A stretch of 64,000 bases of DNA from NCBI RefSeq assembly GCF_900119155.1, contig NZ_FPIR01000002.1:124001-188000 (forward strand), in the 5' to 3' direction. Every line of letters starts with the position of its first letter. The stretch's first letter is position 1. The translations under genes were made by a program, and so were the position numbers. Positions 1-64,000 of this stretch are shown here, in pieces. The notes under the pieces are model-generated. The model saw only the letters and a program-made list of their open reading frames with translations. It made no database searches and was not told where the DNA came from. The DNA is from Ruminococcus sp. YE71 (GTDB lineage: Bacteria > Bacillota > Clostridia > Oscillospirales > Ruminococcaceae).

Positions 1-109
1 ATTCTCTGTAACCGGTGTGTTATTTGGATGTAATTCTTCGGGAGTTATGCAGATGGTCAGAAAATGTGAACATAGATTTGTTGAAGTTCACAATCTTTTG
101 CTGAAAGGC

Positions 110-137
110 TTGACTTTCGGGAATTTACGGATATAAT
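110..137 (+). promoter_or_regulatory. sigma-A promoter of phage-derived operon
   Basis: TTGACT at 110-115 and TATAAT at 132-137 are separated by 16 nt, close to the sigma-A consensus. Transcription would start near 144, just before the first small ORF. It suggests that the structural gene operon begins here and is not simply a fragment cut by the window edge. Confidence 0.7.
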
Positions 138-161
138 AGATTACGGAAGCAGGGAAGTGAT

Positions 162-233
162 GTGAACTTCGCGCAGAGGAAGAAGCACAGCTCGTATGAG
201 GAGGTCCGACGGTGGGTCAAGAGGCGCCTGTAG
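162..233 (+). CDS. 23-residue basic small ORF
   Basis: A GTG start at 162 follows AGGGA (151-155) with a 6-nt spacing, and the frame runs 23 codons to TAG at 231-233. The peptide is strongly basic and ends EEVRRWVKRRL. It is the first reading frame after the promoter at 110-137. I do not recognise a family. It could be a genuine small phage peptide, the tail of a decayed regulatory gene, or chance; the ribosome site and position are the only support. Confidence 0.35.
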   Translation: MNFAQRKKHSSYEEVRRWVKRRL

Positions 234-284
234 GGTCTGTGCGGGGTCGCGTGCGTGATTTATTCACAAAAAAAGGAGGTAAAA

Positions 285-569
285 ATGAGCGGTACAAATA
301 CGGCAAAAATACTTAGTGAAGAGTACTACAAAGATGCGGACAAGCTCGAAGAAAGGGTCAGGGAGCTGGAGAATATTATTGCATCGAAGCCTGACCCGAG
401 CGAGCTGCCAATGCTGGAGAAGAGGCTTTGGGTGCTTCGCGGTGAGGTCTGGGATCTGAGACGGACGGCGGGGGAGCTTCTGAAGATCGGGAGCGAGCCG
501 CCCGAAACGCCGAGTCTGGCGGCGAGGGAGAAGGGCAGACAGAGAAGGAGGTATGAATATGGCTATTAA
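285..569 (+). CDS. small coiled-coil protein upstream of terminase
   Basis: The ATG at 285 has a strong AAGGAGGT site 5 nt upstream; an upstream in-frame start at 255 lacks one. The 94-residue product is charged and predicted helical: residues 10-70 form heptad-like repeats (LEERVRELENI, LEKRLWVLRGEVWDLRR), followed by a Pro/Arg-rich tail. It overlaps the small terminase start at 559, so the two are probably translationally coupled. The family is not recognised. The position before the terminase subunits is where phages often carry a DNA-binding or packaging accessory protein, but that role is inference only. Confidence 0.7.
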   Translation: MSGTNTAKILSEEYYKDADKLEERVRELENIIASKPDPSELPMLEKRLWVLRGEVWDLRRTAGELLKIGSEPPETPSLAAREKGRQRRRYEYGY

Positions 570-1017
570 TCCGAATGATTTTGCGGCGAAGTTCGCGGAG
601 TGCGGGAATGCCTACGAGGCGGCGGTGTTCGCAGGGGCTTCGAGGGGGATCGAGGCGGCTGTCGGGGGCGTGAGGATGCTGGCCAACGGGACGGTGCGCA
701 ACCGAATCGCGTTCCTCAAAAGCAGGAGGGTCGTTTGTCCTGCGGAGCAGGGGCTGAGGCGCATCGCTTACGGGCGGAACAACGACGCTTTCAGAATAGC
801 GTTCGCGGAGGAGGTCACGGCGGAGATGATAGAGCAGAGCGACCTGTTCGGGGTGCAGGAGCTGAAGGTCGGGAAGAACGGGGTGGAGATAAAGTTCTTC
901 GACAGGGTGAAGGCGCTGGAGATCCTCGGCGAAGCGGAGAAGGAGAGCAGGGACGAGGGCAGCGGAAAGAGCCTTATCGAGGCGATATACGGAAAAGAGG
1001 AGGATGCTTTTGGCTGA
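559..1017 (+). CDS. putative phage terminase small subunit
   Basis: A 152-residue protein placed immediately before the large terminase, overlapping it. Small terminases bind the packaging site on phage DNA and load the motor subunit. The N-terminal part (residues 5-45: FAAKFAECGNAYEAAVFAG, then RNRIAFLKSRR) resembles the helix-turn-helix opening of Terminase_2-type small subunits. The middle is helical (EEVTAEMIEQSDLFGV) and a beta-like segment follows (ELKVGKNGVEIKFFD). The ATG at 559 is preferred over 553, since the GGAGG at 547-551 leaves 7 nt to 559 but 1 nt to 553. The assignment rests mainly on gene order and size; a search would be needed to confirm the family. Confidence 0.65.
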   Translation: MAINPNDFAAKFAECGNAYEAAVFAGASRGIEAAVGGVRMLANGTVRNRIAFLKSRRVVCPAEQGLRRIAYGRNNDAFRIAFAEEVTAEMIEQSDLFGVQELKVGKNGVEIKFFDRVKALEILGEAEKESRDEGSGKSLIEAIYGKEEDAFG

Positions 1018-2260
1018 GGTGATGAATTTCTCGCCGAAGCAGAAGCTGGTGTTCAGCTGGTGGAAGCAGCCGTATGCGAACGACCTTGACGGGATAATCT
1101 GCGACGGTGCGGTACGCTCGGGAAAGACGATGTGCATGGCGTTCTCATTCGTACTGTGGTCGATGACGCATTTCAGCGGGCGCGACTTTGCGATATGCGG
1201 CAAGACCATCGGTTCGGTGAGGAGAAACATCGTCGGTGTGCTGAGCGGCATGGCGAAACAGGCAGGGATGGCGTTCAGCGAGAAGGTGTCAAGGAGCTTC
1301 ATCGACATCAGCTTCGGCGGCAGGAGAAACAGGTACTACATTTTCGGCGGACGGGACGAGAGTTCGGCGTCGCTGATACAGGGGATGACGCTGTCGGGGG
1401 TGCTGTTCGACGAGTGTGCGCTGATGCCGCGGAGTTTCGTCGAGCAGGCGGTGGCGAGGTGTTCGGTGAGCGGCTCGAAGATATGGTTCAACTGCAATCC
1501 CGAGTCGAGCGGTCACTGGTTCAAGCGAGAGTGGATAGACAAGGCGAGGGAGAAGCACCTTCTGCATCTGCACTTCACGATGGAGGACAACCCTTCGCTG
1601 AGCAGAAGAGTGAAAGACCGTTATCGCAGGATGTACACGGGGGCGTTCTACGATAGGTTCGTACTGGGAAAGTGGAGCGATGTGAGCGGTCTCATCTACC
1701 CGATGTTCGGGGAGAGGTGCATCGCGAAGGAGCTTCCGAAGAGCTGGGAGCGGCACATAGTGAGCTGCGACTACGGAACGGTGAACCCTTCGAGCTTCGG
1801 GCTGTGGGGGCTTTCGGGGGGAGTATGGTACAGGATAAGCGAGTACTACTTCGATTCGAGGCGCGAGGGGATGCAGAGGACGGACGAGGAGCACTATGCG
1901 GGGCTGGAGCGGTTATGTTCGGGGAGGGACATAGAGTGTGTCATCTGCGACCCTTCGGCTGCCTCGTTCATCGAGTGTGTGAAGCGGCACGGGAAGTTCA
2001 GGGTCAAGCAGGCGAAGAACGATGTTGTCAGCGGCATAAGGCGGGTAGCGGACGCGCTGAGTTCGGGTTCGGTACGGATAGGGGCTGAGTGCGGTGACTG
2101 CATACGGGAGTTTGGGCTGTACAGATGGGATGACGGTGCGGCGGCGGACAAGCCGTTGAAGGAGAACGACCATGCGATGGATGATGTGAGGTATTTTGTC
2201 GGGGAGATAACGAAGCCGAGTGATGACGGTTTCTTCGTGATGGCATTGGAAAGACAGTAG
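1010..2260 (+). CDS. phage terminase large subunit (packaging ATPase/nuclease)
   Basis: A 416-residue packaging motor subunit. The N-terminal ATPase domain shows a Walker A motif GAVRSGKT (about residues 33-40) and a Walker B segment VLFDECAL (about 125-132). The C-terminal half carries acidic residues expected of the RNase-H-like nuclease (SCDYGTVNPSSFG, CDPSAASF, DHAMDDVRYF). These proteins translocate DNA into the prohead and cut it. Length is normal for the family, so the gene looks intact. A TTG start at 1010 is chosen because GGAGG at 999-1003 is 6 nt upstream; ATG 1004 is too close to that site and ATG 1022 has only a weak one. It overlaps the small subunit by 8 nt. Confidence 0.85.
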   Translation: MAEVMNFSPKQKLVFSWWKQPYANDLDGIICDGAVRSGKTMCMAFSFVLWSMTHFSGRDFAICGKTIGSVRRNIVGVLSGMAKQAGMAFSEKVSRSFIDISFGGRRNRYYIFGGRDESSASLIQGMTLSGVLFDECALMPRSFVEQAVARCSVSGSKIWFNCNPESSGHWFKREWIDKAREKHLLHLHFTMEDNPSLSRRVKDRYRRMYTGAFYDRFVLGKWSDVSGLIYPMFGERCIAKELPKSWERHIVSCDYGTVNPSSFGLWGLSGGVWYRISEYYFDSRREGMQRTDEEHYAGLERLCSGRDIECVICDPSAASFIECVKRHGKFRVKQAKNDVVSGIRRVADALSSGSVRIGAECGDCIREFGLYRWDDGAAADKPLKENDHAMDDVRYFVGEITKPSDDGFFVMALERQ

Positions 2261-2297
2261 CAAACGAAGCGTGTTCGCCAGAGGATAGGCGGGTCAA

Positions 2298-2360
2298 GCG
2301 CCGCCATCGCGCTTGGCAGGGTATGGGGCGGCAGCCCCATTCAAATAAATGCCTGCGGCA
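2298..2360. repeat. R4 dispersed repeat, copy 1
   Basis: A 63-bp segment nearly identical (61 of 63) to 14883-14945. It holds a GGGGC-GGCA-GCCCC hairpin and ends TGCCTGCGGCA. Its end is also the left arm of a 14-bp perfect inverted repeat, GCCTGCGGCAGAAA at 2351-2364 with the complement at 2416-2429. A further hairpin, GCGAGGGT-GCA-ACCCTCGC, lies at 2451-2469. Together they fill the gap between terminase and portal genes; the rest of 2261-2589 shows no gene. Confidence 0.85.
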
Positions 2361-2589
2361 GAAAAGCAGAAAGAGAGCCCATCTCCCCGATCAAAACATA
2401 AAAACAAGAGAGCAGTTTCTGCCGCAGGCATACCTCTGAAAAAACGGGTGCGCGAGGGTGCAACCCTCGCAAAGAGCCCCGCACTCATGAAGCCAAGAAT
2501 CAAGAATCAAAACAAAGAAAACGGAAACAGAAAGAAAAAGAACAGAGAACCAAGCGCAAGTATACTATTATATATGTATAGAAGGAGTG

Positions 2590-3726
2590 TTGCTTACGAT
2601 TTTCAGGAAAAACAGCCCTGCGTTCATGGAGGTGACGTCGGGGGCGGAACGGAATGAGGGGTTCAGGGTCGCGCTGGGGACGAGACTGCTCGAAGAGGGG
2701 CTCTACGAGGAACTGCGCAGACAGGTGCCTGTTATCGACGCGGCTATCACGAAGCTCGTCAGACTGACGGGCGGATTCAATATCGTGTGCGAGGATAAGG
2801 CGGTGGAGGAAGAGCTGAGAAGGTTCTTCGATGAACTGCCTGTGAGTATCTCGGGAAGGTCGCTGGATACGTTTACTCAGATGTACCTTGACTCTCTGCT
2901 GACTTACGGCAGGGCTATCGGCGAGATACTCGTCAGCGAGAATACACGCGGTATCGCGGGTCTGTACTGCGCCGACTGCACACACTACAGGGTCAGACAC
3001 GGGAACGACGGCATAGAGCTGACTTACACGCCTACGGGGGACAGGGTCAGCCTGCCCGATCAGAACCGACTGCTGTATACCGCGCTCAACCCTTCGCCGA
3101 AGAATCCTTCGGGTAACTCACTGCTGAGGGGTCTGCCTGTGTTCGGGAAGATCATCACGAGGATATTCAGGACCGTGGGGCAGAATTTTGAAAGGGCAGG
3201 AAATGTGCGATACGCCGTTACTTACAAGCCCTCGGGCGAGGGGGACGCACAGTTCGCAAAGGAGAGGGCGCAGGAGATCGCGAGACAGTGGTCGGACGGT
3301 ATGGCGGCTTCAAAATGCGGCAGTATCAAGGATTTCGTCGCGGTCGGGGACGTGCAGATCAAGGTCATCGGCGCGGACGGGGTCATTCTCGATACGAATG
3401 TGCCTGTCAGACAGATACTTGAACAGATGGTATCAAAGCTGTCGATACCGCCTTTCATGCTGGGGCTCAGCTGGTCTACTACGGAGAGGATGAGCAGTCA
3501 GCAGGCGGATATCCTCACGAGTGAGATAGACTACTACAGACGTCTGCTGACACAGGTGATGATGAGGATAATCAGACTGCACTGCGCGATGCGCGGCATT
3601 GACGAAAAGGTGGACATCGTCTGGGACAACGTTAACTTGCAGGATGAGGAGAGCCTTGCAAGGGCGAGACTGTACAACGCGCAGGCGGCGGAGATAGAGG
3701 AAAGACTGAAAGGAGGGATGGCATGA
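2590..3726 (+). CDS. phage portal protein
   Basis: A protein of about 378 residues in the usual portal position between large terminase and prohead protease. Portals form the dodecameric DNA entry channel at one capsid vertex. Portal-like segments are LLTYGRAIGEILV (about 100-112), ALNPSPKNPSGNSLLRG, and the long C-terminal helix region with VSKLSIPPFMLGLSWSTTE followed by RRLLTQVMMRIIRLHC, typical of SPP1/HK97-type portals. The start is uncertain: GAAGGAG at 2581-2587 precedes GTG 2587, TTG 2590 and a non-canonical ATT 2599, while ATG 2626 has no ribosome site. The end overlaps the next start by 4 nt (ATGA), showing translational coupling. Confidence 0.8.
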   Translation: MLTIFRKNSPAFMEVTSGAERNEGFRVALGTRLLEEGLYEELRRQVPVIDAAITKLVRLTGGFNIVCEDKAVEEELRRFFDELPVSISGRSLDTFTQMYLDSLLTYGRAIGEILVSENTRGIAGLYCADCTHYRVRHGNDGIELTYTPTGDRVSLPDQNRLLYTALNPSPKNPSGNSLLRGLPVFGKIITRIFRTVGQNFERAGNVRYAVTYKPSGEGDAQFAKERAQEIARQWSDGMAASKCGSIKDFVAVGDVQIKVIGADGVILDTNVPVRQILEQMVSKLSIPPFMLGLSWSTTERMSSQQADILTSEIDYYRRLLTQVMMRIIRLHCAMRGIDEKVDIVWDNVNLQDEESLARARLYNAQAAEIEERLKGGMA

Positions 3727-4598
3727 ACATCGGAGAAAAGGACATGGAGCTTATCAACAGGCTGGCCCGCAGAGAGCTGAAGGAGGACGAGGTGTACGTC
3801 TTCCCCGTGAAGCTGTGCGACAACCGCACCGACCGCGACGGAGAGAGGTTCAGCATCGGGGCGCTTGAAAAGCTGGCGGAGCTGTTCGTGGGAAAGACGG
3901 GCATCTTCGACCACGACCCGAAGGGGGCTAATCAGACGGCGAGGATATATGCCGCGGAGGTGGTTCGCGAGCCTGAGCGCAGAACAGGCGCGGGTGAGGT
4001 TTACACGGCGGTCACGGCGAAAGCATACATGATGCGGACGGATTCAAACGCCGACCTTATCAAGGAGATAGACGGCGGCATCAAGAAAGAGGTCAGCGTC
4101 AGCTGCGCGGTGAAGCGCAGGGTTTGCAGTCTGTGCGGCGCGGATATGAAGCACAAGCCTTGCAGTCACGTCAAGGGAATGTACTACGGCGGCAAGAGGT
4201 GCGAGGTGATACTCGACGGGGTGACCGACGCTTACGAGTGGTCGTTCGTGGCGGTGCCTGCACAGCCTGAGGCGGGTATCACGAAATCGCTCTCGGAGGA
4301 GAGAGAAGGCGATACGGTCAAGGCGCTGAGGGCGGAACTTGCGGAGACCAGCGCGGACGTTTCGCTGGCGAGAAGGGACATCATCGCGGAGATCGTAAGG
4401 CTCGGGCATTTCTGCGTGCCTGCGTATTCGGACGAGACGGTGAAGCGGCTGTGCATGACGATGAGCGTCGGCGAGCTGCTGAGCTTCAAGGAGGAGACGA
4501 GGAAGAACGCGGATGTGGGCGAGCTGAAAGGTATGCTTCTCAAAGACGAGGACGAGAGCGGGAAGAAGCCCGACGGAAGGTTCAGGCTCAGGAAGTAG
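3723..4598 (+). CDS. prohead protease-like protein with zinc-ribbon-like motif
   Basis: A 291-residue protein between portal and capsid. The first 190 residues resemble caudovirus prohead proteases, which cleave scaffold and capsid during maturation. Candidate catalytic residues are His in GIFDHDPK (about 60) and Ser in KKEVSVSCAVKRR (about 122-125). A four-Cys/His motif, CSLCGADMKHKPCSH (about 133-147), suggests a bound metal. The C-terminal 90 residues (ALRAELAETSADVSLARRD and a basic tail) are helical and could serve as a fused scaffold. Start overlaps the portal stop. Protease assignment is from context and motif shape; no search was run. Confidence 0.6.
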   Translation: MNIGEKDMELINRLARRELKEDEVYVFPVKLCDNRTDRDGERFSIGALEKLAELFVGKTGIFDHDPKGANQTARIYAAEVVREPERRTGAGEVYTAVTAKAYMMRTDSNADLIKEIDGGIKKEVSVSCAVKRRVCSLCGADMKHKPCSHVKGMYYGGKRCEVILDGVTDAYEWSFVAVPAQPEAGITKSLSEEREGDTVKALRAELAETSADVSLARRDIIAEIVRLGHFCVPAYSDETVKRLCMTMSVGELLSFKEETRKNADVGELKGMLLKDEDESGKKPDGRFRLRK

Positions 4599-4725
4599 TG
4601 CGGTAAGAGCACGGTTTTGAATGGATTCGGTACGAACGCTTTCCTGCACAGATGGTCGTGCTTCTTCGGCAGGGGCGGTCGGAGACCGAGATACAGACTA
4701 TACTATTATAAAAGGAGAAATGAGA

Positions 4726-5700
4726 ATGTATAACGACATCAAACTTGAAAAGGGACTTTATTCCATCACAGGCAAGAGCTTTACCGAGGCGCTGGAGAGC
4801 CTTGACCCGTCGGGCGAGTACAAGGGTACGGAGTTCGAGGGGCTGGACGCTTACGAGAGACAGCTGAAGAGATTCGACATTAAGGTGAGCGGCGCGGGCT
4901 GCGACAAGGTCGAGAAGTTCTTCCTTTCGACCGAGAGCGCGGTGCTGTTCCCCGAGTACATCCGCAGACAGGTTAAGGCAGGCATGGACGATGCGAGCAT
5001 TTTGCCCGACATCACTGCCGCCGAGACCAAGACGGATTCGCTGGACTACAGGGCGTTCACCATCACCAAGGTGGACAGCGGTTCTACTGCGAACCAGCTG
5101 TCGAACCTGCCGCAGTCTACCGTGAAGCTGGCAAGTTCGGCTTCGGCGCTGACAAAGTACGGCAGACGTTTCAGCTGTTCCTACGAGGCCATCCGTAAGC
5201 AGAGGATCGAGGCGTTCGGCGTGATACTGCGCACTTTAGGCGCACAGATCTCGCGCTCGATCAACGATGCCTGCATCAGCGCACTGAGCACGGGGCTCAC
5301 ACCCGTGACCTATTCGGGAAGCATCAGCTACGGCACTTTGGCGAGCTTCTGGGCTTCGATGGCGGACTATGACATGGACGTTATGCTCTGTGCCCCCGGG
5401 CTCATGGCGGAGATCCTTGCGCTGAACGAGATGAAGTACTGTGTTACCGATTTCATGAGCAGCGGCAAGGTAGTGACACCTTACGGTGTAACGCTCATCA
5501 AGTGTTCGGGAATGACTGCGGACACTGCGCTGGGTCTTGACTCGAAGTGTGCGGCGGAGGTAGTCTTTGGTTCGGACGTTATCGTGGACTATGACAAGCT
5601 GATCTCGAACCAGTGTGACGAGATCGCGGCTTCGGTGCTGTGCGGTTTCTCGGTACTGACGAGCGGTGCTGTGAAGAAGCTGGCGCCTGCATCGACCTGA
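4726..5700 (+). CDS. phage major capsid protein (HK97-type candidate)
   Basis: A 324-residue protein in the canonical place after the protease. The body has the pattern expected of HK97-fold capsids: a helical N-terminal arm (residues 1-95), then ITKVDSGSTANQLSNLP, the long spine-helix region SCSYEAIRKQRIEAFGVIL and RTLGAQISRSINDACISAL, and a C-terminal beta-rich axial domain ending CGFSVLTSGAVKKL. The ATG at 4726 is 8 nt from AAAGGAG (4711-4717); the ATG at 4720 is too close. The 12-mer TATACTATTATA just upstream (4699-4710) also occurs before the portal gene. The frame is intact. Confidence 0.75.
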   Translation: MYNDIKLEKGLYSITGKSFTEALESLDPSGEYKGTEFEGLDAYERQLKRFDIKVSGAGCDKVEKFFLSTESAVLFPEYIRRQVKAGMDDASILPDITAAETKTDSLDYRAFTITKVDSGSTANQLSNLPQSTVKLASSASALTKYGRRFSCSYEAIRKQRIEAFGVILRTLGAQISRSINDACISALSTGLTPVTYSGSISYGTLASFWASMADYDMDVMLCAPGLMAEILALNEMKYCVTDFMSSGKVVTPYGVTLIKCSGMTADTALGLDSKCAAEVVFGSDVIVDYDKLISNQCDEIAASVLCGFSVLTSGAVKKLAPAST

Positions 5701-5718
5701 TAAGCGGGCGGTGATAGG

Positions 5719-6099
5719 ATGGAGTATCTCGACTACGAGAACATAGTGGAGCAGTTTTTGCGCATCACGGGTCTGAGGTCAGCGGAATTTGCGCAGGAAG
5801 CGCTTATCGGGAGCGGAGCGGCGTCGGTGCTGTCGAAGCTGACGGTAACGGCGGCTGAGCTGAGTGAATTTCAGAGGGGGTTATGTGAGTATGCGGCGGC
5901 GGCAGTTGCGGCGTACAAGTATGTGACCGAGAAGTGTGTGACGGAGAGACCTGTGATGAGTGAAAACGGGGAAGTTAAGATGGCGTGTGGAGATCTTGAA
6001 GCTGTGAAAGCGGCGAGGGAGTTAAGAGAGCAGGCTGTAAGGATGCTGTGTGTTGCAGGCATAGCGGATTATGGAGACTTCATGTTCGCAGCAATATAA
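5719..6099 (+). CDS. probable head-tail connector protein
   Basis: A 126-residue, mostly helical protein directly after the capsid gene, with a GGCGGTGATAGG ribosome site before ATG 5719. It resembles gp6/gp15-type DNA-packaging or head-tail connectors in size and helix content (IVEQFLRITGLRSAEFAQEA; LCEYAAAAVAAYKYVTEK; LEAVKAARELREQAVRML). Such proteins dock under the portal. No diagnostic residues are known for this fold, so the call is by position. The next phage gene is separated by about 520 bp of repeat DNA. Confidence 0.55.
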   Translation: MEYLDYENIVEQFLRITGLRSAEFAQEALIGSGAASVLSKLTVTAAELSEFQRGLCEYAAAAVAAYKYVTEKCVTERPVMSENGEVKMACGDLEAVKAARELREQAVRMLCVAGIADYGDFMFAAI

Positions 6100-6289
6100 A
6101 AAAGCACAAAAGTGTAGATAGCACAAAAGAGGTGGGTTCGCCGGTCCGCTCGATTCCGCATGAGGCGGGAAACGAAGTTCGGGAGCGGTGCATTGGGTGG
6201 TCAGGTGGGTCTTGGCGTGGGTGGGGCAGGGGGGGAGTTTTTTGGGGGGAAAAGTCTGGGGTGGCGGGGAGAATCGCTGGCGCGATTTT

Positions 6290-6545
6290 GGGGGGTTCGC
6301 TCGAATCGCTGCGCTCTCTCACGAAAATAAAATCGGCAAATCGCGTGTTCTTGATTTGGTGGTCTGGGTTTCTCGGTTGGCGCCTTTCGGGTCGTTTTTC
6401 TTGGGATTTGCCGATTTTATGTGGGGGGGTGTGCGCTTGGGGGCAGAGCGACCTCTCGGGTACGGGGACTCTGTCCCCGTGCCCCTGCCGGGGGGACCCT
6501 TTGAAAAGGGTCTCCCCCGGACCCCTCCTAAACTTTTTTGGTCTC
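6290..6545. repeat. R2 element, copy A (inside phage operon)
   Basis: Non-coding, G/T-rich block with 16-bp perfect inverted arms ATAAAATCGGCAAATC (6327-6342) and GATTTGCCGATTTTAT (6405-6420) around 62 nt. A lead segment (TCGAATCGCTGCGCTCTC) precedes the arms. A hairpin GGGGACTCTGTCCCC follows, then a larger one ending in the shared module CCCTTTGAAAAGGG. Related copies lie at 24545-24855 and 43187-43480. The open frames across it are low-complexity and unlike proteins. Confidence 0.85.
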
Positions 6546-6622
6546 TGGCGTTCTCTGCTATTTTGACTTGGCTTTTTCTTTGGTGTTCTTCGCTTTTTTG
6601 CTTTTGGATTGGAGGGAATTGT

Positions 6623-7045
6623 TTGATTTGTACTGATGCGCTCACTTTTGTGGGCGGGTGTCTGTCTTCCGCAGGGTTCGTTCCTAAGATCGAATACCTC
6701 GGGGATATCCGCGAGGTGCCCTCGGGGACGACAGACTATTACCCCGCTTTTATGCGGGTCACAAAGGAATCGCTCGATCAGTTTAAGGGCGGCAGCGCTT
6801 CCGAATGCAGGGCCGAAGTTACTGTTAAGGTCAGAATGCTCGGCTCCGCTAAGGGCTTCACAGATGCGGATGTCCTCGCAAATATGTGCGAAAATGCCGC
6901 GGGCAGGGCTTATATGAGCAGCGATATGATCGTTAAAAAGACTGAACTGGGTGAGTTTCGCAGGAACATCACCCTTGGGCGCCTTGAACGTGAAATGACT
7001 TTTACAGTCTCGTATATCGTGACTCTTACGGAGGTGATAAGATGA
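6623..7045 (+). CDS. phage head-tail or tail-completion protein
   Basis: A 140-residue protein. The frame extends upstream into repeat DNA, but GGAGGG at 6611-6616 with a 6-nt spacing selects a TTG start at 6623; upstream codons translate to low-complexity sequence. The product has a beta-strand-rich body (KIEYLGDIREVPSGTTDYY; AECRAEVTVKVRMLGSAKG; EMTFTVSYIVTLTEVI) like small tail-terminator or tail-completion proteins. It ends overlapping the next start (7042), so the pair is coupled. The family is not recognised with certainty. Confidence 0.6.
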   Translation: MICTDALTFVGGCLSSAGFVPKIEYLGDIREVPSGTTDYYPAFMRVTKESLDQFKGGSASECRAEVTVKVRMLGSAKGFTDADVLANMCENAAGRAYMSSDMIVKKTELGEFRRNITLGRLEREMTFTVSYIVTLTEVIR

Positions 7046-7395
7046 CGGCGGTCGGTGTCGGTTCGGCAGTGGTTATCGGGGGCGTGACTTACTGCTTCGA
7101 GACAGTGAGGTTCTCGGTGACGGGGAAGGTCGAACAGACTGCGCTGTTCGGCGGCGGTGTTTACAGAGCTGCTGCCGCTGCAAACGGGATGACTGTGTTC
7201 ATGCGGACACGTCTTCACCACAGCAGCGTCGGGACTTACCTTACGCTGATGAAAACGCTGGCTAATGTGAAAACTACGGTCACTGTCGAGGGGAACGCTT
7301 ACCCGAACCTCGTGCTGACGAGCGGAACGGTCGCTTCGGACGAGGGGGAGCAGTACGCGGTCTGTGAGATGGTGCTCGCGGAAGTGGACAGCTGA
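7042..7395 (+). CDS. small phage tail-type protein
   Basis: A 117-residue beta-rich protein overlapping the previous gene by 4 nt. It contains alternating strands (AVVIGGVTYCFETVRFSVTG; TGKVEQTALFGGG; VKTTVTVEGNAYPNLVLTSG) and looks like a compact tail tube or baseplate-hub accessory fold. I do not recognise a named family. Its place between a tail-completion-like gene and a baseplate-like gene supports a virion role. Confidence 0.55.
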   Translation: MTAVGVGSAVVIGGVTYCFETVRFSVTGKVEQTALFGGGVYRAAAAANGMTVFMRTRLHHSSVGTYLTLMKTLANVKTTVTVEGNAYPNLVLTSGTVASDEGEQYAVCEMVLAEVDS

Positions 7396-7451
7396 TATTT
7401 ACGTTTTCGGGGGTCGGGGGACGGGAACAAGAGAAAATGGAGGTAACAATT

Positions 7452-8384
7452 ATGGCAAATGAACCTATGGTCGAACTGACCTATCTGAACGGTGACACTG
7501 AGGAATTCAGGAATTTCGTGAGCTTTCGGTATGAGAAGGAAAGGTACACGCCTTACACGCTGTTTCAGGCGGAACTCATCGGGGAGACAAGACCACAGTC
7601 GGTGGCGGAAGTGAGATTCTACATCGGCACGAAGTATCTGCATTGGGGTACGGCGGACATCTTTGAATGTCTGAACGAGCGCGGAAAGAGCGTGATAAAG
7701 CTGACTTCCTACGGTATGTCGAAGCAGCTGGGGCAGAATTATTCGGAGCCCGGAATGATAACGCAGCCCGACCTCGGGGCGGTAATGGCGCGGTGCGGAG
7801 TGCCGGGAGTATCGTATCAGTCGGGGACGCAGACGGTCAACTACATCTACATCAACGACCGCACCACCGCGTGGGAAGCGCTGCACGTCTACACGGAGAA
7901 GGCTTACAACACAGTGCCTTACATCTATCTGAACAACACTGTACGCTGCACGCCGCCGAGCAACCGCGGTGACAGGACGTACAGTTCGGACAGGATAGTT
8001 GCGGCGGGCAGCGGAGTAAGGCTGGGGAACATTCTTTCGGACGTTTATTCGGCGGGCACGAGCGGCAACTATGACTATCATGCGTCGAGCAGTTATGCGT
8101 CGGACAGGCATATAAAGCGCAGGAAGTATTATGCGATGGACAGTGAGTGGCTGTATGATCTGAGCCGTCAGCCTGCGTATTATCTGGATTACAGTCAGAG
8201 AGGCAGGCAGTATATCGGTTTCAAGTATGAGGGGTATAAGGGCGAAGAGCTGTGTGATTTGGTAAGGATAAGCAAGAGCGGATTTGTGATAAACGGCAAG
8301 GAATGCAGTAAAATAGTGATAAGCGGCTCAGACAAGGGTCTGTTCACGGAAATAAGATGCTACACCGACGCATTCTGTAATTAA
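7452..8384 (+). CDS. baseplate/tail protein, XkdQ- or gpD-like candidate
   Basis: A 310-residue protein starting at ATG 7452, 8 nt after GGAGG (7439-7443); the in-frame ATG at 7437 overlaps the ribosome site. The arrangement resembles phage late-control/hub proteins: an N-terminal beta domain (MVELTYLNGDTEEF; VAEVRFYIGTKYLHWGTADI), a middle AWEALHVYTEKAYNTVPYIY segment as in hub proteins that process a ligand groove, and a C-terminal domain ending FTEIRCYTDAFCN. It is the last structural gene before host rplL. No tape measure, fibre or lysis gene follows. Confidence 0.55.
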   Translation: MANEPMVELTYLNGDTEEFRNFVSFRYEKERYTPYTLFQAELIGETRPQSVAEVRFYIGTKYLHWGTADIFECLNERGKSVIKLTSYGMSKQLGQNYSEPGMITQPDLGAVMARCGVPGVSYQSGTQTVNYIYINDRTTAWEALHVYTEKAYNTVPYIYLNNTVRCTPPSNRGDRTYSSDRIVAAGSGVRLGNILSDVYSAGTSGNYDYHASSSYASDRHIKRRKYYAMDSEWLYDLSRQPAYYLDYSQRGRQYIGFKYEGYKGEELCDLVRISKSGFVINGKECSKIVISGSDKGLFTEIRCYTDAFCN

Positions 8385-8408
8385 AGCACCAACGCAGGCA
8401 TCTCAAAA

Positions 8409-8500
8409 GTCTTAGGAAGGGTCAAGGGAGAACCCTTCTTCAGAAGGGTGTCCCTTGCGAGGTTTGGAGCAGAGCTCCAATTTTCGCCGCAGGCGAAACA
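8409..8500. repeat. R1-type palindromic repeat fragment
   Basis: The gap after the phage operon holds three small palindromes in a row: ACCCTTCTTCAGAAGGGT, TTGGAGCAGAGCTCCAA and TTCGCCGCAGGCGAA. The first matches the terminal hairpin module of R1 elements elsewhere. It may also act as the end of the phage transcript. Confidence 0.6.
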
Positions 8501-8513
8501 ACCCACAAATAAG

Positions 8514-8550
8514 CAAAAAAACACCGTTCTGTCCGAAAACAGAACGGTGT
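8514..8550 (-). terminator. rho-independent terminator after rplL
   Basis: A 12-bp perfect stem (8521-8532 with 8539-8550) with a 6-nt loop is followed on the minus strand by a run of T. It lies 36 nt past the rplL stop and closes the rplJ-rplL transcript. Confidence 0.9.
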
Positions 8551-8586
8551 TCGTTATTAAGCTTATGCTAAAAACAGAGAGGTGAA

Positions 8587-8958
8587 TTACTTCAGCTCAA
8601 CGGTAGCACCAGCAGCCTCGAGCTGGCTCTTGAGATCCTCAGCCTCAGCCTTGGAAACGCCTTCCTTGATAGCCTTAGGAGCTTCCTCAACGAGAGCCTT
8701 AGCCTCCTTGAGTCCGAGACCTGTAACGGTCTTAACTACCTTGATAACGTTCATCTTGCTGTCGCCGAAGGAAGCGAGTACAACGTCGAACTCAGTCTTC
8801 TCAGCCTCAGCAGCAGCAGCACCGCCGGCAGCAGGACCAGCAGCGATAGCAGCGGTAACGCCGAACTCCTCCTGGATAGCGTCAACGAGCTCGGAAAGCT
8901 CGAGAACGCTCATGTTCTTAACTTCTTCAATGATATTGGTGATCTTTTCGGATGCCAT
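8587..8958 (-). CDS. rplL: 50S ribosomal protein L7/L12
   Basis: The 123-residue acidic stalk protein that recruits translation GTPases to the ribosome. The N-terminal dimerisation helix ([20 protein letters not shown]), the Ala-rich hinge (about residues 38-55) and the C-terminal factor-binding domain ([37 protein letters not shown]) are all present, and length is normal. It follows rplJ by 73 bp and ends at a strong terminator, giving the usual two-gene operon. The leader RNA upstream of rplJ probably controls both genes through binding of the L10-L12 complex. Confidence 0.97.
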
Positions 8959-9031
8959 GATGAATTACTCCTTTTCAAATTATTTGTCCGTCAGGCGGAC
9001 TGTTCAAAATGTGCAGATGAGTCAAGCAGCC

Positions 9032-9550
9032 TTATGCAGCGCCTTCTTCTGCCTTCTTGTCTGCAACTGCCTTGATGGTAGCTGCGAGCTTGGTGAGGGG
9101 TCCCTGGAGAGAGCCGACCAGCTGTGCGAGCAGGGTCTCCTTGCCGGGGATCTTGGACAGAGCAACAACGCCTGCCTGATCGTAAACGGTAGTACCGATG
9201 AAGCCAGCCTTGAGAGCGAACTTGCTGTCATCGCCCATGTCCTCGCTGAACTTGCCGAGGATACGTGCGGGAGCGGTCTCGTCATCGTTGCTGATAGCGA
9301 TAGCGGTAGTGCCGTTGAGGACTTCGTCAAGACCTTCGATGCCTGCCTCCTTGAATGCAAGGCGGAGCATGGTGTTCTTCTCTACGAAGTAGTTGATGTT
9401 GTTCTCACGCATTTCCTTACGGAGCTTGGTGTCCTGCTCAACGGTGATACCCTCGTAATTTACGAGCGCACCGGACTTTGCAGCCTTGATGATCTCGGTG
9501 AGCTTTGCGACCTTCTCCTTTTTGGTTGCCAGTACCTTTTCACTTGCCAA
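9032..9550 (-). CDS. rplJ: 50S ribosomal protein L10
   Basis: A 172-residue L10, the base of the L7/L12 stalk. The opening ASEKVLATKKEKVAKLTEII, the segment ITVEQDTKLRKEMRENNINY, and the C-terminal helix (LVGSLQGPLTKLAATIKAVA) that carries L7/L12 dimers are typical. It is the first gene of rplJ-rplL, expressed from a consensus promoter at 9705-9733 with about 148 nt of structured leader. L10-L12 is known to repress its own mRNA in Firmicutes through such a leader. Confidence 0.97.
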   Translation of the reverse strand: MASEKVLATKKEKVAKLTEIIKAAKSGALVNYEGITVEQDTKLRKEMRENNINYFVEKNTMLRLAFKEAGIEGLDEVLNGTTAIAISNDDETAPARILGKFSEDMGDDSKFALKAGFIGTTVYDQAGVVALSKIPGKETLLAQLVGSLQGPLTKLAATIKAVADKKAEEGAA

Positions 9551-9571
9551 TGTGTTTCACCTCTGTTTTAC

Positions 9572-9698
9572 ATATTAGCAAACGCAATTAAAAACTCCCC
9601 ATGTATCAAAGACGCACGGGGACACTGTAAGCATTATATCTGCTTTCAATCCTCGGCGCGGCTTACCTTTGTGCGCGCTGTCTTTAGATCACGAATGC
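9572..9698 (-). ncRNA. L10 leader (autoregulatory mRNA element)
   Basis: On the minus strand the leader contains CTAAAGACAGCGCGC followed by GCGCCGAGGATTG, resembling the conserved blocks of Firmicute L10 leaders. Near its end is a CCCC...GGGG hairpin followed by TTTTT (9592-9622 region), a candidate attenuator. Known members bind L10-L12 and control rplJ-rplL expression. Exact ends are approximate. Confidence 0.75.
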
Positions 9699-9704
9699 TT
9701 GTTT

Positions 9705-9733
9705 ATTATACTATATTTTTCGGAGATTGTCAA
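9705..9733 (-). promoter_or_regulatory. sigma-A promoter of rplJ-rplL
   Basis: On the minus strand TTGACA (9728-9733) and TATAAT (9705-9710) are both perfect and separated by 17 nt, placing the start near 9698, at the beginning of the L10 leader. Confidence 0.9.
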
Positions 9734-9764
9734 GAGTTATCGAGGAAGAAATGGTGTAAAGTTT

Positions 9765-10088
9765 TTATGAACGAAGCATATATATCCGTTCGAGGATGCG
9801 ACCCTTATCAAGAGTATCAAGTCTGCGGAAATTTTCGATAAGCGCGGTCTCGTCCTTTGAAAGCGCGGAGACAGTCAGTCCAAGCTTTGTGTTGGTAAGT
9901 CCTGCAATATAATCTATTGAAACGTTATAATATTTTGACAGTTCTATAACCATATGGAAAGGAATCTCCCGCTTCCCGCTTTCGTAGCGTTGGTATTGCA
10001 CCTGATGGATGCCGAGGACGTCTGCTATGTCCTTTTGGGTTTTATCACAATCTTCGCGTAAGTCTCTGATTCTCTGATAAATTTGCAT
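9765..10088 (-). CDS. XRE-family transcriptional regulator
   Basis: A 107-residue DNA-binding protein. Residues 1-60 form a Cro/CI-type helix-turn-helix (TQKDIADVLGIHQVQYQRYE, with SGKREIP after the recognition helix). The C-terminal part (SALSKDETALIENFRRLD, KGRILERIYML) looks like a short dimerisation helix pair. ATG 10088 is 7 nt from GGAGG. It is transcribed divergently from the membrane protein gene at 10219. A palindrome at 10109-10136 overlaps its own candidate -10, so autoregulation and control of the neighbour are likely. It lies in AT-rich DNA unlike the flanks. Confidence 0.9.
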   Translation of the reverse strand: MQIYQRIRDLREDCDKTQKDIADVLGIHQVQYQRYESGKREIPFHMVIELSKYYNVSIDYIAGLTNTKLGLTVSALSKDETALIENFRRLDTLDKGRILERIYMLRS

Positions 10089-10108
10089 AAAGAATCCTCC
10101 AACCATTT

Positions 10109-10136
10109 GTTATATGTTACAATTATACAATATAAC
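10109..10136. promoter_or_regulatory. candidate operator palindrome of the XRE regulator
   Basis: GTTATATGTT (10109-10118) and ACAATATAAC (10127-10136) are inverted half-sites, 9 of 10 complementary, with an 8-nt centre. The palindrome covers the minus-strand -10 (10122-10127) of the regulator gene. Similar GTTATAT halves recur at 10168 and 10198 near the divergent promoter. Binding by the regulator is inferred. Confidence 0.6.
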
Positions 10137-10148
10137 CGTTTGGATATG

Positions 10149-10177
10149 TTGACTTTTTAATCAAATTGTTATATAAT
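10149..10177 (+). promoter_or_regulatory. sigma-A promoter of the AT-rich membrane protein gene
   Basis: TTGACT (10149-10154) and TATAAT (10172-10177) are spaced by 17 nt. It drives the gene at 10219 and lies next to the regulator operator. Confidence 0.8.
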
Positions 10178-10218
10178 TATTAAAATATAAATCATATAGT
10201 TATATAGGAGGACGTTTT

Positions 10219-11148
10219 ATGGACAAATACAGACTTATTGAATATCTTCAAGATATTTTATATCTTGAACGAACCTGTTATGAGGAAGAACGAATTTTGG
10301 ATAATTTAAAACAACAAAGATATGCTTATTTTAATCCAGAATTAAAAGCAAAAGAAAAATACAATTATAGTTATTCTGATAACCAAGGATTTTGGATAGG
10401 AGAATATCTAATGTGGGCTTTTGGAATTTCTGGTCTTCCAATTATCATTTTATTGTGTATTTATTTTGTTAAATCAAATAGCCCCTCAGGAGTAGCAAAA
10501 GATAGATTTGGTTATTTAATAGCTGCAATTTGCATCGCAGTTTTAGCTATTGTAATTGTAATTGCAAAAACAAGGGATGAATTAAAAAAAGAACAAGCCA
10601 ATAATGAAAGAATAAAAAAGAATAATCAGAAAATACAAGAATCAAACAATTCTTTTAAAGAACAATGTTTTACTATCGGAAACAGAATATCACAAGAACA
10701 TGACAGTATAGAGAGACAATATAAAAAGACTTGTGACTTGCTTTCTGATTACTATTCAACTGGTATAATATATTATAAATATCGTGACTTTGCTTGTATT
10801 GCGTCAATACTGGAATATATTGAATCTGGTAGAGCCAAGGATTTATCGGATGCGTACAATTTGCTTGAAGAAGAAATGAGATACAATAATATTATCACCA
10901 AACTTGATACCATAATAGCACACCTTAATCAGATAAGCATGAATCAGTTATACTTATATAATGCAATATCTCAAGCAAACAGAAACATTAATAATATGAA
11001 TAATACTATTTTGAACAGTGCCAAAAGAATAAATGCACAGTTAGAAAGACAAAATGATAATTTAGAATCAATACGATATGTTCAAGAAAAAGACAGTAGA
11101 AACCTACAATTAATTCGGAACTTAACATTCTATAACACATTCTACTAA
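10219..11148 (+). CDS. unknown membrane protein with coiled coil
   Basis: A 309-residue protein of unrecognised family. Residues 70-92 and 98-118 are two hydrophobic segments (LPIIILLCIYFV; YLIAAICIAVLAIVIVIA). A short cytoplasmic-looking N-terminus precedes them and a long polar helical region follows (LKKEQANNERIKKNNQKIQE). The C-terminal third has Asn-rich heptads (NINNMNNTILNSAKRINAQL). ATG 10219 has AGGAGG just upstream. The gene is far more AT-rich than its neighbours and has many AAT/AAA codons, a sign of horizontal acquisition. Control by the divergent XRE gene is likely. A phage-defence or bacteriocin-type role is possible but nothing in the protein shows it. Confidence 0.8.
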   Translation: MDKYRLIEYLQDILYLERTCYEEERILDNLKQQRYAYFNPELKAKEKYNYSYSDNQGFWIGEYLMWAFGISGLPIIILLCIYFVKSNSPSGVAKDRFGYLIAAICIAVLAIVIVIAKTRDELKKEQANNERIKKNNQKIQESNNSFKEQCFTIGNRISQEHDSIERQYKKTCDLLSDYYSTGIIYYKYRDFACIASILEYIESGRAKDLSDAYNLLEEEMRYNNIITKLDTIIAHLNQISMNQLYLYNAISQANRNINNMNNTILNSAKRINAQLERQNDNLESIRYVQEKDSRNLQLIRNLTFYNTFY

Positions 11149-11157
11149 ATAAAAGCA

Positions 11158-11192
11158 AACGGCTGCCCGAAAACTCGGACAGCCGTTTTTTT
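11158..11192. terminator. bidirectional terminator
   Basis: AACGGCTGCCCGA pairs with TCGGACAGCCGTT (one mismatch) around a short loop, with a T run on the plus side and an A run on the other. It separates the convergent genes ending at 11148 and 11191. Confidence 0.85.
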
Positions 11193-12597
11193 ATTCCGCT
11201 ATTATCGGCTTCTTTGTGAAGTAGCGCTTTGTTTCGGCGGCGGTCACGGGGGTCAGGGCTATCAGCGCGATGACGTTCGGGATCGCCATAAGCCCGTTGA
11301 AAATATCCGCCAGGCTCCACACCGCTTCGACCGTCAGGTAGGGTCCTGCGAACACCGCCGCTATGTATATCCATCTGTAGACTTTCGTGACGCCCTGTCT
11401 GCCGCCGAACAGGTAGCTCAGACATCTCTCGGAATAATAACTCCAGCCAAGTATCGTCGTGAAGGCGAAGAATATCAGGCATACCATCAGTATCAGCGCC
11501 GAAATGCGCTCGGGGAGCGGCAGTCCGTAGCCGAATGCCGCTGTCGTTATCGCTACGCCTTGCAGGTCGGGGTCGCGCCACGCTCCGCTTATAACTATCG
11601 AAAGTCCCGTCATCGTGCAGATGCATATGGTGTCGATGAACGTTCCCGTCATGGTCACAAGACCCTGTCTGACGGGCTCTTTCGTCTGAGCCGCCGCCGC
11701 CGCTATCGGGGCTGAACCCAGTCCTGCCTCGTTCGAGAAGATGCCGCGTGCAACACCTTTCTGCATCGCTATGATGATCGTGCCGCCCGCGCCTGCGCCC
11801 GCAAGCGGACGAACGCCGAACGCTCCGCCAACTATCTCGGCAACGGCGGCAGGTATCTCGGTGACGTGAGTTACCATTATCACAACTGCGCAGAGGACGT
11901 AGGCTATCGCCATGAACGGCACGACTATCTGCGAGACCTTCGATATGCTTTCGATGCCGCCGATGATGACGAACGCGGCGCATATCGTCACTATCAGACC
12001 TGTGATGACCGTTGTGACGGTGACGCTCATGCCGAGGATGTTCACGGTGGGGCTGTCGGTGAAAAAGCCGTTGGCGGCTGAGGTGATGCCGTTTATCTGG
12101 GTTATCGTGCCGATGCCGAGGAGTCCTGCCAGCACCCCGAAGAGGGCGAAGGCTTTCGCGAGGGGGCGCCAGCGTCTGCCCATGCCGTTTTCGATGTAGT
12201 AGAAGGGGCCGCCTAAGATGTGGCCTTCGCTGTCGGTGGTGCGGAATTTTATCGCCAGCAGTCCCTCGGCGTACTTCGTCGCCATGCCGAGCATGGCGGC
12301 TATCTCCATCCAGAAGAGCGCACCGGGGCCGCCTACCGAAACGGCGGTCGCTACGCCTACGATGTTGCCCGTGCCGATGGTCGCGGACAGGGCGGTGCAG
12401 AGCGCTCCGAAACTCGTGACTTCGCCGTCGCCGCCTTCCTCGTTCCTGACCATGAATCGCAGCGCCAACCCGAGCCGACGTATCTGCAATCCGCCCAGCC
12501 GCAGCGTCAGCAGCCCTCCGCATACCATGATGAGTATGATGAGCGGTATGCCCCACACGGCATCGTCAACGGCCTTGATTATACTTGTAATGTCCAT
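11191..12597 (-). CDS. sodium:alanine/glycine symporter (AGCS family)
   Basis: A 468-residue multi-pass membrane transporter of the AGCS family, which imports alanine or glycine with sodium. The hallmark near the N-terminus (GALCTALSATIGTGNIVGVA, about residues 64-83) is intact, as are ALFWMEIAAMLGMATKYAEG and the later AGLGSAPIAAAAA segment. About ten hydrophobic helices span the chain. Length is typical. The family uses sodium and takes small neutral amino acids, but which one cannot be told from sequence. It is a single gene, with a terminator downstream and a 13-bp inverted repeat upstream at 12625-12686. Confidence 0.93.
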   Translation of the reverse strand: MDITSIIKAVDDAVWGIPLIILIMVCGGLLTLRLGGLQIRRLGLALRFMVRNEEGGDGEVTSFGALCTALSATIGTGNIVGVATAVSVGGPGALFWMEIAAMLGMATKYAEGLLAIKFRTTDSEGHILGGPFYYIENGMGRRWRPLAKAFALFGVLAGLLGIGTITQINGITSAANGFFTDSPTVNILGMSVTVTTVITGLIVTICAAFVIIGGIESISKVSQIVVPFMAIAYVLCAVVIMVTHVTEIPAAVAEIVGGAFGVRPLAGAGAGGTIIIAMQKGVARGIFSNEAGLGSAPIAAAAAQTKEPVRQGLVTMTGTFIDTICICTMTGLSIVISGAWRDPDLQGVAITTAAFGYGLPLPERISALILMVCLIFFAFTTILGWSYYSERCLSYLFGGRQGVTKVYRWIYIAAVFAGPYLTVEAVWSLADIFNGLMAIPNVIALIALTPVTAAETKRYFTKKPIIAE

Positions 12598-12624
12598 ATC
12601 TTACTCCTGAATCGTGGTTTGCCG

Positions 12625-12686
12625 CTTAGAGTGCGGGTCTTGTCTTGGGGGAAGACCCTCCGACGGTAAAAATCCCGCACTCTAAG
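12625..12686. repeat. inverted repeat related to R1 ends
   Basis: CTTAGAGTGCGGG (12625-12637) and its exact complement (12674-12686) flank 36 nt. The GAGTGCGGG/CCCGCACTC ends match the outer ends of R1 elements at 45030, 29050 and 2480. It lies 27 nt upstream of the symporter start. The remaining gap to 12974 is AT-rich with one promoter. Confidence 0.75.
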
Positions 12687-12903
12687 TCGAAATACCACAT
12701 TATTTTAGCATATATTGGAAGGGGAATCAATAAAAATACCGTGAACCTCCGATAAATATTGTTTATACGGGGAAAATGATTGGGCTAAATCTTTTTAAAA
12801 AACGACGATATTTTGCAATTATCCATATATCATGACATATTTGCGTGGTTGGTTTTGTGCGGGATGCACAATAAGTTTGAAAAAAATAGGTGCAGAATTA
12901 TTC

Positions 12904-12932
12904 TTGTTATTGTGAACCGTTTATGATATAAT
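12904..12932 (+). promoter_or_regulatory. sigma-A promoter of the GH13 gene
   Basis: TTGTTA (12904-12909) and TATAAT (12927-12932) are spaced by 17 nt, 42 nt before the amylase start. Confidence 0.7.
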
Positions 12933-12974
12933 AATAATGCACTAATTAAATCCAAAACGAAAGGAAAGATAAAA

Positions 12975-14300
12975 ATGGGAAACAATACTACTAACTGGGG
13001 TTACGAAGCGGTATTCTATCAGATATATCCTATCGGGTTCTGCGGTGCGCCTTACGAGAACGACGGCGTGCCCGAGCACCGTATCCTCAAGGTCATCGAC
13101 TGGGTGGATCACATCGCGGAGCTGGGATGCAACGCGGTCTATTTCTCGCCCGTGTTCGAGAGCGACACGCACGGCTACAACACACGCGATTTCTGCAAGA
13201 TAGACACCCGTCTCGGCACGAACGAGGACTTCAAGGAGGTCTGCGACGCGCTTCACGCTAAGGGCATCAAGGTGGTGCTGGACGGCGTGTTCAACCATGT
13301 GGGACGCGGTTTTCCGCAGTTCAGGGACGTCTGTGAGAAGAAGTGGGATTCGCCTTACAAGGACTGGTTCTACATCAACTTCGACGGGAACAGCAACTAC
13401 AACGACGGGCTCTGGTACGAGGGCTGGGAGGGTCACTTCGACCTCGTGAAGCTCAATCTGCGCAATCCTGCGGTGGTTGACCACATACTGAACGCTGTCA
13501 AGTACTGGATCGAGTACTGGGGCATCGACGGTATCAGACTGGACGTTGCGTACTCGCTGGACTTCGATTTCCTCAAGAGACTGAGGAGCTTCACCGACGG
13601 GATGAAGGATGACTTCTTCCTTATCGGCGAGCTGCTCCACGGCGACTACAGCAGATGGGTCAACCCCGATATGCTCCATTCGGCGACCAACTACGAGTGC
13701 TACAAGGGACTGTATTCCAGCTTCAACAGCATGAATATGTTCGAGATCTGCCACTCGCTGAAAAACAGGTTCGGCCCCGAGCAGTGGTGTCAGTACCGCG
13801 GTCTGCACCTCATGTGCTTCGCGGACAACCACGACGTGAGCCGCATACAGACGATACTGGCCAACAAGGCGCATCTGCCGCTGGTATATACTATGCTGTT
13901 CGGTATGCCGGGTATTCCCTGCGTTTACTACGGAAGTGAGTGGGGCGCGGAGGGCGACAAGAAGAACGGCGACCCCTCGCTGAGACCCTGCTTCGAGAAG
14001 CCCGAGAGCAACGAGCTGACCGAGCTCATCGCGAAGCTGGCGAAGGCGCACAGGGAGTGCAAGGCGCTGTGCTACGGCGACATCAAGATACCTGTGCTGA
14101 CCAACAAGCAGTGCATACTCCAGAGAGATTTCGAGGGCGAGAGGGTGTTCGTTGCGATAAACGCGGACGACCAGCCGTATGTGGCGCATTTTGACGCGGG
14201 GTACGGTCTTGCGGACGATTTCGTGACGGGCGAGGATCATGATTTCGGCGGCGGCAGCGAGCTTGCGCCGATGAGCTATCACATCTGGAGATGCAAATAA
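12975..14300 (+). CDS. GH13 alpha-amylase-family glycosidase (maltodextrin-active)
   Basis: A 441-residue TIM-barrel enzyme of glycoside hydrolase family 13. Conserved regions are all seen: I DGVFNHVG (about 103-110), II GIRLDVA with the nucleophile Asp, III FLIGELL with the acid/base Glu, and IV FADNHDVSR with the third Asp. It has no signal peptide, so it acts in the cytoplasm on imported maltodextrins. It starts directly with YEAVFYQIYPIGFCG and is short for a neopullulanase, lacking the N-terminal domain of dimeric cyclomaltodextrinases. GAAAGGAAAG precedes ATG 12975. The small gene that follows is 11 nt away. The exact specificity (alpha-amylase, neopullulanase, glucosidase) is not decided by sequence. 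Confidence 0.92.
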   Translation: MGNNTTNWGYEAVFYQIYPIGFCGAPYENDGVPEHRILKVIDWVDHIAELGCNAVYFSPVFESDTHGYNTRDFCKIDTRLGTNEDFKEVCDALHAKGIKVVLDGVFNHVGRGFPQFRDVCEKKWDSPYKDWFYINFDGNSNYNDGLWYEGWEGHFDLVKLNLRNPAVVDHILNAVKYWIEYWGIDGIRLDVAYSLDFDFLKRLRSFTDGMKDDFFLIGELLHGDYSRWVNPDMLHSATNYECYKGLYSSFNSMNMFEICHSLKNRFGPEQWCQYRGLHLMCFADNHDVSRIQTILANKAHLPLVYTMLFGMPGIPCVYYGSEWGAEGDKKNGDPSLRPCFEKPESNELTELIAKLAKAHRECKALCYGDIKIPVLTNKQCILQRDFEGERVFVAINADDQPYVAHFDAGYGLADDFVTGEDHDFGGGSELAPMSYHIWRCK

Positions 14301-14311
14301 CGGAGGAACTA

Positions 14312-14725
14312 ATGGACATAATCGGAACATGGAAAGTCGGGGAGTTCACCGACCCTGACGGCAAGCGGACAGACCCCAAGGACGGCGAGGATGTAATGAT
14401 GCTGTTTTCGCGGATATATTTCGGCGAGGGCGGTGAAGTACTGCTGATGATGCCGCTGGACAGGGAATTTTCGGGGGAAGAGTTAGAGCTTTTCGACGAG
14501 GAGACCTATGAGGGGCTTGAAGAGCAGGGGCTGTATGACAAGCGTTTTGCGGACAAGCTCATCATCGAGCGTGGTGAGTGGTTCGAGCAGGGCGGTAAAT
14601 TTTCGGTGAGAGCCGAGGATGATGAGAGCATACTGGCTACGCCCGATGCGGAAAGTACGGTACTGCGGTTTGACGGCGAGAGTATTCTGCTGTATAACGA
14701 TGTGAAGCTGGTAAAAGCAGAATAA
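14312..14725 (+). CDS. small acidic protein after GH13
   Basis: A 137-residue acidic protein with GGAGG (14302-14306) before ATG 14312. It opens MDIIGTWKVGEFTDPDGKR and is predicted as a beta-barrel-like fold with alternating strands (MMLFSRIYFGEGGEVLLMM; STVLRFDGESILLYNDVKLV), reminiscent of small lipocalin-like DUF proteins. No family is recognised. It is co-transcribed with the amylase gene but nothing shows a shared function. Confidence 0.75.
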   Translation: MDIIGTWKVGEFTDPDGKRTDPKDGEDVMMLFSRIYFGEGGEVLLMMPLDREFSGEELELFDEETYEGLEEQGLYDKRFADKLIIERGEWFEQGGKFSVRAEDDESILATPDAESTVLRFDGESILLYNDVKLVKAE

Positions 14726-14882
14726 CGCACAACGAAGCGGATTCGCCGTGCAGGGGCAGTGACCCCTGCACCAGATTCGCGGCATTTCGGCTACGCCGAA
14801 ATTTGTTTGAGATGTCCGAAAGATAGACACCGCGTCTTTTCAGCAGGCATGAAGTGTAAACGCCGGAGATCAGGCGGATCAG

Positions 14883-14945
14883 GCGCCGCCATCGCGCCCG
14901 GCAGGGTATGGGGCGGCAGCCCCATTCAAATAAATGCCTGCGGCA
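14883..14945. repeat. R4 dispersed repeat, copy 2
   Basis: 61 of 63 bases match 2298-2360, including the GGGGC-GGCA-GCCCC hairpin and the TGCCTGCGGCA end. The copies sit in unrelated contexts: this one downstream of a host gene, the other in the phage operon. The region 14726-14882 holds no gene that I can support. Confidence 0.85.
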
Positions 14946-14954
14946 ACCAAAAAC

Positions 14955-14995
14955 AAAAGGAGTTGGTCTATCGAAATGAGAGACCAACTCCTTTT
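14955..14995. terminator. strong palindromic terminator
   Basis: A 15-bp perfect stem AAAAGGAGTTGGTCT (14955-14969) with its complement (14981-14995) and an 11-nt loop ends in TTTT on both strands. It probably ends the GH13 transcript before addA. Confidence 0.75.
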
Positions 14996-15153
14996 CATTG
15001 AGAGCACCAAAAGCCGCAGAACAGCAGATTGCACAATCATCCCCGACAAGAGATGTGCAAACCGACAAAATTCGGGCGGACGCAATACACTCGGCGAGGA
15101 ATCATGTTATAATAGAGATACCCAAAAAATCAGTGATGAAAGGAACGGCGTAT

Positions 15154-18100
15154 ATGGCAGTCAAGTGGACAGATGAACAGAGTGAGGCTATAGAAAAACG
15201 CGGAAAAGGCATCATCGTGCCTGCGGCGGCAGGAAGCGGTAAGACCGCCGTGCTCGTGGAGAGGACGGTAAGGCTGCTGGAGGAAAAGGACGTGCTGCCT
15301 GCGGAAAAGCTGCTGGCTGTTACTTTCATGAAGGATGCGGCAGCTCAGATGAAGACAAAACTCAGGGCGGCTCTCGCAAAAAGGCTCGTGGGGGAGACCG
15401 ACCCCGATAAACGCGAATGGCTCGCAAGACAGCAGGATATGCTGGCGCTTGCGAAGATATGCACTATCTCGTCCTTCTGCTACGATATGGTGAAGGAGAA
15501 CCTGGACAGGTTCGAGTACAGGAACGGCATCACCATCGCGGATGACGCGCAGATGACGGTGCTCATCGACGAGTGCCTCAGAGAGGTCATCGAGGAGATG
15601 AGCGCGGAATGCCCGGAAAGGGTCGAGCTGATGACCGACGCGCTGCTGAAAAATCCCGACGGGGATATCGGCGGCGTCATTTTGCAGCTGTATGAGTTCA
15701 AGAGGTCGCTGCCGTTCCCGAAAAAATGGGCGGAGACCGCGAAGAGACTCTTCGCGGACGAGGAGGCGCTGAAGACTGAACTTCAAGGGCTGTTCGGCTC
15801 CGTGAAGGAGATGGCGGAGAACGCCGTCGGGATGCTGGACGAGGCGCGGGGGACTGCGGCTTGCCTGCCATATCCCGACGACATCATGGAAAAGCTGCTG
15901 GAACAGCACGACGCTTTCGGGGAGATACGGGCGGCGCTGACTTCGGATGACTACAGGCGGCTGTTCCTCGCGGTGACTTCGGGGGGATTCCCGAAGATAA
16001 CGGGGGCAGGGCTCTCGAAGCTCAAAAACGAGGACAAGGCAGAACAGAAACGGCTGTTCGGGGAGATAAAACCCCTCAGCGACGGGGCGGCTGAGCTGTT
16101 CGCGGAAATAAAGGCAGCTGTCTCGCCGCTGGGCGATGACTACATCGGGAACAGCAGGATAGCGGGCATGGCGTTCGCGGCGCTCGACGAGGCGGCGGAC
16201 AGGCTCGACAGGCGGCTCATGGAGCGCAAGCAGGAGCTGGGAGCCGCGGAATTCGGGGACATCGAACGCATGGCGATGACCCTTCTCGTGACGGACGAGG
16301 GCGGTGAGCCGAAGCGCACCGAGCTGGCGGAGAGGATACGCGGAGAGGGCAGGTACAGGATGCTGCTCATCGACGAGTTCCAGGACGTGAACAACTTGCA
16401 GGAGATGATATTCAGGGCGCTGTCGGACACGGACGACCTTTCGATGCTCGGAAAGAACGTGTTCGTGGTGGGCGACATAAAGCAGTCGATATACCGTTTC
16501 AGGCAGTCGAATCCCGAGCTGTTCAAGCGCGCCGCCGAGCTTGCGGCAAGCGGCAGGACGGAGCAGCTTACCGAGATAAGGCTCAGGATGAATTTCAGGA
16601 GCAGGCAGAGTGTGCTTGCTTTCGTGAACATGGTGTTCAGGCGGATAATGAGTCAGGAGATCGGCGAGGTCGAGTACAACGAGGACGAGCAGCTCTACTG
16701 CGGGGCGAAGTACGTGGGCGAGGACACGCCTACGGAAGTCCTGCTGGTTAGGGATGACGGCAGTTACACCGACGAGCTGAAATACACGGTGTTCGGGGTG
16801 GAGGAGCTTTGCGCGGCACAGCGGATAAAGCAGATGCTCGACGAGGGCACGCCCGTCAACGAGACGGTGAAGGTCAACGGGGCTGAGGTCACAAGGCAGA
16901 GACCTTGCAGGCAGTCGGATTTCTGCATACTTTCGAGAAAGACCGAGACGCTGAGGTCGGCGGCGGCGGCGCTCACCTACGTGGGGCTGACGGCTCACAC
17001 CGAGACGGAAAAGGGCTACATGAAGTCGCAGGAGATAATGGCGATGGTGAGCCTTCTGAAGGTCATCGACAATCCGAACAGGAACATACCGCTGGCGGCG
17101 GTGATGCTGTCGCCGATAATGGGGTTCACGGCGGACGGGCTGGCGAAGCTGAGGATGCACTGTTTCAAGGTGTCGGAGGACGGTCACAGGAACGAGGTGC
17201 GCAGGCTGTATCAGGTGCTGACGGCGGTCTCGAAGTCGGCTGACGCGGATGCGAAGGAAGCGGAAAAGCTGGACATCAGGGACGAGGAGCTGGAGAGCAG
17301 GTGCGTTGATGCGGTGCGGCTGGTGGAGCGGCTCAGGTTCTATTCGGTGAGCATGGGGATAGAGGAGCTTATCACGCGGATATACGATGAGACGGGCTTT
17401 TTCGCGGCGGCGAGCGGATTCGAGAATTCCGACCGCAGGCGTGCGAACCTGAGGATGCTGACGCAGAGAGCCGCCGAGTACGAGGCGGGTTCGACGGGGG
17501 GCATCGCAGGGTTCCTGAGGTTTCTGGACAGTCTCAGCGAGGCTAAGGGGGACTTCAAGCAGGCGGCGGCGAGGACGACGGGCAGCAACTCGGTGACGCT
17601 GAAGACCTTCCACCGCTCGAAGGGACTGGAGTATCCGTTCGTCATCATCGAGGGGCTGGGACGGGAGTTCAATCTCAGGGACGCTTCGAGGAACGTGCTG
17701 CTGAGCGAGACGGGCTATGCGGGCATCAGCTTCTATCGGCACGACGAGCTTGTGACCATCGACACGGTGCGGCACATGACGCTGTCGGACAAGGTCAGGA
17801 GCGAACAGCTCAGCGAGGAGATGAGACTGCTGTACGTGGCGCTGACGAGGGCGAAGGAGAAGCTCATCATACCGCTGTTCATGAAGCGTCACGCGAAGCC
17901 GCAGTTCGATGTGCCGTCGAGGATGAAGGCTGTGGCGGAGTCGGTGGCGCTCATGGGAAAAGTTACGCCTTCGATGCTGGCGGACTACAGCTGCCGCACT
18001 CCCGATACGTGGATAGCGGCGGCGCTGATGCTGACCGACGGCTGTGACGCGCTGCTGGACGAGATAGGCGCGGACGACATGACGAGGGATATGCTGCACA

Positions 18101-18927
18101 GGCTGGTGCCGAAGGACGACGTTCCTGCGGAGATAGTCTACCGCGTGATGCCCGAAGAGGGCGGCGAGGCAGTGAACAAGGCGAAGTTCGCGGCGGAGAA
18201 GAGCGACAGCAGGCTTGTTTCCGAGCTGAGCGGTCTGTTCGAGAAGGTGAAGGAGGAGAGCGGCAGGGAGACTGCAAAGCCTGCGGCTTCAAAGAGGACG
18301 GTCACGGAGATAGTGTCGGAGATACACATGAAAAATTCCGCGCCCGAGGACATCGAGGGGATGTTCTTTCCGCAGCTGGGGACCCTCGAAAAGGGCGAGG
18401 TCGCGAAGCTGTCGGCGTCGCAGAGGGGCACCTGCACGCACCTTTTCATGGAGCTTGCGGACTATGCGAACTGCGAGAAGAGCGTTGAGGACGAGCTTGA
18501 ACGGCTCGTGCGGCGCGGCAGCATGACCGAGCAGGAGGGCAGCGGAGTCTATATTTCGGCGGTGAAAAAGTTCTTTGCCAGCGAGCTGTACGGGCGCATG
18601 AAAGCGTCGGCGGAGATCGAGCCGATAATGCGTGAGCGGAGGTTCACGGTCAGGGCGAAGGACGCGGGGATAGACGGGGAGTTCGCGGAGTACATCGCGC
18701 CCGACGGAATGTTGCAGGGTATCTGCGACTGCATCTTCTGCGAGGAGGACGGGTATGTGCTGGTGGACTACAAGACCGACTGGTTCAGGGACGAGTCGGA
18801 GCTGGCAAGGTACGACGTTCAGCTGGAGCTGTACAGGAAGGCTCTTGAGCTGATACTCCCGAAGCCCGTGAAGTCCTGCTGTCTGTATTCGTTCGTGCTG
18901 GGCAGAGCGGTTGAGAGACTTGCCTGA
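15154..18927 (+). CDS. addA: ATP-dependent helicase/nuclease subunit A
   Basis: A 1257-residue AddA, the UvrD-type helicase with a C-terminal RecB nuclease that resects double-strand breaks. Walker A is GSGKTAVLVERT near residue 27. DEFQDVNNLQ is the helicase motif II, GDIKQSIYRFRQ motif III, and LRMNFRSRQSVL motif IV; TFHRSKGLEYPFVII is motif V and LLYVALTRAKEKL motif VI. The nuclease motif GICDCIFC ... LVDYKTDW lies near residue 1200. The ATG at 15154 is chosen as most AddA proteins begin close to MAVKWTDEQ; in-frame starts upstream are further from an AAAGGA site. The partner AddB is normally adjacent but is absent here. Confidence 0.95.
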   Translation: MAVKWTDEQSEAIEKRGKGIIVPAAAGSGKTAVLVERTVRLLEEKDVLPAEKLLAVTFMKDAAAQMKTKLRAALAKRLVGETDPDKREWLARQQDMLALAKICTISSFCYDMVKENLDRFEYRNGITIADDAQMTVLIDECLREVIEEMSAECPERVELMTDALLKNPDGDIGGVILQLYEFKRSLPFPKKWAETAKRLFADEEALKTELQGLFGSVKEMAENAVGMLDEARGTAACLPYPDDIMEKLLEQHDAFGEIRAALTSDDYRRLFLAVTSGGFPKITGAGLSKLKNEDKAEQKRLFGEIKPLSDGAAELFAEIKAAVSPLGDDYIGNSRIAGMAFAALDEAADRLDRRLMERKQELGAAEFGDIERMAMTLLVTDEGGEPKRTELAERIRGEGRYRMLLIDEFQDVNNLQEMIFRALSDTDDLSMLGKNVFVVGDIKQSIYRFRQSNPELFKRAAELAASGRTEQLTEIRLRMNFRSRQSVLAFVNMVFRRIMSQEIGEVEYNEDEQLYCGAKYVGEDTPTEVLLVRDDGSYTDELKYTVFGVEELCAAQRIKQMLDEGTPVNETVKVNGAEVTRQRPCRQSDFCILSRKTETLRSAAAALTYVGLTAHTETEKGYMKSQEIMAMVSLLKVIDNPNRNIPLAAVMLSPIMGFTADGLAKLRMHCFKVSEDGHRNEVRRLYQVLTAVSKSADADAKEAEKLDIRDEELESRCVDAVRLVERLRFYSVSMGIEELITRIYDETGFFAAASGFENSDRRRANLRMLTQRAAEYEAGSTGGIAGFLRFLDSLSEAKGDFKQAAARTTGSNSVTLKTFHRSKGLEYPFVIIEGLGREFNLRDASRNVLLSETGYAGISFYRHDELVTIDTVRHMTLSDKVRSEQLSEEMRLLYVALTRAKEKLIIPLFMKRHAKPQFDVPSRMKAVAESVALMGKVTPSMLADYSCRTPDTWIAAALMLTDGCDALLDEIGADDMTRDMLHRLVPKDDVPAEIVYRVMPEEGGEAVNKAKFAAEKSDSRLVSELSGLFEKVKEESGRETAKPAASKRTVTEIVSEIHMKNSAPEDIEGMFFPQLGTLEKGEVAKLSASQRGTCTHLFMELADYANCEKSVEDELERLVRRGSMTEQEGSGVYISAVKKFFASELYGRMKASAEIEPIMRERRFTVRAKDAGIDGEFAEYIAPDGMLQGICDCIFCEEDGYVLVDYKTDWFRDESELARYDVQLELYRKALELILPKPVKSCCLYSFVLGRAVERLA

Positions 18928-18973
18928 CAGATGAAGAGGTAAGGTACGCATTCGGCGATGGATCTGAAAAAAT

Positions 18974-19011
18974 ACCCTTGCGGCTTTTTGAGGCTGCAAG
19001 GGTGTTTTTTT
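18974..19011. terminator. terminator after addA
   Basis: ACCCTTGCGGC pairs with GCTGCAAGGGT (one G-U position) and is followed by seven T on the plus strand and by TTTTTT on the other. It ends addA. Confidence 0.85.
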
Positions 19012-19111
19012 ATTCGGTTATCAGTTCTCTTACTTCTACGGTCTTTATTTTGGCGGCGGAGATGTATGAGGTGATGAAGAAGCAGAGGCAGACTGCGGCG
19101 GTTTTTTCGAC
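19010..19111 (-). pseudogene. C-terminal remnant of a membrane protein (FtsX-like?)
   Basis: On the minus strand, an open frame of 33 codons without a start ends at TAA (19010-19012). It has a hydrophobic stretch (AAVCLCFFITSYISAAK) followed by KIKTVEVRELITE, a pattern like the last helix and basic tail of FtsX-type permeases. It abuts a terminator. It is probably the residue of a lost gene. The segment is short and low confidence. Confidence 0.3.
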
Positions 19112-19123
19112 TGCGGGGCGCGG

Positions 19124-19158
19124 GCAAAAAAATACTTCCGACACGGATGTCGGAAGTA
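19124..19158 (-). terminator. terminator after the phosphoesterase gene
   Basis: TACTTCCGACA (19133-19143) pairs perfectly with TGTCGGAAGTA (19148-19158) over a CGGA loop and is followed on the minus strand by TTTTTTT. It lies just past the gene ending at 19172. Confidence 0.9.
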
Positions 19159-19171
19159 CAGGGTCGGTGTA

Positions 19172-19981
19172 TTATTCTTCGGGTTCGTCGGGCTGTTCTT
19201 CCCACAGCTCGGCTTTTATCTCCATGGGGTCGCCCTCGCATACGGGTGCGGTCTCGGTCTCGATGACCTCTTCCACGCCGTCGCCGCCTATCTGCACGAA
19301 GTCGTAGTAGAGCACTTCGAGCTTGGGGTCAACGGTGCTGTTGAAGTCGATGTGGTAATGACCGCAGAACCAGCGTTCGTACTGAGTGCGTATCTTCACG
19401 CCCTCAAGGAATTCGGTGAGGACATTGCGGGTGTAGCTGTCGTCGTCGCGAAGGAGTATCAGCTCGCGCTGGACGCTGGTGGGGGCGCAGTGGGTGAGGA
19501 TGTAATCGACCTTGAAGCCTGCGTTTTCGAGTGCGTGTCTGCCTTCAAGGAGCTCTGCCTTGCTGGGGAGTTCCTGCGGCCACCATGACTCGCCCTCGAC
19601 GCGGTAGTACTTGTCGTGGCTCTCCGCGCCGCCGAAGGTGAAGAATGTCAGCCCCTCGATCTCGAAAATCTGTCCGCGCATGAGGTGGAATATCTTGTCG
19701 GTCACGCGGTGTATCCTGCCGCCGTGCCACTCTTCCTCGGGCAGTTTTTCGAGCATATCGAAATTCTCGTGATTGCCGTCGATGAAGAGGGTCGTCCAGG
19801 GCATACTGTCAAGCCAGTCCAGCCAGTACTGTTCCTCCTCGCTTCCGCTCCAGATAAGTCCGAAGTCGCCTGCGATTATCAGGTAGTCGTTCTCGGTAAG
19901 TGCTGCCAGACCCGGTGTGTTCTCTATATCGAGCTTAGCTATATCTATTGTACCGTGAATATCTCCTGTGATAACTATCAT
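19172..19981 (-). CDS. calcineurin-like metallophosphoesterase
   Basis: A 269-residue soluble phosphoesterase. The family motifs are seen in order: GDIHG near residue 6, IIAGDFGLIW near 44, IDGNHENFD near 77, HCAPTSV about 175, and FCGHYHID about 232, giving the five blocks that bind two metal ions. ATG at 19981 has GGGGGAGAGCTT upstream; an extended frame to 20023 lacks a site. The substrate is not shown by sequence. The gene stands alone between terminators. Confidence 0.92.
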   Translation of the reverse strand: MIVITGDIHGTIDIAKLDIENTPGLAALTENDYLIIAGDFGLIWSGSEEEQYWLDWLDSMPWTTLFIDGNHENFDMLEKLPEEEWHGGRIHRVTDKIFHLMRGQIFEIEGLTFFTFGGAESHDKYYRVEGESWWPQELPSKAELLEGRHALENAGFKVDYILTHCAPTSVQRELILLRDDDSYTRNVLTEFLEGVKIRTQYERWFCGHYHIDFNSTVDPKLEVLYYDFVQIGGDGVEEVIETETAPVCEGDPMEIKAELWEEQPDEPEE

Positions 19982-20256
19982 AAGCTCTCCCCCAGTTACT
20001 CCGGGCGCTTTTGCCCCGGTCATTTTCTGATCCCGACTGTCTGCGTTCGGCGGGCGTCGGGTCCACTATCATAATTATATCACATATCTGCAAATTTTTC
20101 AAGTCGGGGGGGCTTTTTCGCAAAGGTTTGAGACAGGCGTTTACAAAAAGTTTACAATTTATGGCAGGACGGGGATGCGGTGAGCGTTTTGCACAGTATA
20201 AGGCGCGGATCTTTATACAGGATGCACGATAATCTTAAAGGTTTTGGGGGCGGTGC

Positions 20257-20285
20257 TTGAATTTAGTATCATTATATGTTATAAT
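20257..20285 (+). promoter_or_regulatory. sigma-A promoter of the FIST-GGDEF gene
   Basis: TTGAAT (20257-20262) and TATAAT (20280-20285) are spaced by 17 nt, leaving an 85-nt leader before ATG 20378. Confidence 0.8.
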
Positions 20286-20377
20286 ATACTTTAAGTAACT
20301 TGTAATTTATTATGATGATCTGAAGGATCAGGGGTTCCCGAATTGGCAAATTGTAATGAACGGCATGGTGGTAATGG

Positions 20378-22126
20378 ATGAAACAGCATCAGTTGATCTA
20401 TGACAGTGCGGAACAGTTCGAGCGTGAGCTGACGGCGTTAAGAAATCAATATACGGGCAAAAAAGCGGCGATACAGTTTTTCTATGACCGCGGCAGGAAA
20501 GAGGATGTCATCAGTGCGCTCGGGATGATCGAGAGGGTATGGGATGACGCCGAGTGCATCGGCTGTACCGCAAATGCGAGCATTCACAAGGGAAGGCTCC
20601 GCGACGGCACGGTGCAGGCTGTTGTCATGGTGTTCGAGTCGCCCGACACGAAGCTCGAAACGATGAGCTTTGTGCTGACCGAGGACACACAGCAGGAGAT
20701 GTGCGACAGGCTTTTGCAGAGGATAGCAGAGGCAGGCTGGGTGAAGGGCGTTGAGATGCTCGTTACGCTGAGAGACCTTTCCTCGACCTACATCTGCGAC
20801 AGGCTCTCGAAGCTGCCCGCCGACATCGCGGTGTTCGGCGGTGCGGCTTTCAACAGGGAAGCTGACAGAGGACTCGTTGAGGTCTTTTCGGGGAAGGACG
20901 GTTTTCTGGAGGAGGGAGCTGTTTTTCTGCTGATGGGCGGTGACAGCCTTAGCTTCCGCACCACGTTCATTTCGGGCTGGAAACCCCTCGGCGCGAAGAT
21001 GACGGTATCGCATTCGGACAGGAACAGGCTCTACACCCTCAACGGCGAACCTGCGTTCAACGCCTACAACCGCTACCTGAACATCGACAACGACGAGCAT
21101 TTCTACCACAACGCGCTGGAGTTCCCCATTTCGTATGAGAGAAACGGCATCAGCATCCTGCGTGTTCCTTCGCAGGCGATGCCCGACGGGTCTATCGTCA
21201 TGACTGCCGACATCGCGGAGGGTTCGGCGGCGAGGATAACCTACGGCGACCCGCAGACCATACTTTCGAGCATTATCGACAGGGCGCAGATGTTCGCGAC
21301 CTTCGCGGCGGATGCGATACTTATCTTCAACTGCGCTTCGAGGCGGAGCTTCTGGGGCACGCAGGACATCGACCGCGAGACGCTGCCGTTCAGTCTGCTG
21401 GCGGACACGGCGGGATTTTACACGGGCGGCGAGTTCCACCGCATGGACTGGTCGCTGAACCAGCACAACGTGACGCTGGTCATCGCGGCGATACGCGAGG
21501 GCGATGCGGATATCCATGCCGCGGCTGAGGCTCACGAGCGGCTGAGGGCTTACTACAGGGATAACCTGGAGTACCACGCGGAGCACGTTTCGATGGTACG
21601 CAGGCTGGCGAACTTTATCGACGTGGCGACCGAGGAGCTTGCGGATGCGAACCGCCGACTGACGCGGATGGCTTCGACCGACGAGCTGACGGGGCTCTAC
21701 AACAGGCGCGAGATAAAGCGCATGATAGAGCGCTCGGAAGAGTATTCGCTCATCATGCTGGATCTGGATAATTTTAAGATGGTCAACGACACCTACGGTC
21801 ACGACGAGGGCGACACGGTGCTCAGGAGCTTCTCGGAGCTGGTGGGTGAGCTCGTTGACGAGGCAGGCGCTCTGGCAGGCCGCTGGGGCGGCGAGGAGTT
21901 CATGGTGCTGGTGCCGACTTCCGACAGCAAGGCGGTGCTCGAACTTGCGGAGAAAATACGCGAGAAATACCACGATATCAGGTTCGAGAGGTCGGGAACT
22001 CACACGGTCAGCTGCGGCGTGACTTCCCGTCGCGGCTCCGAAAGCTGCGACAGCGTCTTCACACGCGTGGACGACGCTCTCTACTCGGCAAAACGCCACG
22101 GCAGAAACTGCACTTGCGTTAAGTGA
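20378..22126 (+). CDS. diguanylate cyclase with N-terminal FIST sensor domain
   Basis: A 582-residue cytosolic signalling protein. Residues 1-200 match the FIST N-terminal domain (KKAAIQFFYDRGRKEDV; CIGCTANASIHKG), and 200-380 a FIST_C-like region. FIST domains are thought to bind small ligands such as amino acids. A coiled-coil linker (about 380-425: HAEHVSMVRRLANFIDV ... RRLTRMASTDELTGLYNRRE) leads to a GGDEF domain whose catalytic motif reads GRWGGEEF, so synthesis of cyclic di-GMP is expected. No RxxD inhibitory site precedes the motif. The start at 20378 has GGTGG 6 nt upstream. The window has a matching EAL phosphodiesterase at 48428. Confidence 0.92.
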   Translation: MKQHQLIYDSAEQFERELTALRNQYTGKKAAIQFFYDRGRKEDVISALGMIERVWDDAECIGCTANASIHKGRLRDGTVQAVVMVFESPDTKLETMSFVLTEDTQQEMCDRLLQRIAEAGWVKGVEMLVTLRDLSSTYICDRLSKLPADIAVFGGAAFNREADRGLVEVFSGKDGFLEEGAVFLLMGGDSLSFRTTFISGWKPLGAKMTVSHSDRNRLYTLNGEPAFNAYNRYLNIDNDEHFYHNALEFPISYERNGISILRVPSQAMPDGSIVMTADIAEGSAARITYGDPQTILSSIIDRAQMFATFAADAILIFNCASRRSFWGTQDIDRETLPFSLLADTAGFYTGGEFHRMDWSLNQHNVTLVIAAIREGDADIHAAAEAHERLRAYYRDNLEYHAEHVSMVRRLANFIDVATEELADANRRLTRMASTDELTGLYNRREIKRMIERSEEYSLIMLDLDNFKMVNDTYGHDEGDTVLRSFSELVGELVDEAGALAGRWGGEEFMVLVPTSDSKAVLELAEKIREKYHDIRFERSGTHTVSCGVTSRRGSESCDSVFTRVDDALYSAKRHGRNCTCVK

Positions 22127-22132
22127 GTGGGG

Positions 22133-22400
22133 CTTTGGGCGGGGAGTTATAACCGGGGGAAACCTTTCTGAAGAAAGGTTCTCCCCCAGACCCCCTTCCA
22201 AAGACTTTTAATACTTTTTGGCTTGTGGGTGGTTCTTTCTTAGTTTGTGTTGGTCGGGAGGATTGTGGTTCTTCTGCTACATGGCTTGCTCTTGCCAAAA
22301 AGAAGTTCAATGGGGCATAACGCTTCGATTGCGGTATTTTTCAGATGGTCACTCTTGAAGCGGTGATAGTCTGTTTCTTCACCACGATCAAAGGGTCTCC
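22133..22400. repeat. R1 element, copy b
   Basis: The gap holds the terminal hairpin GGGGGAAACCTTTC ... CCCCC (22155-22187), followed by AGACCCCC, TTCCAAAGACTTTTAATAC and TTTTTGGC. An inverted TTGCCAAAAAG lies near 22300, and the shared module TTGAAGCGGTGATAGTCTGT near 22354-22374. Parts match 28680-29060, 36085-36358 and 45030-45430. No gene is seen. Confidence 0.8.
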
Positions 22401-22415
22401 ACGTAAAATAACGCC

Positions 22416-22452
22416 GCTCCCGATGGATCGATTCCATCGGGAGCGTTTTTTT
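22416..22452 (+). terminator. palindromic terminator
   Basis: GCTCCCGATGGA (22416-22427) pairs with TCCATCGGGAGC (22433-22444) and is followed by TTTTTTT on the plus strand. It ends the plus-strand side; the minus-strand gene stops 13 bases away. Confidence 0.8.
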
Positions 22453-22456
22453 GTCG

Positions 22457-23215
22457 TCAGTCAGTGAGGAAGTCGTTGCCGGAAGAGGTCATGGCGTTGG
22501 TGTAGAAGGCATTGCCGACGGCGTCCCAGAGACCCGGTTTGTTGTCGGCGGCCCGCACGCACGGGATGAAGTGGCGCACGAGTTCGTCATTGACCCAGAA
22601 CTTCGCCGAGTACAGGCGCATATGCGAGTATGTCATATACGGGATCGCGCATCCTGTGTTGGGAACGCTCTGCTGTGAGCCTGAGTAGTACTCATTCACG
22701 AAAACGTTGAAGAGTGCGTAGGGCATAGTGCTGTTGGAATACTGGCTCGGGCTGTTCTCGATATAGCCTGTGCCGCCGCCTTCGTGTTTCTCCCAGGACA
22801 GTTTTGTCGGGGTGATGCGGAGGGTGTAGCGTTCTTCGGGCGACAGCACCGTTCCCACCACTGTATTGGAGACTGTACCGCCTGTTTTAAAGCTGACATC
22901 CGAAGACGGGTTGTAGCCTATGCGGTAAGCGTTGTAGCTTCTGTACTCCTTGCCGAACAGGAACTGATCTGATCCGCCCGATATGTTCCATAGTATCATA
23001 TCGAGTTCAACGACCGTCTTTGCATCGGTCACGCCTGTATTTATCACCTGTCCCCAGTTTTTCTGCCTGTTCACATTGCTTTCGATGTAGTTCCTGGCGG
23101 TATAGCCTGCGGGAAGAACGGGCTTATCCGACGAGGACGGAGCGAACAGGCGGCAGAAAGGGTCATCGGGCGGGATATTCTTTTTTGCCAGCATTATCCC
23201 GAACATATCAGTCAT
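22457..23215 (-). CDS. phage tail-type structural protein
   Basis: A 252-residue protein. The C-terminal portion (YSAKFWVNDELVRHFIPCV; KPGLWDAVGNAFYTNA) matches a motif often seen in the C-terminal region of phage minor tail and tail-fibre proteins, within a concanavalin-like beta-sandwich. The central region is rich in Ser/Thr/Gly strands (DMILWNISGGSDQFLFG). Start ATG 23215 overlaps the end of the preceding gene by 8 nt, so the two are coupled. The pair lies about 14 kb from the phage operon at 110-8384. No other phage gene is adjacent. Confidence 0.65.
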   Translation of the reverse strand: MTDMFGIMLAKKNIPPDDPFCRLFAPSSSDKPVLPAGYTARNYIESNVNRQKNWGQVINTGVTDAKTVVELDMILWNISGGSDQFLFGKEYRSYNAYRIGYNPSSDVSFKTGGTVSNTVVGTVLSPEERYTLRITPTKLSWEKHEGGGTGYIENSPSQYSNSTMPYALFNVFVNEYYSGSQQSVPNTGCAIPYMTYSHMRLYSAKFWVNDELVRHFIPCVRAADNKPGLWDAVGNAFYTNAMTSSGNDFLTD

Positions 23216-23477
23216 TGTTTTCCGCCTCATTCTCTGACTCGGGTGCTTCAACGGCTGAGCCGTCGCTCTGTTTGTACCATGTGCCTGTGCTGTCGAGCAT
23301 GAGCACCTCGCCCTCCTGAACGGCAATAGCTATCGAGCCCTGTGCCGCGTTCACGCCGTCCACAGCAGTCACTCCGCCGAGTTCGGCGGAAGTATCGCTG
23401 TAGAGTGTAAGGCGTGCAACGGGAGAAGTGCCCGAGTAGCCGATATGCTGTTCGCGTGAAATGTCTCTTGTTATCAT
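23208..23477 (-). CDS. small phage-like virion protein
   Basis: An 89-residue protein with a GGGGG site before ATG 23477. It opens MITRDISREQHIGYSGTSP and contains GEVLMLDSTGTWYKQSDGS, a pattern met in small phage virion proteins and head-fibre genes. It ends with an acidic tail. It is the first gene of a two-gene transcript, with its own promoter at 23527-23554. I do not know a characterised homologue. Confidence 0.6.
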   Translation of the reverse strand: MITRDISREQHIGYSGTSPVARLTLYSDTSAELGGVTAVDGVNAAQGSIAIAVQEGEVLMLDSTGTWYKQSDGSAVEAPESENEAENND

Positions 23478-23526
23478 ATTATCCCCCTTTTGAAAAGTCG
23501 GTGTTGTTCGTGCTTCTTCAAGTAAT

Positions 23527-23554
23527 ATTATATCCGCTGCGGCGGAGATTTCAA
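23527..23554 (-). promoter_or_regulatory. sigma-A promoter of the phage-like gene pair
   Basis: Minus-strand TTGAAA (23549-23554) and TATAAT (23527-23532) are spaced by 16 nt, about 50 nt upstream of ATG 23477. Confidence 0.65.
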
Positions 23555-23716
23555 TTCGCGTGATGCACGAATTTTTCCGGGGGCGGACGGGGGCTGAAAA
23601 GGGGCAGTCGGCGGTCGGGGGCTTATTTTTTTGCGGATCACGGAGAAAAACCGTGAGCGGTGGGGGGATATGCGCAAAAAAACGGCTTCGGACGGGCTTG
23701 TGAAAACGACGAAATA

Positions 23717-23745
23717 TTGACATTTCTGCTTGGATCTGGTATAAT
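23717..23745 (+). promoter_or_regulatory. sigma-A promoter of the DedA-like gene
   Basis: TTGACA (23717-23722) and TATAAT (23740-23745), both perfect, are spaced by 17 nt, 38 nt before ATG 23784. Confidence 0.9.
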
Positions 23746-23783
23746 ATTATCAGATATTTTTTGTGCGAACGGAGGCGGAAGTG

Positions 23784-24479
23784 ATGCGCGGCGACAATAA
23801 GATCAAATATCTGCCTGCGGTCATCTGCCTTTTCATGGTGCTGATCTGTGTGTTCATACTTCGGACGACGGGGTTTGAGGAGATCATCGAGATGACCGAG
23901 GACGAACCTGCGCTGGCGCTGGGACTGCTGTGGTTTTTGTACGCGATAAAGTCGATGTCGGTGATCTTCCCTGCGACGCTGCTGTTTATTGCGGCGGGGA
24001 ACATTTTCTCATTTCCTGCGGCGGTGGGGGTGAACATCATGGGGCTCATCATCAGCTTCACCCTTCCGTACTACATCGGGAAATTCTCGGGCTCGGACGC
24101 GGTGAAGTTCATCACCGACAAGTACCCGAAGGCGCAGCGGCTGGTCAGGCTCGGGCAGAAGAACAATTTCCTGACCGTCTACATCTCCCGTGCGGTGACT
24201 GTCGTCCCGAACGATCTGATGAGTATGCTGCACGGTGCGCTCAGGATGCCTTTTGTGACCTTCATTCTCGGGTCGCTGATGGGTGTTCTGCCCGAGATGC
24301 TTGTGGAGACCTACATTGGCGGTCAGCTCAGAGACCTCACCTGGAAGTCGGTGCTGGCGATGGTCGGGCTCATTCTGCTGACCTGTGTTTTCAGTCTGCT
24401 GCTCAACAAGCGGCTCAGCAGGTTCGGTATCGAGACCGAGTGCGAGTGCGAGGTCGGGGTCGAGCAGGGGGATTTCTGA
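23784..24479 (+). CDS. TVP38/TMEM64 (DedA-superfamily) membrane protein
   Basis: A 231-residue integral membrane protein. Hydrophobic segments lie near residues 10-30, 50-85, 160-190 and 200-220. The family signature in the middle (LLFIAAGNIFSFPAAVGVNI; then GLIISFTLPYYIGKFSG) and the loop TVYISRAVTVVPNDLMSMLHG are seen. These proteins are linked to lipid scrambling or flipping. GGAGG (23771-23775) is 8 nt before ATG 23784. An R2 element fills the downstream gap. Confidence 0.88.
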   Translation: MRGDNKIKYLPAVICLFMVLICVFILRTTGFEEIIEMTEDEPALALGLLWFLYAIKSMSVIFPATLLFIAAGNIFSFPAAVGVNIMGLIISFTLPYYIGKFSGSDAVKFITDKYPKAQRLVRLGQKNNFLTVYISRAVTVVPNDLMSMLHGALRMPFVTFILGSLMGVLPEMLVETYIGGQLRDLTWKSVLAMVGLILLTCVFSLLLNKRLSRFGIETECECEVGVEQGDF

Positions 24480-24544
24480 ATTTTGGGTTCGTTTTGGGTT
24501 TTTGCCCCCGGGGCTGCGGGTTTGGCGGCTTCGGGGTTTTGATT

Positions 24545-24855
24545 TTTTTGTGGGGGTGTTTTTTTATTCGGCTGCGCCGAATTTTTGGGGTTGGCTCGAA
24601 TCGCTGCGCTCTCTCGCCAAAATAAAATCGGCATTTCATGCTTCGGGAGAAGGATTGAGCTTTGTCTTCATTTGGAGTTCTTTTCCTCGTTCTCTTTGGA
24701 AATGCCGATTTTATGTTTTGGGGGATGTTGGTGCGCTTACGGAGCTGAACGTAGGTTCGGAGGGCAGGGACTCTGTCCCCGAGCCCCTGCCGGGGGAGCC
24801 TTTATAGCCGTGCGTAGCTAAGGCGGGGGTCTCCCCCCCTCCTAAACTTTCTGAG
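24545..24855. repeat. R2 element, copy B
   Basis: Opens with an ATTCGGC-TGC-GCCGAAT hairpin, then TCGAATCGCTGCGCTCTC, then 16-bp inverted arms ATAAAATCGGCATTTC (24622-24637) and GAAATGCCGATTTTAT (24699-24714). The arms differ from copies A and C in two positions on each side yet pair perfectly. The 3' part holds GGGACTCTGTCCCC and the terminal hairpin, whose loop contains one 19-bp unit at 24809-24827. Confidence 0.85.
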
Positions 24856-24886
24856 ACTCTGGTGTGGACGTGGGGTTTGTGCGTTT

Positions 24887-25822
24887 TTATACTATCATCA
24901 TGCCTTTTCTTTTGGCAGGGATTATTGTGGCGGTGGCGCCCGAATTGAACTCCAGACTGTCCGCCTCTATGCCGTCCGAGAATATCACTCCGTTTTCGGG
25001 CATCAGCGATGTTACCCTCAGCGGCGTGTCAGCATCGACCTTGCCGAATACAAGGTCTGTTCCCGTCGTTCGGCTCGGGAACGGCTCTCTCACCGAATAG
25101 CACAGATATTCACTGCTCCACCCGAAACCCTCGGGCAGCGTCGGCGTGCCTGTCAGTCCGCATACCTTCGCGATGCCTGCCGCTCCTGCTATCACGCTCC
25201 TCAGCCAGCCCGTCGAACCCAGACCCGTCGAGACCAGCATACCGCTCGACGACTGCTCCTCCTGTCTGCCGCCTGACGAGATGATGTACCTCGCGGACGC
25301 GTGCCCCTTCTGCCCGATGAACAGGTCGTTCACGGCACACAGCGTCTGACCGTCGGACAGCGCCGCTTCGGCAAAGGTCACGCTCTTTACCGTGCGTCTG
25401 CCTGCAAAGACCTCGGGCACGACTTTCGGAAGGTCGCCGACGCCGAAGGGGAGCAGCACGCCGTCCCAGCGTTTCGGGTCGGGATTCACGCCTATCATCG
25501 GCTGTCCGTTCAGGTACTTCATGGTGTTCGCCACAAGTCCGTCGCGTCCGAGGGCGACTATCGTGTCGGTCTCGCCGAAGATGTAGCCCGTCAGAAAGTC
25601 GCGGTCGAGTCGGGTAACCCTGCCGAGGGTGGAAAGGGACTGCTCGGCGGCGGCGAGGGCGGCGGTGTACTGCTCGTGCTCGGCGAGGTAGTCGCCGAAA
25701 TCGCCGCCGTGATGCTCGATGTAGAACTGCGCCTGTCCTGCGGTGTTGTAGCGGCGGATGAGCATTTCGAGCCGCGTTTTCTGGGTAACGAGGACTATCT
25801 TGTTTTCTGTGCGTCTTTCCAT
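24887..25822 (-). CDS. NAD-kinase-like protein
   Basis: A 311-residue protein with the layout of the ATP-NAD kinase fold: an N-terminal coiled region (residues 25-70), VALGRDGLVANTMKYLNG near residue 90 where the family has GGDGT, NDLFIGQKG near 165, and SSGMLVSTGLGSTGWLRS near 200 corresponding to the DG...STPTGSTAY region. The second Gly of the GGDG motif is Arg here, so the substrate or activity may differ from NAD phosphorylation. The ATG at 25822 has GAGG 8 nt upstream; the GTG at 25831 overlaps the previous stop. It is the last gene of a three-gene operon with an SPFH protein. Confidence 0.8.
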   Translation of the reverse strand: MERRTENKIVLVTQKTRLEMLIRRYNTAGQAQFYIEHHGGDFGDYLAEHEQYTAALAAAEQSLSTLGRVTRLDRDFLTGYIFGETDTIVALGRDGLVANTMKYLNGQPMIGVNPDPKRWDGVLLPFGVGDLPKVVPEVFAGRRTVKSVTFAEAALSDGQTLCAVNDLFIGQKGHASARYIISSGGRQEEQSSSGMLVSTGLGSTGWLRSVIAGAAGIAKVCGLTGTPTLPEGFGWSSEYLCYSVREPFPSRTTGTDLVFGKVDADTPLRVTSLMPENGVIFSDGIEADSLEFNSGATATIIPAKRKGMMIV

Positions 25823-25827
25823 GCTTC

Positions 25828-26085
25828 TCACCTCGCTCCGTCCATGAATGCGCCGTAGGCTGTGTCGTTTATCTGCTGTTTTGTCAGGGTCTTCAGGGCT
25901 TTTCGGTCGGCGCAGAGATACCTGTCGTAGTAGGTGCAGCAGGTGAAAGTGCCGCCCTGAAGCCTGAACATCGCGTTGACGTGTATCTCTCCCCTGCCGT
26001 TCTCGTAGACGATGTAGTTGTGTTCTCCCTGAGCGCAGCCCTGTCCGATGACTGCGGCTGCCGTTATTTTGAAATATGCGCCCAT
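25828..26085 (-). CDS. unknown small protein of the SPFH operon
   Basis: An 85-residue protein starting 3 nt after the SPFH stop, with GGAG in the SPFH coding end. It has an N-terminal stretch (AYFKITAAAVIGQGCAQ) of mild hydrophobicity, a beta-like core (YIVYENGRGEIHVNAMFRLQ), Cys residues in FTCCTYYDRYLC, and a helical end. No family is recognised. Its place between SPFH and NAD-kinase-like genes argues for a shared complex. Confidence 0.75.
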   Translation of the reverse strand: MGAYFKITAAAVIGQGCAQGEHNYIVYENGRGEIHVNAMFRLQGGTFTCCTYYDRYLCADRKALKTLTKQQINDTAYGAFMDGAR

Positions 26086-26088
26086 TGT

Positions 26089-27129
26089 TTATGCTCCTTT
26101 GTTTCCTGTCAGGCTTTCGAGAAGGTCGGGGGTGATGTTCAGCGTGCCGATGTTGCCGCTGTTCGCCGCGAGCTTTTCAAATGCCTGTGCTATCATTTTC
26201 TCGGGTTCCATGTTCAGCTGTGCGAGTGCCACGAGGACATCGCTGCCGATGCGTCCGTAGGCTTCCATGACCGCTCCTATGCGGTAGCTTTCGGCGTCGG
26301 CTTCCTTCTTCGCGTTTTCGAGACGCAGGTCGGCGAGTTCGCGGCGTTTCTTTTCGAGCTCTATCTCGCTTTCGAGCCTGATGCGTTCGCGGTCGGCTTC
26401 GCTCTCGATGCGGATGCGTTCCATCTCGGCTTCGCGTTCGAGCACCATGCGGCGGGTCTGGATCTCGGTCTCCTTTATCTTCTTTTTCTTCTCCTGTACC
26501 GAGATCTCGGTGCTGAGCTCGTTCTCCTTGACGCGGCGTTCCTGTTCTATCGAGGCGTTGCGGCGTTCGTAGAGGGCGTCGTCCGACTGCTTGAGTATCT
26601 CCTCACGGGTCGCGGCTTCGAGGGCGCGGGCGGTCTCGGGGTTTGCGGCTACCTTCACCACCGAGAAGCCGACTATCTCAGCGCCGAGTCCTGCTATCTC
26701 GGCTTCACTGCGGAGCCTTTCGAGCACGCCTGCCGCGAAGTCCTCGCCTGCCGCGAGGGCGTCGGTGAGGGTCATGCCGCCGACCATGCTGCGGACGGCG
26801 ACCTCCGCGATGTTGATGATGCGCTTCGAGAGCTTTGCGACGGGGTTGCCCTCGAACTGTTTTGTTCTGAGGTTGATGGTGAAATCGACTGCGGATGCGG
26901 CTTTTTTGTAGTCGGTCAGGCGGTAGGTCAGCTGACCCTGAACGGTGACCTTCTGGAAGTCGGCGGTGGTCTCCTCAAAGATGAGGTCGGCGTCGATGTT
27001 CGATACGGGAACTGCCTGAGCGGATGTCATGCGGTCGAGGTAGAAGAACGAAAGTCCCTTGCCCTCCGCCGTGAGTTTGCCTTTGGTGTATCTGAGAACG
27101 TAAAGGTTGGGTGTGAATTTTACATACAT
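26089..27129 (-). CDS. SPFH/Band 7 domain protein
   Basis: A 346-residue protein. Residues 20-190 form an SPFH (stomatin/prohibitin/flotillin) domain with GKGLSFFYLDRMTSAQAVPV, DADLIFEETTADFQKVTVQ and LSKRIINIAEVAVRSMVGG. Residues 195-300 are a long charged coiled coil (EREAEMERIRIESEADRE; LDENAK-type heptads). The C-terminal end (DVLVALAQLNMEPEKMI; NIGTLNITPDLLESL) is a short domain. No transmembrane helix is present. Such proteins assemble into rings or scaffolds on membranes. It is the first gene of the operon, behind a consensus promoter and an AGGAGG site. Confidence 0.9.
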   Translation of the reverse strand: MYVKFTPNLYVLRYTKGKLTAEGKGLSFFYLDRMTSAQAVPVSNIDADLIFEETTADFQKVTVQGQLTYRLTDYKKAASAVDFTINLRTKQFEGNPVAKLSKRIINIAEVAVRSMVGGMTLTDALAAGEDFAAGVLERLRSEAEIAGLGAEIVGFSVVKVAANPETARALEAATREEILKQSDDALYERRNASIEQERRVKENELSTEISVQEKKKKIKETEIQTRRMVLEREAEMERIRIESEADRERIRLESEIELEKKRRELADLRLENAKKEADAESYRIGAVMEAYGRIGSDVLVALAQLNMEPEKMIAQAFEKLAANSGNIGTLNITPDLLESLTGNKGA

Positions 27130-27181
27130 GATTATTTCCTCCTGTCGTTTGGTCGGGGGTTAGTATCTATTTGATAATATC

Positions 27182-27210
27182 ATTATAATACTAACTTGCC
27201 TGTTTGTCAA
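27182..27210 (-). promoter_or_regulatory. sigma-A promoter of the SPFH operon
   Basis: Minus-strand TTGACA (27205-27210) and TATAAT (27182-27187), both perfect, are spaced by 17 nt, about 52 nt before ATG 27129. Confidence 0.9.
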
Positions 27211-27332
27211 TAGCATGGGAGAAGTTTCTGCCATATGCACAAAAACTTAGTGTCAAAATTATACTATCTGCACATATCCGCTGCATTTCATGCACACCCG
27301 ACACGATTTGGACAAAAACCAACAATTGTGAT

Positions 27333-27361
27333 TTGCAAAACGGCAGAATATCTGATATAAT
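27333..27361 (+). promoter_or_regulatory. sigma-A promoter of the gene at 27643
   Basis: TTGCAA (27333-27338) and TATAAT (27356-27361) are spaced by 17 nt. The start would be near 27368, so the R1 element and the tandem 19-mers fall in a leader of about 275 nt. Confidence 0.7.
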
Positions 27362-27369
27362 ACTTTTAG

Positions 27370-27590
27370 AGTGTCGGCAGCTCCGCCCCCGTCTTTTTGG
27401 CAAGGAGCAGACTACCTGAGAGAAGAACTCAAATCTTCACGACCAACACTATCTAAAGAAGAAAATCACCCCTTGCCAAAAAGTATTAAAAGTCTTTGGA
27501 AGGGGGCTGGGGAAGAACCATTTTTAAGCCGTGCGAAGCTAAGGCGGACGTGCGAAGCTAAGGCGGACGTGCGAAGCTAAGGCGGGTTTC
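27370..27590. repeat. R1 element, copy c, in a 5' leader
   Basis: TCTTTTTGGCAAGG (27391-27404) and its inverted partner CCTTGCCAAAAAG (near 27472-27484) flank about 68 nt, followed by TATTAAAAGTCTTTGGAAGGGGG and a hairpin base. The hairpin loop is occupied by three tandem 19-bp units (27530-27586). Confidence 0.8.
27530..27586. repeat. tandem array of a 19-bp unit
   Basis: Three contiguous units of CGTGCGAAGCTAAGGCGGA (27530-27548, 27549-27567, 27568-27586), the last ending G. The units have no spacers. One full unit plus a partial one recur at 60733-60765, one variant at 24809-24827, and one near 36093. Confidence 0.9.
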
Positions 27591-27642
27591 CCTCATCTAA
27601 TACAGCACGCAACGACCCGATTACCCAAAGGAGCTGGGCTAT

Positions 27643-28677
27643 ATGGAATTTGGCATCAGAAACGATAAGATAACTAAGGCTCTGCTCAGGACTACCATAC
27701 TGAAAGCAGTGACTGAGATAAAGCGCGACCCGAAAAGGAGCGTGCGCAACCTTGTGGACCTTGGGCTGAATTTTGCCGAGGGGTGCAATCAGCGCGAGAT
27801 ATTCGACATCACTCAGCAGTACCTCTCGAACGACGACAGCGCGTATTTCTCGCTTGCGGAGAACATCGTGAACACCATCGAACCCGACCACATCGTGGCT
27901 TTCGGGCTGAATTTCGGCTACAACGGCTGCACGAGCGGCGCGAGGATACTGCGCGAGAAACAGGAAGAGCTGGGCTGTCACATCCCGTTCCTGCTGGCGT
28001 TCACCGTGGACGACAGCGAGGACAGCATCACCGCCGACGACATCCGCAGCGCGGTCAGTCAGGGCATGGAGCTGGGTATCTACATCTACACGGTGATATG
28101 TTCGAGCGACGTCTACCCCGAGCTGCTGTCGATCGCGGAGGAGTTCGGCGAGTGCGCGTTCATCTACTTCGTGAACCCGAGAAGGCTCAGCCGCGAGATC
28201 ATCAGCAGGACCAGCGAGATAAACAACCTCGTGACTTCCGTGCGCATGGAGGACGGGAACAGCCTCTGCCTTGAGACCGTTACCGCGCTCCGCGAACAGG
28301 GCTGCCCCGTGACGGTCCACTACGAGTACAGCGACGACACCCTCGGCGACGTGCTCTCAGATTCCGTGACCGAGCGCATGACCGAGACGGGCGCCATCGC
28401 AGGCATCTACTACCCAAAACACGGAACTTCACCCGAGACCGCCGCAAGGGTCGGCGAATACCGCACCGAGACCGTCCGCTCTCAGCAGTACCCGATATTT
28501 ATCTTCGAGGGCTACAGCGACTCCGACCACTTCGACAGAATGTTCTCTAACACCGAGTGCTTCGTTCACTTCGTCAGCGGCGGCCGCGTCCTCTACACGA
28601 CCTCCCAGAAAGTCCTCAACGACGCGTCTCTCTCAGACCACCCCCTCGCAGACATCCTCAAACGCGTGAGGTACTGA
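27643..28677 (+). CDS. conserved unknown protein, TIM-barrel-like
   Basis: A 344-residue soluble protein with AAAGGAG before ATG 27643. It has alternating strands and helices suggestive of a TIM barrel (DHIVAFGLNFGYNGCTSG; IPFLLAFTVDDSEDSITAD; ELGIYIYTVICSSDVYPEL; CAFIYFVNPRRLS). The pattern resembles radical-SAM enzymes, but the CxxxCxxC cluster motif is absent, so if related it is a degenerate or repurposed member. The N-terminal segment RSVRNLVDLGLNFAEG matches what I recall of a broadly distributed Firmicute family without known function. It is transcribed through an R1 leader. Confidence 0.75.
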   Translation: MEFGIRNDKITKALLRTTILKAVTEIKRDPKRSVRNLVDLGLNFAEGCNQREIFDITQQYLSNDDSAYFSLAENIVNTIEPDHIVAFGLNFGYNGCTSGARILREKQEELGCHIPFLLAFTVDDSEDSITADDIRSAVSQGMELGIYIYTVICSSDVYPELLSIAEEFGECAFIYFVNPRRLSREIISRTSEINNLVTSVRMEDGNSLCLETVTALREQGCPVTVHYEYSDDTLGDVLSDSVTERMTETGAIAGIYYPKHGTSPETAARVGEYRTETVRSQQYPIFIFEGYSDSDHFDRMFSNTECFVHFVSGGRVLYTTSQKVLNDASLSDHPLADILKRVRY

Positions 28678-28679
28678 GG

Positions 28680-29060
28680 TGGAGTGCAGGTCTTACTGGG
28701 GGAAAACCTTTCTGAAGAAAGGTTCTCCCCCCAGACCCCCTTTCCAAAGACTTTTAATATTGTCGTCAGTTGGATGTGTGGGGGACGTTTGGCTATCACC
28801 GATTCAAGAGATGTATTCTATTATTTTCGGTAATTTTGATATGTAGGGTGGGAGATTGCTCCCACCTTTTATTTGTGCAAACACTTTCTGTGGGTTTCTT
28901 TATGTAGGGGCATCGCCCTATAGATAGACATTCTCTTTTGAAATGGTGATAGTCTATCTCCCCGACCTCAACCAACAACCGACATATTAAAAGTTTTAGT
29001 GAGGGGGTTTTGGGGAAGACCCTTTTTCAAAAGGGTCTCCCCCAAGAAAACCCGCACTCA
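28680..29060. repeat. R1 element, copy d (palindromic pair)
   Basis: Two inverted halves fill the convergent gap. The left half has a GGGGG...CCCCCC hairpin (28698-28732) and ACCCCCTTTCCAAAGACTTTT. The right half has the complement order: TATTAAAAGTTTTAG, GAGGGGG and a GGGG...CCCC hairpin (29012-29043), ending AACCCGCACTC. Between them is the TTTGAAATGGTGATAGTCTAT module (near 28938-28958) and a CCCACCTTTTATTTG stretch. No gene is seen. Confidence 0.8.
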
Positions 29061-29073
29061 TGAAGTACAGGAT

Positions 29074-29114
29074 AAGAAACAAACGGGTCAGGTACGTAAG
29101 GTACCCGACCCGTT
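29074..29114 (-). terminator. terminator after glgP
   Basis: AACGGGTC (29082-29089) and GACCCGTT (29107-29114), with inner GGTAC pairs, form a stem followed on the minus strand by TTTGTTTC. It sits 7 nt past the glgP stop. Confidence 0.8.
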
Positions 29115-29121
29115 GTTTTGG

Positions 29122-31536
29122 TCAGACTAATTTCCAGATGTTTTTAGCGTAGTCTTTGATGGTGCGGTCGGAGGAGAATTTGCCTGCCGAGCACATATTG
29201 AGCCAGCATTTTCTTGCGAAGGCGAGTTCGTCGCGGTATTCGCGGTTTACCTTGAGTTTTGCCTCGACGTAGGAGTTCAGGTCGCCGAGGAGGTAGTAAT
29301 GATCGGGGACGTGCCAGCTTGCGCCGTCGGTGAGGGCGGCGTAGAGTTCGGTGAACGTACCCTCTTCGCCTGCGCGTTCGGGGTGGAGAGCGACCTCGCT
29401 GTCGTAGAAGCTGCCGTCGATAAGTTTATCGAGGACGCGTTTTATCTTCGGGTCAGCGAGAAGTTCGCGGGGGTCGTAGTCGGGCATGATCTTTTCGAGC
29501 TCTTCGACTCTTGCGCCGAAGATGTAGTTGTTTTCCTCGCCTGCTTCCTCGGCTATCTCGATATTTGCGCCGTCGTAGGTGCCGAGGGTCACGGTGCCGT
29601 TGAGCATGAGCTTCATGTTGCCCGTGCCGCTTGCTTCGGTGCCTGCGGTGGAGATCTGTTCGGAAACGTCGGAGCCTGCAACGAGTTTTTCGGCGTAGGA
29701 TACGTTATAATTCTGCACGAAGATGACTTTGAGCTTACCCTTTACCTTCGGGTCGTCGTCCTTTTCGATAAGCTCGGCGATATTCTCGATGAAGCGGATG
29801 ACAGCCTTTGCGCGGCGGTAGCCCGGAGCCGCCTTTGCGCCGAAGATGAAGGTCATTGGGGTGAAGTCCTCGATGCTGCCGTCCTTCAGACCGTAGTAGA
29901 TGTAGAGTATCGAGAAGGCGTTGAGCAGCTGGCGCTTGTACTCATGCAGGCGCTTTATCTGGGTGTCGAAGATGGAGTTTGTGTCTATCGTGCCGAAGTC
30001 GCGTTCCGCCTTCGAGGAAGTGATGTAGTCGGCGAGCTGCTGTTTCTTCTGCTTTTTAATGGCGATGAATTCGCGGAGAACGGATTCGTCGTCGGCGTAC
30101 TTTTTGAGCTTAGCCAGTTCGTCAAGGTCTTTCACCCAGAATTCCGAGCCCAGCAGGCGTGTGATGAGTGCGGAGAGTTCGGGGTTGCAGAGGCGGAGCC
30201 AACGGCGCTGAGTGATGCCGTTTGTCTCGTTGAGGAAGCGGTCGGGGTAGAGCTTGTACCAGTCAGCGAGCGTTTCGGCCTTGAGTATCTCGGTGTGGAT
30301 AGCCGCAACGCCGTTGATGTGCGAGCCGACGTAGCACGCCATGTTCGCCATGCGCAGCTTGCCGCCGCCGATGGGGGCGAGTTCGGCTATCTTCTTCTTG
30401 TCGAAGCCCTCGGGCTTCTTTGCGTACATATCAGCCTTGAAGTACTCGGAGATCATCAGGCAGATCTCGCCGATGCGGGGCAGCAGCTTGTTGATAAGGC
30501 GGATGTCCCACTTTTCGAGGGCTTCCTGCATGATGGTGTGGTTGGTGTAGTTGAAGGTCTTCTGAGCGATGGAGAGCGCCTTGGGGAACTCGTAGCCGCG
30601 CTCGTCGATGAGGATGCGGATAAGCTCGGGGATGGAGATGACGGGGTGGGTGTCGTTGAGCTGTATCTGCACGAAGTCGGGCAGGCAGTCGAGGGAGCCG
30701 TGGCTGCGCTCGTGCTTTCTCACGATGTCCTGAACGGATGCGGAGGAGAAGAAGTACTCCTGACGCAGGCGAAGGATGCGGCCCTCTTCAAAGCTGTCGT
30801 TGGGGTAGAGGACTGCGGAGATGTTCTCGGCGTCGGAGCGCGAGCCCCATGCTTCGTGGAAATCGCCGCGGTTGAACTTCTCGAAATCGAACTGGACCAC
30901 GGGTTCAGCCTGCCACAGGCGGAGAGTGCCGACGTTCTCGGTAGCGTAGCCGATGACGGGCATATCGTAGGGGACAGCCCTGACCTGATAGTCGGAGTAG
31001 GTAACGGTCACGGTGTCGATGTCGCAGCGTTCGCTCCAGGGGTCTCCGTAGCGCTGCCAGTCGTCGGCGTATTCCTGCTGACCGTTGGTGCCGTCTATCT
31101 CCTGACGGAAGAGGCCGTACTTATAGCGGATGCCGTAGCCGTCGAGGGGGATGTCGTGGGTGGCAGCCGAGTCGAGGAAGCAGGCGGCAAGTCTGCCGAG
31201 ACCGCCGTTGCCGAGAGCCGCGTCCTCTATCTCCTCAAGCTCGCTGAGGTCTCTGCCGAGGGCTTCAAAAGCCCTGGACGCGTTGTCGGTGAGACCTGTG
31301 CAGAGCAGATTATTGTAAACGGCGCGTCCCACAAGGAACTCCATGCTGAGGTAGCAGGCGCGTCTGCCTTCAAGGTGAGAAGCGCGGGACTCGTCCCATC
31401 TGTCCTTGATGTCGTGCATGACCTCGCGGGAGAGGGCATGGTGGAGCTCCTGCGGAGTTGCTTTTTCGATGGTCGTCTCGAACTGGTCGTGCATACGGCG
31501 TTCGATGTTTGCTTTGAGTTTGTCTGTGTTTATCAT
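29122..31536 (-). CDS. glgP: glycogen/starch phosphorylase
   Basis: An 804-residue alpha-glucan phosphorylase of family GT35, releasing glucose-1-phosphate from glycogen or maltodextrin. The opening catalytic region (CYLSMEFLVGRAVYNNL) and the PLP lysine region (EASGTGNMKLMLNGTVTLGT, about 640-660) are intact, as is the glucan site segment NDTHPVISIPELIR. Full length is normal. ATG 31536 has GGAGG upstream. It is the last gene of a minus-strand run malQ-unknown-unknown-glgP and ends in a terminator. Confidence 0.96.
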   Translation of the reverse strand: MINTDKLKANIERRMHDQFETTIEKATPQELHHALSREVMHDIKDRWDESRASHLEGRRACYLSMEFLVGRAVYNNLLCTGLTDNASRAFEALGRDLSELEEIEDAALGNGGLGRLAACFLDSAATHDIPLDGYGIRYKYGLFRQEIDGTNGQQEYADDWQRYGDPWSERCDIDTVTVTYSDYQVRAVPYDMPVIGYATENVGTLRLWQAEPVVQFDFEKFNRGDFHEAWGSRSDAENISAVLYPNDSFEEGRILRLRQEYFFSSASVQDIVRKHERSHGSLDCLPDFVQIQLNDTHPVISIPELIRILIDERGYEFPKALSIAQKTFNYTNHTIMQEALEKWDIRLINKLLPRIGEICLMISEYFKADMYAKKPEGFDKKKIAELAPIGGGKLRMANMACYVGSHINGVAAIHTEILKAETLADWYKLYPDRFLNETNGITQRRWLRLCNPELSALITRLLGSEFWVKDLDELAKLKKYADDESVLREFIAIKKQKKQQLADYITSSKAERDFGTIDTNSIFDTQIKRLHEYKRQLLNAFSILYIYYGLKDGSIEDFTPMTFIFGAKAAPGYRRAKAVIRFIENIAELIEKDDDPKVKGKLKVIFVQNYNVSYAEKLVAGSDVSEQISTAGTEASGTGNMKLMLNGTVTLGTYDGANIEIAEEAGEENNYIFGARVEELEKIMPDYDPRELLADPKIKRVLDKLIDGSFYDSEVALHPERAGEEGTFTELYAALTDGASWHVPDHYYLLGDLNSYVEAKLKVNREYRDELAFARKCWLNMCSAGKFSSDRTIKDYAKNIWKLV

Positions 31537-31560
31537 TTTACTTACCTCCGGTATAATGAA

Positions 31561-32403
31561 TTATGTTCTTATTATATATGATACTATGAACCATACGGGG
31601 ATGCCGAGCAGCAGGCTGACAAGATTCGCCGTCGCAGCGTAAAGGCTCGCTTTCAGCTTGTCTTTAGGTGTCAGCAGCTTCGCGTATATCACCCCTTCAA
31701 GCCCGGTTATCACAAGCTCCGCGTAGATGAACGCGCCGCTGATCGTCTCGATAGCTGCGTAGAGCAGCAGCTGTGTCGCAAGGTTGGTCAGGTAAAACAC
31801 GCGCTTGTTATGCCCCTCGCCGAAGCTGTACTTGAACAGCAGGAACACCGCCTTCTCAACAGCGAGCGTAAAGCCGCAGGTCAGCGCAAATTTCAGCGCC
31901 AGCGGTCCGAGATACCCTACTGCCTTTTCGCTGACCCTGCCCGACTGCACGTCGTAGGTCATGTAAGCGTTAAAGGCGCGGCGTTTGCAAGGCTCGGAGA
32001 CATACACCTGTCCGCTTTCGGTCACGATGATGACGCGGAATTGTTCGGGAACGTTCATGTAGCAAAATTCGTACCTGTTTTTGTCGTTTGAGTGTCTGTA
32101 CGGCGGTTCTATCGGGCAGCCGTGCCGTGCGCCGTAGCTTTCCTCGGAAACGTATGCGTCGATAGTCTCCATCATTTTTCTGTCCGCAGCCGATGCCTGA
32201 TCTCGGTAGTATTGTTGTTCCTTGCTGTTATTTTCCGTATGATAGCACAGCAGGTCGATATAGTAGTTTTCATCGGGTGCGTTTTTCACCGTCAGGAAGA
32301 TGCTTTCCTTCGGACCCATATCCGCGCTGACCGGCAGCGCTGCCAGAACAGCGATGACGACCGCCGTCATCAGCATGAAAATGCGTTGGTATGTGTTTTT
32401 CAT
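31561..32403 (-). CDS. unknown exported/membrane protein
   Basis: A 280-residue protein with an N-terminal signal peptide (FMLMTAVVIAVLAALPVSAD, cleaving near residue 28), an extracytoplasmic region of about 140 residues, and three to four hydrophobic segments in the last 120 (LGPLALKFALTCGFTLAVE; ANLVSLLLGIPVWFIVSYII). The extracellular part has the segment FCYMNVPEQFRVIIVTESGQ, a transthyretin-like beta fold. No family is recognised. It is 25 nt upstream of glgP and follows a similar small exported protein. Confidence 0.7.
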   Translation of the reverse strand: MKNTYQRIFMLMTAVVIAVLAALPVSADMGPKESIFLTVKNAPDENYYIDLLCYHTENNSKEQQYYRDQASAADRKMMETIDAYVSEESYGARHGCPIEPPYRHSNDKNRYEFCYMNVPEQFRVIIVTESGQVYVSEPCKRRAFNAYMTYDVQSGRVSEKAVGYLGPLALKFALTCGFTLAVEKAVFLLFKYSFGEGHNKRVFYLTNLATQLLLYAAIETISGAFIYAELVITGLEGVIYAKLLTPKDKLKASLYAATANLVSLLLGIPVWFIVSYIIRT

Positions 32404-32448
32404 GTGTATCCTTCCCTGTAATATCTGACGTATTCCGTGACGGATGCA

Positions 32449-32913
32449 TTACACCACATACACTTTTCTGTTTTTGTCGAGTGCGCCGCTGTGAGTGTCG
32501 TGAAAGCGTCTGAACTCGTTGACGGTGCGTGATCCGGTCGAGTAAGTGACTGACCTGCCGCCGTTTGTGACGTAAAGCTCGCAGTTAAAGCGTGTTATCT
32601 GATGCCAGTCGTACTGAAACACCGTGATGGTGACAGGCTCGCCCAGCCGCTCATCATCTATCGTGAATGTGTAGCCGCCGTACAAGCCGCCTTTCGCCGT
32701 GATGCGGAGCTTTTCACCGTCGGCTGTGATGCTGCCGTGCCGTGTTGAAGCTCCGTCCGCCGAAAGCGCGACCTGTTCACCGTCAACGTAAAGCGTGACC
32801 GTACCCTTTATCCGGCTGCCGAGATAAAACCTGCTGCTGACGGGTATCACCTGCGTGAACAAGACCGCCAGGAAAACGACCGCCGCCGCTCCGGCTGCTA
32901 TTTTTCTTTTCAT
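32449..32913 (-). CDS. unknown small signal-anchored protein
   Basis: A 154-residue protein with a hydrophobic N-terminus (AAGAAAVVFLAVLFTQVIP), probably a signal anchor, and a beta-rich outer region (LGSRIKGTVTLYVDGEQVAL; VTITVFQYDWHQITRFNCEL). It starts 11 nt from the malQ stop and has a weak ribosome site. The family is not recognised. Position between malQ and glgP suggests co-transcription. Confidence 0.65.
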   Translation of the reverse strand: MKRKIAAGAAAVVFLAVLFTQVIPVSSRFYLGSRIKGTVTLYVDGEQVALSADGASTRHGSITADGEKLRITAKGGLYGGYTFTIDDERLGEPVTITVFQYDWHQITRFNCELYVTNGGRSVTYSTGSRTVNEFRRFHDTHSGALDKNRKVYVV

Positions 32914-32923
32914 AGGATCTTTT

Positions 32924-34417
32924 TTATTTCTTCTTTTTAATTTCTCCGAGCCGGTCGTAGATGCGGGTCAGGTCGTATATCTTCGCCGCAAGCTCATCAG
33001 TCAGCTCGCCGCCCTGCATACGCCATATCCAGTTGCCGCCGAGGGTCGAGGGGACGTTCATCCTCGCGGTGTTGTCCAGCTCAAGGAAGTCCTGCATCTG
33101 GGTGATGGCGGTCTCTGCCGAGCTTGCCCATGCCGCCCTTATCATCGCGAAGGGGATGTCTTTATTGCGCTTGACGTTCAGGTACTCGCGGCAGAATTTC
33201 AGGGTCTTGCGGTCGTTGTTCGCTATCCAGCCGACTATCGTCTCATTGTCGTGGGTGCCTGTGTAGCAGACGCAGTTGGGGGACTTGAAGTTGTGGGGCA
33301 GATAGTCGCTCTTGCCCGAGGGGTCGAAGGCGAATTCCAGCACCTTCATGCCCGGGTAGCCCGAGGCTTTCAGCAGCTTTGCGACATCCTTGGTGATGAA
33401 GCCTAAGTCCTCGGCGATGATGCGCTGTTTCCCGAGGGCGGCTTTCACCGCCTTGAACAGCTTCATGTCGGGACCCTTGCGCCACTCGCCGATGACCGCG
33501 TCCTCGTTGCCGAAAGGGATGGTGTAGTAGCTCTCAAAGCCGCGGAAGTGGTCGATGCGAACCACGTCGTAGGTGGTACACGCCGAGCGGATGCGCTCTA
33601 TCCACCACTTGAAGCCCTGTTTTTCGTGGACGTCCCAGCGGTAGAGCGGATTGCCCCACAGCTGACCCTTTGCGGTGAACACGTCGGGGGGACAGCCTGC
33701 AACGTCGATGGGCTTTTTGTCCTCGTCGAGGTAGAAAAGCTCGGGGTGAGTCCACACCTCAACGCTGTCGTAGGCGACGTATATCGGGATGTCGCCGATG
33801 AATTCGATGCCGAGGGAGTTGACGTACTCTTTCAGAGCCGCCCACTGTTTCGCGTACTCGAATTGCAGGAATGTCCAGAAGCCGATGTCGTCGGCGTACT
33901 GTTTTCTCGCCTTTTCGACGGCTTTTTCCTCAAACATACGGAGGGGCTTTTCCCACTCGCACCACGCCTTGCCGCCGTGAGCGAATTTCAGCGCCATGAA
34001 GAGACCGTAGTCGGCAGTCCATTCGTTTGCCGCCGCGAAGTCTGCGAGGGCTTTGTCGCCCGACTTTTTGTAGTTGTCGTAGGCAGTGCGGAGAACATCG
34101 AAGATGACCTCATAGAGGTGGCCGTAATCCACGAAGCTGTCCTTGCCCCAGTCAACTTTTTTGTAGTCGGCGGGTTTAAGCAGGCCGTCCTTTTCGAGGA
34201 GCTCGAAGTCGATGAAGTAGGGGTTGCCCGCGTGTATCGAGAAGCTCTGATAGGGCGAATCGCCGTAGCTTGTGGGGGAGACGGGGAGTATCTGCCAGTA
34301 TCTCTGCCCCGACTTTTTCAGGAAGTCGGCGAAGGCGTAGGCTTCCTTTCCGAGCTTGCCGATGCCGTATTCCCCCGAAAGTGAGGAAATGTGAAGAAGT
34401 ATACCGCTTGCGCGCAT
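32924..34417 (-). CDS. malQ: 4-alpha-glucanotransferase (amylomaltase)
   Basis: A 497-residue GH77 enzyme that transfers glucan segments between maltodextrins and supplies substrate for phosphorylase. The opening SGILLHISSLSGEYGIGKLG and YWQILPVSPTSYGDSPYQS, the nucleophile region VVRIDHFRGFESYYTI, the acid/base region RIIAEDLGFI and VCYTGTHDNETIVGWI are intact. ATG 34417 has GAAAGGGATG upstream; the extended frame to 34561 runs through repeat DNA and has no site. It leads the minus-strand run to glgP. Confidence 0.95.
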   Translation of the reverse strand: MRASGILLHISSLSGEYGIGKLGKEAYAFADFLKKSGQRYWQILPVSPTSYGDSPYQSFSIHAGNPYFIDFELLEKDGLLKPADYKKVDWGKDSFVDYGHLYEVIFDVLRTAYDNYKKSGDKALADFAAANEWTADYGLFMALKFAHGGKAWCEWEKPLRMFEEKAVEKARKQYADDIGFWTFLQFEYAKQWAALKEYVNSLGIEFIGDIPIYVAYDSVEVWTHPELFYLDEDKKPIDVAGCPPDVFTAKGQLWGNPLYRWDVHEKQGFKWWIERIRSACTTYDVVRIDHFRGFESYYTIPFGNEDAVIGEWRKGPDMKLFKAVKAALGKQRIIAEDLGFITKDVAKLLKASGYPGMKVLEFAFDPSGKSDYLPHNFKSPNCVCYTGTHDNETIVGWIANNDRKTLKFCREYLNVKRNKDIPFAMIRAAWASSAETAITQMQDFLELDNTARMNVPSTLGGNWIWRMQGGELTDELAAKIYDLTRIYDRLGEIKKKK

Positions 34418-34450
34418 GATAAGTTCATCCCTTTCAAAATGTGTCTGCCG

Positions 34451-34481
34451 AAAAAAACACAGACAGCCGAAAGACTGTCTG
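34451..34481 (-). terminator. terminator-like hairpin in the malQ leader
   Basis: On the minus strand CAGACAG and CTGTCTG (34475-34481 and 34460-34466) pair over an 8-nt loop and are followed by TGTTTTTTTC. It sits about 35 nt upstream of malQ, so it may attenuate malQ transcription, or end a transcript from the inverted-repeat element upstream. Confidence 0.6.
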
Positions 34482-34510
34482 CATAGATGCGATATGTTTC
34501 CCGACAGCTT

Positions 34511-34582
34511 AGGCAATACCGCGCAACCACCTGCTTCGCCGGTGCAGCGCCTCTGACGCACAATGGTTGTGCGGTATTGCCT
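34511..34582. repeat. 72-bp inverted-repeat element
   Basis: AGGCAATACCGCGCAACCA (34511-34529) and its near-complement (34564-34582, one mismatch) flank a 34-nt spacer. The structure has the look of a small non-autonomous insertion (MITE-like). No clear target duplication is seen. It lies about 90 nt upstream of malQ. Flanking bases 34583-34685 hold no gene. Confidence 0.75.
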
Positions 34583-34685
34583 TTATTAATAGAACCATTT
34601 CTGTTATTTTAACATAAATTCAATAAAAAGTCAATACCTTTTTGTAAATACATCCAAAAATCAATGGATAAACAGGTCGGTTCTG

Positions 34686-36065
34686 TTATTCTATGCTCAA
34701 AAACTCCTGCGGGATGTAGGAAAGGCAGTTTTCGGCTTCCTGACGATTGAAGCCGTCGGAGTAGTTTCGGGCAAAAAGTTCGTCGGTATATTCGGCGTAG
34801 GGGTAGGTGGCGCAGTTGTACCAGTCGCTGTAGAAGCTGTCCGCCTCGTAGTGCTGAACGAGGGGGATAGCCTTCACGTTCTCGAAGGTCACCTTGCCCG
34901 AGGTCGGGTCTTTCACCACATTCATCTTGCCGAGGATGCCGATGGGCGAGTTCGGGTAGTACATGGTGGAGACGAAGTTGCCGAGGCCGTAGTAGCAGAA
35001 CGCCTGTCCGCCGTCGGGCTTGTCGATGTAGCCGCAGGTACTGCAAGCGTGTGCCTGCGTGCCGATGATGAGGTCTGCGCCCCACTCCACGAATTTCGGG
35101 GCGAGGGTCGCCTGCTGGTCGTTGATGGCATTCAGGACTTCCGTGCCGAAGTGTGCGCTGACGACCACCACATCGGCGGCTTTGTCGGCGGCCTTTATCT
35201 CTTCCTCGATGCGGTCGAGTTCGTTCAGGTAGACCACCTTGCCGTTGTCGGCGTCGGGGTCGAGGAAAAAGCCGTTGGTGTGTTCCATGTAGCCGAGGAA
35301 GGCGAAGGTGATGCCGTTTATCTCGGTTGTGCGGATGGTGCGGCTGTCCTTGTCGTTACGGTACGCGCCGTAGTGGACGACGGGCTTCGAGTCCCAGTAG
35401 TCGAGGGAGCTTATCAGACCGTCCGCGCCCATATCGAGGACGTGGTTGTTGGACATGGAGATGACGTTCACGCCGAGTTTGTCAACCACGCAGTCGCCGT
35501 CGGCGGTTGGGGTCGCGAAGCAGGGGAAGGACGAGGGGCCGTACTTGTCGGTGACGAGGGTCTCCTGATTGAGGATCTTCAGGTCGGCGTCCTTGAAGTA
35601 CTTTTCGGTGTGCTCGTAGACGGGGAAGAAGTCGTAGTGGTCGCCGCCGCGCTTCCAGGCTTCGTTGTAGATGTTGTCGTGGATGAGGTTGTCGCCGACG
35701 CAGACGAGGGTGACTCTGTTCGGGGTGTCGTTGACGGCGGAAAGGACTTTTTTCTCGGTGGTGATGCCGCTGTCGGACTTTTCGTCGGAATTGCTGTCGG
35801 TATCGGATGACGAGCTGTCCGCAGATGAACTGTCCGAAGCAGGCGTTACCGCACCCTCGGCAGACGAGGTCATCTCGGTGACCGCCGAGACCTCGGGTGC
35901 CGAACTGTCGGGCATGGTCTCGTTCGCCCGGCTCTCACCCGAACTTTCCGCCGTAGAAACACGCGCAGGCATATCGGTCTTCTCACTTATCTCGCTGCCG
36001 CAGCCCGCCGCCGCTACAGCCACCATCGCAGCCGCCACAGCTGCCAGCTTCTTCAATATCTTCAA
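34686..36065 (-). CDS. CapA-family lipoprotein (metallophosphatase fold)
   Basis: A 459-residue exported lipoprotein. A TTG start at 36065 is selected by GGAGGG 6 nt upstream; the signal peptide (ILKKLAAVAAAMVAVAAAGC) ends in a lipobox Cys near residue 23. A Ser/Asp/Glu-rich linker (30-115) precedes the PGA_cap domain with TLVCVGDNLIHD, NQETLV, SMSNNHVLDMGADGL, VVVSAHFGTE, IIGTQAHACSTC and YYGLGNFVS. CapA proteins take part in poly-gamma-glutamate capsule making, but many solitary relatives have unknown roles; no capB/capC partners lie here. It is expressed through an R1 leader. Confidence 0.88.
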   Translation of the reverse strand: MKILKKLAAVAAAMVAVAAAGCGSEISEKTDMPARVSTAESSGESRANETMPDSSAPEVSAVTEMTSSAEGAVTPASDSSSADSSSSDTDSNSDEKSDSGITTEKKVLSAVNDTPNRVTLVCVGDNLIHDNIYNEAWKRGGDHYDFFPVYEHTEKYFKDADLKILNQETLVTDKYGPSSFPCFATPTADGDCVVDKLGVNVISMSNNHVLDMGADGLISSLDYWDSKPVVHYGAYRNDKDSRTIRTTEINGITFAFLGYMEHTNGFFLDPDADNGKVVYLNELDRIEEEIKAADKAADVVVVSAHFGTEVLNAINDQQATLAPKFVEWGADLIIGTQAHACSTCGYIDKPDGGQAFCYYGLGNFVSTMYYPNSPIGILGKMNVVKDPTSGKVTFENVKAIPLVQHYEADSFYSDWYNCATYPYAEYTDELFARNYSDGFNRQEAENCLSYIPQEFLSIE

Positions 36066-36084
36066 TACTATCCCTCCGTTTACG

Positions 36085-36358
36085 GGTCGTGAGTGCGTAG
36101 CTAAGGCGGCTCCCATTCCAAAGACTTTTAATATGTCGTTGGTTGTGGTCGGGGAGTTAGACTCTCTCCATTTCAAGAGAGAATACTTATCTATGTCCGA
36201 AGCGCTCTTGAACGTCTTTTTGGCAAGGGGCACGCTATATAGGAGAAGAACCACAAACTTTCCTATCATCACAAAGTTAGAAAGAACAACTGCCCCTTGC
36301 CAAAAAGTAATAAAAATTTTAGGAAAGGGTTTCCCACGGTAAGACCTGCACTCTTTAA
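36085..36358. repeat. R1 element, copy e, in the capA-like leader
   Basis: GTGCGTAGCTAAGGCGG (a single 19-mer variant) opens the element at about 36092. Then come ATTCCAAAGACTTTTAATATG, the module ACTCTCTCCATTTCAAGAG, TCTTTTTGGCAAGGGG (near 36213-36228), its inverted partner CCCCTTGCCAAAAAG (near 36294-36308), and ATTTTAGGAAAGGG. It ends at GACCTGCACTC next to a promoter. Confidence 0.8.
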
Positions 36359-36361
36359 ACC

Positions 36362-36391
36362 ATTATAGCACTAAAGGGCGGGGGATGTCAA
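36362..36391 (-). promoter_or_regulatory. sigma-A promoter of the capA-like gene
   Basis: Minus-strand TTGACA (36386-36391) and TATAAT (36362-36367) are spaced by 18 nt. Transcription would cross the whole R1 element before reaching the gene at 36065, giving a leader of about 290 nt. Confidence 0.75.
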
Positions 36392-36399
36392 GGTGGTGC

Positions 36400-36428
36400 T
36401 TGACAGTGGGTGGGTTCTGTTATATAAT
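36400..36428 (+). promoter_or_regulatory. sigma-A promoter of the cysteine desulfurase gene
   Basis: TTGACA (36400-36405) and TATAAT (36423-36428), both perfect, are spaced by 17 nt. It is divergent from the capA-like promoter. Confidence 0.9.
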
Positions 36429-36457
36429 ATGTAGAGCGAGGCGAGAGGGGGATATTG

Positions 36458-37609
36458 ATGAAGAAGAGGAATGTTTACTGTGACAATGCTGCCACGACTG
36501 CGGTGACAAGGGCGGTGCTGGAGGCTATGATGCCGTACCTTACCGAGTGTTTCGGGAACGCTTCGAGCGGATACAGGCTGGGGCGGCAGGCGGCTAAGGC
36601 GGTGCTGGATGCGCGGCGGAGTATCGCTGCCGAGCTGGGGGCGGAGCCTGATGAGATATTCTTCACCTCCTGCGGTTCGGAGTCGGACAACTGGGCGGTG
36701 AGGGGTGCTGCCGAGCTTGGGGCGCTGGCGGGGAAGCGGCACATCGTCACGACCGCGGTGGAGCATCATGCTGTGCTCAACTGCTGCAAGCACCTTGAAC
36801 GGCTGGGTTTTGAGGTGACGTATCTGATGCCCGACAGGTTCGGGAAGGTGAGTGCGGAGAGCGTCGAGGGGGCGCTGCGTGACGACACGGCGCTCGTTTC
36901 GGTGATGACCGCCAACAACGAAGTCGGGACGCTGATGCCTGTTGCAGAGATCGGCAGGATATGCCGTGAGAGGGGAGTGCTGTTCCACACCGACGCGGTG
37001 CAGGCGGCGGGGCACATACCCGTGAACGTCCGCGAAATTGGGGCGGATATGCTCTCGCTGTCGGGACACAAGCTGCACGCTCCGAAAGGGGTGGGGGCTC
37101 TGTTCATCCGCAGGGGCGTGAAGCTGCCGAGCTTCATAGACGGCGGCTCGCAGGAGTACGGCAGGCGTGCCGGTACGGAGAACGTGGCAGGGATAGTCGG
37201 GCTCGCGAAGGCGTTGAGCGACGCGGCGGACAGCCTTGCCGAGCGGACGGAGCGGCTCACGCGGATGAGAGGGCGGCTCGAACAGGCGCTGCTCGGGATA
37301 GAGGGGGCGCGGCTCAACGGGCATCCCGACGACAGGCTCCCTGCGACGGTGAACGTTTCCTTCGGGGGGCTTGAAGGGGAGAGCCTGCTGGTGATGCTGG
37401 ATATGTACGGCATCAGCGCTTCGAGCGGTTCGGCGTGTACGACGGGGCAGGATGCGCCCTCGCACGTTCTGACGGCCATGGGGCTGACCGAGGACGCGGC
37501 GAAGTCGAGCATACGTTTCTCGCTGGGGGACGACTGCACGGACGAGGACATCGGGTATCTCGTGCAGGCTGTTCCCGAGGCGGTGGCACGTCTGCGGAGC
37601 ATGAGATAA
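36458..37609 (+). CDS. cysteine desulfurase (NifS/IscS class)
   Basis: A 383-residue PLP enzyme that moves sulfur from cysteine to acceptor proteins. NVYCDNAATTAVTRAVLEAM opens the fold. SLSGHKLHAPKGVGAL holds the PLP lysine, VEHHAVLNCCKHL the cofactor-stacking His, and ASSGSACTTGQ the catalytic Cys loop. Length fits NifS/IscS. ATG 36458 is preferred to TTG 36455, with AGAGGGGGA upstream. It stands alone without iscU or thiI nearby, so its pathway is open. Confidence 0.93.
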   Translation: MKKRNVYCDNAATTAVTRAVLEAMMPYLTECFGNASSGYRLGRQAAKAVLDARRSIAAELGAEPDEIFFTSCGSESDNWAVRGAAELGALAGKRHIVTTAVEHHAVLNCCKHLERLGFEVTYLMPDRFGKVSAESVEGALRDDTALVSVMTANNEVGTLMPVAEIGRICRERGVLFHTDAVQAAGHIPVNVREIGADMLSLSGHKLHAPKGVGALFIRRGVKLPSFIDGGSQEYGRRAGTENVAGIVGLAKALSDAADSLAERTERLTRMRGRLEQALLGIEGARLNGHPDDRLPATVNVSFGGLEGESLLVMLDMYGISASSGSACTTGQDAPSHVLTAMGLTEDAAKSSIRFSLGDDCTDEDIGYLVQAVPEAVARLRSMR

Positions 37610-37612
37610 AAA

Positions 37613-37648
37613 AGAGAGGTCACTTCCGCAGGGGAAATGACCTCTTTT
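37613..37648. terminator. bidirectional terminator
   Basis: AGAGAGGTCA...TTCC pairs with GGAA...TGACCTCTTTT, with T and A runs at the two sides. It separates the convergent desulfurase and cellulase genes. Confidence 0.85.
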
Positions 37649-37651
37649 CGA

Positions 37652-39664
37652 TTATTTCAGACCTTTTGCTTTTTTGAGGGTGATGCCGTTGTCGCCGAGG
37701 GGGATAGCGTGGTCGAGGCCGACGAACTTGCCGTCCTCCTGCCAGAGGACTTCCTTGACGAAGTTATACTTCTCGTCGTCCCAGGTCTTGAAGTCGTCCA
37801 GCACGAGACCGCCTGTGTCGCCGCTGTTGGCGTTGAAGCACCAGAAGGTGTGATGCAGGTTGTACTTCTTGATGAGGGTGCGCATATGCGTCATCCAGGT
37901 GATGTTGGGCTCGGTCATGAAGCCGCCCCATTCGCCGATGAGAAGGGGAGCGGTCTTTTTCTCGTAGATGTAGAACCAGTTGTCCTTCCAGCAGTCCTTC
38001 ATCAGCGAGTCGTAGTCGTAGCTGCCCTCGAACCAGGGCTGCTGATATACGGTGGGGCCGTAGTCGTGGGGGGAGTACACCAGTTTGTCCTGATGCTTGC
38101 CGAGGTCGATGGGGTAGTCCTTGACGCCGCGGAGATTTCCGCCCCACCAGTTGAAGTAGTAGTCCTCATTGTCGGTGGACTTGTAGTTGCCCTTTTTCTT
38201 CGGGTAGGTCTCGGTGCCTTCGACCATTATGAGCACGTTGGGGTTCTTTTTGAGCACCTTGCCTGCGGCGGTCTCGGCAACGTATTTCCAGTTGTTCGCG
38301 TCCTTGGAGTCGTCCCATTTTGCGGCAGCGTCGCCCTCGTTGGGCTTGCCGTGGGGCTCGTTTTTCAGGTCGAACGCGATGATGGTGTCGTTATCCTTGT
38401 AGCGGTCAGCCATCCATTCGAGAGCGGCGTAGTACTCCTTTACGGAGACCTTGTCGGTGTACCAGAGGTTAGCGTTGTGGCCTGCCGCGTCGGTATTTGC
38501 GGAGTGGATGTCTATCATGACCTTCAGGCCGTTCTCCTCAGCCAGCTTCAGGAAGTAGTCGAATATCTGAAGGCTGTTCATGGAGTTGAGCTCGGTGTTG
38601 TAGGCGTTGTTGTAGTTTGCCTGGGGGTAGTTGCCGTCAGCCCAGTTGTTTATCAGCTCTGCCGAGAAGGGAACGCGGATGAGGTTGAAGCCGTGGTCGG
38701 CGATAGCATCGACGCTCTCGGTCAGGACGCTGTTCCACAGGCCGTCGAAAACGTTTGTGCCCGTGTTGTAGCCGAACCAGTTGCAGCCTGTCAGCCAGAC
38801 TTCCTTGCCGTCCTTGTCGAGGATGCGGTTGCCGTCGGTGTGGAGCCAGTCGTCGCCCTGCTTTGCCTTCGGGGAGCGTTTGAGCAGCTCGTCAACGTTT
38901 ACGGAGGCGTTCTGGTCGCCGCCGTTGTTGTTATTATTGCCGCCGCTCTGCTGGGTGGACTTGGGGGTGCTGCCTTTTTTGATGGTGCATTCGGTGCCCG
39001 AGAGCTTTGCGCTCTTGACGTTGAGAGCCACTGAAGTGCCGATGTTGCAGCCGAGGTCGCCGAGGGTCGCGCCTGCGGCTATCTCGCTGTTGAATTCGGC
39101 GGGGGTGATGGTGAGGGTATCGCCCGAGCAGGTGTAGGTGCCGCACCAGCCGTCGCACTTTTTCAGACCCTCGATCTCCAGTTCGAGCTTCCAGTCGGAG
39201 ACTGCCTTGCCCGAGTTGTTCTTGACCGAGATGCTCATGCCCGTCATCACGGCGTCGCCGTCCTGCCAGCTGTTGTCGCCGCTGTAGTAGAGGATGAAGC
39301 CCTCGCCCTCGTCCTCGTCCTTATCGGACTTCGATTCGGACTTGCTGTCGGACTTGCTCTTCGCCTTGCTTTCAGCCTCGGAAGAGGTGTCATCGGCGGA
39401 GCTTGTCTCCTCGCTGTCCTCATCGGTGCTCTCGGAGCTTTCATCTTCCTTCTTGCTCTCCGAAGAAGCGGTGGTGACCGCCTTGCTGGGGGTGCTGTCG
39501 GTTTTCAGCTTATCGTCATTGTCCTTGCCTGTCGCGAGTGCCACCACCGCGATGATAAGGCCTATCACCAGCACGTTTGCCGCGATGATGATGCCTTTGA
39601 CGGTAGATCTGGACACTGTGACAGACGAGCTGTCGTTCTGTTTCTGACCGTTGTTTTCGCTCAT
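37652..39664 (-). CDS. membrane-anchored GH5 endoglucanase with carbohydrate-binding module
   Basis: A 670-residue cellulase. Residues 20-45 are a signal anchor (GIIIAANVLVIGLIIAVVAL). A Ser/Asp/Glu/Lys-rich linker (50-110) precedes a beta-sandwich module (about 115-235: NSWQDGDAVMTGMSISVKNN) resembling a cellulose-binding module of the CBM2/CBM3 superfamily type. A GH5 catalytic domain follows (about 265-670) with MIDIHS, the acid/base Glu in FDLKNEPHG and the nucleophile Glu in LLIGEWGGF. No dockerin is seen, so it is held on the cell surface by its anchor. ATG 39664 has AAGGAGG upstream; the longer frame to 39703 lacks a site. Confidence 0.93.
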   Translation of the reverse strand: MSENNGQKQNDSSSVTVSRSTVKGIIIAANVLVIGLIIAVVALATGKDNDDKLKTDSTPSKAVTTASSESKKEDESSESTDEDSEETSSADDTSSEAESKAKSKSDSKSESKSDKDEDEGEGFILYYSGDNSWQDGDAVMTGMSISVKNNSGKAVSDWKLELEIEGLKKCDGWCGTYTCSGDTLTITPAEFNSEIAAGATLGDLGCNIGTSVALNVKSAKLSGTECTIKKGSTPKSTQQSGGNNNNNGGDQNASVNVDELLKRSPKAKQGDDWLHTDGNRILDKDGKEVWLTGCNWFGYNTGTNVFDGLWNSVLTESVDAIADHGFNLIRVPFSAELINNWADGNYPQANYNNAYNTELNSMNSLQIFDYFLKLAEENGLKVMIDIHSANTDAAGHNANLWYTDKVSVKEYYAALEWMADRYKDNDTIIAFDLKNEPHGKPNEGDAAAKWDDSKDANNWKYVAETAAGKVLKKNPNVLIMVEGTETYPKKKGNYKSTDNEDYYFNWWGGNLRGVKDYPIDLGKHQDKLVYSPHDYGPTVYQQPWFEGSYDYDSLMKDCWKDNWFYIYEKKTAPLLIGEWGGFMTEPNITWMTHMRTLIKKYNLHHTFWCFNANSGDTGGLVLDDFKTWDDEKYNFVKEVLWQEDGKFVGLDHAIPLGDNGITLKKAKGLK

Positions 39665-39830
39665 ACTTTTCCTCCTTAAATGATCGTCAAACAGTTCCGT
39701 CATTTATACATTAACAATTATAACATATTAATTTTTAAATTTCAATGCAAAAATACGAAAATATGCAAAAAATTACGCGGTGCATGACCGTTGGATTTTC
39801 GGCCGCGCACCACGCTTATTTTAGGGGGTA

Positions 39831-42392
39831 TCAGTTTTCTCTGAGGCGGTCAACTATGCTTTCGCGGTTGATGACCTTGTACGCCGTCGCGGGGATCGCC
39901 GCCGACAGAAGTATCAGTATCGGCAGGCAGACCAGTATCGGCAGTATGTTGAAGCTGTAGCTGAAAAAGATCATCTCCTTTGCGAGATTCCTCAGCAGGA
40001 GCAGGCTGAGCAGGGAGCTTAGCACTATCGAGCTGACTGCGGTCAGCACCGAGTAATGCACGCCCTCCCACATGAGCATCGCTTTCAGCTGCCTGCCTGT
40101 CATGCCGACCGCGTTCATCATGGCGAGTTCGCGCTTGCGGGAGATTATGCCCGTGACCACGGCGTTCACGAAGTTCAGGATGCCGATGAGCGCGAGTATG
40201 CCGCAGAGGGCACCGCCCACTATCCTGATGACCTTTGTCAGGTCCTTGTACTCATCCATGTAGTCGCTCTTGCTCTTGCAGATGAGGGAGTTTTCCGACA
40301 GTTCGGTGAAGGCGTCTAACTGAGTGCCCGCCCTGTCGATGTCCTCTTTGTCTGCGCCGACTTTCACGAGCATGGCGCTGCGGTCGTCGGTCAGTTCCAT
40401 ATAGGCGCTCTCGGGGATGGTGATATGTACGCTCAGCATATCGTATTCCTGAGTGGACAGGGGGTAGGGGATATCGGAGACCGCCATGACCTTGAAGGTC
40501 TTTATCTGTTCGTTTGTGCCCCTGACGGTTATCGTATCGCCTGTCTTGCAGAGGTCGTCGATGGGGTCGTTTTCGGAGTCGTCGAGGTTGATGTACTTTG
40601 TGTAGACCAGCGCGTAATCTCCACTCGCGAACTTCTCGGCGTCGATGCTGCCCTCTTTCGGGGTTATGTCGGCGAGGATGTTCTGCGGGATGCCGTAGAG
40701 GTCGGAGCTGATGCAGCCTTTTGAATGTGCGTAGAAGGTGTAGTCGCTGTCGGTCTTGCCGTATGCGGCTTCGAGGGCGTCGTATCTTTCGAGGACAGTG
40801 CCTTCGAGCATGAGCTCTCCGTGTTCGCAGTAGACGGGGTCGGCGCTCTTCACGCCGTCGAGGGACGCGATCTCTTCTATCTGTTCGGGTGTGACCGTGT
40901 TGTAGGTGCCGTCGAAACGGTTCCCGGGGGTGTTCTGACGCTTTATGATGAAGTCGCCTACTATCATATTGCTGAGGTATTTATCCATGTCGAGTCCGCC
41001 GAGGAAGGTGAAGAGGGTGTTGGTCAGAATGATGCTGAGGGTAAGGGACAGCACCACAACGACTATCTTTCTCCTGCTGCGGAGCATACTGCTTTTTGCG
41101 ATGGAACGGGGACTGAGTTTCTTTGTCTGTTTGTCTTCGTTCTTTATGTTAGCAGTTTCGTTGTATCTGAGGGCTTCGATGGGGGAAGCCTTGGCGGCAG
41201 CCTTGCAGGGCTTGCGGCTGCTTATCATGACCGTCTCGAAGGTGAAGAGCGCGGAGATGATGCAGATGATTGCCATCATTTTCGGGCTGACGGCATAGCT
41301 CTGAGCGGAGATGAGGTTGATTATCCTGAGTATCATGCCGATGCTGACCTTGCCGATGACAAGGCCTGTCACGAGACCGAAGGGTATGCCTGCCGCGCAG
41401 TATATCCGTGCCTGAGTGCGCACCATGCGGCGTATCTGTTTTTCTGTGGTGCCGATGGTCTTCAGCAGGCCGTAGCTGCGGATATTCGCCGAGATGTTTA
41501 TGCTGAAGATGTTGTAGATTATCAGGTAGCCCGCGCTGAATATGATGAGGGCGAAAATGACTATCGCTGTTATGGTGCCGCCGTCGATGCTGCCGGCGGC
41601 ATACGCCCAGTTGACGCCGTATCCCGGGACTTTGCCGTCGGGGTAGAGGCGTTTCATCAGTTTTTCGGTCTTGCCCTCTATATCCCAGCTGTTAGCGAAG
41701 TCGAAGTCCACCTGATAGTAGCCTGCAAGGCAGGTGAGGTCGGTATCGTAGAAGCTGACATCGGGGGTAGGGGCGTATTTTTCCTGAAAGGCTTTTGAGA
41801 CCCAGCACTGCTGTGCCATGCTCACCCTGTCGCCCTGCCAGAAGCCGCAGAGGGTCATGGGCTGTTCGACCGTGGTCATGGCTCTGTCGTTTATTATCAT
41901 CTTCATTGGGACGGTGATGCCGAGTTCGTGGGGGAGACCGAGTTCATCGAGGAAGAGGGTGCTGACCGCCACCTCGTCGAAGCTTTCGGGGAGCCTGCCT
42001 TCGGTGGGAGCGCAGAACATAGCCTCGGCGTTTTGCAGGCTGAGGGCGCAGTTGACTTCTGCCCTGAAATTCCTCAGTCTCTCGTCGGAAACCTGACCGA
42101 CGATGATGCGGCTGCTGACGTTGCGGGTCTTGCTGTCTGCCGCGACCTTTTCGGCGTCCTCGGGCAGGACGTATTTCAGACCCGCCATCGAGCTTGCACC
42201 GACCTGACGCATAGTCTCCTGCTGAGAGCCGTTTATAAGGCTGCCGCCGATGGTGGCGAGCACTGTGAACAGCACGCAGGTCAGCACTATCGAGAGTATC
42301 ACTACGAAGCTCATCTTGCGGTCCTTTTTCAGTTCGCGGACTGCGAGCCGTCTGATAAGGCGGCGGTTGTTCACCTTAGTCATTCTGCTCAC
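39831..42392 (-). CDS. FtsX-type ABC transporter permease (double domain)
   Basis: An 853-residue permease with two FtsX-like halves. Helices are seen at 26-50 (SFVVILSIVLTCVLFTVLAT), about 275-300, 330-350 and 365-385, then a central helix (KIVVVVLSLTLSIILTNTLF), and three near the C-terminus (VGGALCGILALIGILNFV; PILVCLPILILLSAAI). Two extracytoplasmic domains of about 200 residues lie between. This is the MacB/SalX-like layout, not the BceB layout of one large loop. It overlaps the ATPase gene by 17 nt and belongs to a two-component/ABC cluster that may respond to envelope stress or antimicrobial peptides; the substrate is unknown. Confidence 0.9.
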   Translation of the reverse strand: MSRMTKVNNRRLIRRLAVRELKKDRKMSFVVILSIVLTCVLFTVLATIGGSLINGSQQETMRQVGASSMAGLKYVLPEDAEKVAADSKTRNVSSRIIVGQVSDERLRNFRAEVNCALSLQNAEAMFCAPTEGRLPESFDEVAVSTLFLDELGLPHELGITVPMKMIINDRAMTTVEQPMTLCGFWQGDRVSMAQQCWVSKAFQEKYAPTPDVSFYDTDLTCLAGYYQVDFDFANSWDIEGKTEKLMKRLYPDGKVPGYGVNWAYAAGSIDGGTITAIVIFALIIFSAGYLIIYNIFSINISANIRSYGLLKTIGTTEKQIRRMVRTQARIYCAAGIPFGLVTGLVIGKVSIGMILRIINLISAQSYAVSPKMMAIICIISALFTFETVMISSRKPCKAAAKASPIEALRYNETANIKNEDKQTKKLSPRSIAKSSMLRSRRKIVVVVLSLTLSIILTNTLFTFLGGLDMDKYLSNMIVGDFIIKRQNTPGNRFDGTYNTVTPEQIEEIASLDGVKSADPVYCEHGELMLEGTVLERYDALEAAYGKTDSDYTFYAHSKGCISSDLYGIPQNILADITPKEGSIDAEKFASGDYALVYTKYINLDDSENDPIDDLCKTGDTITVRGTNEQIKTFKVMAVSDIPYPLSTQEYDMLSVHITIPESAYMELTDDRSAMLVKVGADKEDIDRAGTQLDAFTELSENSLICKSKSDYMDEYKDLTKVIRIVGGALCGILALIGILNFVNAVVTGIISRKRELAMMNAVGMTGRQLKAMLMWEGVHYSVLTAVSSIVLSSLLSLLLLRNLAKEMIFFSYSFNILPILVCLPILILLSAAIPATAYKVINRESIVDRLREN

Positions 42393-43062
42393 CGCCCTTG
42401 ATGATGTGACCGTCCTCGATGCGGATGATGCGGTCTGCCATCTGTGCGATAGCCTCGTTATGGGTTATCATGACGATGGTCTGGGAGAAGCGCTGACCCG
42501 TGACCTTGAGCAGGCTGAGCACATCCTGAGAGGTCTTGCTGTCGAGGTTGCCCGTAGGTTCGTCGGCGAGTATCATAGCAGGCTTTGCGGCGAGGGCGCG
42601 GGCGATGGCGACGCGCTGCTGCTGACCGCCCGAGAGCTGATTCGGAAGGCGTTCCTTCATATCGGTAAGGCCGATAGCGTCGATGACCTCGTTGACGAAT
42701 GTTTCGTCTGGTTCGCTGCCGTCGAGCTGTATCGGGAACACGATATTTTCGTACACGTTAAGGGTCGGCAGCAGGTTGAACGACTGGAACACGAAGCCTA
42801 TCTTCCGTCTGCGGAAGATGGTGAGCGATTCGTCATCGAGGGAGAAAATATCCTTCCCGTCCACGAACACCTTTCCCGAAGTAGGTCTGTCGAGTCCGCC
42901 GAGCATATGCAGAAGCGTTGATTTTCCGCTTCCCGAAGTGCCGACTATCGCCGCGAATTCGCTCTGTCCGATGCTTATCTCCGCGTTTTCGAGTGCCGTG
43001 ACCTTATTCGTTTCCTTGTTTCCGTATGTTTTTGTCAGTCCTTCTGTTCTGAGTATCTCCAT
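42376..43062 (-). CDS. ABC transporter ATP-binding protein
   Basis: A 228-residue ATPase of the lipoprotein/antimicrobial-peptide ABC class. Walker A is [14 protein letters not shown], the signature [15 protein letters not shown], Walker [15 protein letters not shown], and the H-loop [11 protein letters not shown]. It pairs with the FtsX-type permease that it overlaps. An R2 element of about 300 bp separates it from the kinase gene upstream. Confidence 0.95.
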
Positions 43063-43186
43063 TTCTTTTCACCTCACAAAAAATGCAGCAGTCTTTTTCT
43101 CTGCTGCATTTATTTTAGCAAGCGATACTTTCCACAATCTTTCTGAAATCTAACAGTTTTGAAAGATTGTTGGTTGGTTTTTGGTG

Positions 43187-43480
43187 TGTGTTTTTTTATT
43201 TGGCTTCGCCAAATTCGGGGGTTTGGCTCGGATCGCTTCGCTCTCTCGCCAAAATAAAATCGGCAAATCGTTTGTTCTTGTAGGGGGGGCTGTGGTTTTT
43301 TAGTGCTGCGGCTTTCGGGACGTTTTTTTGGGGGGATTTGCCGATTTTATTTATGGGGGCTGCTTGGGTACGCTTACGGGGCGGAGCGATATTCCCTCGG
43401 CGGGGGCTCCTCGCCCCCGAGCCCCTCGCCGGGACCCTTTGAAAAGGGTCACCGGACCCCTAAACTTTTTGATTCTCCGG
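43187..43480. repeat. R2 element, copy C
   Basis: Opens with ATTTGGC-TTC-GCCAAAT, followed by TCGGATCGCTTCGCTCTC and 16-bp arms ATAAAATCGGCAAATC (43254-43269) and GATTTGCCGATTTTAT (43335-43350). The 3' part holds GGGGGC-TCCTC-GCCCCC and the terminal hairpin with CCCTTTGAAAAGGG. It lies between the kinase gene and the ABC genes; the remainder of 43063-43509 shows no gene. Confidence 0.85.
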
Positions 43481-43509
43481 CGAGGACGGGATGTTTGTGT
43501 GGTTATTTT

Positions 43510-44340
43510 TTATTTCGGGAGGTATAGTTTGAATGTTGAGCCGTTTACTTTCCTTTCGGCTGTTATATATCCGCCTTGCTCTTCGGCTATCTGCCTCGCA
43601 AGATATAATCCTATACCTACTCCGTTCTGCTCCCTTACTTCCCGACCCCTGTAAAACCTCGTGAATATCAGTTGTAATTCACTCTCGGGGATGCCTATGC
43701 CGTTATCGCTTACCGATATGCTCACAAACATCTCGAAACTCTGCGCACTGACCCTTACTTCGCTGCCCTCGGGCGAGTACTTCACCGCATTGTCGATGAG
43801 GTTGAATAACGCTTCCTGCGTCCACTTGCTGTCGAAATTCGCCGTAAAATCGGGCTCTTCCGTCTCGATGCGGATGTTCTTTGCATCCGCCGACATCCTC
43901 GCCTGACCTGCGGCTGAATCTATCAGCTCGGCGATACTCCCCTCGGTGGGGGTGAGCTGTATCGTGCCCGTTTCCAGCCGCGACATCTTCACCAGCGAAT
44001 CTATCAGCGAGGACAGCTTTTCCGACTGGTCGCGTATCTCGCTCACGAGTCCGCGGCTCTCTTCGTCAAGCGGCTGTTCTTCCAGCAGCTGGATGTACAG
44101 CAGTATGTTCGAGATGGGCGTCCGCGTCTGATGCGAGATGTCCGAGACCAGCTCTTTCAGCGTGGCACGTTCCTTCTCGGTCTTCAGGTGCGAGAGCTTC
44201 GAGGTGGTAAGGTACCTCAGCCACTTGGTCTCGAGCTTCGAGAGCTTTGTCTCGTCGTAAGCCGACTCCTCGAATGTTCCGTTTATGCCGTCGTCCAGCA
44301 TTTTCTCCAGTCGTGATAAAACTTTTTTCTCGCGGAACAT
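43510..44340 (-). CDS. soluble sensor histidine kinase
   Basis: A 276-residue HisKA/HATPase protein without transmembrane segments. The phospho-accepting His is in ELVSDISHQTRTPISNILLY (about 75-95); the N box ALFNLIDNAVKYSPEG, the G1 box VSDNGIGIPESE and the G2 box NGVGIGLYLARQI follow. The start at 44340 overlaps the response regulator stop by 1 nt and has GGAGGG 7 nt upstream. Lacking a sensor domain, it probably gets its signal from the ABC transporter, as in Firmicute peptide-sensing modules; that link is inference. Confidence 0.93.
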   Translation of the reverse strand: MFREKKVLSRLEKMLDDGINGTFEESAYDETKLSKLETKWLRYLTTSKLSHLKTEKERATLKELVSDISHQTRTPISNILLYIQLLEEQPLDEESRGLVSEIRDQSEKLSSLIDSLVKMSRLETGTIQLTPTEGSIAELIDSAAGQARMSADAKNIRIETEEPDFTANFDSKWTQEALFNLIDNAVKYSPEGSEVRVSAQSFEMFVSISVSDNGIGIPESELQLIFTRFYRGREVREQNGVGIGLYLARQIAEEQGGYITAERKVNGSTFKLYLPK

Positions 44341-44996
44341 CACGTCGCCCTCCACACGTAGCCGATGCCGTAGACGGTCTGTATGCGGTCAGCCGCGCCG
44401 AGCTTCCTGCGCAATCGGTTGACCGTCACCGAGAGGGCGTTTTCGTCAACGTAGTCCGCGCCGTCCGTCCATATCCTGTCGATGAGACGCTCACGCGGTA
44501 GGGTCATGTTCCTGTTTGCCACCAGCATCCGCAGAAGTTTCTGTTCGGTCTTGCTGAGCTCCACCGACCGCCCCGAAGCGGTGAACTCCATCCTGTCGAA
44601 ATCGAAGGTGAAGTTCTCGTCCGAGTAGACGGCGTCGGTGGTCTTCGCGGTGCTTCTGAGCAGCTTCGCGATACGCGCCCTCAGCACCATCAGACTGAAC
44701 GGCTTGGTCATGTAGTCGTCCGCGCCCAGCTCAAGACCCATGACTTCGTCGGTCTCAAGATCGTTCGCGGTCAGTATCAGCACGGGCGTGTCCGACGTCT
44801 GACGCAGCTTCCGCAGAAAGTCGAAACCGTTGCCGTCAGGCAGGTTTATGTCCAGAATGATGAGGTCGGTGCGCTCGCAGGGGTCGAAGTCCCCCAGCCT
44901 GAACAGCTGCCTGAACGTCATATCCTCACTCCTCAGCGCGATCGCAATACCAGTGTTCAGCGCCTTGTCATCCTCAATTATCGTAACGTGCTTCAA
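44340..44996 (-). CDS. OmpR-family response regulator
   Basis: A 218-residue two-domain regulator. The receiver has Asp-acid pair IIEDDKAL, the phospho-site Asp in LIILDINLPDGNGF and Lys in ADDYMTKPFS. The C-terminal winged helix (SVELSKTEQKLLRMLVANR; VDENALSVTVNRLRRKLG) binds DNA. It is the first gene of the run to the kinase and, across R2 copy C, to the ABC genes, which it probably controls. Confidence 0.95.
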   Translation of the reverse strand: MKHVTIIEDDKALNTGIAIALRSEDMTFRQLFRLGDFDPCERTDLIILDINLPDGNGFDFLRKLRQTSDTPVLILTANDLETDEVMGLELGADDYMTKPFSLMVLRARIAKLLRSTAKTTDAVYSDENFTFDFDRMEFTASGRSVELSKTEQKLLRMLVANRNMTLPRERLIDRIWTDGADYVDENALSVTVNRLRRKLGAADRIQTVYGIGYVWRAT

Positions 44997-45029
44997 TGTC
45001 TGCCTCCATTTGGCTCTCTTTTCGGGGAG

Positions 45030-45430
45030 AGTGCGGGTTTTTCTGGGGGAAACCCTTTTAAAAAAGGGTTCTCCCCCAGACCCCCTTTCCTAAAATTTTT
45101 AATACTTTTTGGCAAGGGGTTGTGTTCTACTTTACATTGTGCAGGTCGGGAAGTTTGTGATTCTCTTTTTATATAGGCTGCCCCTTGCCAAAAAGACGGT
45201 CAAGGGTGGTTTACGCTTCATTCTGCGATCGGGTATTGGCTTTGTCGGAGATAGCGGAGAAAACCCTACATCTCCAACCCGTCCAAAAGACGTTCAGACG
45301 GCATCTCATGAAATGGCGAGAGACTATCTTCCCAACCAAATCCACCTGCCAGCATATTAAAAGTTTTAGGAAAGGGGTTTGGGGGAGAACCCTTTTTCAA
45401 AAGGGTTTCCCCAAAGAGATCCCCCACTCT
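45030..45430. repeat. R1 element, copy f (complete palindromic form)
   Basis: The longest copy, filling the gap between the response regulator and uvrC. It runs GAGTGCGGG, a GGGGG...CCCCC hairpin (45045-45077), ACCCCCTTTCCTAAAATTTTT, TTTTTGGCAAGGGG (near 45105-45118), the inverse CCCCTTGCCAAAAAG (near 45181-45195), the TGAAATGGCGAGAGACTAT module (near 45307-45326), ATTAAAAGTTTTAGG, and a second GGGGG...CCCC hairpin (45381-45412). It ends CCCCACTC. Confidence 0.85.
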
Positions 45431-47278
45431 CTACCCGTCGTTGCGGTGAATGTAAGCGTAGAGGGCGTCGGCGACTTCGGGGGGGATGCCTGCGGCGGAT
45501 GCGAGTTGGTCGGGGGAGGCTTTTTCGAGGGCCTCCTTGGTTTTGAACTCGGTCATAAGTTTACGGACGCGTTTTTCGCCGATGCCTTTCACCGAAGTCA
45601 TGCCTGCGGTGAGGGTGCTTTTGGTGTGTTTGGCGCGGGTGTAGCCGATCGCGTAGCGGTGGACCTCATCCTGTATCTGGGTCACGAGGTTGAATGCGCG
45701 GCGGTAGGCGTGCAGGCTTATCTCGTGGTCGGAGGCGGTCGCGGCGCGGGTGCGGTGTTTCGAGTCCTTGACGAGGCCGTAGATGGGCACGGTTATCCCC
45801 ATGGAGCGCACCAGCGGCGTGATGGTGGCGACGTGACCCTTGCCGCCGTCGAGGAGTATCAGGTCGGGCAGGGTGGAGAAGCCCTCGTCCTCCTGCTCGT
45901 AGTAGCGTTTGAAGCGGCGTTCGACGGCTTCGCTCATAGCGGCGTAGTCGTTCTGGTCGGTGACGGTCTTTATCGAGAACTTTCGGTAGAAGCGTTTGCA
46001 GGGGCGGCCGTTCTCGAACACGACCATTCCGCAGGTCATGTCGTCGGAGCCGAAGTTCGAGATATCATAGCACTCGATGAAGCGGGGCGGTTTTTCGAGA
46101 CCGAGGGCTTTCGCGAGCTCTTCGAGAGCGCCTATCTCCTTGCCCGTCCTGCCGACGCGGAGCGAGAGATGTTCGCTGGCGTTGGATTTCGCGAGGGTGG
46201 TGAGCCGCACCATCGCGCCCCTCTGCGGCACGGAGATATTCACCTTGTGGCCGCACTTTTCCGAGAGGTACTGTGAGATGAGCACGCCGTTCTCGATGGG
46301 TTCGTCAAGCAGGATGTCGTGGGGTATCTCGTCGCGGGTGCGGTAGAATTCGAGGATGTAGCCCTCACGCATACTCGAACCCTCGTCGGTCATGCCGAGG
46401 GGGGCGGAATGCTTGTCGAAGAGCTTTCCGCCGCGGTACATCAGCACGCTGCCGAACGCCTGTCCGCTGTTGCAGCTGACCGCGAAGATGTCCATGTCTT
46501 TGAGCCCTTCGCTGACTATCTTCTGGTCTTCGGCGGCTTTTTTGATGGCATTTATCCTGTCGCGGAGCTTTGCGGCAAGCTCGAAATCGAGTTCTTCCGA
46601 AGCCTTGTACATCTGTTCGGTCAGCCGTTCGACGCTTGCCTGAGAACCGCTCTTGATGTACTCCACCGCCTGTTTCACGGTCTCGCGGTACTCTTCCTCT
46701 CCGATCTTGCCCTGACAGACGCCCATGCACTGTCTGATGTGGAAATTCAGGCAGGTGCGGCCTTTGCCGAAGTCTCTCGGGAAAACTTTTCGGCAGGTGG
46801 GCAGCATGAATACCTTGTTGGCTTCGGCGACCGCCTGACGCACCGAGTAGGAGCTGATGTACGGCCCGATGTACTGTGCGCCGTCGTCCTCCTTCTGCAA
46901 AACGGCGGTCAGACGGGGGTACGGCTCGTCGGAAACGCGGATGTAGCTGTAGCCCTTGTCGTCTTTCAGGCAGATGTTATACTTCGGCGAGTACTGCTTG
47001 ATGAGCGAGCATTCCAGCACGAGCGCTTCAAACTCGGAGTCGGTCACGATGAAGTCGTAATCCTTGACGAGGGTGACCATCTTCCAGACCTTCGGCAGGT
47101 GATCCTGCCCCTTGCGGAAGTAGCTGGAAACGCGGTTGTGCAGGTTTTTCGCCTTGCCCACGTAGATTATCTTGCCCGTGCTGTCCTTCATGAGGTAGCA
47201 GCCCGGCTTTGTGGTGAGCTTTGAGGTCTTGTCGCGCAGATAGGCGAGATTCGGGTTCTCCTGCTCGGTAACGTACAT
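45431..47278 (-). CDS. uvrC: excinuclease ABC subunit C
   Basis: A 615-residue UvrC, the nuclease that makes both incisions in nucleotide excision repair. The GIY-YIG domain (TTKPGCYLMKDSTGKIIYVG) lies at the start, the UvrB-interacting UVR motif (EQMYKASEELDFELAAKLRD) near 210, the RNase-H-like domain (FIECYDISNFGSDDMTCGMV) after 380, and the C-terminal helix-hairpin-helix (GMTSVKGIGEKRVRKLM). Length is standard. ATG 47278 has GGAGGG upstream. Confidence 0.96.
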   Translation of the reverse strand: MYVTEQENPNLAYLRDKTSKLTTKPGCYLMKDSTGKIIYVGKAKNLHNRVSSYFRKGQDHLPKVWKMVTLVKDYDFIVTDSEFEALVLECSLIKQYSPKYNICLKDDKGYSYIRVSDEPYPRLTAVLQKEDDGAQYIGPYISSYSVRQAVAEANKVFMLPTCRKVFPRDFGKGRTCLNFHIRQCMGVCQGKIGEEEYRETVKQAVEYIKSGSQASVERLTEQMYKASEELDFELAAKLRDRINAIKKAAEDQKIVSEGLKDMDIFAVSCNSGQAFGSVLMYRGGKLFDKHSAPLGMTDEGSSMREGYILEFYRTRDEIPHDILLDEPIENGVLISQYLSEKCGHKVNISVPQRGAMVRLTTLAKSNASEHLSLRVGRTGKEIGALEELAKALGLEKPPRFIECYDISNFGSDDMTCGMVVFENGRPCKRFYRKFSIKTVTDQNDYAAMSEAVERRFKRYYEQEDEGFSTLPDLILLDGGKGHVATITPLVRSMGITVPIYGLVKDSKHRTRAATASDHEISLHAYRRAFNLVTQIQDEVHRYAIGYTRAKHTKSTLTAGMTSVKGIGEKRVRKLMTEFKTKEALEKASPDQLASAAGIPPEVADALYAYIHRNDG

Positions 47279-47298
47279 TCTATCCCTCCGTGAGAAAC

Positions 47299-47327
47299 AC
47301 AAACAGCGGCAGAGCTTTCTCTGCCGC
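47299..47327 (-). terminator. terminator after the lipoprotein gene
   Basis: GCGGCAGAG (47306-47314) pairs with CTCTGCCGC (47319-47327) over a 4-nt loop and is followed by TTTGTGTTTC on the minus strand. It separates the lipoprotein from uvrC. Confidence 0.8.
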
Positions 47328-47341
47328 CGAAGTTGTTATTT

Positions 47342-48199
47342 TCAGTCTACAGAACCGCTGCCGTAAACTACGTTGATCTTCTCGTTCTCGTAGTTCTCGA
47401 TCTTGTCGGTAGGCAGTCCGCCGATGGTAAAGGTGACGGTGATCTTGTCGGCGGTCTTCCAGATGGAAGCGTCGTCCATCAGACCGTCGCCGTAGCCGTT
47501 CTTGATCTTTATCATCTGCTTGTTCTCTTCGTAAGCCTCGGTATCCTCGATGACCTGATACTTTTCGCTCTCGGGGTCGGTGTCGTGCTCGAAGGTGTAG
47601 GTCACGCCGTCGATGACGCACTCGTCGATCCAGAAGGTGATGTCGGGGTAGGACGGGAAGTCAAGGATAGCCTCAACGCCCAGATAGCCGCACAGAAGTC
47701 CTGCGTCCTTCCACTCCTCGGGAGCGTGGTAGCCGCTGAACTCAACGGTGTAGGTGCCGTTGCCCGTGATGTAGACGTCGGTATTCGTTGAGGGAACGAT
47801 AGTCACCTCGCCCTCGTCGGTAGCGCACAGGTCGAGATCCTTTCTGTGATCCCACTGATCCATTATCATCCATACGATACCTGCTCTGCCGTACTTTTCA
47901 ACGCCGTCGTCGATCTCCTCGAACTTGTAGTCGTTGGGGTCGCCTGCGTTGGGGTCGTTAGGGTCAACGCTGTCTTCTTCGGTGCTGTCAGCCGCGGACT
48001 CATCAGTCGATGCATCGCCTGCTGCCGAATCAGCCGAAGACTCGTTCTCTGCTGCGGAAGTCTCGGCGCCGCTCTTAGCTGCGCTGTTTGCGGAACCGCC
48101 CTTATCGGACGAGCTGTCATCGCTGCCGCCGCAGCCTGCGAGCATAGTAGCCGCAGCCGAAACTGCGAGCAGACCTGCTAAAAGTCTCTTGATCTTCAT
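47342..48199 (-). CDS. unknown secreted lipoprotein
   Basis: A 285-residue lipoprotein with a signal peptide and lipobox (LLAVSAAATMLAGC, Cys near residue 23). Residues 24-80 are a Ser/Asp/Glu/Ala-rich linker, as in several exported proteins of this window. The rest is a compact beta-rich domain (VYITGNGTYTVEFSGYHAPE; DKITVTFTIGGLPTDKI) that looks like a carbohydrate-interacting fold of the cellulose-binding type. The family is not recognised. It has its own promoter at 48267-48295. Confidence 0.8.
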   Translation of the reverse strand: MKIKRLLAGLLAVSAAATMLAGCGGSDDSSSDKGGSANSAAKSGAETSAAENESSADSAAGDASTDESAADSTEEDSVDPNDPNAGDPNDYKFEEIDDGVEKYGRAGIVWMIMDQWDHRKDLDLCATDEGEVTIVPSTNTDVYITGNGTYTVEFSGYHAPEEWKDAGLLCGYLGVEAILDFPSYPDITFWIDECVIDGVTYTFEHDTDPESEKYQVIEDTEAYEENKQMIKIKNGYGDGLMDDASIWKTADKITVTFTIGGLPTDKIENYENEKINVVYGSGSVD

Positions 48200-48266
48200 A
48201 AATATTCCCTCCGTATTATCAGATGCTTTCGTTCATATTCCGACCTGTACGGTCATTTGTAAAATC

Positions 48267-48295
48267 ATTATAGCACATCTGCAAAAAAAATGCAA
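48267..48295 (-). promoter_or_regulatory. sigma-A promoter of the lipoprotein gene
   Basis: Minus-strand TTGCAT (48290-48295) and TATAAT (48267-48272) are spaced by 17 nt. Confidence 0.8.
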
Positions 48296-48397
48296 GTGTT
48301 TAGCCGAAATTTCGTATTATTTTCCACATATCACGGTTAAAATGAGCCTGTCGGGTCATATGTTCGTATCGGTTTCATATCTTTATACAGGTGTACA

Positions 48398-48422
48398 TAA
48401 AAAAGCCGGAGCGAGTCCGGCT
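48398..48422 (-). terminator. terminator after the EAL gene
   Basis: AGCCGGA (48404-48410) pairs with TCCGGCT (48416-48422) over a 5-nt loop and is followed on the minus strand by TTTTTT. It lies just past the gene ending at 48428. Confidence 0.9.
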
Positions 48423-48427
48423 TCTTG

Positions 48428-50365
48428 TTATTTTTTGGTCTGAGAATTTGAGAGGGGCTGTAGGAACGTCACCGCGGTCTCGGCAGGGATAGGCTTTGAG
48501 TACTTGTAGCCTTGCAGGTAGCCTGCCTTCATGCGCACGCAGTTGCGTTCGTCCTTATCGTTCTCGACGCCCTCGAAGAGCACGGCGTAGCCCAGCTTAT
48601 TGAACATCCCCGCGAAGGTGCTGACCATGTATTCCGAGGAGTAGTTCTTGCCCATCTCCACCAGCAGCGAGCGGTCGAACTTGATGATGTCGAAGGGGAG
48701 TTCCATTATCCTCTCGAAGTTCGAGTAGCCCGTACCGAAATCGTCCAGATAGAACTTGATGCCGAGGGACTGGAGTTCGAGTATCTTGCGCTTGATGAGG
48801 TTGAAATCCTGTTCGTTTCGGCTCTCGGTTATCTCCACGGCTATCTTCTCGAAGGGGATGCCGTTCATGGTGATTATCTCGCGCACCTCGTTGCAGAAGG
48901 TGTCGTATTTGAGGTCTATCGCCGAGAAGTTCACCGAAATGCGCTTGATGTCAAGACCCTGACTGTTGAAATACTTGATGATGCGGCAGGTCTTGTTCAG
49001 GATTATCAGGCTGAGGGTATGTATCTGACCGTTCTGTTCGGCGAGGGGGATGAACTTGTCGGGGAACACCAGCCCAAGGTCGTCGAGCCTGAGTCTCATG
49101 AGTGCTTCGGCGGTGTCGTAGGTGCCTGTGGTGAGGTTATAGACGGGCTGGAGGTAGAGCAGCACGCGGCTGTCGTTGAGGTCGTGGGTATTCACGATAT
49201 CGTCCAGCTGATTGATGATATACCTTGAGTCGAAGAACTTGTCGATGTCATCGTCGTTGACGTTGTTTACGGTGTTGAGGCTCATGGAGGCCTCCACGAA
49301 CTCGATGAGGAGGGGGTAGTCGTGGGGCCTGGTGATGCGCTCGTTCATTTCGCAGATGACTATCTTGTAGTCCATGTTGAACTTCTTGTGTTTCCTGCCG
49401 AAGTCGGAGAGCATCTTTTCCACCTGAAAGCGGTGGTCTTTGTGGTCGGAGACGGGTATTGTCATTATCAGGCGTTCGTGAGGGAAGCGGTAGAGAACGC
49501 CGCGGCGCATATTCTGGCGCAGAAAGTCGTAGAACTCAAGCTTCAGCTCCTTGGATTCCTTGATGAACTTGTCGAAGCCCACCATATAGCAGCTCATTAT
49601 CAGCACTTTGTGGTCTTTCGAGAGGTTCTCTTCGAGCTCCTGATAGAGGTAGCTTGAAGACACCGCGCCCGTGTCAACATCGTAGGGGTTGGAGTGGAAG
49701 ATGAAGAACAGACCGATTATCGGGAAAAAATATGCGGCTGTGGTGAAGGACTGCTGCCTGTGCAGACCCTGAGAGAACATCAGGAACCATGACAGCAGGT
49801 TCACGGCGAGCAGACCGTGGAATATTTGTTTCACGAGCCTGTCGCGGTAGCGTATGATAAGGAACAGCACCAGCACAAGGAACAGTCCGTACAGGGGGAT
49901 GAACAGGTTCACACCCGTTGCGACCTTGCCGTCCCTGCCCACCCTGAATCCGACGTTCAGGAAGGTCATCACCACATCCGACAGCGTGAAGCAGGCGAGC
50001 AGGGTGACCGTTGCGATGCGGTACAGCCGTATGGTCTTGTCGTTGAGCCACAGGGGTTCGCGCAGATAGCTGATATGCAGGTACATATAGGCTATCACCG
50101 ATATATTGTGCAGTTCGCGGGCGATGTAGATGGCTTTTGCGTAGCGAATGGTATCGCCCGAGGTTATGAGCATCTGCAAAGTTACGTTTGAGAGGGCGGT
50201 GACGACTATCGCCGCCAGCATACCCATCATGCGTTTGAAGTTATTGTCCTTGCGGACGTGGGTCTGCACAAGCAGTACAAGGATAACGAAGCAGAGCGCT
50301 ACGACCGTCAGATCGCTGACAGGGGTATAGTTCGTATGATTAAGGGACAATGATCTGAACAGCAT
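48428..50365 (-). CDS. membrane c-di-GMP phosphodiesterase (degenerate GGDEF, intact EAL)
   Basis: A 645-residue protein with about seven N-terminal helices (residues 20-230), which resemble a 7TM sensor. The GGDEF-like region (about 240-375) has RFPHERL in place of GGDEF, so cyclase activity is not expected. The EAL domain (about 395-640) has AEALMRL, SVNFSAIDL, VEITESRNE, YLDDFGTGYSNF, IIKFDRSLL, FEGVENDKD and QGYKYSKP, so the metal and substrate residues are present and c-di-GMP breakdown is likely. The start has AAAGGAAGTGAG upstream, behind a perfect promoter. It could oppose the cyclase at 20378. Confidence 0.93.
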   Translation of the reverse strand: MLFRSLSLNHTNYTPVSDLTVVALCFVILVLLVQTHVRKDNNFKRMMGMLAAIVVTALSNVTLQMLITSGDTIRYAKAIYIARELHNISVIAYMYLHISYLREPLWLNDKTIRLYRIATVTLLACFTLSDVVMTFLNVGFRVGRDGKVATGVNLFIPLYGLFLVLVLFLIIRYRDRLVKQIFHGLLAVNLLSWFLMFSQGLHRQQSFTTAAYFFPIIGLFFIFHSNPYDVDTGAVSSSYLYQELEENLSKDHKVLIMSCYMVGFDKFIKESKELKLEFYDFLRQNMRRGVLYRFPHERLIMTIPVSDHKDHRFQVEKMLSDFGRKHKKFNMDYKIVICEMNERITRPHDYPLLIEFVEASMSLNTVNNVNDDDIDKFFDSRYIINQLDDIVNTHDLNDSRVLLYLQPVYNLTTGTYDTAEALMRLRLDDLGLVFPDKFIPLAEQNGQIHTLSLIILNKTCRIIKYFNSQGLDIKRISVNFSAIDLKYDTFCNEVREIITMNGIPFEKIAVEITESRNEQDFNLIKRKILELQSLGIKFYLDDFGTGYSNFERIMELPFDIIKFDRSLLVEMGKNYSSEYMVSTFAGMFNKLGYAVLFEGVENDKDERNCVRMKAGYLQGYKYSKPIPAETAVTFLQPLSNSQTKK

Positions 50366-50424
50366 AGGCTCACTTCCTTTCTACATTTGAGTTTCATTAA
50401 CAAAAGCAAATATTCGTCACAAAC

Positions 50425-50453
50425 ATTATAACACCTAATAGTCGATTTGTCAA
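50425..50453 (-). promoter_or_regulatory. sigma-A promoter of the EAL gene
   Basis: Minus-strand TTGACA (50448-50453) and TATAAT (50425-50430), both perfect, are spaced by 17 nt. From 50454 to 50778 I see AT-rich sequence but no gene. Confidence 0.9.
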
Positions 50454-50778
50454 TAACTGTGCAATAATATGCTAAATATTTTGAGTAATTCGTCGGGTTG
50501 CACAAAAAAGCATGAGCGAAAAGGATTTAAAAACTTCATATTTTGACGGATGCGTTATTGTTTATGCAATATACCGCGTTTTTGCCGAAAACTGCATCGG
50601 GCATACCGATGAGGGAAAGTGAAAAAGTTCAGAAAAAATTTATATTCTGAGAGGGAAATGAGTTTTTTCGGGAGAGGGGGTCTGTTTGTAACCTATTTGT
50701 CATAATTAGAGAGACCTCTGTTTTTGAAATGTACAAAAAAACGGTCGTGACGACTACATTATCTGTCCGCGGACGCTA

Positions 50779-50807
50779 TTGACGAACACAAGATGTTGTG
50801 CTATAAT
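50779..50807 (+). promoter_or_regulatory. upstream sigma-A promoter of the dcw cluster
   Basis: TTGACG (50779-50784) and TATAAT (50802-50807) are spaced by 17 nt. It is about 310 nt upstream of mraZ, so a long leader would result; the 96-codon frame within it does not look like a protein. Confidence 0.65.
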
Positions 50808-50994
50808 AAATGTAACAGAAATGAACCGCAGTATAGTGTCCTCTGTAAGAAATTGGCAATAGTAATGAAAGTTACAAAACGGTTAAGGGCGATTCCCCAT
50901 CTTCCGATCGTCTGCGTGATGAAAATTTTCGGATTTTTGATATGTCCGTGCGCTCGGGCTTGTCTGCCGACAGAGGATTTGTCTGTTTTTGCTC

Positions 50995-51023
50995 TTGCAT
51001 TTTTCCATGATATGTTGTATAAT
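50995..51023 (+). promoter_or_regulatory. proximal sigma-A promoter of mraZ
   Basis: TTGCAT (50995-51000) and TATAAT (51018-51023) are spaced by 17 nt. GGTGGGG near 51032 may be part of a MraZ-binding repeat, but clear tandem TGGGN boxes are not seen. Confidence 0.75.
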
Positions 51024-51123
51024 GGATATGCAGGTGGGGAAAAGTGTGCAAAAGCGGTGAATTTTTGGCGGTTCCCACCCTGAAATGAGAAAATTCTCAC
51101 GAGAAAGGGCGGTGAACGTGAAA

Positions 51124-51552
51124 ATGGCAGGCAAAATGCTCAAAGGCAGCTACACCCAGTCGGTGGACGCTAAGGGCAGAATGGCTTTCCCCGCAAAGCT
51201 CAGAGAGCTGATGGGCGAGAGCTACGTCCTCACAAGAGGGGTCGGCGGCTGCATTTTCGTGTTCACTCCCGAGCTGTTCGACGCTAAGGCAGAAAAGCTC
51301 AGCGAGCAGCCCATGACCGCGACCATCACCGTTCAGCGGACGCTTATGGCGAACGCCGTGGACGTTGACGCGGACAAGCAGGGACGCATCCTCATCCCCC
51401 AGAGACTGAGGGAGATGGCGGGGATAGACAGCGAGGCTGTCGTGACGGGCGTTACCGACCACTGTGAGATATGGAACGCCGATAAATGGAACGAAAAGAA
51501 CAGTATTTCCGATGAGGAATATATGAAAGCACTGGAGGCGGCAGGCTTCTGA
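51124..51552 (+). CDS. mraZ: transcriptional regulator MraZ
   Basis: A 142-residue regulator of the division/cell-wall cluster, which binds its own promoter. Two MraZ halves are seen: GSYTQSVDAKGRMAFPAKLR near the start and VDVDKQGRILIPQRLREMAG in the second half, each with the DxxGR motif. The start is uncertain between GTG 51118, ATG 51124 and ATG 51136; the RBS-like AAAGGGCGGTGA lies at 51104-51115. It heads the cluster and overlaps rsmH by 1 nt. Confidence 0.92.
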   Translation: MAGKMLKGSYTQSVDAKGRMAFPAKLRELMGESYVLTRGVGGCIFVFTPELFDAKAEKLSEQPMTATITVQRTLMANAVDVDADKQGRILIPQRLREMAGIDSEAVVTGVTDHCEIWNADKWNEKNSISDEEYMKALEAAGF

Positions 51553-52499
51553 TGGATTTTAGTCATGTATCCGTGCTGCTGCACGAAACGGTAGATTCGC
51601 TCGGCGTGCGGCCCGACGGGATATACGTTGACGGTACGGCAGGCGGCGGAGGGCACAGCTTCGAGCTGGCTTCGCGTCTCGACCCCGAAAAGGGCAGGCT
51701 CATCGCCTTCGACCGCGACCCCGAAGCGGTGGCGGCGGCGACAGAGCGTCTGAAGGGACTGCCTGCGACGGTCGTACACTCGGAATTCTCGGGGATGGCT
51801 GACAAGCTGCACGAGCTGGGGATAGACCGCGTGGACGGGGTCATGCTCGACCTCGGCGTGTCGTCGCATCAGCTGGACGCGGCTGAGAGAGGGTTCTCAT
51901 TCCACAAGGACGCGCCCCTCGATATGAGGATGAGCGGCGAAGGGCTCTCGGCAAGAGATGTTGTGAACGAATGGAGCTATGAACAGCTCAGAACTATACT
52001 TTTTGATTACGGCGAGGAGAAATTCGCGCCGTCGATAGCAAAGGCGATAGTCGCGGCAAGGGAGACCAAGCCGATCGAGACGACCTTGCAGCTGGCTGAG
52101 ATAGTCAAGTCGGCAGTGCCGCAGAAGGTTAGGCGCGAGAAGAATCCGTGCAGAAAGACCTTTCAGGCGGTGAGGATAGCCGTCAATGACGAGCTGGGCG
52201 AGCTTGACCGCACACTGGATACGGCGTTCTCGCTGCTGAACGTCGGGGGACGGCTCGCGGTCATCACCTTCCACTCGCTGGAGGACAGGATGGTGAAGAA
52301 ACGCTTCGCAGGGCTGTGTACGGGCTGCACCTGTCCGCCCGATTTTCCGCAGTGCGTATGCGGAAAGAAGCCGCTGGGACAGCTTGTTTTCCGCAAGCCC
52401 GTCACCGCGTCGGAGGGCGAGCTTGAGGTCAACAGCCGAAGCAGGAGCGCGAAGCTCCGCACTATCGAACGTGTGAGAATGACACAGTACGACGAATAG
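51552..52499 (+). CDS. rsmH: 16S rRNA (cytosine-1402 N4)-methyltransferase
   Basis: A 315-residue methyltransferase for the decoding site of 16S rRNA. VDGTAGGGGHSFELASRL binds S-adenosylmethionine; LDLGVSSHQLDAAERGFSF and KTFQAVRIAVNDELGEL are family signatures. It overlaps mraZ by one base, the usual operon partner. Confidence 0.96.
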   Translation: MDFSHVSVLLHETVDSLGVRPDGIYVDGTAGGGGHSFELASRLDPEKGRLIAFDRDPEAVAAATERLKGLPATVVHSEFSGMADKLHELGIDRVDGVMLDLGVSSHQLDAAERGFSFHKDAPLDMRMSGEGLSARDVVNEWSYEQLRTILFDYGEEKFAPSIAKAIVAARETKPIETTLQLAEIVKSAVPQKVRREKNPCRKTFQAVRIAVNDELGELDRTLDTAFSLLNVGGRLAVITFHSLEDRMVKKRFAGLCTGCTCPPDFPQCVCGKKPLGQLVFRKPVTASEGELEVNSRSRSAKLRTIERVRMTQYDE

Positions 52500-52545
52500 G
52501 ATATAAACGGTATCTATTATCTGAATCAAGCGGGGGTGAGCTTCT

Positions 52546-53028
52546 ATGGCAGTAAATGTGAATCTTGCATACGATCTTGAGAAATATGAACAGTTCAACG
52601 AGCAGGAAGACGAATATGCAGCACGTATACGCAGCAAAAGAAGCGCGAACAAGCGCAGAAGGAACGCTGCCAATGTGAAGATCATACTCGGGGCGATGAT
52701 AGTGCTTGCACTTCTTTCGGGTATTCTGTACGGAAAGGCAGAGCTTTCGAGGCTCTACGCCGAGAATACGAACCTTGAGAATGAACTCGCGGTGCTCAAC
52801 AACGAGAACCTCAGTTTGCAGAGCGAGCTCGCACAGCAGACGGGGCTTACGAAGGTCGAGGAGTACGCCGAGAAAAACCTCGGTCTGCAAAAGCTCGACA
52901 AATCACAGATAGAATACGTAGAGATACAGGAAAAGACCACTGCGGAGAGGGTACAGCCCGAGGATACCAACATCTTCATCAGGCTGTCCGAATGGTGGGA
53001 AGAGACCCTGGAATATCTGGGGCTCTGA
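52546..53028 (+). CDS. ftsL: FtsL-like cell division protein
   Basis: A 160-residue bitopic protein. A basic N-terminus (RSKRSANKRRRNAANVK) precedes one helix (about 45-62: IILGAMIVLALLSGILYGKA) and a leucine-zipper coiled coil (YAENTNLENELAVLNNENLS), the FtsL/DivIC pattern. Position between rsmH and the transpeptidase is canonical. Sequence conservation of FtsL is low, so the call rests on topology and order. Confidence 0.85.
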   Translation: MAVNVNLAYDLEKYEQFNEQEDEYAARIRSKRSANKRRRNAANVKIILGAMIVLALLSGILYGKAELSRLYAENTNLENELAVLNNENLSLQSELAQQTGLTKVEEYAEKNLGLQKLDKSQIEYVEIQEKTTAERVQPEDTNIFIRLSEWWEETLEYLGL

Positions 53029-53150
53029 TGAATAGAATATTAGAGAGGCAAGCTCTCTGACGGGGAAGTTAAGAACATTTGAAAATGTGCTTAGCTTTCT
53101 TGTTCTACATGGATAATTATTTTTGGGATGAAACGAAAGGGTTTTTGACG

Positions 53151-55475
53151 ATGATTGACCGCCCTACGGAACGAATGCGCCGCAGAGTGCTCGTATGGCT
53201 GACACTCATACTTGCGGTGATAGTGGTATATACTATATGGTGTATATTCAAGGTGTCGATAAAGCAGAGCAAGACCTGGCAGTCGCTGGCGAATTCGCAG
53301 CAGCTGACAAGCACTACAGTCTCGGCTTCGAGAGGCACGATCTATGACTCCAACGGTCAGGTGCTGGCACAGAGCGCCACCGTTTACACGGTGTACTCCG
53401 ACAACTATATGCTGTGGGAGTATATCAACAAGAAGGATGACCGCCTTAAAGAGATACAGGCGGCTATCGCAAAGGAGACCGACAAGGATAAGCTCGATGA
53501 GCTTACCGAACAGCTGAAAACTACGAAGGACTCAAACGGCACTTACAATGCGGCTCTCGATTTCTTTGCGGAAAAGCTCGGTATCGAGAGGGGAGAGCTG
53601 GCAGGAAAGCTCTCGGATAAGTCCATGCGCTACGTCGTGCTGAAAAAAGAGGTCGAGAAGACCGACGCCGACGAGATAGAGAAGTTCCTCTCGGAGCAGG
53701 AGCTGGACGGTATCCGCTGCGACCCCGACACCAAGCGCTTCTATCCGCAGAATTCGCTGGCGGCAAACGTTATCGGCTACACCAACTACGCGGGCGAGGG
53801 AACCTACGGTCTCGAAGCCTACTACGAGGAATACCTCGCGGGCGTTGACGGAAGGATAGTCACCGCTGCCGACAAGTACGGTACGGAGATACCTTATAAG
53901 TACAAGCAGAGCTACGACGCTCAGGACGGCGACTCGCTGCACACAAATATCGACGTAAATATCCAGTACTATTTAAAAAGGGCGCTGGAAGATGCTGTAG
54001 CTCAGCACTCGCCCCTCAACCGCGCCTGCGGTATCATCATGAACCCGAAAACGGGTCAGGTCTACGCTATGGAGACCTGCTACAGCTACGACCCGAACAA
54101 ACCTGCCGAGATATCCGACGCGCAGATGGCGGCAAAGCTCGCGATGCTGCCCGAGGATTCGCAGGATTATACCGACTTGCAGATGTCGGCATGGGCTACA
54201 CAGTGGAGCAACAAGGCTATCTCGGAGCTGTACTTCCCGGGTTCGGTATTCAAGGTCATCACGGGTTCGGCGGCGCTGGAAGAGAACGCCATCACCCTTA
54301 ACGATACCTTCTTCTGCGGCACGCAGATAAAGGTGCTGGACACCACCTACCACTGCTGGTCGGACAGCGACCACGGCGGTCAGACTCTTCAGGAAGCGAT
54401 GACCAACTCCTGCAACCCTGCGTTCATCCAGATAGGTCAGCGCCTCGGCATCGACAAGTTCTATCAGTATCTCAAGGCTTACGGCTTTACCGATACCACG
54501 GGCATCGACCTGCCGGGTGAGGCTTACGGTCTGACACGCGCCTACGACAACATGACCATCGTCGATCTTGCGTCGGAGAGCTTCGGTCAGACCAACAAGA
54601 TCACGCCCATACAGATGATAACCGCTTACTCGGCGGTAATAAACGGCGGCTATCTCGTGACACCGCAGATAGTTGACCGAATCATCGACTGCAACGGCAA
54701 CATCGTAAAGGATTTCGAGCCTGACATCAAGCGTCAGGTCATCTCGGAAGACACGAGCGCCGCTATGAGAGAGATACTCGAAAACGTCTGCATCACCAAT
54801 CAGGGCTCGAACTGCTACATCCAGGGCTACCGCATCGGCGGCAAGTCGGGTACTTCCCAGAAGCTGGATATAGACCTTACGGGTAAGAAGGACTATGTTG
54901 CATCCTACTGCGCGTTCGCCCCTGCCGACGACCCTCAGGTCATCATGCTCGTTATGGTGGATGACCCTCAGGGCGACGAGTTCTACGGAAGCCAGGTGGC
55001 TGCGCCTGTCTGCACTCAGGTGCTTTCAAACGTGCTGCCCTACCTCGGATTCATACCCGAATACACCGACGAAGAGCTTGCCGAGCTGGATGTGAGCGTT
55101 CCGAACGTGGAATACCGTCCGATAGACGAGGCAAAAATGACTATTGAAGCACTCGGTCTAAATGTGACCGTTGTGGGCAGCGGAGACACCGTTCTGCGTC
55201 AGAGCCCTGCGGGTGCTTCGGTACAGAGGGGCGGAACCGTGGTGCTCTACACCGACACCACCACCCCCGAACAGATGGTGACCGTTCCCGATGTGAGCGG
55301 ACTTTCAAAGGAATATGCGCGTCAGCTGCTGCACAGCGTCGGACTCAATATGACCACCGACGGCTCGGCGGAAGAGAATATGAGTGCCGTCGCAAGCGAG
55401 ATGACGGGAATGACCGTGCCTGTGGGTACGGCGATACCTGTCAGCTTCCAGCAGTACGTTGTTAATTCTCAGTAA
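53151..55475 (+). CDS. class B penicillin-binding protein with PASTA domains (FtsI/SpoVD-like)
   Basis: A 774-residue transpeptidase that cross-links peptidoglycan. One N-terminal helix (VLVWLTLILAVIVVYTIWC) is followed by the dimerisation domain, and the catalytic motifs are SVFK (active Ser, in LYFPGSVFKVITG), SCN (in TNSCNPAF) and KSGT (in GGKSGTSQKL). Two PASTA domains near the C-terminus (SVPNVEYRPIDEAKMTIEAL; VTVPDVSGLSKEYARQLLH) place it with SpoVD/FtsI of Firmicutes. ATG 53151 has AAAGGG upstream; starts further upstream lie in the ribosome-site region. Septal synthesis is the expected role. Confidence 0.93.
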   Translation: MIDRPTERMRRRVLVWLTLILAVIVVYTIWCIFKVSIKQSKTWQSLANSQQLTSTTVSASRGTIYDSNGQVLAQSATVYTVYSDNYMLWEYINKKDDRLKEIQAAIAKETDKDKLDELTEQLKTTKDSNGTYNAALDFFAEKLGIERGELAGKLSDKSMRYVVLKKEVEKTDADEIEKFLSEQELDGIRCDPDTKRFYPQNSLAANVIGYTNYAGEGTYGLEAYYEEYLAGVDGRIVTAADKYGTEIPYKYKQSYDAQDGDSLHTNIDVNIQYYLKRALEDAVAQHSPLNRACGIIMNPKTGQVYAMETCYSYDPNKPAEISDAQMAAKLAMLPEDSQDYTDLQMSAWATQWSNKAISELYFPGSVFKVITGSAALEENAITLNDTFFCGTQIKVLDTTYHCWSDSDHGGQTLQEAMTNSCNPAFIQIGQRLGIDKFYQYLKAYGFTDTTGIDLPGEAYGLTRAYDNMTIVDLASESFGQTNKITPIQMITAYSAVINGGYLVTPQIVDRIIDCNGNIVKDFEPDIKRQVISEDTSAAMREILENVCITNQGSNCYIQGYRIGGKSGTSQKLDIDLTGKKDYVASYCAFAPADDPQVIMLVMVDDPQGDEFYGSQVAAPVCTQVLSNVLPYLGFIPEYTDEELAELDVSVPNVEYRPIDEAKMTIEALGLNVTVVGSGDTVLRQSPAGASVQRGGTVVLYTDTTTPEQMVTVPDVSGLSKEYARQLLHSVGLNMTTDGSAEENMSAVASEMTGMTVPVGTAIPVSFQQYVVNSQ

Positions 55476-55494
55476 GGAAGGAAATGTTAGAATA

Positions 55495-56946
55495 ATGAAG
55501 CTGTCACAACTGATAGACGGCATGGGTCTCGAATCGGGATCGCTTGCCGATGTTGAAGTCACGGGAGTGACCTCGGATACAAGAAAAGAAATGCCGCAGG
55601 GCTTTGCGTTCGTCTGCATTAAGGGCGGTACCTTTGACGGACACAGCGCGGCGGAGGACATGATAAAGAAGGGCGCGGCAGTTGTTTTCTGCGAGCGCGA
55701 CCTGGGACTTGACTGTCAGGTCATCGTCCCCGATACAAGGGCGTTTTTCCCCTGTCTGTGCGCGGCGTGGTTCGGACATCCCGAGCGTGAGCTGACTATG
55801 ATAGGCGTTACGGGCACAAACGGAAAGACCACCATCACCACCGTTCTGAAAAAATCGCTGATGGCTCTCGGTCACAAGTCGGGACTTATCGGCACCTGTC
55901 AGAACGAGATAGGCGACGAGATAATACCCACCTGCCGTACTACTCCCGAACCCTACGACCTTTTCGAGCTGCTGCGCGAGATGGCTGACAAGGGCTGCGA
56001 GTACGTTATCATGGAGGTCTCCTCACAGGGCCTTGAACAGAAGAGAACGGGTCCCTGCCACTACAAGCTGGGCGTGTTCACGAACCTTACGCAGGATCAC
56101 CTGGACGTTCACGGCACGATGGAGAACTACTATCAGGCGAAAAAACTGCTGTTCTCGATATGCGATACCGCAGTTATAAACCTCGACGACGAGTACGGTC
56201 AGAGATACCTTAAAGAGATAAGCATCCCTTCAAAGACATTCTCGGCTGCCGAACCTGCCGACCACTATGCGGAAGCTGTTACCCTCGGTGCGGCTGGAGT
56301 CAAGTTCGTTTACTGCTGCGGCGGCGAGAAGCACAACGTCAACTTCGCGATGCCGGGTATCTTCAACGTTTCAAACGCGCTTGCGGTGCTTGCCTGTCTG
56401 AAAGAACTTGGCTTCTCCGCTGCCGATGCGGTGAAGGAGATAAACTCGATGACGGGTGTCCGCGGCAGAGCGGAGGTAGTGCCTACGGGCAGAGATTTCA
56501 CCATCATCTGCGACTACGCTCACACTCCCGACGCTGTTGCGAATGTTTTGCAGGCTATCCGTCACGGTGCGGATGGCAAGGTCAAGTGTCTCGTGGGCTG
56601 CGGCGGCAACCGTGACGCGAAGAAGCGTCCGCTGATGGCGCAGGCGGCTGCGGAGAACTCGGACTTCATGATAATCACCAGCGACAACCCGAGAAATGAA
56701 GACCCCGATTCGATAATCGACCAGATGATAGCAGGGCTCGATGGCTGCGATACGCCGTATATCCGCATCACCGACAGGCGTGAGGCGATATTCTGGGCGG
56801 TGAAGAATGCCGAGCCGAAGGATGTTATCGTGCTTGCGGGCAAGGGTCATGAGGATTATCAGATCCTTGCGGGCGGCGTGAAGATACATTTTGACGAAAG
56901 GGAAGTAGTTGCAGAGGCGCTGGCTGAGCTTTATAACGACAGATAA
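55495..56946 (+). CDS. murE: UDP-MurNAc-tripeptide synthetase (meso-DAP type)
   Basis: A 483-residue ligase that adds the third amino acid to the peptidoglycan precursor. ATP loop GVTGTNGKTTITTVLK, the substrate region CRTTPEPYDLFELLREM, VFTNLTQDHLDVHGTMENYY, and the DNPR motif (ITSDNPRNEDPDSIIDQM), which marks enzymes that use meso-diaminopimelate rather than lysine. ATG 55495 follows an AAGGAAGG site. The gene is 19 nt after the PBP stop. Confidence 0.95.
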   Translation: MKLSQLIDGMGLESGSLADVEVTGVTSDTRKEMPQGFAFVCIKGGTFDGHSAAEDMIKKGAAVVFCERDLGLDCQVIVPDTRAFFPCLCAAWFGHPERELTMIGVTGTNGKTTITTVLKKSLMALGHKSGLIGTCQNEIGDEIIPTCRTTPEPYDLFELLREMADKGCEYVIMEVSSQGLEQKRTGPCHYKLGVFTNLTQDHLDVHGTMENYYQAKKLLFSICDTAVINLDDEYGQRYLKEISIPSKTFSAAEPADHYAEAVTLGAAGVKFVYCCGGEKHNVNFAMPGIFNVSNALAVLACLKELGFSAADAVKEINSMTGVRGRAEVVPTGRDFTIICDYAHTPDAVANVLQAIRHGADGKVKCLVGCGGNRDAKKRPLMAQAAAENSDFMIITSDNPRNEDPDSIIDQMIAGLDGCDTPYIRITDRREAIFWAVKNAEPKDVIVLAGKGHEDYQILAGGVKIHFDEREVVAEALAELYNDR

Positions 56947-57015
56947 CAACAGACATGGCGGCGCTCGGCGCTGACATTCAGAAAAATAAACGAAGAAACC
57001 AAAGGAGTGTCGGAA

Positions 57016-58380
57016 ATGGAAAAAATGAAATTGTCGGAGATAGTTCAGGCAGTCGGGGGCAGCTTCGGCTATCCTGCGGATGTCGAGATAAGCTCTGTCT
57101 CTACCGACACAAGAACGATAGAGCCGAACTCGGTGTTCATCGCCATCAAGGGCGAGAACTTCGACGGACATGACTACGGCGCGAAGGCCTGCGAGCTGGG
57201 CGCGGAGGCGGTCATCGCAGAACGCCCGATAAAGGACGCAAAGTGCATCGTTGTGGATTCCACCGCAAGGGCGCTTTTGCAGCTTGCGAACTACTACAGG
57301 AAAAAGTTCGATATACCGCTCATAGGTATCACGGGCAGCGTCGGAAAGACCACCACAAAGGACATGATATCCCTCGTGGTCTCGAAGACATTCAAGACCG
57401 TCAAGACCGAGGGCAACCACAACAACGAGATAGGTATGCCGAAAACACTGTTCGGCATCGACAGCACGACGGGTGCGGCGGTCATCGAGATGGGAATGAA
57501 CCACTTCGGCGAGATGTCGAGACTGTCCATGTGCTGTGAGCCGACTATCGCGGTCATCACCAATATCGGTCACTCGCATATCGAGAATCTGGGTTCGCAG
57601 GAGGGCATCCTCAAGGCGAAGATGGAGATACTCGACGGCGCGGACTACATGGCTCCGCTGATACTCTCGATGGACGACAAGCTGCTCTCGCAGATAGAGC
57701 CGAGGCACGGCAGACAGCTCATGTTCTTCTCGGTGAAGAAAAAGACTGCGGATGTTTACGCTTCGGAGATAGTTCCCGATGAGTCTGGCATCTCGTTCAA
57801 GATAAACTACAAGGGCGGCAGTATCGCCGCAAGACTTAACGTGCTGGGCGAGCACAATATTAAGAACGCTCTCGCGGCGTTCTGCGTGGGTCAGACGCTG
57901 GGCATCGAGCCCGATCTGATGGCAGAAGCTATCGCGGAGTTCGAGCCGCAGGGCATCAGACAGAGCCTGCGCGAGGTCAGGGACATGACCTTCATCGTGG
58001 ACTGCTACAACGCCGCACCCGATTCGGTGAAGGCGGCGCTTTCGGCACTGGGACAGATAAGCGTTCCCGAGGGCGGCAGACGCGTGGCGGTGCTGTCGGA
58101 TATGCTGGAGCTTGGCAAGCACGCAAGGAGCCTGCACAGACTGACGGGCGAATACGTGGGCAGCTCGAAGGCAGATCTGCTCTACTGCTGCGGAAACGAT
58201 TCGAGATACTATGTTGACGGCGCGGTCAAAAAGGGCATGAGCGCCGACTGCTGCCATTTCTTCGAGAGCAAGCAGGACATGATAGACGCGCTGAAAGAGG
58301 AACTGCACGCAGGCGATGTGGTGCTGTTCAAGGGCAGCCGAGGCATGAAGCTCGAAGAAGCGGTAGATGCTCTTTCTTAA
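57016..58380 (+). CDS. murF: UDP-MurNAc-pentapeptide synthetase (D-Ala-D-Ala adding)
   Basis: A 454-residue ligase adding D-Ala-D-Ala. ATP loop GITGSVGKTTTKDMISL, NEIGMPKTLFGI and EMGMNHFGEMSRLS are typical. AAAGGAG precedes ATG 57016 by 8 nt, chosen over GTG 57007. The region 56947-57015 shows no separate gene. It overlaps the next gene by 14 nt. Confidence 0.95.
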   Translation: MEKMKLSEIVQAVGGSFGYPADVEISSVSTDTRTIEPNSVFIAIKGENFDGHDYGAKACELGAEAVIAERPIKDAKCIVVDSTARALLQLANYYRKKFDIPLIGITGSVGKTTTKDMISLVVSKTFKTVKTEGNHNNEIGMPKTLFGIDSTTGAAVIEMGMNHFGEMSRLSMCCEPTIAVITNIGHSHIENLGSQEGILKAKMEILDGADYMAPLILSMDDKLLSQIEPRHGRQLMFFSVKKKTADVYASEIVPDESGISFKINYKGGSIAARLNVLGEHNIKNALAAFCVGQTLGIEPDLMAEAIAEFEPQGIRQSLREVRDMTFIVDCYNAAPDSVKAALSALGQISVPEGGRRVAVLSDMLELGKHARSLHRLTGEYVGSSKADLLYCCGNDSRYYVDGAVKKGMSADCCHFFESKQDMIDALKEELHAGDVVLFKGSRGMKLEEAVDALS

Positions 58381-59380
58381 ACTGACGATAACGGCGGCGA
58401 TGTGCATCGTGCTGAGCTTTTTTCTCGGCGCGGCACTCATACCGCTGCTGAGGAGATACAATACGGGCAGGTATGAGCCGTATGTGGGCGACCGATTCAG
58501 GACCGACGGCAGTGAGCCTGCTTTCGGCGGTGCGGTGACGCTCATCGTGCTGGCTTTCGGCATATCGGTGGCGGCTTCTTACGTGACCGACAGGAAAAGA
58601 CTGCTCGTGTTCGCGCTGTTTTCGGCGCTCATAACTGCGGCGGGCATCGCGGACGACGTGATGACCGAGGTGCAGGGCAAGGCCTGCGGTGTGAAGACCG
58701 CGGTGAAGCTCGGGTACACCTACGCGGTGTGTCTCGGGACGTCGCTGACGGCGAAGTTTCTCGGGCTGACGGGTTCGGCGGTGCTGCTGCCCTTCGGACT
58801 GGGATTTTTCGAGATGGGCAGGGCTTACTGTCCCGTGACGGCGGTTTTCATGACGGGCGTTATCTACTCGTTCCGCATCATGAACAGGTTCGGGACGGAT
58901 GAAGAGACCTGTATCGGCGGTCTGACGCAGACGGTCGGGGCGGTCTCGATGCTCGGCGTGTCGCTGGTGGGCAGCATCACGAAGAACGAAGCGCTGACAG
59001 CTATCGGGCTCGTCGGGGCGGCGGCTCAGGCAGGGTATCTGCTGTGGGGGCTCTCGCCGTCGAAGCTCAGGAGCGGCTCTTCGGGAGGGTATCTTACGGG
59101 GGCGATGACGGCGTCGGTGATAACGCTCACCGACTTCTATCAGCTCGGGATGGTGCTGACGGCGGTATCGCCCGCGGCGGACGCTGTCGGGGCGGCGGTG
59201 AACTACCTTGTGTATGTGAGCCGAAAGAAGCTGCTGCTTCGCGCTTCCTCGCTGCACAGGCACATCTCGATGTACAAAGTAAATGACTACAAAGTGATAA
59301 TGATATTCTCTGCGGCGGCTCTTGCGGGGGCGGCTGCGGCTGCCGCGTTGGCGGCTTACGGGCAGGACAGATACTTCTGA
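58367..59380 (+). CDS. MraY homologue with substituted catalytic residues
   Basis: A 337-residue multi-pass protein at the mraY position, with about ten helices. It keeps the opening ALIPLLRRYNTGRYEPYVGD, PAFGGAV (for TPTMGG), and the DD pair in GIADDVMTEVQGK. It differs elsewhere: the NAVNLTDGLDGL block reads FRIMNRFGTDEETC, the FMGDTGSLALGG block reads LRSGSSGGYLTGA, so the Asp that binds magnesium is Ser, and the HHH block reads SLHRHIS. MraY makes lipid I; with these changes activity is doubtful. It could be a pseudoenzyme that scaffolds the others, or a divergent enzyme using other residues. A true MraY would then lie elsewhere. Confidence 0.8.
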   Translation: MLFLKLTITAAMCIVLSFFLGAALIPLLRRYNTGRYEPYVGDRFRTDGSEPAFGGAVTLIVLAFGISVAASYVTDRKRLLVFALFSALITAAGIADDVMTEVQGKACGVKTAVKLGYTYAVCLGTSLTAKFLGLTGSAVLLPFGLGFFEMGRAYCPVTAVFMTGVIYSFRIMNRFGTDEETCIGGLTQTVGAVSMLGVSLVGSITKNEALTAIGLVGAAAQAGYLLWGLSPSKLRSGSSGGYLTGAMTASVITLTDFYQLGMVLTAVSPAADAVGAAVNYLVYVSRKKLLLRASSLHRHISMYKVNDYKVIMIFSAAALAGAAAAAALAAYGQDRYF

Positions 59381-59411
59381 ACGCCCGATACCATTCGGAA
59401 AGGACAGCAAA

Positions 59412-60674
59412 ATGGCGAACAGACCTACAATAGAAAAATCTTCGCCGCAGGCGGGCAGCAAGCGCAGCAAACTCAATCTGCGATTCATCCTCTCGGAGAT
59501 AGACCTGACTTTCTTCGGTCTGGTCGTACTGCTGACCGTTTTCGGACTGCTGATGATGTTCTCCGCGAGCTTCGCGGCTTCGATGCAGGAACACGGCGAC
59601 AGCTACTATATCATAAAGCGCCAGCTTCTGTGCGCGATAATCGGATTCGTGGCGATGTTCTTCGCATCGTACCTGGACTACAACTTCTTCTTCAACACGA
59701 AGATAGCGTATTTCTTCTTCGGGGTGTCGCTGGTGACGTGTATATACACGGCGCTGTGGGGCATAGAAGTTGCGGACGCAAAGCGATGGATAAAGATACC
59801 TAAGGTGGGCGTTACCTTTCAGCCGTCGGAGATGCTGAAAATAGCGTTCATCGTGATATTTGCGTACATCCTGTCGGTGAATTTCCAGAAATTCGAGAAG
59901 AAACCATACTATATTTATATACCGTTCTACATCACCTTCGGACTGGTGTTCATCGTTCTGCTGATGCAGAGACATATGTCGGCGGTAATGCTGTTCACCA
60001 TAATCGGCGTTGCGATGCTGTTCGCAAGCGGTATGTCGAGAAAGCGCTTCTGGCAGTTCATGATGGTGTCGGCGTTTCTCGGGCTGATAGCGCTGCTGGT
60101 GCTGTTCGTGGTGAAGGGCGGCGGCAAGTTCAGCTACATAATCACGAGATACAAGGCATGGAAGAACCCGATGGCTGATACCTCGGACACCACTCACCAG
60201 ACCTACGAGAGCCTGCTCGCTATCGGTTCGGGCGGATGGTTCGGACTGGGCTTCGGCGAGTCGAGACAGAAGTACCTGTACCTGCCCGAGTCGCAGAACG
60301 ACTTCATTTTCGCGATAATCTGCGAGGAGCTGGGATTCGCGGGCGGACTTGTGGTGGTACTGCTGTTCGTGCTGTTCATCCTCAAGGGCTTCCAGATCGC
60401 TACCAGCGCAAGAGACCGCTTCGGTATGCTGGTCGCAACGGGTATCACGATACAGATAGGTATCCAGGCACTCCTGAATATCATGGTAGCTACCAACGGC
60501 TTCCCGAACACGGGCGTGGCGCTGCCGTTTTTCAGCGCGGGCGGTACGGCGATAATCCTACAGATGTTCGAGATGGGCATAATGCTCTCGATCTCGCGCC
60601 AGACCATCAAGCGCGGCACAAAGAAGAAAAAAGCACAGGAAAAAGCCACGGCTCAAAAACCTGCCGAGGCGTGA
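59412..60674 (+). CDS. ftsW: lipid II flippase/glycosyltransferase FtsW (SEDS)
   Basis: A 420-residue SEDS protein with ten hydrophobic helices. DLTFFGLVVLLTVFGLLMMF, GVTFQPSEMLKIAFIVIFAY, and PNTGVALPFFSAGGTAIILQ near the end are family signatures. FtsW polymerises lipid II at the septum with its PBP partner. GAAAGGAC precedes ATG 59412; the frame extends upstream to 59322 without a ribosome site. The usual neighbour murD is absent before it. Confidence 0.95.
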   Translation: MANRPTIEKSSPQAGSKRSKLNLRFILSEIDLTFFGLVVLLTVFGLLMMFSASFAASMQEHGDSYYIIKRQLLCAIIGFVAMFFASYLDYNFFFNTKIAYFFFGVSLVTCIYTALWGIEVADAKRWIKIPKVGVTFQPSEMLKIAFIVIFAYILSVNFQKFEKKPYYIYIPFYITFGLVFIVLLMQRHMSAVMLFTIIGVAMLFASGMSRKRFWQFMMVSAFLGLIALLVLFVVKGGGKFSYIITRYKAWKNPMADTSDTTHQTYESLLAIGSGGWFGLGFGESRQKYLYLPESQNDFIFAIICEELGFAGGLVVVLLFVLFILKGFQIATSARDRFGMLVATGITIQIGIQALLNIMVATNGFPNTGVALPFFSAGGTAIILQMFEMGIMLSISRQTIKRGTKKKKAQEKATAQKPAEA

Positions 60675-60726
60675 ACGGTAACACATTTCCCCTTTTTGCT
60701 TTTGCGGTGCTGACTGCGGGGTTTTA

Positions 60727-60785
60727 ACGGGGGAAGCTAAGGCGGACGTGCGAAGCTAAGGCGGAGGGTCTTCCCACGGGGAAAC
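60727..60785. repeat. R1-type hairpin with nested 19-bp units
   Basis: Between ftsW and murG, a base GGGGGAA ... TTCCC (60729-60776) has its loop filled by GAAGCTAAGGCGGA (60733-60746) and one full CGTGCGAAGCTAAGGCGGA (60747-60765). It interrupts the cell-wall cluster without touching a gene. Confidence 0.75.
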
Positions 60786-60837
60786 CAGCAGTCAGCCGCA
60801 CAAAAGAAAAAGGAGACACATTTTGGAGGGTAAACAA

Positions 60838-61971
60838 ATGCTCAGAGTATTGCTCGCGGGAGGCGGAACGGCAGGACACGTCAACCCTGCTCTCGCCATC
60901 GCGGAGGTCATAAAGTCGCATCATCCCGACGCGGAGTTCGCGTTTGCGGGGAATCCCGAGAAGCTTGAAGCGAAGCTCGTTCCGCAGGCGGGGTACAAGT
61001 TCTACCCGATACAGGTGGAGGGCTTTCAGCGCAGGATAAGCGGCGAGAACATTAAGAGAAATCTGCACGCGGCGGCGTGTCTGCTGAAAACAGGTCCGCG
61101 CTCGAAACAGATAATCAGCGATTTCAAGCCCGATATCGTTATCGGTACGGGCGGTTATGTTGCAGGTCCTGTCGTAAGGCAGGCGGCGAAGATGGGCATC
61201 AAGACCGCGATACATGAGCAGAACGCATACCCCGGAGTGACAAACAAGCTGCTCTCGAAGTATGCGGACGTTTGTATGCTCACGGTGGAAGAGGCGAAGA
61301 AGTACCTCGACCCGAAGATAAAGTACACGGTGACGGGTCTCCCCGTAAGGTCGGGCTTCTCGAAGATAACCAAGGAAGCCGCACGGCGCGAGCTGGGATT
61401 CGACATGAATACCGTGTGCATACTCTCAACGGGCGGAAGCCTTGGCGCGGGTGCGATAAATTCCACCGTTCTCGACCTTATCTCCTGGTACAAGGAGAAG
61501 GGGATACAGGTAAATCACATCCACTCCTACGGCGGGAATGGCAGAGAGACAAACTTTGAACAGTGTCTTGCCGACAGGGGCATCGACCTCGAACGGGATG
61601 CGAGCCTTATCGTCAAGGAGTACATTAACAATATGCCCACCTGCATGGCGGCGGCAGACCTCGTCATCTCGCGCTGCGGTGCGAATGCGCTGACCGAGCT
61701 TGAGGCTATGGGCAGAGGTTCGATACTCGTGCCTTCGCCGATCGTTGCGGGCAACCACCAGTATCACAACGGCATGGTTCTGCAAAAGGCAGGAGCTGCC
61801 ATCGTTATCGAACAGAAGGACCTGACAAGCGAGTGGCTGATAAACACGGTGAAGTCGCTGCTCGATGACAGGGCAAAGCTCGCGTCGCTGTCGGAGAACG
61901 CGGCAAAGCTCTACATATCCGACACAAATGACAGGATTTACAAGGCTCTGGAGCCTATCATCAAAAGATAA
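60838..61971 (+). CDS. murG: UDP-GlcNAc:lipid I N-acetylglucosaminyltransferase
   Basis: A 377-residue enzyme that converts lipid I to lipid II at the inner membrane face. The G-loops GGGTAGHVNPALAIAEV and GTGGYVAGPVVRQAAKMG, the HEQNAYPGVTNKLLSK segment and SGGSLGAGAIN-like loop (STGGSLGAGAIN) are typical. ISRCGANALTELEAMGR is the UDP-GlcNAc site. GGAGGG precedes ATG 60838 by 9 nt. Ends 42 nt before the next gene. Confidence 0.96.
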   Translation: MLRVLLAGGGTAGHVNPALAIAEVIKSHHPDAEFAFAGNPEKLEAKLVPQAGYKFYPIQVEGFQRRISGENIKRNLHAAACLLKTGPRSKQIISDFKPDIVIGTGGYVAGPVVRQAAKMGIKTAIHEQNAYPGVTNKLLSKYADVCMLTVEEAKKYLDPKIKYTVTGLPVRSGFSKITKEAARRELGFDMNTVCILSTGGSLGAGAINSTVLDLISWYKEKGIQVNHIHSYGGNGRETNFEQCLADRGIDLERDASLIVKEYINNMPTCMAAADLVISRCGANALTELEAMGRGSILVPSPIVAGNHQYHNGMVLQKAGAAIVIEQKDLTSEWLINTVKSLLDDRAKLASLSENAAKLYISDTNDRIYKALEPIIKR

Positions 61972-62013
61972 ATAAGACAGATCCCCCTCTGTCCAAAGGA
62001 AGGACGTTTGCCG

Positions 62014-62877
62014 ATGGCACACGGTAATATGAATTCGATCTCTACCCCTGATCTGAATAATCTGACAGACAAGCAAAGAAAAGAGATAAACCAGACAAAC
62101 CGCGGCGGCGGTATGGATGATTTCAGCGCGAAACCCAAGGTCGATTTTGCGACCGCTACTCAGCACAGGGACATCGCGTTCACGGGTCACGACCCGACAC
62201 TCGACCTGCCCCCCGACGGAAATCAGCTCTATGAAGAGTTCACAAAGACAAAGCGCGGACAGCAGACAGCCGTTAATATGCTCGACAGGGGCGTGAAGAT
62301 AAACGGCACTTATGTTGCAAGACGCAGGATACTGACGGCGATCATCGCGGCGGTCATTGTGCTGCTGACGGTCATTTTCTTCGCACCGCCGATCTTTTCG
62401 TCGAACAGCGAGGAGAGCAGCTGCCGCTCTGAGGACATATTCGCAAGGAAGGGCGTTGCCCAGTACAAGTCGGAGATAATCAGCAACTGCAACGTGTACA
62501 ACATCAACGCGATGACCAGCGACCTCAGCAAGAGCTACCGCATCTGCACCGTGTCTTTCGATGTGAAGAACTACACCCCGTTCCCCATCGTGCTGGATGA
62601 CTATGCCATCGCGAACGGCGGCGAACACAAGGATCATATCATATACTCGGACGCGGTGGATAACGAGCCAGTGAAGATCTCGGGCTTCTCATCGAGGACT
62701 GTCAAGGTGGAGATACTCATTAATAAGGAAGGTCTCACCGACGAAGAGTTCGACAAGGCTATCACTTCGCTGGTGCTCTCCACAAAGGGCATGAAGAGAG
62801 AGCTTTTCGGAAAGGTGAAGATACCCTCGATACCCGGACTGATGTTCGTTTCCGACGTTATCACCTTCGAGCCGTAA
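62014..62877 (+). CDS. unknown bitopic membrane protein in the dcw cluster
   Basis: A 287-residue protein with about 105 polar residues in the cytoplasm (STPDLNNLTDKQRKEINQTN; a Pro-rich stretch), one helix (about 107-126: LTAIIAAVIVLLTVIFFAPP), and about 160 residues outside with beta-type segments (YRICTVSFDVKNYTPFPIVL; FSSRTVKVEILINKEGLTDE). The topology is like DivIB/FtsQ, which often lies at this place, but I see no sequence match to POTRA domains. AAGGAAGG precedes ATG 62014 by 10 nt. Role in division or wall making is inferred from position only. Confidence 0.75.
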   Translation: MAHGNMNSISTPDLNNLTDKQRKEINQTNRGGGMDDFSAKPKVDFATATQHRDIAFTGHDPTLDLPPDGNQLYEEFTKTKRGQQTAVNMLDRGVKINGTYVARRRILTAIIAAVIVLLTVIFFAPPIFSSNSEESSCRSEDIFARKGVAQYKSEIISNCNVYNINAMTSDLSKSYRICTVSFDVKNYTPFPIVLDDYAIANGGEHKDHIIYSDAVDNEPVKISGFSSRTVKVEILINKEGLTDEEFDKAITSLVLSTKGMKRELFGKVKIPSIPGLMFVSDVITFEP

Positions 62878-62901
62878 CGAAAAGGGAAAAAGCGGCATAA
62901 A

Positions 62902-62924
62902 ATGTACCATGTGAGGTGGTACAT
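62902..62924. promoter_or_regulatory. palindrome over the murA ribosome site
   Basis: ATGTACCA (62902-62909) and its exact complement TGGTACAT (62917-62924) enclose TGTGAGG, so the GAGG of the murA ribosome site lies in the loop and the stem touches the ATG at 62925. In RNA this hairpin could affect murA translation. Confidence 0.6.
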
Positions 62925-64000
62925 ATGCAGGCTTTGAAAATAGAGGGCGGACGCAGACTCAGCGGCGAACTGACGATACAGGGCGCGAAAAACAGCGTTC
63001 TGCCGATACTCAGCGGGGCTGTGCTCTGCGGCGGCGAGACGGTGATACACCGCTGTCCGCAGCTTTCGGACGTTTACGCGGCGCTGAGGATAATGTCGGC
63101 GCTGGGCTGCAAATGCAGGCTTGAGGGCGGCAGCGCGTATATCGACGCGAGGCAGCTGAAGGGCTGCGCCGTTTCAGATGTGCTGATGCGGCTGATGCGC
63201 TCGTCGATTGTGTTTCTGGGCGCACTGCTCGGACGGGTCGGCGAATGTGAGCTGAGCTTCCCCGGCGGCTGTGAACTGGGGCCGAGACCGATAGATATGC
63301 ACCTTTCGGCGCTGCGCTCGATGGGTGCTGTCATAACCGAGCGTCACGGACGGCTCTGCTGCAAGTGCAGCGGCAGGCTCCGCGGAGAGCGGATAGCTCT
63401 TCCGTTCCCGTCGGTGGGCGCTACCGAGAATATCATGCTTGCCGCCTGCACAGCCGAGGGCGAGACAGTTATCTCGAACGCGGCGAGAGAGCCCGAGATA
63501 GCGGATCTGGCGGCGTTTCTCAACAGGTGCGGCGCGAAGATAAAGGGCGCAGGCAGCACGGCGGTGACTGTCAGCGGTGTGGATTCGCTCCGCGGGTGCG
63601 AGTATACCGTCATGCCCGACAGGATAGCGGCTGCGACCTATATGTGCGCGGCGGCGGCGACGGGCGGCGAGGTGTTCATCAGAGGGGCTTCGGGCAGCGA
63701 GCTTGAGGCAGTGATGAATGTGCTCGAACAGGCAGGCTGCAAGACCGCGGAGAGCGCTTCGGGGCTGTACTTTTCCGCTCCCGAACGGATGAGAGCGGTC
63801 AGGAGCATCCGCACGAGCCCCTACCCCGGATTCCCGACGGACGCTCAGGCGATAGTCATGGCGGCTATGACGCGGGCGAAGGGTACCTGCGTTTTCGTGG
63901 AGGACATCTTCGAGAACAGGTTCAGGCACGTTGACGAACTGGTGCGCATGGGCGCGGATATAAGGACGGAGGGCAGAGTTGCCGTCGTGAGAGGGGTGGA
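62925..64000 (+). CDS. murA: UDP-GlcNAc enolpyruvyl transferase (partial, runs off the end)
   Basis: The first 358 codons of MurA, which starts peptidoglycan synthesis by adding enolpyruvate to UDP-GlcNAc. GAKNSVLPILSGAVLCGGE has the Lys-Asn pair of the active site. ELSFPGGCELGPRPIDMHL holds the catalytic Cys in the flexible loop, the fosfomycin target in most species; it is Cys here. TSPYPGFPTDAQAIVMAAM and FENRFRHVDELVRMG are conserved. No stop is reached before 64000, so the remaining C-terminus (about 60 residues in the usual length) lies outside. Confidence 0.95.
   Translation, partial: MQALKIEGGRRLSGELTIQGAKNSVLPILSGAVLCGGETVIHRCPQLSDVYAALRIMSALGCKCRLEGGSAYIDARQLKGCAVSDVLMRLMRSSIVFLGALLGRVGECELSFPGGCELGPRPIDMHLSALRSMGAVITERHGRLCCKCSGRLRGERIALPFPSVGATENIMLAACTAEGETVISNAAREPEIADLAAFLNRCGAKIKGAGSTAVTVSGVDSLRGCEYTVMPDRIAAATYMCAAAATGGEVFIRGASGSELEAVMNVLEQAGCKTAESASGLYFSAPERMRAVRSIRTSPYPGFPTDAQAIVMAAMTRAKGTCVFVEDIFENRFRHVDELVRMGADIRTEGRVAVVRGV

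Follow-up and report, generated by a model that had tools for sequence, protein, structure and literature searches.

MraY (phospho-N-acetylmuramoyl-pentapeptide transferase) is considered an essential enzyme and is targeted by antibiotics. In the accessible sections of two reports, D117, D118 and D265 are described as critical for MraY activity, with Mg2+ coordinated by D265, and the uracil pocket is described as K70, G194, L195, D196 and F262 (PMC6606608, PMC5039524); residues are numbered here as in A. aeolicus MraY, after PMC6606608. Inactive catalytic mutants of B. subtilis MraY are reported to have still bound the nucleotide substrate (PMC5039524, in part), and MraY is reported to dimerise, with C55-P and lipid I bound at the dimer interface (PMC9046198, in part), so that loss of catalysis need not deprive an MraY of ligand binding or pairing.

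Two described systems, each taken from the accessible part of its report, are close to the locus presented here: MglA, an alternative lipid II synthase able to replace MurG (PMC8092295), and the dcw-encoded FtsW/FtsI of C. difficile, which are specialised for sporulation (PMC10693644). As with MglA, a distant homologue would take over the lipid-linked step of a dcw-encoded enzyme; however, MglA is a laboratory replacement of MurG, whereas the MraY step seems to have been replaced in whole genera, with the old gene conserved as a pseudoenzyme. As in C. difficile, a clostridial dcw gene appears to have stayed in place with a changed role; however, FtsW/FtsI of C. difficile remain synthases, whereas the dcw-encoded MraY form is without the catalytic residues. 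A divergent enzyme, whose score does not reach the threshold of the mraY annotation model, seems to have taken over the lipid I step. Searches of an open-access library by title and abstract (preprints and most subscription papers fall outside this scope) listed no account of an MraY pseudoenzyme or MraY replacement for these bacteria.

The MraY homologue of the dcw cluster

The window, the stretch of 64,000 nucleotides that was analysed, belongs to Ruminococcus sp. YE71, whose genome comprises 4.07 Mb in 43 contigs and is 99.96% complete. The gene order is murE, murF, a degenerate MraY (58367-59380; the dcw form), ftsW and murG. The five former active-site loops listed below were delimited by us through the residue numbers of the window protein (P0001); invariant columns are those of the window's genus (g1), and genome G284 was left out of all such counts.

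57007..58380, plus strand: presumably murF, named by gene order and sequence; its 3' end shares 14 bases with the start of the dcw form
58367..59380, plus strand: the dcw form (P0001), a degenerate MraY and putative pseudoenzyme of 337 aa; open, intact ORF
58454..58534, plus strand: former loop A, residues 30-56; KxGTPTMGG replaced by DGSEPxFGG; 16/27 columns invariant
58646..58702, plus strand: former loop B, residues 94-112; D96-D97 kept; 3/19 columns invariant
58868..58930, plus strand: former loop C, residues 168-188; DxxDG box replaced by NRFGTDEETCIGGL, 8 residues longer; 10/21 columns invariant
59042..59104, plus strand: former loop D, residues 226-246; MGDTGS replaced by SGSSGG, the Mg2+ Asp being S238; 12/21 columns invariant
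59216..59290, plus strand: former loop E, residues 284-308; PxHHH replaced by LHRH; 4/25 columns invariant
59412..60674, plus strand: ftsW, as we take it from gene order and sequence; likely ATG start
60838..61971, plus strand: murG, assumed on the same grounds; likely ATG start

The dcw form was compared with the order's canonical MraYs, 24 in number (25 loci over the cut-off, minus one with a reported stop in G028, a genome that is 55% complete), among which D117, D118, N190, D193, D196, F262, D265, H324 and H325 are invariant. D117 and D118 are retained in the window protein as D96 and D97; D265 is replaced by S238, F262 by Arg, and the NLTDGxDG box by the longer loop C stretch, with R170, N173 and G184 in the places of N190, D193 and D196. 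The HHH block reads H297-R298-H299, so that H325 is also replaced in the window. The ten full-length copies of the genus show the same pattern: D117, D118, H324 and H326 are retained in 10/10, whereas D265 is Ser, D193 is Asn, D196 is Gly, and F262 and N190 are each Arg or Lys, all in 10/10; H325 is retained in two. The loop C residues N173, R174, F175, G176 and D178 are invariant in 10/10. The sequence-only reading had described several of these changes (a Ser for the MGD Asp, loss of the TDGLDG block, HRH for HHH, DD kept) in a gene between murF and ftsW that overlaps murF and is not frameshifted. All of this stands; the stop codon lies 31 bases 5' of the likely ftsW ATG (59412).

P0001 scored 33.6 bits against the NCBIfam mraY model (TIGR00445), below its cut-off of 192, and 29.9 against Pfam Glycos_transf_4 (cut-off 27). 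A profile of the dcw form scored 194 in hhalign against MraY vs 47.6 against TagO-type genes of the order. The overall fold, which the sequence-only reading had also described as kept, is that of MraY in a predicted model built with the 10 genus sequences and matched by a structural aligner; the model is of low confidence at residues 42-49 (loop A) and 175-180 (loop C). A sequence search of solved structures with P0001 returned no MraY; photosystem subunits make up 17 of its 18 hits, which look like chance matches, and the fold claim therefore rests on the model.

All 13 available genomes of the genus were searched for the dcw form, which was full-length in 10, in two pieces in one (G006) and absent from two (G001 and G004). 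Because murF was likewise not found in the latter two at E<=1e-60, these absences were taken to be assembly gaps. The form recurs in 9 genus genomes besides the window's own at 47-77% identity, and the residue changes of P0001 are thus not a sequencing slip.

A second phosphotransferase gene, sec

A working MraY had been predicted to lie elsewhere in the genome, and a search of the genome recovered a second member of the Glycos_transf_4 superfamily, the only one besides the dcw form, with its catalytic residues present.

C31:252014-252958 (= L003:1345-2289), outside the window: sec (P0002), the second Glycos_transf_4 gene, about 314 aa; P0002 is the translation of sec plus one residue ahead of the Met

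In an alignment of 57 sec copies, which spans 17 genera and leaves out those of G276, G231, G284 and G500, D117, D118, N190, D193, D196, D265 and H324 are present in 57/57 and H326 in 56/57. Three other positions differ from MraY in every copy: that of K70 is Gly or Ala (in a loop that is hard to align), that of F262 is Leu, Met or Ile, and that of H325 is Asp. In the accessible part of PMC6606608, K70, F262 and H325 are described as contacting nucleoside inhibitors in MraY. Given this changed pocket, the sensitivity of sec to such inhibitors may differ from that of MraY, which bears on how these bacteria would respond to nucleoside MraY inhibitors.

Neither annotation model claims sec, which scored 79.5 bits against TIGR00445 (cut-off 192) and 34.2 against ECA_wecA (cut-off 326). 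TagO/WecA-type phosphotransferases belong to the same superfamily and their profile matches sec; however, sec carries TPxHDH and not the DRxHxHHR-type box of TagO-type genes. In hhalign the sec profile scored 146 against MraY vs 114 against TagO-type genes of the order, and all five of its PDB sequence hits are MraY. In a tree made by a quick method, with SH-aLRT support only and 34 sec rows, sec formed its own clade (SH-aLRT 100), joined to MraY and the TagO-type genes by long stems; the sister group of sec cannot be rooted in this tree. The gene adjoins pssA in some genera and is located elsewhere in others.

A phage origin of sec was considered and rejected. A scan of viral_contigs for relatives of sec yielded none (124 stretches matched a pattern). 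A phage collection gave 24 matching records; among the 20 listed, two were close, at 48.6% and 49.7% identity, and the other 18 matched at 30.1% or less. The two close records, MT839863.1 and MT836336.1, are short, unannotated human faecal contigs titled "Bacteriophage sp." that encode sec-type proteins at 49-50% identity; they probably represent DNA of bacteria that was carried into a viral preparation.

Distribution, decay and constraint of the dcw form

A draw of 297 genomes from the family was surveyed for canonical MraY (TIGR00445 at E<=1e-45) and for sec (above 190 bits), which were found in 238 and 53 genomes, respectively. By hand tally, canonical MraY occurs alone in 229 and sec alone in 44, whereas 9 genomes have both genes and 15 have neither of them; the two are thus nearly mutually exclusive across these genomes. 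The nine genomes with both, eight of which have a complete DDD triad, belong to genera g35, g58 and g85, and show that sec does not immediately displace MraY. The 15 genomes with neither include G013, G019, G066, G092, G097, G103 and G125; G125 and G103 were taken to be assembly gaps because murF was also not found in them (E<=1e-60). In the window's genus sec is present in 12/13 genomes, the exception being G004, which is 56% complete. PF00953 matched above its cut-off in 48/48 sec-bearing genomes outside the genus. Within genus g85, G187 and G253 (L269 and L270) carry canonical MraY without sec, and G096 and G305 carry both, which suggests that sec was gained or lost within this genus. In an order-wide draw, sec was found at E<=1e-22 in 8/295 genomes, one of them outside the family; this gene (G500, L248:1489-2457) comes from another family within the same order, and none of the neighbours of sec in the window's genome was recognised beside it.

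In eight sampled genomes of the allied genera g90 and g79, which are 96-99% complete, no superfamily match other than sec was better than E 0.02. The dcw clusters of all eight run in the order ftsL, pbp2, murE, murF, ftsW, murG, with mraY cleanly absent. Since these genomes keep the pathway genes and sec alone, sec should make lipid I there, barring an unrelated enzyme. The same absence means that the pseudoenzyme is dispensable in g90 and g79, a point that counts against the reading favoured below.

Among 50 aligned dcw copies, the DDD triad is complete in eight, all from g35, g58 and g85. The remaining copies of these three genera are that of G284, which is cut by a contig end, and that of G069, in which only the Mg2+ Asp is changed among the tabulated motifs. 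The G069 copy (L176:3578-4600, minus strand) is a canonical-looking MraY with MGN for MGD, in a genome with sec elsewhere, and is perhaps a recent loss of catalysis. A species tree of 78 genomes was built from murE, murF, ftsW and murG (murF in 73, murE in 67); on it the degenerate state requires at least 8 changes, a count that includes G069. Four genera, g1, g87, g81 and g129, have three features in common: loop A resembles DGSEP (in g129 it reads DDSSP or DGTSP), loop C is enlarged, and loop E has LHxH, with the second His in 18/20. In the other degenerate genera the dcw frames span 300-360 aa and hold few remnants of the motifs. Every dcw copy examined that is not cut by a contig end retains a full-length frame. 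In sec-bearing genomes the dcw copy thus may be intact, a pseudoenzyme, eroded or deleted, and the ancestral mraY is visible in stages: intact, with one residue lost (MGN, G069), as a pseudoenzyme that appears to keep its pocket, as an eroded frame, and absent.

Omega was estimated under a codon model, with the G284 dcw copy left out; for the genus, 10 genomes were used per gene (8 for mraW). The genus values were 0.132 for the dcw form, 0.088 for sec, 0.079 for murF, 0.105 for ftsW, 0.067 for murG, 0.077 for murE and 0.056 for mraW, and omega was 0.075-0.227 within the other degenerate-dcw genera having at least 3 sequences; all are rough, as most pairs are close to saturated at synonymous sites. 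The closest pair (G009 and G010) gave a dN/dS of 0.09-0.10. In a neutral simulation, stop-free copies numbered 14/2000 at 0.2 substitutions per site and 0/2000 at 0.5. The dcw form is under purifying selection across the window's genus. The retention of a pseudoenzyme in the cluster, anticipated by the sequence-only reading together with a call to look for its conservation in relatives, is borne out as far as conservation and selection can tell.

In the genus, 45/113 loop columns are invariant vs 30/224 elsewhere (OR 4.28, p 1.4e-7), and in g87, g81 and g129 together the counts are 20/113 vs 12/221 (OR 3.75, p 6e-4). The corresponding odds ratios were 4.33 for the dcw copies of g35, g58 and g85, 4.39 for sec of the genus, 6.47 for all sec and 10.2 for the 24 canonical MraYs. 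No loop excess was seen in g97, g45, g47 and g134 (OR 0.78, 0.90, 1.36 and 1.23, from 3-4 sequences per genus with weak loop alignments). Within g1, loops A, C and D carry most of the constraint, which is low in loops B and E. These data indicate that the pocket is still constrained in g1, with its residues altered, but not visibly so in the eroded genera.

Explanations for the dcw form and sec

P0001 is a probable pseudoenzyme, in that its catalytic residues are lost while its predicted fold and purifying selection are kept. The reading that we favour, with a probability of about 0.78, is that the dcw gene encodes an MraY pseudoenzyme, that lipid I synthesis has passed to sec, and that the pocket, though altered, is retained under constraint. 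Under this reading, sec, a distant phosphotransferase with the DD, DGxDG and MGD residues, would have taken over lipid I synthesis, and the dcw MraY, thereby able to lose catalysis, would have been eroded, lost or kept. It would have been kept in the window's genus and the three allied genera (g87, g81 and g129), with the cytoplasmic pocket constrained but altered. Very probably sec makes lipid I, and it is equally probable that P0001 does not.

The sequence-only reading had suggested a scaffold or a regulator; the way in which residues are conserved speaks more for a ligand pocket kept in P0001 than for a mere scaffold. P0001 would use that pocket to bind a ligand, either as a partner in lipid I synthesis or as its regulator, and might pair with sec. 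The odds of this role are somewhat below even; the ligand would be C55-P, lipid I or UDP-MurNAc-pentapeptide, and P0001 would perhaps form a hetero-oligomer with sec beside MurF, FtsW and MurG. It is a more speculative suggestion still, and one we regard as doubtful, that this Ruminococcus-like branch makes lipid I through a third phosphotransferase clade, neither MraY nor TagO/WecA and without Lys70, Phe262 and His325, with the displaced MraY serving as a dead sensor or subunit that binds a precursor in its old pocket and, at the dcw-encoded complex, tunes lipid I or passes it on. The role of a non-catalytic MraY, and whether lipid I synthesis involves more than one subunit, become testable here.

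The observation that fits least well comes from G092, a g81 genome that is 99% complete; its degenerate dcw form (L281:455-1489) has, by eye, Glu in place of both D265 and D117. A search of this genome for sec at E<=1e-10 found none, and murF is present; either there is an assembly gap, or Glu-bearing dcw forms may still work. Also counted against the favoured reading are the score of sec, far under the mraY cut-off, its long stem between MraY and the TagO-type genes, and the low confidence of the model in parts of loops A and C.

G092 is one of the observations that would fit a dcw protein that has remained an enzyme but with changed chemistry, making lipid I or another lipid-linked sugar with a metal site drawn from the loop C insert (D178, E179 and E180) or from D96-D97 with H297/H299. 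The complete fold of the predicted model, pocket loops conserved like those of enzymes, the invariant D178 and its neighbours N173 to G176, and a Glu at the D265 position in 6/10 copies of the allied genera agree with this. However, D265, D193, D196 and N190 are all replaced in 10/10 genus copies, changes in B. subtilis MraY that include D98, D99, N171, D174, D231 and H289 are reported to cause significant loss of activity (PMC5039524, in its accessible part), and an intact second enzyme is present in 12/13 genus genomes; we consider an altered enzyme unlikely.

A functionless relic awaiting loss is quite unlikely in the window's genus, and would suit the eroded genera better. The deeper erosion or absence of the gene in other genera is as expected of a relic, as is its faster evolution than that of its neighbours (mean identity in the genus of 0.53 vs 0.69-0.83); however, the omega of the dcw form across the genus, the full-length frames of all examined copies not cut by a contig end, and new motifs that are invariant over 47-77% identity all argue against decay. 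It is very unlikely that lipid I is still made by the dcw form, with sec being an enzyme of the TagO/WecA type that serves a different envelope polymer: sec is indeed distant from canonical MraY and the dcw form does occupy the ancestral locus, but sec stands alone with murE, murF, ftsW and murG in eight genomes, its profile and all its PDB hits are on the side of MraY, and the DRxHxHHR-type box is absent. Finally, the overlap of the start codon with murF might hint at a frame kept merely so that translation is coupled, or membrane targeting secured, between murF and ftsW, but this is scarcely credible, as it would not hold individual polar loop residues invariant, and the g90 and g79 genomes lack the dcw form altogether.
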